From: Candidatus Rifleibacteriota bacterium
GTDB lineage: Bacteria; Riflebacteria; Ozemobacteria; Ozemobacterales; Ozemobacteraceae
Direction: 5' to 3'
Length of the DNA stretch: 22,970 bases
Assembly: GCA_029565415.1 (NCBI GenBank)
Contig: JAKQOH010000147.1
Location: 1 to 22,970, forward strand
Positions 1 to 22,970 of this stretch are shown here, in pieces (position 1 is the first letter of the stretch; every line of letters starts with the position of its first letter). The position numbers were made by a program, and so were the translations under genes. The notes beneath the pieces are model-generated. The model did no database searches. It had not been told where the DNA came from and saw nothing but the letters and a program-made list of their open reading frames with translations.

Positions 1-1
1 G

Positions 2-625
2 ACCGGCATCGGCGGCGTGAAGGAAGTCGTCTTCTCGGTGCAGGGCGCCGGGGCGTTCGGCCGGCTCAAGTTCGAGAGCGGCGTTCACCGCGTTCAGCGC
101 GTGCCCGCGACCGAGGCGTCGGGGCGCATCCACACCTCGACCGTCACCGTCGCCGTGCTGCCCGAGGCGGAAGAAGTCGACGTGAAAATCGACGAGCGGG
201 AGCTGCGGATCGACGTGTTCCGTTCCTCCGGACCCGGCGGCCAGAGCGTGAATACGACCGACTCGGCCGTGCGCGTCACGCATATCCCCACCGGCATCGT
301 CATCAGCTGCCAGGACGAGAAGAGCCAGCACAAGAACAAGGCCAAGGCCCTCCGCATCCTGCGTTCGAAGCTGCTCGACAACGCCCGGGCCGAGCAGGAC
401 AAGGCCCGCGCCGAGGACCGGCGATCCCAGGTGGGCACCGGAGACCGCTCGGAGCGGGTCAGAACCTATAACTTCCCCCAGCAGCGGCTCACCGACCACC
501 GGATCGGCCTGACGCTGCACCGGCTCACCGAGATCGTCGAGGGCGACCTCGACGAGGTGGTCGATGCGCTGATCGTGGCCGACAACCTGCGCAAGCTCGA
601 AGCCGAAGGCGCAGCCGCCGTCTGA
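2..625 (+). CDS. prfA: Peptide chain release factor 1 (5' partial)
   Basis: This is the C-terminal two thirds of RF1, which reads UAA/UAG stop codons in the ribosomal A site and triggers peptidyl-tRNA hydrolysis. The frame is open to the left edge, so the start and the codon-recognition (PxT) region lie outside the window. Visible family landmarks are the stretch [16 protein letters not shown], then [14 protein letters not shown], then the catalytic [10 protein letters not shown] loop with the GGQ codons at 236-244, and the basic helix around [21 protein letters not shown]. The end, with the typical [12 protein letters not shown] motif, is complete. The gene is followed 7 bases later by prmC, which modifies the glutamine of this GGQ loop, so the pairing supports both calls. 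RF2 is less likely: the sequence and the prmC/tsaC neighbours match the usual prfA cluster. Confidence 0.96.
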
Positions 626-632
626 ACGCCTG

Positions 633-1493
633 ATGCTGACGGTTCGCGATCTGATGCGGGAAATGGTCGCCCGCCTCGAGGAGGCCGGCGTGTCCGAACC
701 CCGGCCCGGCGCTTCGCTGCTGCTTTCTGCGATCCTGCGCGTCGAGCGCGGCTTCCTGCCTCTCGTGTATGCCGACCCGGTGACCGAGGAGCAGACGCGT
801 ATCGCCCGCGACTGGACGGCCCGACGGTGCCGCCACGAGCCGGTGCAGTATGTCCTGGGACTCTGGGAGTTCACCGGGCGGATGCTGCATGTCGGTCCGG
901 GGGCGCTGATTCCGCGGCCCGAGACGGAGGAGTGGCTGGATCGTCTTGCAGATATTATATCAGACAGAATACATGTGGAGTGGCCCTGGACGTTCGCGGA
1001 TATCGGCACGGGAACAGGTGCCATCGGGTTGAGCCTGGCCTCCCGGTTCGCCAACGCGTTCGGCCTGCTCACGGATCTCTCTCCTGATGCGCTCGGGTGG
1101 GCGAAGCGGAATCTCGGGGTGTTTCCCGAAGCCGCCGGCCGTGTGGCCCTCGTGCAGGGGGACCTGACGACGATGCTGCGAGAAGGCGCACTCGACCTGC
1201 TCGTCTCGAATCCCCCCTACATATCCCGGGATGAGATGGCCGGCCTGATGCCGGATGTGAGGGACTGGGAACCCGCTCTTGCCCTCGACGGGGGAATCGG
1301 CGGGCTCGAGCCCTACCGGCTGCTGCTGGCCGATGCCCTTCGCGTGGTGCGGCACGGCGGCCTGGTTGCGGTCGAGCACGGCCACGGGCAGCGCCGGGCT
1401 CTCCTGGATCTTGCCGAACCCGCGCTCGAGCCCATCGAGATCTTCAGCGACGTGGCGGGCCTGGAACGATGCCTCGTCTGGAGACGAAGATGA
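633..1493 (+). CDS. prmC: Release factor glutamine N5-methyltransferase
   Basis: PrmC (HemK) transfers a methyl group from S-adenosylmethionine to the glutamine of the GGQ motif of RF1 and RF2, which raises termination efficiency. The 286-residue product has the usual size. An N-terminal helical substrate-binding domain comes first, with PRPETE at about residues 94-99. The SAM-binding motif is DIGTGTGAIG at 123-132. The catalytic NPPY tetrapeptide, within LVSNPPYIS, is at 193-196 and is diagnostic for glutamine/adenine N-methyltransferases. The ATG at 633 follows the prfA stop by 7 bases with no clear Shine-Dalgarno sequence, so translation is probably coupled to prfA. A short patch of A/T-ending codons (about 949-973) between the two domains stands out against the GC-rich background. 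Confidence 0.95.
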   Translation: MLTVRDLMREMVARLEEAGVSEPRPGASLLLSAILRVERGFLPLVYADPVTEEQTRIARDWTARRCRHEPVQYVLGLWEFTGRMLHVGPGALIPRPETEEWLDRLADIISDRIHVEWPWTFADIGTGTGAIGLSLASRFANAFGLLTDLSPDALGWAKRNLGVFPEAAGRVALVQGDLTTMLREGALDLLVSNPPYISRDEMAGLMPDVRDWEPALALDGGIGGLEPYRLLLADALRVVRHGGLVAVEHGHGQRRALLDLAEPALEPIEIFSDVAGLERCLVWRRR

Positions 1494-1494
1494 T

Positions 1495-2109
1495 ATGAAG
1501 CAAACGACAAGGACGATTCCCGAACTCCTCGCCGAGCCGGCCCTCTGGGCGGCCTTTGTCGCGGATATGCAGAGCGGCGGCGTGGCGGTGCTGCCAACGG
1601 ACACGCTGTATGGGCTTGCGGCGGATGCCGGGAGCCCGGCCGGGGTGCGGGCGATCTACGACGCGAAGGGGAGGGGGGAGGAAAAGCCCCTGATCCTTTT
1701 CCTGCCCGATGCCGAAGGTCTCTCCAGGCTCGGCATTACCCCGGAACCGCGTGTGCGGCGGCTTCTCGACCGCCACTGGCCAGGGGGATTCACGGCGGTG
1801 TTCGCCCTGTCAGGGCGTCCGCTGCCGGCGTTCGAGTTTCCCAGCCTCGGTGTCCGCGTGCCGAACCATCCGGAGTTGCTCCAATTGCTGCGCAGATACC
1901 CGGGCGGCCTGTTGACGACGAGCGCGAACAAATCCGGGCTGCCGCCGCTTCCGGATGCCGCTTCCATCATCGAGACGTTCGGGCCGGCCGTGGCCTGGGT
2001 GCTGGATGGCGGTCGTCTCGAACCATCGCCGCCATCCACCGTTGCCGACGTGTCCGTCTGGCCCCCCCGCATTCTCCGGCAGGGAAAGATTCTGCTGGAT
2101 CTTTCCTGA
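1495..2109 (+). CDS. L-threonylcarbamoyladenylate synthase (TsaC/Sua5/YwlC family)
   Basis: The 204-residue protein belongs to the YrdC/Sua5 fold. This enzyme makes threonylcarbamoyl-AMP from threonine, bicarbonate and ATP, the first step of t6A formation at position 37 of ANN-decoding tRNAs. Family motifs are seen in order: PTDTLYGLAADA at about residue 34, the basic KGRGEEKPL segment near 58-66, a WPGGFTAVF core segment, the SAN motif in LLTTSANKSG, and PSTVADV near the end. The length fits the single-domain TsaC type, with no C-terminal Sua5 extension. The ATG at 1495 is one base after the prmC stop, so the start probably depends on coupling. The frame is open further upstream, but that part lies inside prmC and shows no homology. 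The order prfA-prmC-tsaC/ywlC is a widespread conserved cluster. Confidence 0.92.
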   Translation: MKQTTRTIPELLAEPALWAAFVADMQSGGVAVLPTDTLYGLAADAGSPAGVRAIYDAKGRGEEKPLILFLPDAEGLSRLGITPEPRVRRLLDRHWPGGFTAVFALSGRPLPAFEFPSLGVRVPNHPELLQLLRRYPGGLLTTSANKSGLPPLPDAASIIETFGPAVAWVLDGGRLEPSPPSTVADVSVWPPRILRQGKILLDLS

Positions 2110-2110
2110 T

Positions 2111-2142
2111 TTTCCACCGCTCCGGTCCGGGTATGGTAGAAT
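2111..2142 (+). promoter_or_regulatory. Candidate promoter of the chemoreceptor gene
   Basis: A sigma70-like extended -10 is present: TG at 2134-2135, one base, then TAGAAT at 2137-2142 (5 of 6 matches to TATAAT). The only upstream -35-like hexamer is TTTCCA at 2111-2116, with a long 20-base spacer, so promoter strength would rest on the extended -10. It lies 18 bases before the ATG at 2161, giving a very short leader. The same nine-base pattern TGnTAGAAT recurs before the HEAT-repeat gene. This is inferred from sequence only. Confidence 0.35.
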
Positions 2143-2160
2143 GAGCGCCGCCGAACAGCC

Positions 2161-3540
2161 ATGAACAAGATTCCGCTTCAGACGAGACTCATCATCCTGC
2201 TCGTGATCGCCCTGCTGATCCCGATCGCGGGGGCGAACATGATCCTCTGGAAAGCGCGCCAGGTGACCGACCAGCGCAGCGTCGTCCTCGCCATCAAAGC
2301 GCTTCCCGGACAGGCCGAATCGAAACTCGATATCATCGAATACGTCGATTCCTCCCAGAACAAGCTGCGACTGCTCGATGAAGGCCTCGAGCGGCTTGCA
2401 TGGTGGTCGCGGGTGTATCTGATCGGATCGATCGTCTTCCTGCCTCTCGCCGTGATGGCTTTCCTGGGCTTCGTTTCCGTCGTCCTCGGGCCCCTGCGGG
2501 ACGTCCTCGACCGACTGTCCCAGTTCCGGAACGACGGCACCCCGGCGAAGGAGGTCGACCTCCTCGCCTGCGCCTCCGAGTTCGATCGGTTCCTGGTGAC
2601 GGCTCGCAACGTCCTCAGCGAGACGCGGTCGATCGCTTCGGAGCTGCGGATCAAGCTCGAACCGCTGACGAACATGGTTGTGTTTTCCGACGAGAACGTG
2701 AGCGCCTTCTTCACGGATGTCCAGGAAATATCGCGTAGTTCTAATTATATAGCAAACACTCTTGAATCTACAACGGCGAGCATCCAGGAAGTCTCGACGT
2801 CCGCGCAGACGATCGCCGATCGTTCCCAGAAAGCGGCCCAGGACAGCGGTGAGGCGTCGAAGGTCGCTTCGTCCGGAGGCTCCGCCGTCACCGAGACGAT
2901 CGGCACGATGGAGGCGGTCAAGGACGAGGTGCTCGCCCTCGAGGATGTCATCGAAAATCTGAACTCGGCCAGCAAGCAGATCGGCGAGATCGTCAACACG
3001 ATCACGAACATCGCCTACCAGACGAACCTGCTCGCCCTGAACGCCGCCATCGAGGCGGCCCGCGCGGGGGAGCACGGCCAGGGCTTCACCGTCGTCGCCG
3101 AGGAGGTTCGCAAGCTGGCCGAAGAGTCGGGCGAGGCGGCCGAGGATATCGGCAAGAAGGTCAAGGGGATGCTCGAGAAGACCGGCATCGCCGTCCAGAC
3201 GATCAACAAGGGCACGACGAAGGTCATCGACGGCGTCAACGTGGCCAACGTGGCCGGCAACAACCTCACCCTGATCGTCTCCTCGGTCACGAACGTCAAC
3301 CGCATGATCCAGGAGATCAGCAACGCCAGCCGGGAGCAGTCGGCCAATATCGACTCCCTGCGCCACAGTATCGAAAGCATCTCGGGCGCGACGAAAATCA
3401 CGTCCGAAGGCACGAAACGCGTCGCGAGCGCCGTCAACGAGCAACTCAATTATATTCGCCAATATGTAGCCACGACGAAGGAGCTGCTGACCCTCGTCCA
3501 GCTCATGGGCGACATGCTCGACAAGTTCAACTTCCGCTGA
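2161..3540 (+). CDS. Methyl-accepting chemotaxis protein with small periplasmic region
   Basis: This 459-residue receptor signals to a CheA/CheW array. Membrane segments are visible at about residues 9-29 ([19 protein letters not shown]) and about 85-108. The extracytoplasmic part between them is only about 50 residues, too small for a Cache or four-helix sensor domain. Residues about 111-151 (starting [12 protein letters not shown], ending near [13 protein letters not shown]) look like a divergent HAMP. The rest is the coiled-coil signalling domain, with the hairpin tip at about 283-321 carrying [21 protein letters not shown] followed by the usual [14 protein letters not shown], which binds CheA/CheW. 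No C-terminal methyltransferase-tethering pentapeptide is seen; the protein ends DKFNFR. No che gene is nearby, so it is probably an orphan receptor. It has its own candidate promoter and no clear ribosome-binding site. The ligand is unknown. Confidence 0.9.
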
Positions 3541-3676
3541 CCCCCGCACCGGAACCGCGCATCCCCCTATCTCGCATAGGCACAATGGGCGCGGGTGTCG
3601 TTCCGTCACCCTCCGCGTCCAGGGCAACCTGAGGAGCTGGATGGGTCGGAAACTCCAGCAAAAGGAGAGTATCTGG

Positions 3677-3726
3677 ATTTCATCTGCGCCATCTGCGTCA
3701 TCTGCGGATCGGTTCTCGTCGCGAAA
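3677..3726 (+). repeat. Dispersed repeat element with three tandem 9-mers
   Basis: After ATTT at 3677-3680 come three tandem 9-base units, CATCTGCGC, CATCTGCGT and CATCTGCGG (3681-3707), followed by ATCGGTTCTCGTCGCGAAA. A second copy lies in reverse orientation at 9611-9642. It has the same flanks (three mismatches in the 32 shared bases) but only one 9-mer. The two copies therefore differ by exactly two repeat units. The pattern resembles the ATCTGCG-type intergenic repeats that I recall from many large bacterial genomes. Its function is unknown. Confidence 0.8.
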
Positions 3727-3824
3727 TGCGTGTCGTCCTGCGGTGATTCGTTTCTTCCGGCTCCCGGGAGGTGTTTTTTCGATCGGGGGTCAGGGTTTGG
3801 CTGCAATCTGCCGATGATCTGACT

Positions 3825-3829
3825 GGAGG
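3825..3829 (+). promoter_or_regulatory. Shine-Dalgarno sequence of rlmN
   Basis: GGAGG lies six bases before the ATG at 3836. It fixes the rlmN start, which is otherwise preceded by a long non-coding gap. Confidence 0.8.
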
Positions 3830-3835
3830 CTCATC

Positions 3836-4870
3836 ATGTCCCAGCGTCCCTTACTGTCCCTTTCACTCGAAGAATTCTCCGCCGAACTCGAGACCATCGG
3901 TCTGGAGCCGTTCCGCGCCCGTCAGGTGTGGGAATGGATCTTCCAGAAACAGGTGTTCGAGTTCGATGCCATGACCAACCTGTCGAAGGATGCCCGGGCG
4001 AAGCTCACCGAGCGGTTTCCCTCGATCCTGCCCCGCGAGGCCCAGCGGCTCGTCGATCCCGACGGCACCGTCAAGATCGCGGCGGCCCTCGCCGACGGCG
4101 AACGGGTCGAGGCGGTCGCGCTTCCCGGCGACGAGGAAGAAGGACTGACCTTCTGTCTTTCGACCCAGGCCGGCTGCCCGATCGGCTGCGCCTTCTGTCG
4201 GACGGGGGCGGGCGGGTTCCGCCGCCACCTGACGCGGGACGAGATCCTGCTCCAGGTGCTCATGCTGATCCGCGCCATGCGCCGCAAGCCCACGAATATC
4301 GTGTTCATGGGCATGGGCGAACCATTCCTCAACCGCGTCGCCCTGTTCGGGGCGATCGACGTGATGACCAATCCCAAGGGACTCGGTCTCGCCACGCGCC
4401 GGATCACGATCTCGACGGCCGGCGTCGTCGACGGCATCCGGGAACTGGCCGAGCGACCCGGTGAAGTGAACCTCGCCGTATCGCTGCATGTGGCCGACGA
4501 CAAGACGCGCGACCGGCTCGTTCCGATCAACCGCAAGTATCCGCTCGCGAAGTTGCGGGCCGCCGTCGCCGGGTATATCGAGCGCACGGGCCGCCGCGTG
4601 ACCTTCGAGGTCGTGTTGCTGAAGCAGGAGAACGACCAGCTCAACGACGCTCTCAACCTGGCCGCCTTCTGCGAGGGGCTGACCTGCCACGTGAATCTGT
4701 TGCGGTTCAACGCGTTTCCGGGTTCACCCTTCAAGCCCTCCGACGAGGCGACGGAAAAAGAGTTCAGGAAAGTGCTCAAGAAAGCCGGTATCCCGGTGAC
4801 GGTGCGCCGTTCCCGCGGTCAGACGATCCTGGCGGCCTGCGGCCAGCTTTCTGGAAAAACGGGGAAGTAA
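3836..4870 (+). CDS. rlmN: Dual-specificity RNA methyltransferase RlmN
   Basis: RlmN is a radical-SAM enzyme that methylates C2 of A2503 in 23S rRNA and A37 in some tRNAs. The 344-residue product has the normal length. The iron-sulfur cluster cysteines form CPIGCAFC (C114, C118, C121), inside the family context LSTQAGC...TGAGGF. Further landmarks are VFMGMGEPFLN, the STAGVV segment, LAVSLH, the central NQLN-like segment ENDQLND, and the C-terminal AACGQL with C335, the cysteine that is methylated during catalysis. Only the usual cysteine-dependent architecture is present, so RlmN is preferred over Cfr, which confers resistance by C8 methylation. The start is set by a GGAGG six bases upstream. 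It leads a tight gene run: the next ATG is three bases after its stop. Confidence 0.95.
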   Translation: MSQRPLLSLSLEEFSAELETIGLEPFRARQVWEWIFQKQVFEFDAMTNLSKDARAKLTERFPSILPREAQRLVDPDGTVKIAAALADGERVEAVALPGDEEEGLTFCLSTQAGCPIGCAFCRTGAGGFRRHLTRDEILLQVLMLIRAMRRKPTNIVFMGMGEPFLNRVALFGAIDVMTNPKGLGLATRRITISTAGVVDGIRELAERPGEVNLAVSLHVADDKTRDRLVPINRKYPLAKLRAAVAGYIERTGRRVTFEVVLLKQENDQLNDALNLAAFCEGLTCHVNLLRFNAFPGSPFKPSDEATEKEFRKVLKKAGIPVTVRRSRGQTILAACGQLSGKTGK

Positions 4871-4873
4871 CCG

Positions 4874-6076
4874 ATGGCGAAGAAAGAATCCTGCCTGCTG
4901 ATCCTGGTCAAGATGGTGCTGTTGATGGCCCTTCTCGTGGCCGGTGTCATCGCGGGCGTTTTCTACGCGAAGGACCGGCTCAACGAGTTCTTCAACCGCG
5001 GCGACAACGTCGAGGTGCCGGATTTCCGCGGCAAGCACCTCCTGACCGTGTTCAAGGAAAAGCCGGCCGAGCTGATCATCGAGAAGCGCGATGAGAAGTT
5101 CGATCCGCGCTATCCCAAGGACTATGTCATCGCGCAGTATCCCGATCCGGGAACGCGCGTGAAGCCGAACAAAAAAGTGTTGCTCACGATCTCGATGGGC
5201 AGCAAGATGGTTGCGGTGCCCGATCTGGTCGACAAGAGCCCGCGTGAGGCCGAACTGGCGCTGCTCAATGCACAGCTCAAGGAAGGAAATCGCTCCTACA
5301 TCGCCACTTCGCGCGTTCGCCGGGATCGCATCGTCGCCCAGTCTCCGCTTCCCTCGAACGAGCGTGAAACGCAGGGCAACGTCGATCTGCTGGTCAGCCT
5401 CGGAACCGGCCAGTCCCGTTCCCCGCTGCCGAGCCTGATCGGAAAGACCCTTCCCGACGCGAAGACCAATCTCCAGGGGTGGGGGCTCCGTGAAGGGAAG
5501 ATCCTGTTCCGGCGCGATCCGAACCGGCCGAAAATGCAGGTCATCGCCACCCGACCTACGCCATACGAGCAGGTTGCCGAAGGGACGCCCGTGGACCTGT
5601 TGGTTTCGAACGGCAGTGACCCCGACACCGGCTCTGCCGAGGAGTTCAAGCGGTTCGAGTTCGTCGATGCGGCGCCCATCCAGAGTGAGTCGGCTGAGCC
5701 GGCGGCAAAAACGGCGGACAAGCCCGCTGCCAAGCCCGCAAAGCCTGCCGACGTGCCGCCGCCCCCGCGCATCCTGCTGGCCGACGAACCGGAGCCGGAA
5801 GTGCCGCCCCAGGTTCTTCCCCCGGTGCCCGAGCCGGCCGCCGAAACACCCGCTCCGGCAGCCGTTCCCAAGGCGACGGTGACTTTCGTGATGCCCGACG
5901 GGTTCATGCCCAAGGAAGTCAAATTCTTCCAGGTGTCTCCGCAGGGCCGCCAGCAGGTGTATGCCGGCACCCACAAGCCGCTCGATCAGATCCGGGTCGA
6001 CGTGCCGCGGATTCCCGACAGCAAGGTGCAGATCTACATCAACGACGTGCCGATCGAAGATCGGCCGGTCCAGTGA
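4874..6076 (+). CDS. Membrane-anchored protein with three PASTA domains
   Basis: The 400-residue protein has a short positive N-terminus, one membrane helix at about 10-30, and then a large part predicted to be outside the cytoplasmic membrane. Three PASTA repeats are visible: about 47-109 (VEVPDFRGK to LLTISMGS), 113-178 (VAVPDLVDKSP to LLVSLGTG) and 183-248 (SPLPSLIGKTL to LLVSNGS). Each begins with the VPDL-type strand and ends with the strand plus G. A proline/alanine/glutamate-rich linker (about 275-340) leads to a C-terminal domain of about 55 residues that I do not recognise. PASTA domains bind peptidoglycan fragments or other cell-wall ligands, usually fused to PknB-type kinases. Here the kinase-like domain is a separate gene just downstream, so the pair looks like a split PknB. 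The start codon is three bases after the rlmN stop. Confidence 0.85.
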   Translation: MAKKESCLLILVKMVLLMALLVAGVIAGVFYAKDRLNEFFNRGDNVEVPDFRGKHLLTVFKEKPAELIIEKRDEKFDPRYPKDYVIAQYPDPGTRVKPNKKVLLTISMGSKMVAVPDLVDKSPREAELALLNAQLKEGNRSYIATSRVRRDRIVAQSPLPSNERETQGNVDLLVSLGTGQSRSPLPSLIGKTLPDAKTNLQGWGLREGKILFRRDPNRPKMQVIATRPTPYEQVAEGTPVDLLVSNGSDPDTGSAEEFKRFEFVDAAPIQSESAEPAAKTADKPAAKPAKPADVPPPPRILLADEPEPEVPPQVLPPVPEPAAETPAPAAVPKATVTFVMPDGFMPKEVKFFQVSPQGRQQVYAGTHKPLDQIRVDVPRIPDSKVQIYINDVPIEDRPVQ

Positions 6077-6125
6077 CGAAGCGCCCGCGGCCAACCGCGA
6101 GAGACGTGGGGAGGCAGATGCCATC

Positions 6126-7436
6126 ATGATTGGAACGATCATCAACGACAAATTCGAGATCAAGCAGACGCTCGCCGAGAGCCACATGTACGATGTCTAC
6201 CAGGCGGTCGAGCGCGAGACCGGCATGCCGGTCGCCGTCAAGCTGCTTCATGCCGAAATGGCCGAGAGCCAGGAGCGGGTGAAGGCGTTCAGCGAGGAAG
6301 TGCGCATGATCGCCGGCCTGAACCACCCCTCCCTCGCCCAGGTGCTCGATTTCGACGTCCACGACGGCCGCCCCTACTGCGTCACCGAGTTCATCGAAGG
6401 GAAGGATCTGCGCGACGGGATTCGCGGGGACCGGCCGATCTCCTTCTTCGACGCCTGCCGTGCGATCCAGCAGCTTGCCGTGCTGCTCCAGCACGCGTGC
6501 GATCAGAAACTGGCCGTGCGGACGATCAAGTTGTCGAACATCCTGCGCACGAACACCGGCCTGGTCAAAGTGCTCTCTTTCTCGCTGCCCCGGCTGCGGC
6601 TGGTTGGCGGTGCCGGCGACGAGACTGGCGGTATCCAGTCCGATCTCTTCTTCCTCGGAACCACGCTGTTCGAGCTTCTTGCCGGGGAATCTCCGATGCG
6701 AAAGCGCGGCGGCATCAACGAAATATGGGATGACAAGCTACGGCAGGCACTCCGGATCCGGCACTCTCAGTTGACCCCCGAACAGATCGACATGGTCGTC
6801 GCGTTCGTCGAGCGCACGCTGACCCGCGAAGTGAAGAACCGGTTTTCGGATCACGCGGCTTTCCTGATCGGCCTGTCAGATCTGATGCACGTTTCGGGCG
6901 ATGCCGAGCGCAACGAGCGCGATCTGAAGCGCCGACGCCTTTCCAACGCCTCGGACGTCGTCGATGCCTTCAACGGCCGGATGGCCCAGACAACGGCCGC
7001 CGCCGTCGGGGCGGTTCCAGCCCCCGCGCTCCAGGCGGCGAACGAGGGTGGATCGATGGCCGCCGCGGCCCGCCGCACGGGCGGGGCAAAGGTGGTTCCT
7101 CTCACCAGATCCGCGACAGCCACCGCTTCGACGGCCGGGACCGGCGTCGGCTTCGTCGGCTCCGCCGCGCTGGCCGTCGCTGCCGAGACCGAGCCCTCTC
7201 CCGCTTCGACTCTCTGTCCGGCCGAGGAGATGCAGCTTCGCGGAGATCGCGAGGGGGCGGCGAAACCCGTTCTGCGGCTCTTGAACTCGGCCAAAGATCG
7301 GGCCGAAGCGGCTTCTCCGACGGGAAAAATATGGCAGAATATTGAAGAGCAGCCGTGGGTCCGTCATCCCTACGCCACGATCGGCATCGGCGGCTTCCTG
7401 CTCGTCGTGTTCGTGCTGCTCCTGATCTTCTGGTGA
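6126..7436 (+). CDS. Tail-anchored protein kinase-like protein, probable pseudokinase
   Basis: The 436-residue protein starts with a Ser/Thr-kinase fold (about 8-255). The VAVK lysine (K39), an alpha-C glutamate (E57 or E58), the catalytic-loop asparagine (N138) and the alpha-F aspartate in QSDLFFLGTTLFELLAG (D173) are kept. The glycine-rich loop is degenerate (LAESHMYDVY). HRDLKPxN has become VRTIKLSN (the catalytic Asp is now T133). DFG has become SFS at 151-153, so the metal-binding Asp is missing. By family knowledge this should abolish phosphotransfer. A disordered Ala/Thr-rich linker leads to one membrane helix at about 415-436, the very C-terminus, so the kinase domain should face the cytoplasm. 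GGGGAGG (6108-6114) lies 11 bases before the ATG. It sits 49 bases after the PASTA gene and 7 before rpe. It is inferred to be a PASTA-linked signalling scaffold. Confidence 0.85.
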   Translation: MIGTIINDKFEIKQTLAESHMYDVYQAVERETGMPVAVKLLHAEMAESQERVKAFSEEVRMIAGLNHPSLAQVLDFDVHDGRPYCVTEFIEGKDLRDGIRGDRPISFFDACRAIQQLAVLLQHACDQKLAVRTIKLSNILRTNTGLVKVLSFSLPRLRLVGGAGDETGGIQSDLFFLGTTLFELLAGESPMRKRGGINEIWDDKLRQALRIRHSQLTPEQIDMVVAFVERTLTREVKNRFSDHAAFLIGLSDLMHVSGDAERNERDLKRRRLSNASDVVDAFNGRMAQTTAAAVGAVPAPALQAANEGGSMAAAARRTGGAKVVPLTRSATATASTAGTGVGFVGSAALAVAAETEPSPASTLCPAEEMQLRGDREGAAKPVLRLLNSAKDRAEAASPTGKIWQNIEEQPWVRHPYATIGIGGFLLVVFVLLLIFW

Positions 7437-7443
7437 GCCGTCG

Positions 7444-8106
7444 ATGAAACGACCGATCCTGATCGCCCCCTCGGTTCTTTCCGCGGATTTCGCCCGGCTT
7501 CACGAAGGTCTCGCCGCAATCGAGACGTCGGGAGCCCACTGGGTGCATCTCGACGTGATGGACGGCCACTTCGTGCCGAATCTCACCTTCGGCCCGCCCG
7601 TCATCGCCGCTCTGCGGCCGCATTCCCGGCTGCCGTTCGACGTGCATCTGATGATCGAAACCCCGCAGGAGTGGCTGTCGGCGTATCGGGATGCCGGTGC
7701 CGATCGTATCACGTTCCATCTCGAGGCGTGTCGCCATTCCCAGCGGTACCTGACGCGTGTCCGTGAACTCGGAGCGGCTTCGGGCATCAGCCTCAATCCG
7801 CAGACGTCGCTCGATGGCCTGGAATACCTGCTCGATGTGTGCGACCAGGTGCTGATCATGACCGTGAATCCGGGATTCGGCGGACAGGCGATGATCGAGC
7901 CGGTGCTCGGGAAGATTGCCCGGCTCCGCGAGATGATCGACCGTCTGGGCACGAAGACCCTGATCGAAGTTGACGGCGGCATCGACCGGAAATCCGCGCG
8001 AAAGATTATCGATGCCGGTGCCGATGTATTGGTTATGGGTTCTGCGTTTTTCCGAGATCAGGATAAATCCGGACTTGTGAGGGACGTCACGGCGCTCGCC
8101 ACCTGA
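7444..8106 (+). CDS. rpe: Ribulose-phosphate 3-epimerase
   Basis: Rpe interconverts D-ribulose 5-phosphate and D-xylulose 5-phosphate in the pentose phosphate pathway. The 220-residue TIM-barrel protein is full length. Signature motifs are seen in order: IAPSVLSADFARL at the N-terminus, VHLDVMDGHFVPNLTFGP (metal-binding His and Asp), FDVHLMI, MTVNPGFGGQ, and IEVDGGI with the second metal aspartate, then ADVLVMGSAFF in the phosphate-binding loop. The ATG lies seven bases after the stop of the kinase-like gene, so it is probably in the same transcript. A neighbourhood of rlmN, PASTA/PknB-type genes and rpe is common in bacteria, which makes the degenerate kinase here more notable. Confidence 0.95.
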   Translation: MKRPILIAPSVLSADFARLHEGLAAIETSGAHWVHLDVMDGHFVPNLTFGPPVIAALRPHSRLPFDVHLMIETPQEWLSAYRDAGADRITFHLEACRHSQRYLTRVRELGAASGISLNPQTSLDGLEYLLDVCDQVLIMTVNPGFGGQAMIEPVLGKIARLREMIDRLGTKTLIEVDGGIDRKSARKIIDAGADVLVMGSAFFRDQDKSGLVRDVTALAT

Positions 8107-8114
8107 ACGCCCCC

Positions 8115-8119
8115 GGAGG
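8115..8119 (+). promoter_or_regulatory. Shine-Dalgarno sequence deciding the TPR gene start
   Basis: GGAGG lies one base before a GTG at 8121 and four bases before the ATG at 8124. The one-base spacing excludes the GTG in practice, so the ATG was chosen as start. Confidence 0.55.
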
Positions 8120-8123
8120 TGTG

Positions 8124-9473
8124 ATGCTGGAACGACCGAAGGCTCTGCCCGAACTGCTCTCCTCGCTGGAGGAGCAGTGTCGTCTTGCGCCCGGGGATCT
8201 CGGTCTTCTTCAGAAGCTTGGCCGGCTGTATGTGCGGCAGGGAGCGTTCACCGAGGCGGCCGCGACGTATCGCCAGCTTCTGGCGATCGATCCGGCCCAG
8301 GTGACGGCGCTGGTCGAGCTGGGCATCTGTCTTGCCCGCCTTGGCTGTCATGATGAGGCGACCTTCTCGCTCGAACGGGCGCTGGAGATTCAGCCGCAGT
8401 CCTACTATGTCCTGCTTGCCTTCGCCAAGCTCAGCGAGCTGGCGGGAAACATCGAACGGCAACTCACCTTCCTGATGCGGGCCGCGAATGCCGCACCCGA
8501 CAGGGCCGACATCCGTCTCGCCCTGGGGGAGTTGCTGCGTCGCCACGGGGATTTCGCGGGGGCGGCGACCCAGTATGAAAAAGCGATCGAGATCACTCCC
8601 GATCTCGAAGCGGCCAGGTTCGGCCTCGCGGTTCTTCACATGCGCCGTGACCGCTTGAACGAGGCGATGGAGCAGTTCCGCCAGATCGTTGCCCGCAACC
8701 CCAGCGCCCACGATGCGCAGTTCAACCTTGGCCAGTGCCTGTATCGACAGGGAAAGTATGCTCTCGCGGCCGTTTCGCTCACGGCGGCGATGCGGGGGAT
8801 GCCGGAACATCCGGCGGCGATGCTGATGCTGGCCCGCTGCCGGTATCAGCTTGGCGATGCCGACCGGGCTCTCGTGATGATGGAGCGGCTGACCGAGCTC
8901 CAGCCTCAGAATCTCGAGCTGCTCGAGGAGCTGGGCCGTCTGTACCGCCAGGTCGGTGAAACCGACGCCGCGCGCGACGTGTATGCCCGGCTGGTCCGGC
9001 GTCATCCCGAGCGGGCCGCGTATGCCGTCACCCTGGCCGAGATCCTGAAAGAATCACGCAAATACGCCGAGGCGGCCGAAATACTCGAGGAGATGTTCCG
9101 GCATCATCCCGGCCATCTGGAAGGGCATCGGCTGCTCGGGGACGTCCTGTTCGAGCGCGGCCGTCTCAAGTCGGCCCTCGAGGAATACCGCAAAACCCTG
9201 ATGGTGCGCGAGACCTTCGAGCCGGGCCTGCGCGGCGCCGCGCTGGTGCTGCGCGCGCTTGGGGACCGGAAGGCCGAATACGAGATGCTCACCCGCCTGA
9301 TGACCTGCGGCGAGTTGCTGCCTGCCGACCTGTTCCGGCTCGGTCAGCTCGAGCGCGAGCTCGGGAACCCGACCAGCCTCGACCGGTTCCGCCGGGTCGC
9401 GGAACTCGCTCCCGAAACGGATCTGGCGCGCGAAGCCGAATACTACATCAGGCACAATACCAAGGCCGCCTGA
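8124..9473 (+). CDS. Tetratricopeptide repeat protein
   Basis: The 449-residue protein is made almost wholly of TPR helices. Repeats with the A-x-x-Y/L-x-x-A-L pattern are seen throughout, for example AFTEAAATYRQLLAIDP, HDEATFSLERALEIQP, DFAGAATQYEKAIEITP, RLNEAMEQFRQIVARNP, KYALAAVSLTAAM, YAEAAEILEEMFRHHP and RLKSALEEYRKTLMV. About ten to eleven repeats are present. No signal peptide or membrane segment is visible, so it is probably a cytoplasmic scaffold. It follows rpe by 17 bases in the same direction and is the last gene of the rlmN run. Its partners are not predictable from sequence; the neighbouring PASTA and kinase-like proteins are candidates by context only. A 7-base inverted repeat (9463-9469 / 9493-9499) spans the stop codon, but without a T-run. 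Confidence 0.85.
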   Translation: MLERPKALPELLSSLEEQCRLAPGDLGLLQKLGRLYVRQGAFTEAAATYRQLLAIDPAQVTALVELGICLARLGCHDEATFSLERALEIQPQSYYVLLAFAKLSELAGNIERQLTFLMRAANAAPDRADIRLALGELLRRHGDFAGAATQYEKAIEITPDLEAARFGLAVLHMRRDRLNEAMEQFRQIVARNPSAHDAQFNLGQCLYRQGKYALAAVSLTAAMRGMPEHPAAMLMLARCRYQLGDADRALVMMERLTELQPQNLELLEELGRLYRQVGETDAARDVYARLVRRHPERAAYAVTLAEILKESRKYAEAAEILEEMFRHHPGHLEGHRLLGDVLFERGRLKSALEEYRKTLMVRETFEPGLRGAALVLRALGDRKAEYEMLTRLMTCGELLPADLFRLGQLERELGNPTSLDRFRRVAELAPETDLAREAEYYIRHNTKAA

Positions 9474-9514
9474 TTCGTACGGTTCCCCGTCTGCGGCCTG
9501 GTGGCGCTGCGTTT

Positions 9515-9600
9515 CACACAGAGGCACCAAGACACGAAAGGTTGACGAACCACAGAGGCACCGGGACACAGAGAAAACGCTTCTTCCCAACTCTGTGTCT
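9515..9600 (+). repeat. CACAGAGGCACC-type dispersed repeat with inverted arms
   Basis: The 12-mer CACAGAGGCACC occurs at 9517-9528 and again 34 bases on at 9551-9562, each followed by a GACAC-containing tail. The second copy continues into GACACAGAG (9565-9573), which pairs perfectly with CTCTGTGTC (9591-9599) over a 17-base loop. The 11-mer ACAGAGGCACC also occurs at 18254-18264, directly after a 31-base palindrome. The sequence resembles intergenic ACACAGAG-rich repeats I recall from many unrelated bacterial genomes. No function is assigned. Confidence 0.75.
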
Positions 9601-9610
9601 GGTATGTGGG

Positions 9611-9642
9611 TTTCGTCACAAGAACCGATCCGCAGATGAAAT
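9611..9642 (-). repeat. Second copy of the ATCTGCG element, reversed
   Basis: Read on the - strand this is ATTT, one CATCTGCGG unit, then ATCGGTTCTTGTGACGAAA. It matches 3677-3726 except for three base changes and the absence of two 9-base units. The shared core is far too long for chance. Confidence 0.8.
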
Positions 9643-9797
9643 CCTGAGCATCTTCAGCAATGGAGTTTGCGGCGCATACGGAAAATCAGGTGGTTCCAGG
9701 TATATGCTCCAGACAATTCTTCCGTTGCTCTTCGTCTGCGGATGCGGTCCCGGGATCTGCAATTTCAGCGGAAATTCGTGGGAAGGATGGTTCGTGA

Positions 9798-10841
9798 TCA
9801 GCGTGTTTCGGCGTGGCGGCAGGGGTGGAGAAGGCCGGACATCAGGAGCTGGTCGGCCAGGACGCAAGCGGCCATCGCCTCGGCGATCGGGATGACGCGG
9901 GGGGTGAAGTTCCGGTCGAACCGGCCCTGGTAGGCCATGGTGACCGGCTCCCGACGCCCGGCATGAACCGTCCGCTGGGGCGTCAGGATGGTCGGGGTGG
10001 GTTTGACGGCCAGCCGGAACACCAGCTCGCCCCCCGTCGATATCCCCCCGAGCACGCCCCCGCAATTATTGCCATCAGTATATATCTTGCCGTCTTCATC
10101 GCAGCCGAACGGGTCGTTGTGTTCGCTGCCGGTCATGCGGGCGGCCTCGAAGCCTCGTCCCGTCTCGACCCCCTTGACGCCGCCGATCGAGAGGAAGGCC
10201 CGGCCCAGATCCGCGTGCAGTTTGCCGAACACGGGACGGCCGATGCCTGCCGGGACGCCGGTGATCCGGAGCTCGATGATGCCGCCGGTGCTTTCCCCGC
10301 GCTCGCCTAGCTCAAGGGCTTTGCTCCGTGCGGCTTCGAGCGAGGCGGCATCCGTCACGGGCAGACCGGCGAGCTCCAGGATGCGGCCGTCGAACCGGAT
10401 GCCGAGGTCATGGATCAGTTTCCGGGCAACGGCTCCGGCCGCGAGCCGGGCGATGCATTCGCGGCCCGAAGAACGGGAGCCGCCCCGGTAATCGGTGTGA
10501 CCGAACCGGGCGAGCCAGGTGAAATCGGCATGGCCCGGCCGGAGCGTGTCGCGGCCGGCCTCGTAGGAGAGGGGGCGGGCATCGTTATTCCAGATGATGA
10601 TCGAGATCGGCGTGCCGATCGTTTTCCCTTCGAACAGCCCCGAGAGGATCTCGAACCGGTTGGTCTCGCCTCGGGGCGTTCCGAGGTCGTGATCGGGGAC
10701 ATCCCGGTCGAGCTGGGCGCGGATGTCGGAAGGTTCGAGGCTCAGCCCCGCGGGGCAGCCGTCGATGACGGCACCCAGAGCCGGTCCGTGTGATTCCCCC
10801 CAGGTCGTGATCCTGAACAAGGTTCCGAAACTGTTCGACAT
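9798..10841 (-). CDS. aroC: Chorismate synthase
   Basis: AroC converts 5-enolpyruvylshikimate 3-phosphate to chorismate with reduced FMN, the last step of the shikimate pathway. The 347-residue product has normal length. Conserved blocks are seen in order: MSNSFGTLFRITTWGESHGP with the first active-site histidine, RPGHADFTW with the second, the YRGGSRSSGRE signature, SEHNDPF, GGISTGGELVFRLAVKPTPT, and a C-terminal GRFDRNFTPRVIPIAEAM block. In better-known enzymes the last block usually begins GRHDP; here the His is Phe, a variant I cannot judge without an alignment. The frame stays open upstream of 10841, but that part is antisense to the HEAT gene and shows no homology, so the ATG at 10841 is the start. 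Only a weak GGGAAAG precedes it. aroE lies 5 kb away on the same strand. Confidence 0.95.
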   Translation of the reverse strand: MSNSFGTLFRITTWGESHGPALGAVIDGCPAGLSLEPSDIRAQLDRDVPDHDLGTPRGETNRFEILSGLFEGKTIGTPISIIIWNNDARPLSYEAGRDTLRPGHADFTWLARFGHTDYRGGSRSSGRECIARLAAGAVARKLIHDLGIRFDGRILELAGLPVTDAASLEAARSKALELGERGESTGGIIELRITGVPAGIGRPVFGKLHADLGRAFLSIGGVKGVETGRGFEAARMTGSEHNDPFGCDEDGKIYTDGNNCGGVLGGISTGGELVFRLAVKPTPTILTPQRTVHAGRREPVTMAYQGRFDRNFTPRVIPIAEAMAACVLADQLLMSGLLHPCRHAETR

Positions 10842-10879
10842 GGCTGCTGCTTTCCCGGCTGCGAACGGCTGCCGACACA

Positions 10880-10888
10880 TGCTAGAAT
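10880..10888 (+). promoter_or_regulatory. Extended -10 promoter of the HEAT-repeat gene
   Basis: TGCTAGAAT holds a TG, one base, then TAGAAT (10883-10888; 5 of 6 to TATAAT). The predicted start of transcription is about 10895, some 44 bases before the ATG at 10939. No good -35 is seen. The element forms an inverted repeat with the promoter of aroC. Confidence 0.5.
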
Positions 10889-10899
10889 GATTCGCGACG

Positions 10900-10928
10900 A
10901 TTGTAGCAGATCCCATCCGGTCTCCGAA
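10900..10928 (-). promoter_or_regulatory. Promoter of aroC
   Basis: On the - strand an extended -10, TGCTACAAT (TG then TACAAT at 10905-10900, 5 of 6 to consensus), lies 17 bases after a weak -35 TTCGGA (10928-10923). The predicted start is about 10893, giving aroC a leader of about 50 bases. Confidence 0.5.
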
Positions 10929-10938
10929 AGGGTCCCTC

Positions 10939-11598
10939 ATGAATCCGCAGGACGAGCGCCGACTCGAGACGATTCTCGCCGAGGCCCGGGCTGTTGGCCG
11001 GCTTCCCGACGACGCCCGCCCCCTCATCCGGGAGATGTTTGAGCGCAGCCTGACCGAGAACATCCCCGACTGGCTCCTGGATGGCCTTGCGGCGCTTCCC
11101 GGCGAAGTCGGGTTCATCCGGGACTGCCTCGCGGCGCAGGAAGAGGCCATCCGCCGGGAAATGGCGCAGGTGTGCGCGCCGGACAACGGCCCGTTTCTCG
11201 AGCTCCTTCGCCGGATAGGCGAGTTCCAGGCGTCAGGGGAAGTGGAGTCGGTGCTGGAGCGATCCCGGGCGGTCGACCCCGCTCTTCGTGGAGCGGCTCT
11301 GCTCCGCCTGGGGGAATGCCGCGCCGAAGGGGTCGGCCAGCGGATTCTCGAGGGATTCCTCGATCCCGAGCCGTACGTACGGAAGTGCGCGGTCGAAGCC
11401 GTGTTTTTGAGTCTCGGCGGCCGGGGCGTGAACGCGTTCGAGCGGTTGCTCGAAACGGAGCGGGATCCCGAGGTGCGTCAGGCGGCCGTGATCAGCCTCG
11501 TGCGCTCCGGGCCGGTGGGGCAGCGCGTGCTCGAGCGCATCAGGCCGTCGCTGACCCGAAGCGAGCAGAATTATACCATGAGAAATATATCGGTCTGA
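10939..11598 (+). CDS. HEAT-repeat protein of unknown function
   Basis: The 219-residue protein is helical, acidic and basic in alternation, with no signal peptide or membrane segment. From about residue 110 on, two or three HEAT-like repeats are visible, each with the pattern of paired helices containing D-P-x-V/L-R-x-A-A: VDPALRGAALLRLGE, LDPEPYVRKCAVEAVFLSLGG and RDPEVRQAAVISLVRSG. The N-terminal half (about 1-100) is helical but not recognised. HEAT repeats are protein-binding solenoids, so a scaffold or adaptor role is likely, with no known partner. The gene diverges from aroC and ends exactly where the - strand prepilin-peptidase homologue ends; the two stop codons touch with no bases between. 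The last codons (AAT TAT ACC ATG AGA AAT ATA) are AT-rich and unlike the rest of the gene. Confidence 0.75.
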   Translation: MNPQDERRLETILAEARAVGRLPDDARPLIREMFERSLTENIPDWLLDGLAALPGEVGFIRDCLAAQEEAIRREMAQVCAPDNGPFLELLRRIGEFQASGEVESVLERSRAVDPALRGAALLRLGECRAEGVGQRILEGFLDPEPYVRKCAVEAVFLSLGGRGVNAFERLLETERDPEVRQAAVISLVRSGPVGQRVLERIRPSLTRSEQNYTMRNISV

Positions 11599-12351
11599 TT
11601 ACCAGCCGAATCCGCCGGTCCAGACACAGGCGGCGATCCCCGCGAGATTCCAGAAAAACATCGCCGTCACGGCTGCGTTTCGTGCGGTTGCGCCCGTTTT
11701 CAGGGCGGGCAGAAGGGCAAGGGCGAGGAGGAGCGGGAACAGGCCCCCGAGGTGAAAGGTGCTCACGAGTCCCGCCGTGGCCGCTCCGAACCAGGTCAGC
11801 GGCTGAAGTTGGGGGTGCCGAAGCCGGATGATCATTCCGGCGACGACTCCGCCTGCCAGGGCGACGCCCCAGGCTGCTGCGTTCACCGGAGCCACGAGGA
11901 GGCCGAGCAGGAGACGGTAGCCGAGAGGCCAGAGGAAGGGGCTTGGCGAGACGGCTTCCTGCCGCAGGTGCATGATCGAGACGATGAGCCAGATGAGCGA
12001 CCAGGCGGCGGTGGCGACGAACGCCGGCGACAGGCCGTGGTGGGCGAACGCGCTTCCCGTCAGTGCCGCGGCGGTCGCCTCGACGAGCGGATACTGGATC
12101 GAGATCGGGGCGCGGCAGTACCGGCACCGGCCCAGCAGGAGCACCCAGCCGAAAACGGGGATCAGATCGAGCGGTGACAGCTGGTGCTTGCAGTGGGGGC
12201 AGCAGGAGGGCGGGAATACGACGGACCGGCCCTCGGCCATGCGCAGGATGACGACATTGCTGAAACTGCCCAACAGGCTTCCGAGCATCGTGAAGAAGAC
12301 GGTCAGGAATGGCTGGAGCAGATCGGGGGCGAGGGGCGCGGATTCCGGCAT
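11599..12351 (-). CDS. Prepilin peptidase-like protein lacking catalytic aspartates
   Basis: The 250-residue polytopic membrane protein is a PilD/A24-family homologue. The N-terminal domain is intact: a first helix with LGSLLGSFSNVVILRM, then a zinc-type CPHC (C51, C54) and CRYC (C76, C79), and the family segment PISIQYPLVEATAAAL. This part belongs to the domain associated with N-methylation of the mature pilin. The C-terminal membrane domain should carry two catalytic aspartates, in IDLR-type and GxGDxK-type motifs. Here the first reads SIMHLRQEA (Asp replaced by H128), and the second region reads QPLTWFGAATAGL. The only aspartates in the whole protein are D10 and D62. Protease activity is therefore unlikely. 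It lies downstream of the pilin gene on the same strand but behind a strong terminator, and has no visible Shine-Dalgarno sequence. Confidence 0.85.
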   Translation of the reverse strand: MPESAPLAPDLLQPFLTVFFTMLGSLLGSFSNVVILRMAEGRSVVFPPSCCPHCKHQLSPLDLIPVFGWVLLLGRCRYCRAPISIQYPLVEATAAALTGSAFAHHGLSPAFVATAAWSLIWLIVSIMHLRQEAVSPSPFLWPLGYRLLLGLLVAPVNAAAWGVALAGGVVAGMIIRLRHPQLQPLTWFGAATAGLVSTFHLGGLFPLLLALALLPALKTGATARNAAVTAMFFWNLAGIAACVWTGGFGW

Positions 12352-12384
12352 GTGCCAAGGCTAGCAGGAAGCGGGAACCGCGTC

Positions 12385-12417
12385 AAAAGAAAAAAGGGCG
12401 AAATTGCTTTCGCCCTT
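12385..12417 (-). terminator. Intrinsic terminator of the pilin gene
   Basis: On the - strand a perfect 10-base stem AAGGGCGAAA/TTTCGCCCTT (12394-12403 with 12408-12417, loop of four) is followed by TTTTCTTTT (12393-12385). It begins 19 bases after the pilin stop. This is a textbook rho-independent terminator and cuts the pilin transcript off from the prepilin-peptidase-like gene. Confidence 0.9.
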
Positions 12418-12435
12418 CTTCACCCAAAGAAACAG

Positions 12436-12789
12436 TTACCTGTTGTCTTCGACCCAGCCGTGGACCGTGCAGTAGATACGACCCTGACCGGTAAGGTCAG
12501 CGCCGTTGTAGCTGCAGTTGGTTTCAGGCTTGGAGATGCCGCCCTTCAGGTAGTTGTTCGTGGACAGCTTGGAAATGACGGCGTCGCTCATGGTGCTTTC
12601 CATATTCGAGTTGTCCATGTTGTACATCTCGATGGCGCCCAGGAGAACGCGGATGTTGGCGTAGCACGCCTTTTCGCGAGCCTGCTCACGAGCCTTCCGG
12701 AAGTTCGGGATGGCGATGGCCGCCAGAATACCGATAATGGCAATAACGATCATAAGTTCAATCAGGGTGAAACCACGTCGCTTCATCAT
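12436..12789 (-). CDS. Type IV-like pilin (prepilin with class III leader)
   Basis: The 117-residue prepilin has a very short basic leader MMKRRG, with cleavage expected after the glycine. The mature N-terminus is FTLIELMIVIAIIGILAAIAIP, with the key Glu at position 5. This hydrophobic helix anchors the subunit in the membrane and packs it in the fibre. The helix continues as NFRKAREQAREKACYANIRV, followed by a small globular part with three cysteines (in KACYAN, ETNCSYNG and RIYCTVHG), the last two a candidate disulfide pair near the C-terminus. A perfect AGGAGG is eight bases before the first ATG (12789) and eleven before the second, so the first is preferred. The gene has its own promoter candidate and a strong terminator, fitting an abundant structural subunit. 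It could be a major pilin or a pseudopilin; the adjoining pilB and pilT favour a true pilus. Confidence 0.9.
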   Translation of the reverse strand: MMKRRGFTLIELMIVIAIIGILAAIAIPNFRKAREQAREKACYANIRVLLGAIEMYNMDNSNMESTMSDAVISKLSTNNYLKGGISKPETNCSYNGADLTGQGRIYCTVHGWVEDNR

Positions 12790-12797
12790 AGTTTTCA

Positions 12798-12803
12798 CCT
12801 CCT
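12798..12803 (-). promoter_or_regulatory. Shine-Dalgarno sequence of the pilin gene
   Basis: On the - strand AGGAGG, within AAAGGAGGTGA (a near-perfect match to the 16S rRNA 3' end), lies eight bases before the ATG at 12789. It is the strongest ribosome-binding site seen in the window. Confidence 0.85.
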
Positions 12804-12826
12804 TTCTTTTCATCTTTCCCATCTCA

Positions 12827-12855
12827 AGAGTACTGATGGTTGCTGCGGGTGTCAA
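12827..12855 (-). promoter_or_regulatory. Candidate sigma70-type promoter of the pilin gene
   Basis: On the - strand a perfect TTGACA (12855-12850), a 17-base spacer and TACTCT (12832-12827, 3 of 6) precede the pilin start by about 38 bases. The weak -10 beside a perfect -35 is compatible with activator control. No sigma54 GG-N10-GC box was recognised here, although many pilin genes use one. Confidence 0.45.
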
Positions 12856-12878
12856 GGTACCCCGTGGGCCGGCGCGGG

Positions 12879-12897
12879 AAGGGCTTCGTCAGCCCTT
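12879..12897 (-). terminator. Small hairpin at the pilT stop codon
   Basis: On the - strand AAGGGCT and AGCCCTT pair around a five-base loop that contains the pilT stop codon. No T-run follows, so termination would be weak. It may partly separate pilT from the pilin transcript. Confidence 0.3.
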
Positions 12898-13947
12898 GAG
12901 CATGCGCTCGAGCTCCTTCGGGTGCATCGTGTGGATCATGGCTTCCTCGAGGGTGATGTCGCCGCGCATGTAGAGGTCGCGCAGGGACTGCTCGAAGGTG
13001 ATCATGCCTTCGTTCTGGCTGGTCTGCATGATGGTGTAGAGGCCGGAGATCTTCTGTTCACGGATACAGTTCGCCACGGCGGGGTTGCCGGTCAGCACCT
13101 CGCAGCAGACGACTCGGCCCTTGCCGCTCGCGATCGGGAGGAGCTGCTGGGCGACGACGGCTCGCAGGGTGAACGAGAGCTGGGACCGGATCTGCGGCTG
13201 TTGGTGGGGCGGGAAGATGTCGATGATGCGGTTGATCGTCTGGGCGGCATCCGTCGTGTGCAGGGTGCCGAAGACGAGGTGGCCCGTTTCGGCCATCGTC
13301 AGGGCCGTGCTGACGGTTTCGAGATCGCGCATTTCGCCGACGAGGATGACGTCGGGGTCTTCGCGCAGCACGTGGCGCAGGGCCTCGCTGAACGAGTGGG
13401 TGTCGATGCCCAGCTCGCGCTGGTTGACCACCGACCGCTTGTGGTAATGCAGATACTCGATCGGGTCCTCGACCGTGATGATGTGGCACCGCTGCTCTTC
13501 GTTGATGATGTTGATCAGCGAGGCGAGCGAGGTCGATTTGCCCGACCCCGTGGGGCCGGTGAACAGCACCAGGCCCTTGTGCAGTTTCGTGAACTCGCGG
13601 ATCTTCGCGGGGAGGCGCAGCTCCTCGATCGTGGGGATCTTGGTCGGGATGACGCGGAACGCCGCCCCGATGCAGCCGCGCTGTTTGTAGACGTTGACGC
13701 GGAATCGGCCGAAGCCGTGGACCGAGTAGGAGAGATCGAGTTCGAACTTCTCCTCGAACTCCTTCTGCTGCTCGGCGGTCAGCATGTTGTAGATCAGAGA
13801 TCGCGTATCCATCGGCGTCAGCACGTCGAGATCCGTGGGGACCAGTTCGCCGTCGACGCGGATGACGGGAGGAGTGCCGACGGTGATGTGGAGATCCGAG
13901 GCCTCGTTTTCGATGACCAGATTCAGTAGATCGTTGAGGACGAACAT
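12889..13947 (-). CDS. pilT: Type IV pilus retraction ATPase PilT
   Basis: PilT is the hexameric cytoplasmic ATPase that powers pilus depolymerisation for twitching and DNA uptake. The 352-residue protein has the usual length and all signature motifs. They are an N-terminal domain starting MFVLNDLLNLVIENEASDLHI, Walker A GPTGSGKS (131-138), an Asp box in TVEDPIEYLH, Walker B DPDVILVGEMRD (about 197-208), and the His box HLVFGTLHT (223-231). The C-terminal NCIREQKI segment (about 293-300) corresponds to the retraction-specific AIRNLIRE motif, which separates PilT from PilB. The start is supported by AGGAG nine bases upstream. It follows pilB by 63 bases on the same strand. A 13-base palindrome overlaps its ribosome-binding site. 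PilC, the usual third member of this cluster, is absent from the window. Confidence 0.95.
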   Translation of the reverse strand: MFVLNDLLNLVIENEASDLHITVGTPPVIRVDGELVPTDLDVLTPMDTRSLIYNMLTAEQQKEFEEKFELDLSYSVHGFGRFRVNVYKQRGCIGAAFRVIPTKIPTIEELRLPAKIREFTKLHKGLVLFTGPTGSGKSTSLASLINIINEEQRCHIITVEDPIEYLHYHKRSVVNQRELGIDTHSFSEALRHVLREDPDVILVGEMRDLETVSTALTMAETGHLVFGTLHTTDAAQTINRIIDIFPPHQQPQIRSQLSFTLRAVVAQQLLPIASGKGRVVCCEVLTGNPAVANCIREQKISGLYTIMQTSQNEGMITFEQSLRDLYMRGDITLEEAMIHTMHPKELERMLKG

Positions 13948-13959
13948 TCCCTGACACTC

Positions 13960-13972
13960 CTGTTCAGAACAG
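13960..13972 (-). promoter_or_regulatory. 13-base palindrome over the pilT ribosome-binding site
   Basis: CTGTTC-A-GAACAG is a perfect dyad in the gap between pilB and pilT. One arm shares two bases with the AGGAG of pilT. It could be an operator or a small hairpin that hides the ribosome-binding site. A TTGTTA/TAACAA inverted repeat lies just upstream in an AT-rich patch. The function is inferred only. Confidence 0.35.
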
Positions 13973-14010
13973 CTTCTTTGTTATATATCTCTAACAATTT
14001 GTAATGGCGA

Positions 14011-15762
<1,752 letters not shown>

Positions 15763-15778
15763 TCCTGCAAGTTCCTTC

Positions 15779-16612
15779 CTATGCGCGGATGAGGGTGGCC
15801 ACGGCCTGGCGCATCGCGCCTTCGGGAGCCGGCCGCCCCGTGAGAAGGGCATACGCCGCGACACCCTGCCGGATCAGGAGTTCGGTCCCGTCGATGACAC
15901 GGCCGCCGGCCGCCCGCGCCGCTTGCAGCAGGCGGGAGGTGGGTGCGTAGTTCATGTCGATGTACACGGTCCGGGCTCCGTTCAGTTCGTTCAACGCGTC
16001 GAGGCGATCGTCCGGATGCCACCCCAGAGAGGTGGCATTCACAATCATATCGGCATGACGCAGGACATCCGAGAGAGGGCTCTCTTCCCAGGAGGTCGGG
16101 ATGATACGGGTCGTTCCCGTGGGGAAGGGCGTTTTCAGGCGATCCCGACTCCTATTCGCCCAATATACCACGGGAGTTTCTCTTTGGCAAAGAGACCAGA
16201 GAACGGCCAGCGCGGCCCCGCCGGCGCCCAGAAGAACCGGTCGGGAAGGCCGGGGAAGCGTTTTCAGCAGGTCGAGAAATCCCTCTGCATCCGTATTCGC
16301 ACCGGCCATACCGCCGTCTTCGGGAAACCAGAGCGTGTTCACGGCCTGGATTGCCGTCGCCGCCCCGCAAGGTTTCGTACAAAGCCGGAACGCGGCTTCC
16401 TTGTGAGGGCGCGTCACGTTCAGGCCCGCCGCCCCGATGGCCTGGAGACCGTGCAGAGCCGCTTCCAGACCGGTCGGCGGAACGCGCAGCGCAAGATACA
16501 CGGCATCGATCCCGTCCATCCCGAAGGCGGCATTCCACATGGCAGGGCTCAGGGAATGCCCGACGGGATCGCCGAGAAGGCCGTACAGACGTGTGCGGGG
16601 GGTGATGTCCAT
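15779..16612 (-). CDS. aroE: Shikimate dehydrogenase
   Basis: AroE reduces 3-dehydroshikimate to shikimate with NADPH, the fourth shikimate-pathway step. The protein is 277 residues from the ATG at 16612; an in-frame GTG at 16618 would add two. Using GTG numbering, the substrate-binding GHSLSP is at 20-25. NVTRPHKE carries the catalytic lysine (K73), and the catalytic aspartate is in ANTDAEG (D110). The dinucleotide-binding LLGAGGAAL loop, NATSLGW and a C-terminal GTELLIRQG, the equivalent of the usual GxxMLxxQ, are present. Both starts lack a good Shine-Dalgarno sequence, and a GC-rich hairpin lies just upstream. It is followed by pilB 16 bases on, so a housekeeping biosynthetic gene appears to be co-transcribed with pilus genes. 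A 17-base palindrome lies inside the gene at 16179-16195. Confidence 0.93.
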   Translation of the reverse strand: MDITPRTRLYGLLGDPVGHSLSPAMWNAAFGMDGIDAVYLALRVPPTGLEAALHGLQAIGAAGLNVTRPHKEAAFRLCTKPCGAATAIQAVNTLWFPEDGGMAGANTDAEGFLDLLKTLPRPSRPVLLGAGGAALAVLWSLCQRETPVVYWANRSRDRLKTPFPTGTTRIIPTSWEESPLSDVLRHADMIVNATSLGWHPDDRLDALNELNGARTVYIDMNYAPTSRLLQAARAAGGRVIDGTELLIRQGVAAYALLTGRPAPEGAMRQAVATLIRA

Positions 16613-16621
16613 CGACACGAA

Positions 16622-16644
16622 GGCCCCGGATCGTCACCGGGGCC
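16622..16644 (-). terminator. GC-rich hairpin between STAS gene and aroE
   Basis: GGCCCCGG and CCGGGGCC (16622-16629 and 16637-16644) form a perfect 8-base stem with a 7-base loop, 9 bases after the STAS stop. Only TTCGT follows on the - strand, so it is either a weak terminator or an attenuator/RNA-processing stem that lowers aroE-pilB expression. Confidence 0.45.
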
Positions 16645-16653
16645 CGCTTTCGT

Positions 16654-16998
16654 TCAGGAAAAGCTCTTGACCGCTTCTTCTTCGGTTTCGAAAATCTCGA
16701 ACACCTTGGTCAGTCGGGTCAGCTCGAACAGCTCCTGGACGGCCGGCGAAAGCTGGATCAGCTTCAGATCGCCCTTGGATTTTTTGACCTTCTTGAGCGT
16801 TGCGGCGACGACGCCGAGGCCCATGCTGTTCAGGTAATTCACTTCCTTGAAATCCATGATCAGCTTGGACTGCCCTTCGGCGACGATCTGGTCGATCTTG
16901 TCCTTGAAATCGTTGACGGTCTCGGTGCCGATTTCGCCACGGAGGACGATCAGCACGATGCCGTCCGCTTTGGGTTTCAGGTCGATCTTCAGTTCCAT
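16654..16998 (-). CDS. STAS-domain anti-sigma factor antagonist
   Basis: The 114-residue protein is a single STAS domain of the SpoIIAA/RsbV type. Such proteins bind an anti-sigma kinase and release its sigma factor, or act as signalling switches, when their serine is unphosphorylated. The beta-strand IVLIVLRGEIG, the helix VNDFKDKIDQIV, SKLIMDFKEVNYLNSMGLG and the C-terminal SPAVQELFELTRLTKVFEIFETEEEAV all fit the family. The phospho-acceptor loop reads N-S-M-G with the serine at residue 58, so the switch residue is kept. The frame is open further upstream, but GGAGG four bases before the ATG at 16998 fixes the start. It has its own promoter candidate. No partner kinase or phosphatase is in the window, so the target (sigma factor, cyclase or motility) is unknown. 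Confidence 0.9.
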   Translation of the reverse strand: MELKIDLKPKADGIVLIVLRGEIGTETVNDFKDKIDQIVAEGQSKLIMDFKEVNYLNSMGLGVVAATLKKVKKSKGDLKLIQLSPAVQELFELTRLTKVFEIFETEEEAVKSFS

Positions 16999-17002
16999 AT
17001 AT

Positions 17003-17007
17003 CCTCC
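17003..17007 (-). promoter_or_regulatory. Shine-Dalgarno sequence of the STAS gene
   Basis: On the - strand GGAGG stands four bases before the ATG at 16998. It decides against an in-frame upstream start that would add 22 unconserved residues. Confidence 0.7.
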
Positions 17008-17035
17008 CGGGGTGCTCCATGGTTGAGCGAATCCA

Positions 17036-17064
17036 ACGATATCGTATTTTCCCCCCCGTTGCAA
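17036..17064 (-). promoter_or_regulatory. Candidate promoter of the STAS gene
   Basis: On the - strand TTGCAA (17064-17059, 4 of 6), a 17-base spacer containing seven G in a row, and TATCGT (17041-17036, 4 of 6) are placed correctly. The -10 is part of the perfect palindrome ACGATATCGT (17036-17045). The leader would be about 30 bases. Confidence 0.4.
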
Positions 17065-17082
17065 GACGGTCGGAAACGCCGC

Positions 17083-17119
17083 TTCACCCGCGGTTTGTCG
17101 GGTGACTGCCGCGGGTGAA
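17083..17119 (-). terminator. Probable terminator hairpin of the PorV-like gene
   Basis: TTCACCCGCGG and CCGCGGGTGAA (17083-17093 and 17109-17119) form a perfect 11-base stem with a 15-base loop, 20 bases after the stop of the PorV-like gene. There is no proper T-run downstream, so it may end transcription only partly or protect the 3' end. Confidence 0.45.
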
Positions 17120-17139
17120 ACGGGGAAAGGAGAACGGGA

Positions 17140-18093
17140 TCAGAACTGCTTGGAAGCAGACATCCGGTGGGCTTCGCCCAGCGTCTCGTCGACATACGAG
17201 TAATCGAACCGCCACGTGTCGAGCTTGAAGCTTGCGCCCAGGGTCAGATCGCCGGCCTGGCTGCCCATGCGGACGGCGGCATTGTCGTTCAGCCAGAACT
17301 CGGTGCCGGCGCGGAACTTCGCATCGAGATGCTCGACCTTGTTCAGATCGACGGCAACCGTCATGCGGTCCGACGTCTTGTACGAGGCGCCGAAGGTCGT
17401 GGTGACCGGCACGCGGTCGGAGTGGCCGCTATCGGTGTCCCACTTCAGGCTTTCGCCGATGTCGCGGATCGACAGGCCCAGCATGCCGCGATCGGACGAC
17501 TTGTACAGGAAGCCCAGATCCAGACCCCAGCTGTCGGCCGAGTTGGTGAACAGATCCTGGTTCAGCCGCTTCACGTTCACGCCGCCGTACAGCCGCTCGC
17601 CCAGTTTGCGGGCATACGTGCCGAACGTCGCCGTTTCGGTGTCGTCGAAATAGCTGAAGATATACACAGGGGCCCCGGCCGTGTAGCCGCCGTTCTGGTC
17701 CGTCATCGGGTTGCCATCGGGCCTCACACGGGTTTCGGGGATGCCGTCGATCCCGAACCGGATGTGGGAAAGGGCGACCGTGTATTTTTTCTTCCCCGCC
17801 TCGTCCTTCATCACGTGGGCGTAGTTCAGGAAGTTGTACGTGCGGTCGAGGGTCAGGTTGGCGTGCATGAAGGAGGCTTCGGACTTTTCGAGCGTCGCGA
17901 GGCCGGCGGGGTTCCAGAACGCCGCCGTCGAGTCGTCGGCGATGGCGGTGAACGCACTGCCCATGCCGAGGGCGCGCGCACCGACGCCCATCTTCAGAAA
18001 CGCTCCGGCCTGGCCGGCCGAATCCGCTGAGACGGGCACGGCGGACGCGACGACCAGCGCGGCGAGGAGGAGAAGGTTGCGGATCTTACTCAT
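17140..18093 (-). CDS. PorV/PorQ-family outer membrane barrel protein
   Basis: The 317-residue protein has a clear signal peptide (MSKIRNLLLLAALVVASAVPVSA, cleavage expected near residue 23). The family signature follows at once: FLKMGVGARALGMGSAFTAIADDSTAAFWNPAGL, seen in PorV/PorQ and UPF0164 proteins. The rest alternates short beta-strands and ends in a C-terminal phenylalanine (ASKQF), typical of proteins inserted by the BAM machinery. In Bacteroidetes, PorV shuttles type IX secretion (T9SS) cargo at the outer membrane. In other phyla the family is widespread and mostly uncharacterised. The start is supported by AAGGGGGA six bases before the ATG. Directly upstream in transcription order lie a lipoprotein and a huge secreted protein with a T9SS-like C-terminal domain, which fits a secretion or surface-attachment role. 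That role is inference. Confidence 0.85.
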   Translation of the reverse strand: MSKIRNLLLLAALVVASAVPVSADSAGQAGAFLKMGVGARALGMGSAFTAIADDSTAAFWNPAGLATLEKSEASFMHANLTLDRTYNFLNYAHVMKDEAGKKKYTVALSHIRFGIDGIPETRVRPDGNPMTDQNGGYTAGAPVYIFSYFDDTETATFGTYARKLGERLYGGVNVKRLNQDLFTNSADSWGLDLGFLYKSSDRGMLGLSIRDIGESLKWDTDSGHSDRVPVTTTFGASYKTSDRMTVAVDLNKVEHLDAKFRAGTEFWLNDNAAVRMGSQAGDLTLGASFKLDTWRFDYSYVDETLGEAHRMSASKQF

Positions 18094-18135
18094 GTGATTC
18101 CCCCTTGGAAAACGATGAGACTGCTCATCAACCCC

Positions 18136-18147
18136 TTTCGGCCGAAA
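18136..18147. repeat. 12-base perfect palindrome in the PorV leader
   Basis: TTTCGGCCGAAA is fully self-complementary and lies 43 bases before the PorV-like start. It may be an operator. Nothing else supports a function. Confidence 0.4.
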
Positions 18148-18171
18148 CCGCAGTTTCCCGAATGGTTTTTC

Positions 18172-18183
18172 GAAAATATTTTC
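18172..18183. repeat. AT-rich 12-base perfect palindrome
   Basis: GAAAATATTTTC is fully self-complementary and sits in the most AT-rich patch upstream of the PorV-like gene, where its promoter would be expected. No promoter with a good -35/-10 pair could be fixed here. Confidence 0.4.
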
Positions 18184-18225
18184 CTGTTTTCCCTTTTCTT
18201 TCTTCCGTCAACCTCCTCGTGCGGT

Positions 18226-18256
18226 TGTAGGGGCGGGTTTGAAACCCGCCCCTACA
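18226..18256. repeat. 31-base near-continuous palindrome (15-1-15)
   Basis: The 15-base arm 18226-18240 (beginning TGTAGGGGCGGG) and its exact complement 18242-18256 are separated by a single G. It resembles GTAGGGGCGGGTTT-type intergenic palindromes I recall from cyanobacteria and other phyla. It has no T-run, so it is not a standard terminator. It is followed at once by ACAGAGGCACC, also found in the repeat at 9517. Confidence 0.8.
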
Positions 18257-18300
18257 GAGGCACCTGGGATGGCCCATATCCCGGAAATCGTCCGCTGCGC

Positions 18301-18331
18301 AAAGACGCCCCGGCTAAGCCGGGGCGTCTTT
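18301..18331 (-). terminator. Intrinsic terminator after the lipoprotein gene
   Basis: The arms 18301-18315 (AAAGACGCCCCGGCT) and 18317-18331 are perfectly complementary around one base. On the - strand the stem ends in CGTCTTT, 19 bases after the lipoprotein stop. The A/T ends make it symmetric, so it could also end + strand transcripts. It separates the large-protein/lipoprotein operon from the PorV-like gene. Confidence 0.75.
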
Positions 18332-18350
18332 GTATGGCTTTTGTTGTATA

Positions 18351-19049
18351 TCAGTTCGTTGAATACACCCCAAGCCGAAGGAGCGTCTGGTAGATCTGGT
18401 CGGTCGGACTGCCCGAGGCGGGGTCTTCCTGGTGGGCGACGGTCAGGTGCGAGGCGGCACTCGTCTTGTCGCCGGTCCAGAAGTAGCAGAAGGCCAGCAT
18501 GGCATGCACTTCGGCGTTGCTGATCCCGATCGGATGATCGACACGCGGGGTGAACTTCGAGCTGGTGCTCACGATGCCGGCATCCCGGATCGCCTTGATC
18601 GCGTTCGGCAGACTGTTGGCTTCTCCGCGCTGGATGAGCGAGGCCGCGAGGCCGATGCGGGCCTCGTTGCTCAGAGAAGCGCCTTGCGTGAACGCAGAGA
18701 TCGCCGAACTCACCCCCGACGACTTCGTCAGGGACCAGCCGAGTCCGTTATATGCCTCGGCCTTCTGCGTCTCGGTCACCCCGGTCAGGGCGAGCACCTG
18801 GTTGAACTTGCCGATGGCGCTGCTGTATGCGCCGAACTTGTAATCCTCCCAGGCCGAGGCGATCAGGGAGTCGGGGTCGGTTTCGGTCGTGCCGCCGCCC
18901 GTGCCCGTGCCGGTTCCCGTGCCCGTGCCGGTCGTCGGGATCTCGCCGGGCAGGGTGTACCGGCCGCTTCCGCCGCCGCCGCCCCCGCACCCGCTCGCCA
19001 CGAAGATGATCACACCGATTGTCATCAGGACCATGAGTTTTCTGTTCAT
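18351..19049 (-). CDS. Lipoprotein with TPR-like helices
   Basis: The 232-residue protein begins with a lipoprotein signal (MNRKLMVLMTIGVIIFVASGC) whose cysteine at residue 21 should be lipidated. A run of six glycines and a Gly-Thr repeat (GTGTGTGTGTG at about 41-51, encoded by 6-base tandem units near 18901-18932) act as a flexible spacer. The rest is helical, with TPR-like pairs: YKFGAYSSAIGKFNQVLAL, AEAYNGLGWSLTKSSG, SAISAFTQGASL and AEVHAMLAFCYFWTGDKTSAASHL. It should sit in the outer membrane or periplasm and bind a partner through the TPR surface. GGGAGA seven bases before the ATG supports the start. It lies 14 bases after the stop of the huge secreted protein, so the two are almost surely one operon and may act together. 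Confidence 0.85.
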   Translation of the reverse strand: MNRKLMVLMTIGVIIFVASGCGGGGGGSGRYTLPGEIPTTGTGTGTGTGTGGGTTETDPDSLIASAWEDYKFGAYSSAIGKFNQVLALTGVTETQKAEAYNGLGWSLTKSSGVSSAISAFTQGASLSNEARIGLAASLIQRGEANSLPNAIKAIRDAGIVSTSSKFTPRVDHPIGISNAEVHAMLAFCYFWTGDKTSAASHLTVAHQEDPASGSPTDQIYQTLLRLGVYSTN

Positions 19050-19063
19050 CGCGATTCTCCCGG

Positions 19064-22000
19064 TTACCTCAACACGGCGATCTTGTGCGTGACCTTGGTG
19101 GTTTTGCCCGTATCAGGATCGCGGAGCTTGATCTTGGCGAGATACACCCCGTTGGCGACGCTCCGGCCGTCGTGATTGCGCAGATCCCAGGCCATGTCGA
19201 CCACGCGCCGGCCGCCGTCGAGACGTTTGAAGAAGTTCAGCTCGCCTTCGCCCGCGACCTTGTCACCCGAGATGTCGTAGATGTCCACGTCGATCTCGTC
19301 GGGATCGATGTCGTCGCGGTTCGTTGCGATCCGCATCGTCGCACGACTCCGGGCAGGGTTCGGGAACTGGACGATCTCGAACACCTGCAGGGCCGGCTGG
19401 ATCGCGAACCGCACGGCGGGCAGGACACGTTCGTTTCCGGCGCGATCCTTCACCTTCATCACGAGCTCGTGACTGCCGTCCACGAGCCGCTCGAGCGGAG
19501 TGAACGACGCCTTGCCGCCCTCAAGAACCACGCGGCCGGCCGTCTCGGCGCCGTCGATCACGACCTTCACGCCGTCCTCCGTCAGGCCCGAGCCCTCCTC
19601 GACGACGCTCCACTCGAACGTCGGCCGTTCGCTGCGCAGCGCCGTGCCGGCCTCGATTCTCGTCACCAGGCTGGCGCGCGGCGCCAGGGTGTCACGCAGC
19701 AGGGCGAAGGTGCCGGCGCTCGAGACCGTGGCCAGGATGCGCCCTTCCTTCACCGCTCCGGTGACGGCCACCCAGCCGTCGTTCATCGCCTGATACAACC
19801 CCGCACCGGCAGGCAGGGCACCGCCCGGCAGGGCCATCGAGACCAGGTAGGAGTTCGCCAGTTGACCGGTCGGGATCGTCACGGTATACCCGGTCTCGAC
19901 CGGGCTCAGCTCTTCGGAAGCATCCCCGCCGACCGTCGCGAACCGCAGCGCCTGTTTCTCTGCCGCGTTGATCCCGGCCAGGAACGAGGGCCGGATCCCG
20001 CCGCGGACGGAAGCCGTCTTGGCCTGCTTCTGGAGCGGGGTCGGAATGACGGCCACGATGCTGTCCTGCTTCAGGCTGCCCGGAGCGAACTGGGCGATGA
20101 ACGCCTTGTCCGGTGTGCTGACCGAGGCGAGCACCGACGCGTTCACGTAGGCCGTGGCGAAGCTGACGGTCTCGGTCGCCTTGTTCCCCGTCATGTCGGT
20201 CGCCGTCACCTTGATCGAGGCCGTGCCGGCCTTGGCCAGGTGCACGCCGCCCATGAAGAGCTTCGGGTTGCTGCCGCTGGCCTGGAGCTTGATCGTCTGG
20301 GCCGTGCCGCCATCCTGGCTGACCGCGGCCGTCGGGGCCTCGGACAGCGATTCGTTGCTCTGGACCACGATCGTGATGTCGAGCGGGTTGGCGGGACTGC
20401 TGAAGACAAAGATGTTGTCCTTGATCGCCGGCGGGGTCACGTCGCGGCCCTCGAACTCGACCGACTGGGTCGTGACCGTGTTGCCGATCGTGTCGCGGAT
20501 GTTCTTCGCCGTCAGGGAGTACAGGATCCCTTCCTTGATATGGGCGGTCGTGAGGGACTTCAACCGAACCGACCGGTTGTCGGCCCGCAGGAAGATCCGT
20601 GTCGGGTCGAGATCGACGACCGAGCCCGAGGCGGTCAGCGTATAGTTCGACAGGGTGGTCGCCGAGGAGGCGTTCACGACCTCGTCGAACACGACATTGA
20701 ACTCCTGGGCGTTCGCCACGCCGTCGAAGGTGATCTGCGCGATCTGCGGCCCCTGCGCGTCGGCGGTGAACGTCTGGACCTGCGGGGTCGTGAACATGTC
20801 GCCGTCGATGCTGGTGAAGCCGTTCATCACCTTCATGGTATAGCTGTGATTATGTTCGAATGCCTGGTCGAACGTCAGGGTCACGCTCTTCCCGTCGACG
20901 GTGACGTATTCAGGCTGGGCGCCGGTGAGATCCCCGGGGTTGAGCAGGAGCAGGAACCGGTTCACCAGTTGCAGAGCCTCGATCTGCGGATCGACATCGT
21001 GGCTGAAGGTGAGCAGCAGGGTCTGGGAGCCCGTCTGCTTGACCGCCGTGAAGTCGAAGCCCGAGGTGATGATGTCGAGGGTCGTCGTATAGACTGCGCT
21101 ATTGTTCATGCCCTGGTTTTCCGCGCGGTCGATCACGGTGATCTGATACTGGCCTTCACCGACGTATTCGGTGCTCGGCGGGGCCTTCTTGCCGTCCCAG
21201 GTGACGCTGTAGTTGGAGCCGTTCGGGACGGGCAGTTCGAGATCGCGGATCACGGTCGAACCCTGCTTGATCCGGATATACGCCGGGCCGCTGCTGACGT
21301 CGGGGATGTCGTCCGTCGTGACCGAGATCACGAGGCTGTCGACGCGGGGATTGTACCGGGTCGTGATCGGAGCGCCGCCCGTCAGGGCCATGCTCAGGCT
21401 GGCGATATTCGGCCCGACCGTATCGATGAACAGGCGGCCGTAGGGGGTGGCCAGCACGTTGCCGGCGCCATCGACCAGGTTCAGCCAATACTCTCCGTCG
21501 AGCAGGAACGCGCTGTTGTCGGTGGTGCGGCCGCTGAACGAGAGGGTTTTGCCGCTCGGCGTCAGGGGGGACATCGCATAGGTCTGGGTTGCCGTGCTCA
21601 GTGCCGAATTCAGCGGGATCGTGCGGAGATACACGGCGCCGCCGTCGCTGGCGCCGATGGCATCGATCTTCACATAGGAATGGATCTGCGGGTTGAAGAA
21701 AGTCATCGTGTCGCCGGTCCGGACCGGACCGCCATGGCTGATTTTCCACTGGGACATCTGGGGCGCCTTCGAGTCGTAAACCAGGGTGCTGCGGATGCTG
21801 CCTTCGTTGAAGAAGTTGTCATATACGCGCAGCTCGTAGGAATACCGGCCGTCGATCGGCGCGAGATCGGTGAACTTCTGTTTCCCATCCCAGAGAACAT
21901 TGCCGACCAGGCCGTCGCCGGTGATCGCGGGGATGAAGGAGCGGCTGGCGATCGTCGATCCGTTCTGGACGAGATGCAGCCAGTAGGTCTCGCCCGCGCT

Positions 22001-22970
22001 TCCGGTCGTGAAGAAGACGCTGATCGTCGCCAGGTTCGTCGGCAGGCCGGTCAGGGTGGCAAACGGGCTGTAATCCATGTTCAGAGCCGACTTGCCCGTC
22101 GTCTCCTGCGTCGAGCGGATCTCATACTTGGACAGGACGGGGCCTTTCGCCCGGATGGTGATCGTGCCGGTGGCCGTCGTATCGGCGTAGGCGTTTCCGG
22201 CCTCGTCGAGGGCCGACGAGACGACGAAGTTGAAGGTGCCTTCGATACCGCTGATGGCCTGCGTGTTCACGAACCGGAACGTGCGGTTTGCGGGCGAGTC
22301 GGTCGAGCCGGTGCACCTCAGGGTGATGGCCGTGCCGCCGCTCTTGAGGTAGGCGCTGGGCAGATACCCGACCTGGGCATTCATCGCTTCGTCGAAGGTC
22401 AGCGTGAACGAGGCCGCCTCGGCCGGCGTGATGCCGATCGTGACGTTGTCCGGCGCAACTCGGGCCAGTTTCGGCGCCTGGTTGTCGACCACGAGCGTTT
22501 TGCTGGCCGGCTCGGAGAAGCCGCTGGCCGCCGTCGACTTCGTGGTCAGATCATAGACCTGGGTGGCATTCTCGGTGTGGGTCACCCCGGTGAGTTCGAA
22601 CAGATCGCGGAAGTTCGAGACGACGACCGTGCACGAGGCCCGCTGCAGGGCGCCGTTGGCGAAGGCATTCGAGTTCTGGAACTGGGCCACTGTGCGGGTC
22701 ACGGAGTCCATCTGGTGGCTCGTCCAGCCGAGGAAGGTTGCCTGGTCGATCAGGCCGTTGGTCTGGGTGTCGCGCAGTTCGAGTTTCGGCGTGACGCTCT
22801 GGTCGATCGGGAGCCGCAGGTTGTTGCTGATCGTCGCCGTTTCGAAGGCGACCTCATACGTCAGACCTGCCGCGGCCGGCCCCTTCACGAGCTGAATGTT
22901 CGTGTCGCTCGGGTGATTCGAGACGACGGGGGCGACGGCGACCGAGAAGATGCGCGGCGGCTGCGCCGAG
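19064..22970 (-). CDS. Large secreted multi-Ig protein with FlgD/T9SS-like C-terminal domain (5' partial)
   Basis: The frame is open to the window edge, so at least 1301 residues are present and the start and signal peptide are missing. It is a chain of beta-sandwich domains. SbsA-like Ig domains with LTFDEAMNA / VVFDEVVNA / LTFSHDVDP strands lie near 22375-22460, 20640-20735 and 20930-21060. FlgD-like Ig domains with LWDGKQ...GRYSYELRVYDN and TWDGKK...GQYQITVIDRAEN lie near 21800-21960 and 21120-21210. An Ig domain with VDGSHELVMKVKDRAGN is near 19400-19620. The last 108 residues (19067-19390) begin VFEIVQFPNPARS and end ANGVYLAKIKL...KIAVLR, the layout of FlgD-like/T9SS type A C-terminal domains. 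It is probably a cell-surface or adhesive protein. It heads an operon with the TPR lipoprotein, and a PorV-like barrel lies downstream. Confidence 0.85.
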   Translation of the reverse strand, partial: SAQPPRIFSVAVAPVVSNHPSDTNIQLVKGPAAAGLTYEVAFETATISNNLRLPIDQSVTPKLELRDTQTNGLIDQATFLGWTSHQMDSVTRTVAQFQNSNAFANGALQRASCTVVVSNFRDLFELTGVTHTENATQVYDLTTKSTAASGFSEPASKTLVVDNQAPKLARVAPDNVTIGITPAEAASFTLTFDEAMNAQVGYLPSAYLKSGGTAITLRCTGSTDSPANRTFRFVNTQAISGIEGTFNFVVSSALDEAGNAYADTTATGTITIRAKGPVLSKYEIRSTQETTGKSALNMDYSPFATLTGLPTNLATISVFFTTGSAGETYWLHLVQNGSTIASRSFIPAITGDGLVGNVLWDGKQKFTDLAPIDGRYSYELRVYDNFFNEGSIRSTLVYDSKAPQMSQWKISHGGPVRTGDTMTFFNPQIHSYVKIDAIGASDGGAVYLRTIPLNSALSTATQTYAMSPLTPSGKTLSFSGRTTDNSAFLLDGEYWLNLVDGAGNVLATPYGRLFIDTVGPNIASLSMALTGGAPITTRYNPRVDSLVISVTTDDIPDVSSGPAYIRIKQGSTVIRDLELPVPNGSNYSVTWDGKKAPPSTEYVGEGQYQITVIDRAENQGMNNSAVYTTTLDIITSGFDFTAVKQTGSQTLLLTFSHDVDPQIEALQLVNRFLLLLNPGDLTGAQPEYVTVDGKSVTLTFDQAFEHNHSYTMKVMNGFTSIDGDMFTTPQVQTFTADAQGPQIAQITFDGVANAQEFNVVFDEVVNASSATTLSNYTLTASGSVVDLDPTRIFLRADNRSVRLKSLTTAHIKEGILYSLTAKNIRDTIGNTVTTQSVEFEGRDVTPPAIKDNIFVFSSPANPLDITIVVQSNESLSEAPTAAVSQDGGTAQTIKLQASGSNPKLFMGGVHLAKAGTASIKVTATDMTGNKATETVSFATAYVNASVLASVSTPDKAFIAQFAPGSLKQDSIVAVIPTPLQKQAKTASVRGGIRPSFLAGINAAEKQALRFATVGGDASEELSPVETGYTVTIPTGQLANSYLVSMALPGGALPAGAGLYQAMNDGWVAVTGAVKEGRILATVSSAGTFALLRDTLAPRASLVTRIEAGTALRSERPTFEWSVVEEGSGLTEDGVKVVIDGAETAGRVVLEGGKASFTPLERLVDGSHELVMKVKDRAGNERVLPAVRFAIQPALQVFEIVQFPNPARSRATMRIATNRDDIDPDEIDVDIYDISGDKVAGEGELNFFKRLDGGRRVVDMAWDLRNHDGRSVANGVYLAKIKLRDPDTGKTTKVTHKIAVLR

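Follow-up and report, generated by a model that had tools for sequence, protein, structure and literature searches.

Judged from its sequence, the locus described here encodes a receptor kinase of the PrkC type that has been split between two genes, and the kinase half is a pseudokinase. This view rests on the parts of the NCBI Stk1/PrkC model matched by the two genes, on the ectodomain match, on the co-location of the genes and on the losses in the kinase. PASTA kinases and bacterial pseudokinases are each known already; what appears to be new is a split PASTA receptor with a pseudokinase half, found in Riflebacteria/Ozemobacteraceae where a taxon is named. With moderate confidence, we propose that the two chains are a divided PASTA receptor kinase, acting as a wall sensor with a non-catalytic output. 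The relevant features of the window (the whole stretch of 22,970 nucleotides that was analyzed) are as follows.

3836–4870, plus strand: rlmN-like gene (Pfam RlmN_N, 60.9 bits, and Radical_SAM), ending 3 nt before the PASTA gene
4874–6076, plus strand: PASTA protein, 400 aa, with about 7 residues, an N-terminal TM helix, three PASTA domains (~46–246), a variable linker and a C-terminal Ig-like domain (333–400)
6108–6114, plus strand: GGGGAGG, ribosome-binding-like site 5' of the kinase-like gene, read by eye
6126–7436, plus strand: predicted pseudokinase, 436 aa, with a kinase fold and a C-terminal TM anchor
6171–6188, plus strand: degenerate glycine loop L16-A-E-S-H-M21; E18 and S19 invariant (25/25)
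6516–6539, plus strand: catalytic loop V131-R-T-I-K-L-S-N138, without the HRD aspartate but still with R132 and N138 (25/25)
6576–6644, plus strand: S151-F-S153 replacing DFG, then invariant P155-R-L157 and a shortened activation segment that lacks [SA]PE and runs to the helix F residue D173
6930–6977, plus strand: conserved post-kinase motif, residues 269–284; A275, V279 and D280 invariant
7368–7433, plus strand: C-terminal membrane anchor, residues 415–436; chain end IFW or LFW in 22/25 members
7444–8106, plus strand: rpe, ribulose-phosphate 3-epimerase (Pfam PF00834, 257.1 bits), 7 nt downstream of the pseudokinase gene
8121–9473, plus strand: TPR-repeat protein, closing the same-strand run after rpe

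The kinase-like protein lacks the catalytic aspartates

In the window protein the HRD motif reads VRT, the DFG motif reads SFS, and the glycine loop is gone. Alignment with 24 relatives shows that both catalytic aspartates are missing in all 25 family members: the position of the HRD Asp is occupied by S (13 members), T (7), N (2), A, H or G (1 each), and that of the DFG Asp by S (21), G (3) or T (1), never by Asp. What is conserved in the VRT and SFS substitutions, the point on which the preliminary description had called for a comparison with homologues, is the absence of Asp at both sites, and the replacing residue varies. An invariant P-R-L starts one residue past the former DFG, and the distance from the DFG position to the helix F Asp is 21–25 residues in 25/25 members versus 37–53 in 24/24 intact kinases, giving the family an activation segment about half the length of that in these controls. 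The controls were picked by us from the match lists; HRD, DFG and [SA]PE are present in all of them, as are both aspartates (24/24). Residues K39, E58, R132, N138, D173 and R239 are kept in 25/25 members and K135 in 23/25. With a kinase fold present, both aspartates lost and the lysine and other fold residues kept throughout the family, the protein has the features of a Hanks-type pseudokinase, and its earlier assignment as one is borne out at the level of sequence. Left without a catalytic base, a metal-binding Asp and a glycine loop, the domain is very unlikely to transfer phosphate in the usual way. A reading slip is ruled out as the source of the altered motifs, the losses being common to 25/25 members.

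The residues that remain bear on a different interpretation, in which the domain is an atypical enzyme or a nucleotide-gated switch that can bind ATP, or some other nucleotide, with no need for metal. The β3 Lys, αC Glu, HRD Arg and catalytic-loop Asn are invariant in 25/25 members, as are E18 and S19, and the invariance of K39, E58 and N138 in particular keeps this interpretation viable; ULK4 has been described as binding ATP independently of metal, and SelO and SidJ as performing new chemistry (PMC12599244, drawn on in part). However, SelO and SidJ retain the metal-binding Asp in the same account, whereas here the DFG Asp is lost in 25/25 members and the loop glycines are replaced, and the Lys-Glu pair and the Asn may serve the fold alone. 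We regard a nucleotide switch or an atypical enzyme as quite improbable, though the invariant K39, E58 and N138, together with K135 in 23/25 members, do count against a purely non-catalytic divided receptor, since nucleotide binding or new chemistry is possible.

The invariance of E18–S19 (6171–6188, plus strand) points to a constraint particular to this family, at a site where phosphates no longer have to be held if the kinase is dead.

Conservation of the pseudokinase family

A search of 5.8 billion proteins with the window protein gave 24 relatives at E ≤ 1.5e-81, followed by a fall to 1.9e-21, where ordinary kinases start (best 120 of 221 matches). The relatives are 40–86% identical, and the taxon, in records that name one, is Candidatus Ozemobacteraceae, Candidatus Riflebacteria or simply "bacterium". 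Intact HRD and DFG motifs in close relatives, which the preliminary description had set as evidence against its reading, occur in none of the 24 relatives found. No further close members, an intact sister included, appeared in a family profile search, in which E-values pass from 8.6e-157 to 1.9e-35 and generic kinases follow onward (best 120 of 343 matches). The size of the family, at least 25 members, is a lower bound, because the word pre-filter loses members; P0025, with E 3.1e-83 in the first search, is missing from the profile-search rows. A scan with the family alignment found no members in viral contigs, and a scan of genome contigs with the single window protein gave as its sole match an unrelated kinase in a Verrucomicrobiia record.

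Among the 25 members the mean majority fraction is 0.62–0.74 in the segments of the kinase domain, 0.36 in the linker and 0.54 in the anchor helix. A C-terminal TM helix is predicted in 24/25 of the kinase-like proteins, the exception being a partial record. These data bear directly on whether an active kinase was recently inactivated here and is on its way out, which the lost motifs alone would fit. Against such decay, both losses recur in 24 relatives of the stated divergence, in which the fold residues are nevertheless preserved, the membrane anchor is retained in all but the partial record, and the kinase domain is far more conserved than the linker. We give decay almost no weight; these comparisons show a pseudokinase family that is being maintained.

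Descent from a PrkC/PknB-type receptor

The NF033483 model (NCBI Stk1/PrkC) is matched in two parts, positions 1–153 by the kinase gene and 333–563 by the PASTA gene, with scores of 122.5 and 108.4 bits on the two separate genes versus a curated cut-off of 450, so that the receptor is not found here as one chain. The kinase fold is nearest to those of PrkC/Stk1/PknB proteins, the closest solved structures to the kinase-like protein being StkP, Stk1, PknA and PknB. The ancestry in PrkC/PknB-type PASTA kinases claimed in the preliminary description agrees with both observations. The locus differs from PrkC, Stk1 and PknB in having two chains, with the ectodomain gene first, and in having lost both its catalytic aspartates and its glycine loop, along with a large part of the activation segment.

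A PrkC-type ectodomain, with PASTA repeats and an Ig-like end, is encoded at the locus. Residues 47–400 of the PASTA protein align to 8–290 of 3py9, which covers the whole extracellular part of S. aureus PrkC and has the same arrangement of three PASTA domains plus one Ig-like domain. The domains of the ectodomain have majority fractions of 0.63–0.79 and the linker of the PASTA protein 0.33, and an N-end TM helix is predicted in 40/40 PASTA proteins examined. With its own N-terminal helix and a match to the full PrkC ectodomain, the PASTA half is a separate membrane protein, as had been proposed. A PASTA search gave 183 matches at E ≤ 0.001 (best 120 of 183 listed); its candidates span only ~220–700 aa, a range in which a longer fused kinase could not show up.

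PASTA-only relatives are labeled "Serine/threonine-protein kinase PK-1" or "Serine/threonine protein kinase PrkC" although the sole domain given for them is PASTA, and these kinase names are probably transferred annotation. Some members of the pseudokinase family are labeled "protein kinase" in their source records. Since such names call members kinases, the annotation implies an activity that is probably absent.

All five genes, in the order rlmN, PASTA, pseudokinase, rpe and TPR, share a strand and are separated by 3, 49, 7 and 14 nt. For comparison with Firmicutes we take cpgA to be rsgA, and rlmN presumably lies upstream of the prkC operon there. In Firmicutes, prpC-prkC-cpgA is a conserved operon, and rpe and thiN are named neighbors in B. 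subtilis (PMC6449344, drawn on in part). As at the Bacillus subtilis prkC locus, rpe adjoins here, but unlike the Firmicute locus, this one (within the window) has neither a PP2C phosphatase partner gene (prpC) nor cpgA/rsgA between rlmN and rpe. The suggestion that this is the neighborhood of a normal pknB locus thus holds for the rlmN and rpe flanks and fails for completeness. At this locus the phosphatase gene has gone from where the kinase is dead, which is consistent with phosphorylation having left the system.

Linkage of the two genes in relatives

Co-location of both genes in relatives was shown indirectly, by comparing the exact size of the longest contig between kinase-side and PASTA records, with 119 of the best 120 PASTA sizes entered. 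An exact contig size is shared with a PASTA match by 12/25 pseudokinase members, the window pair included, and thus by 11/24 others, whereas 0/94 generic kinases from the same search do so; from the PASTA side, 12/119 contig sizes match a pseudokinase record. If equal size and source mean the same contig, the two genes lie near each other on contigs measuring 3,365 and 4,065 bases.

Protein distances correlate across the 12 pairs (r 0.877; 0/2000 permutations reach this value), which is not evidence of contact because shared descent predicts the same. The excess of PASTA matches (183) over pseudokinases (at least 25) counts against an obligate pair. This gap is at least partly technical, arising from search loss, and some lineages may lack the pseudokinase partner.

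A proposed two-chain receptor with a non-catalytic output

Comparisons of sequence and model show that the losses are real and common to every one of the 25 members, that both halves are homologous to PrkC-type proteins and that each half has one predicted helix. In the divided receptor that we favor, the PASTA protein carries the complete ectodomain on an N-terminal membrane helix of its own, the pseudokinase sits on its own C-terminal helix, and the two chains would lie next to each other in the inner membrane. Binding of peptidoglycan or lipid II by the ectodomain would be relayed through the two membrane helices, arranged in parallel, such that occupancy of the ectodomain alters which cytosolic partner the pseudokinase binds or releases; the output would be recruitment instead of phosphorylation. 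A specific helix pair is not favored by conservation, which is lower in the TM helix of the kinase-like chain (0.54) than in its kinase domain.

Alternatively, as in MviN, the pseudokinase could serve a second, active Ser/Thr kinase of the same cell as its allosteric partner, its substrate or a platform on which it docks, with the PASTA protein an independent or shared sensor. The preliminary description had likewise raised an allosteric partner. The pertinent positions, K9, D75 and the site of the interface leucine, we take to correspond to R10, D76 and L33 of PknB from the PknB numbering and the alignment offset. The equivalents of the R10/D76 charged pair of the PknB dimer are kept (K9 in 23/25 members, D75 in 25/25), but this says little because the pair is near-universal in the intact controls too (basic in 24/24, Asp or Glu in 24/24), and at the L33 position Thr is found in 24/25 members versus Leu in 22/24 controls. 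The leucine position does not support the canonical PknB back-to-back dimer, on which the charged pair is uninformative; of the allosteric-partner idea, the charged pair stands, without discriminating, and the dimer-face leucine does not. The tail of the MviN pseudokinase is phosphorylated by PknB and recruits FhaA (PMC12599244, drawn on in part), and the tail here (residues 286–409) is modeled as disordered, is Ala-rich and contains several Ser/Thr; yet the linker is so poorly conserved (0.36) that no phosphosite stands out. On balance we judge an MviN-like role unlikely.

PASTA kinases are usually taken to act by phosphorylating their targets when wall material contacts the ectodomain. More tentatively than for the divided receptor itself, we suggest as possible, though doubtful, that the phylum rebuilt the PASTA kinase as a kinase-less two-chain wall receptor, in which sensing was kept and phosphorylation dropped, and the pseudokinase reads the sensor via paired helices and signals by binding. 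The same genome may also encode an active kinase at a different locus, and this would speak against a kinase-less system. A conserved family in a little-studied phylum may represent a common wall-sensing receptor kinase in the form of two membrane proteins, with the kinase half signaling via bound partners. If so, a conserved PASTA system without catalysis, encoded by two separately removable genes, would make the non-catalytic share of PASTA-kinase function approachable, and the two-gene split would also offer a route to how the signal crosses the membrane.

Comparison with known bacterial pseudokinases

Compared by description, MviN/ActPs3 and EssB/YukC are nearest in style to the window family, both being without the lysine. 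MviN/ActPs3 of Actinobacteria share with it degenerate HRD and DFG motifs, a shortened activation loop, a membrane link and a cell-wall context; the activation-loop deletion that is an ActPs3 trait corresponds here to the 21–25 residue span, with a C-terminal TM in 24/25 members. MviN differs in that the β3 Lys is lost (VALT) and the pseudokinase lies inside a large membrane protein, whereas here K39 is kept in 25/25 members, the protein is tail-anchored and a PASTA gene adjoins (PMC12599244, drawn on in part). EssB/YukC of type VIIb secretion likewise have a cytosolic pseudokinase followed by one membrane helix, a degraded glycine loop and a short activation loop, and by analogy the scaffold role of EssB/YukC may be put forward for the pseudokinase here. 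In EssB, however, the Lys is lost (LDMR), a C-terminal extracellular domain is present and the locus is one of secretion, whereas in the window protein nothing follows the helix and the gene lies in prkC-like surroundings (PMC12599244, same portions).

The families GLW, CP1, DYD, DLHK, ActPs1 and ActPs2 share with the window family that they are bacterial Hanks-type pseudokinases and are set apart from it by description: GLW has lost the Lys that is kept here; CP1 has no TM and a COG3899 fusion; DYD has Arg for Lys and no αC Glu; DLHK keeps the catalytic Asp and has no TM; ActPs1 has all three residues changed; and ActPs2 has Arg for Lys and a large activation-loop insertion (PMC12599244, same portions). 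These portions of the review describe no family that combines a kept β3 Lys, the loss of both aspartates, a tail anchor and a PASTA neighbor, and the word "Riflebacteria" is absent from its main text. A literature search by title and abstract start, with most subscription literature outside its reach, found among the papers listed no earlier report of a split PASTA pseudokinase and nothing joining Riflebacteria and PASTA.

Two further identities were rejected. A T7SS EssB homologue is ruled out, as the chain stops at the helix and the lysine is kept, and matches to the MADS6, LanL and PglW models of defense or lanthipeptide kinases are weak and far under their cut-offs.

Other genes in the window

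The TPR protein (8121–9473, plus strand) consists almost entirely of TPR repeats and is a possible protein-interaction partner. A STAS-domain (anti-anti-sigma-like) protein is encoded at 16654–17064 on the minus strand; proteins of this kind often take part in partner switching together with anti-sigma kinases and PP2C phosphatases. A type IV pilus-like cluster at 11599–15864, minus strand, includes a prepilin-peptidase N-terminal domain, a protein with an N-methylation motif and two ORFs that by eye resemble PilT and PilB/GspE ATPases.
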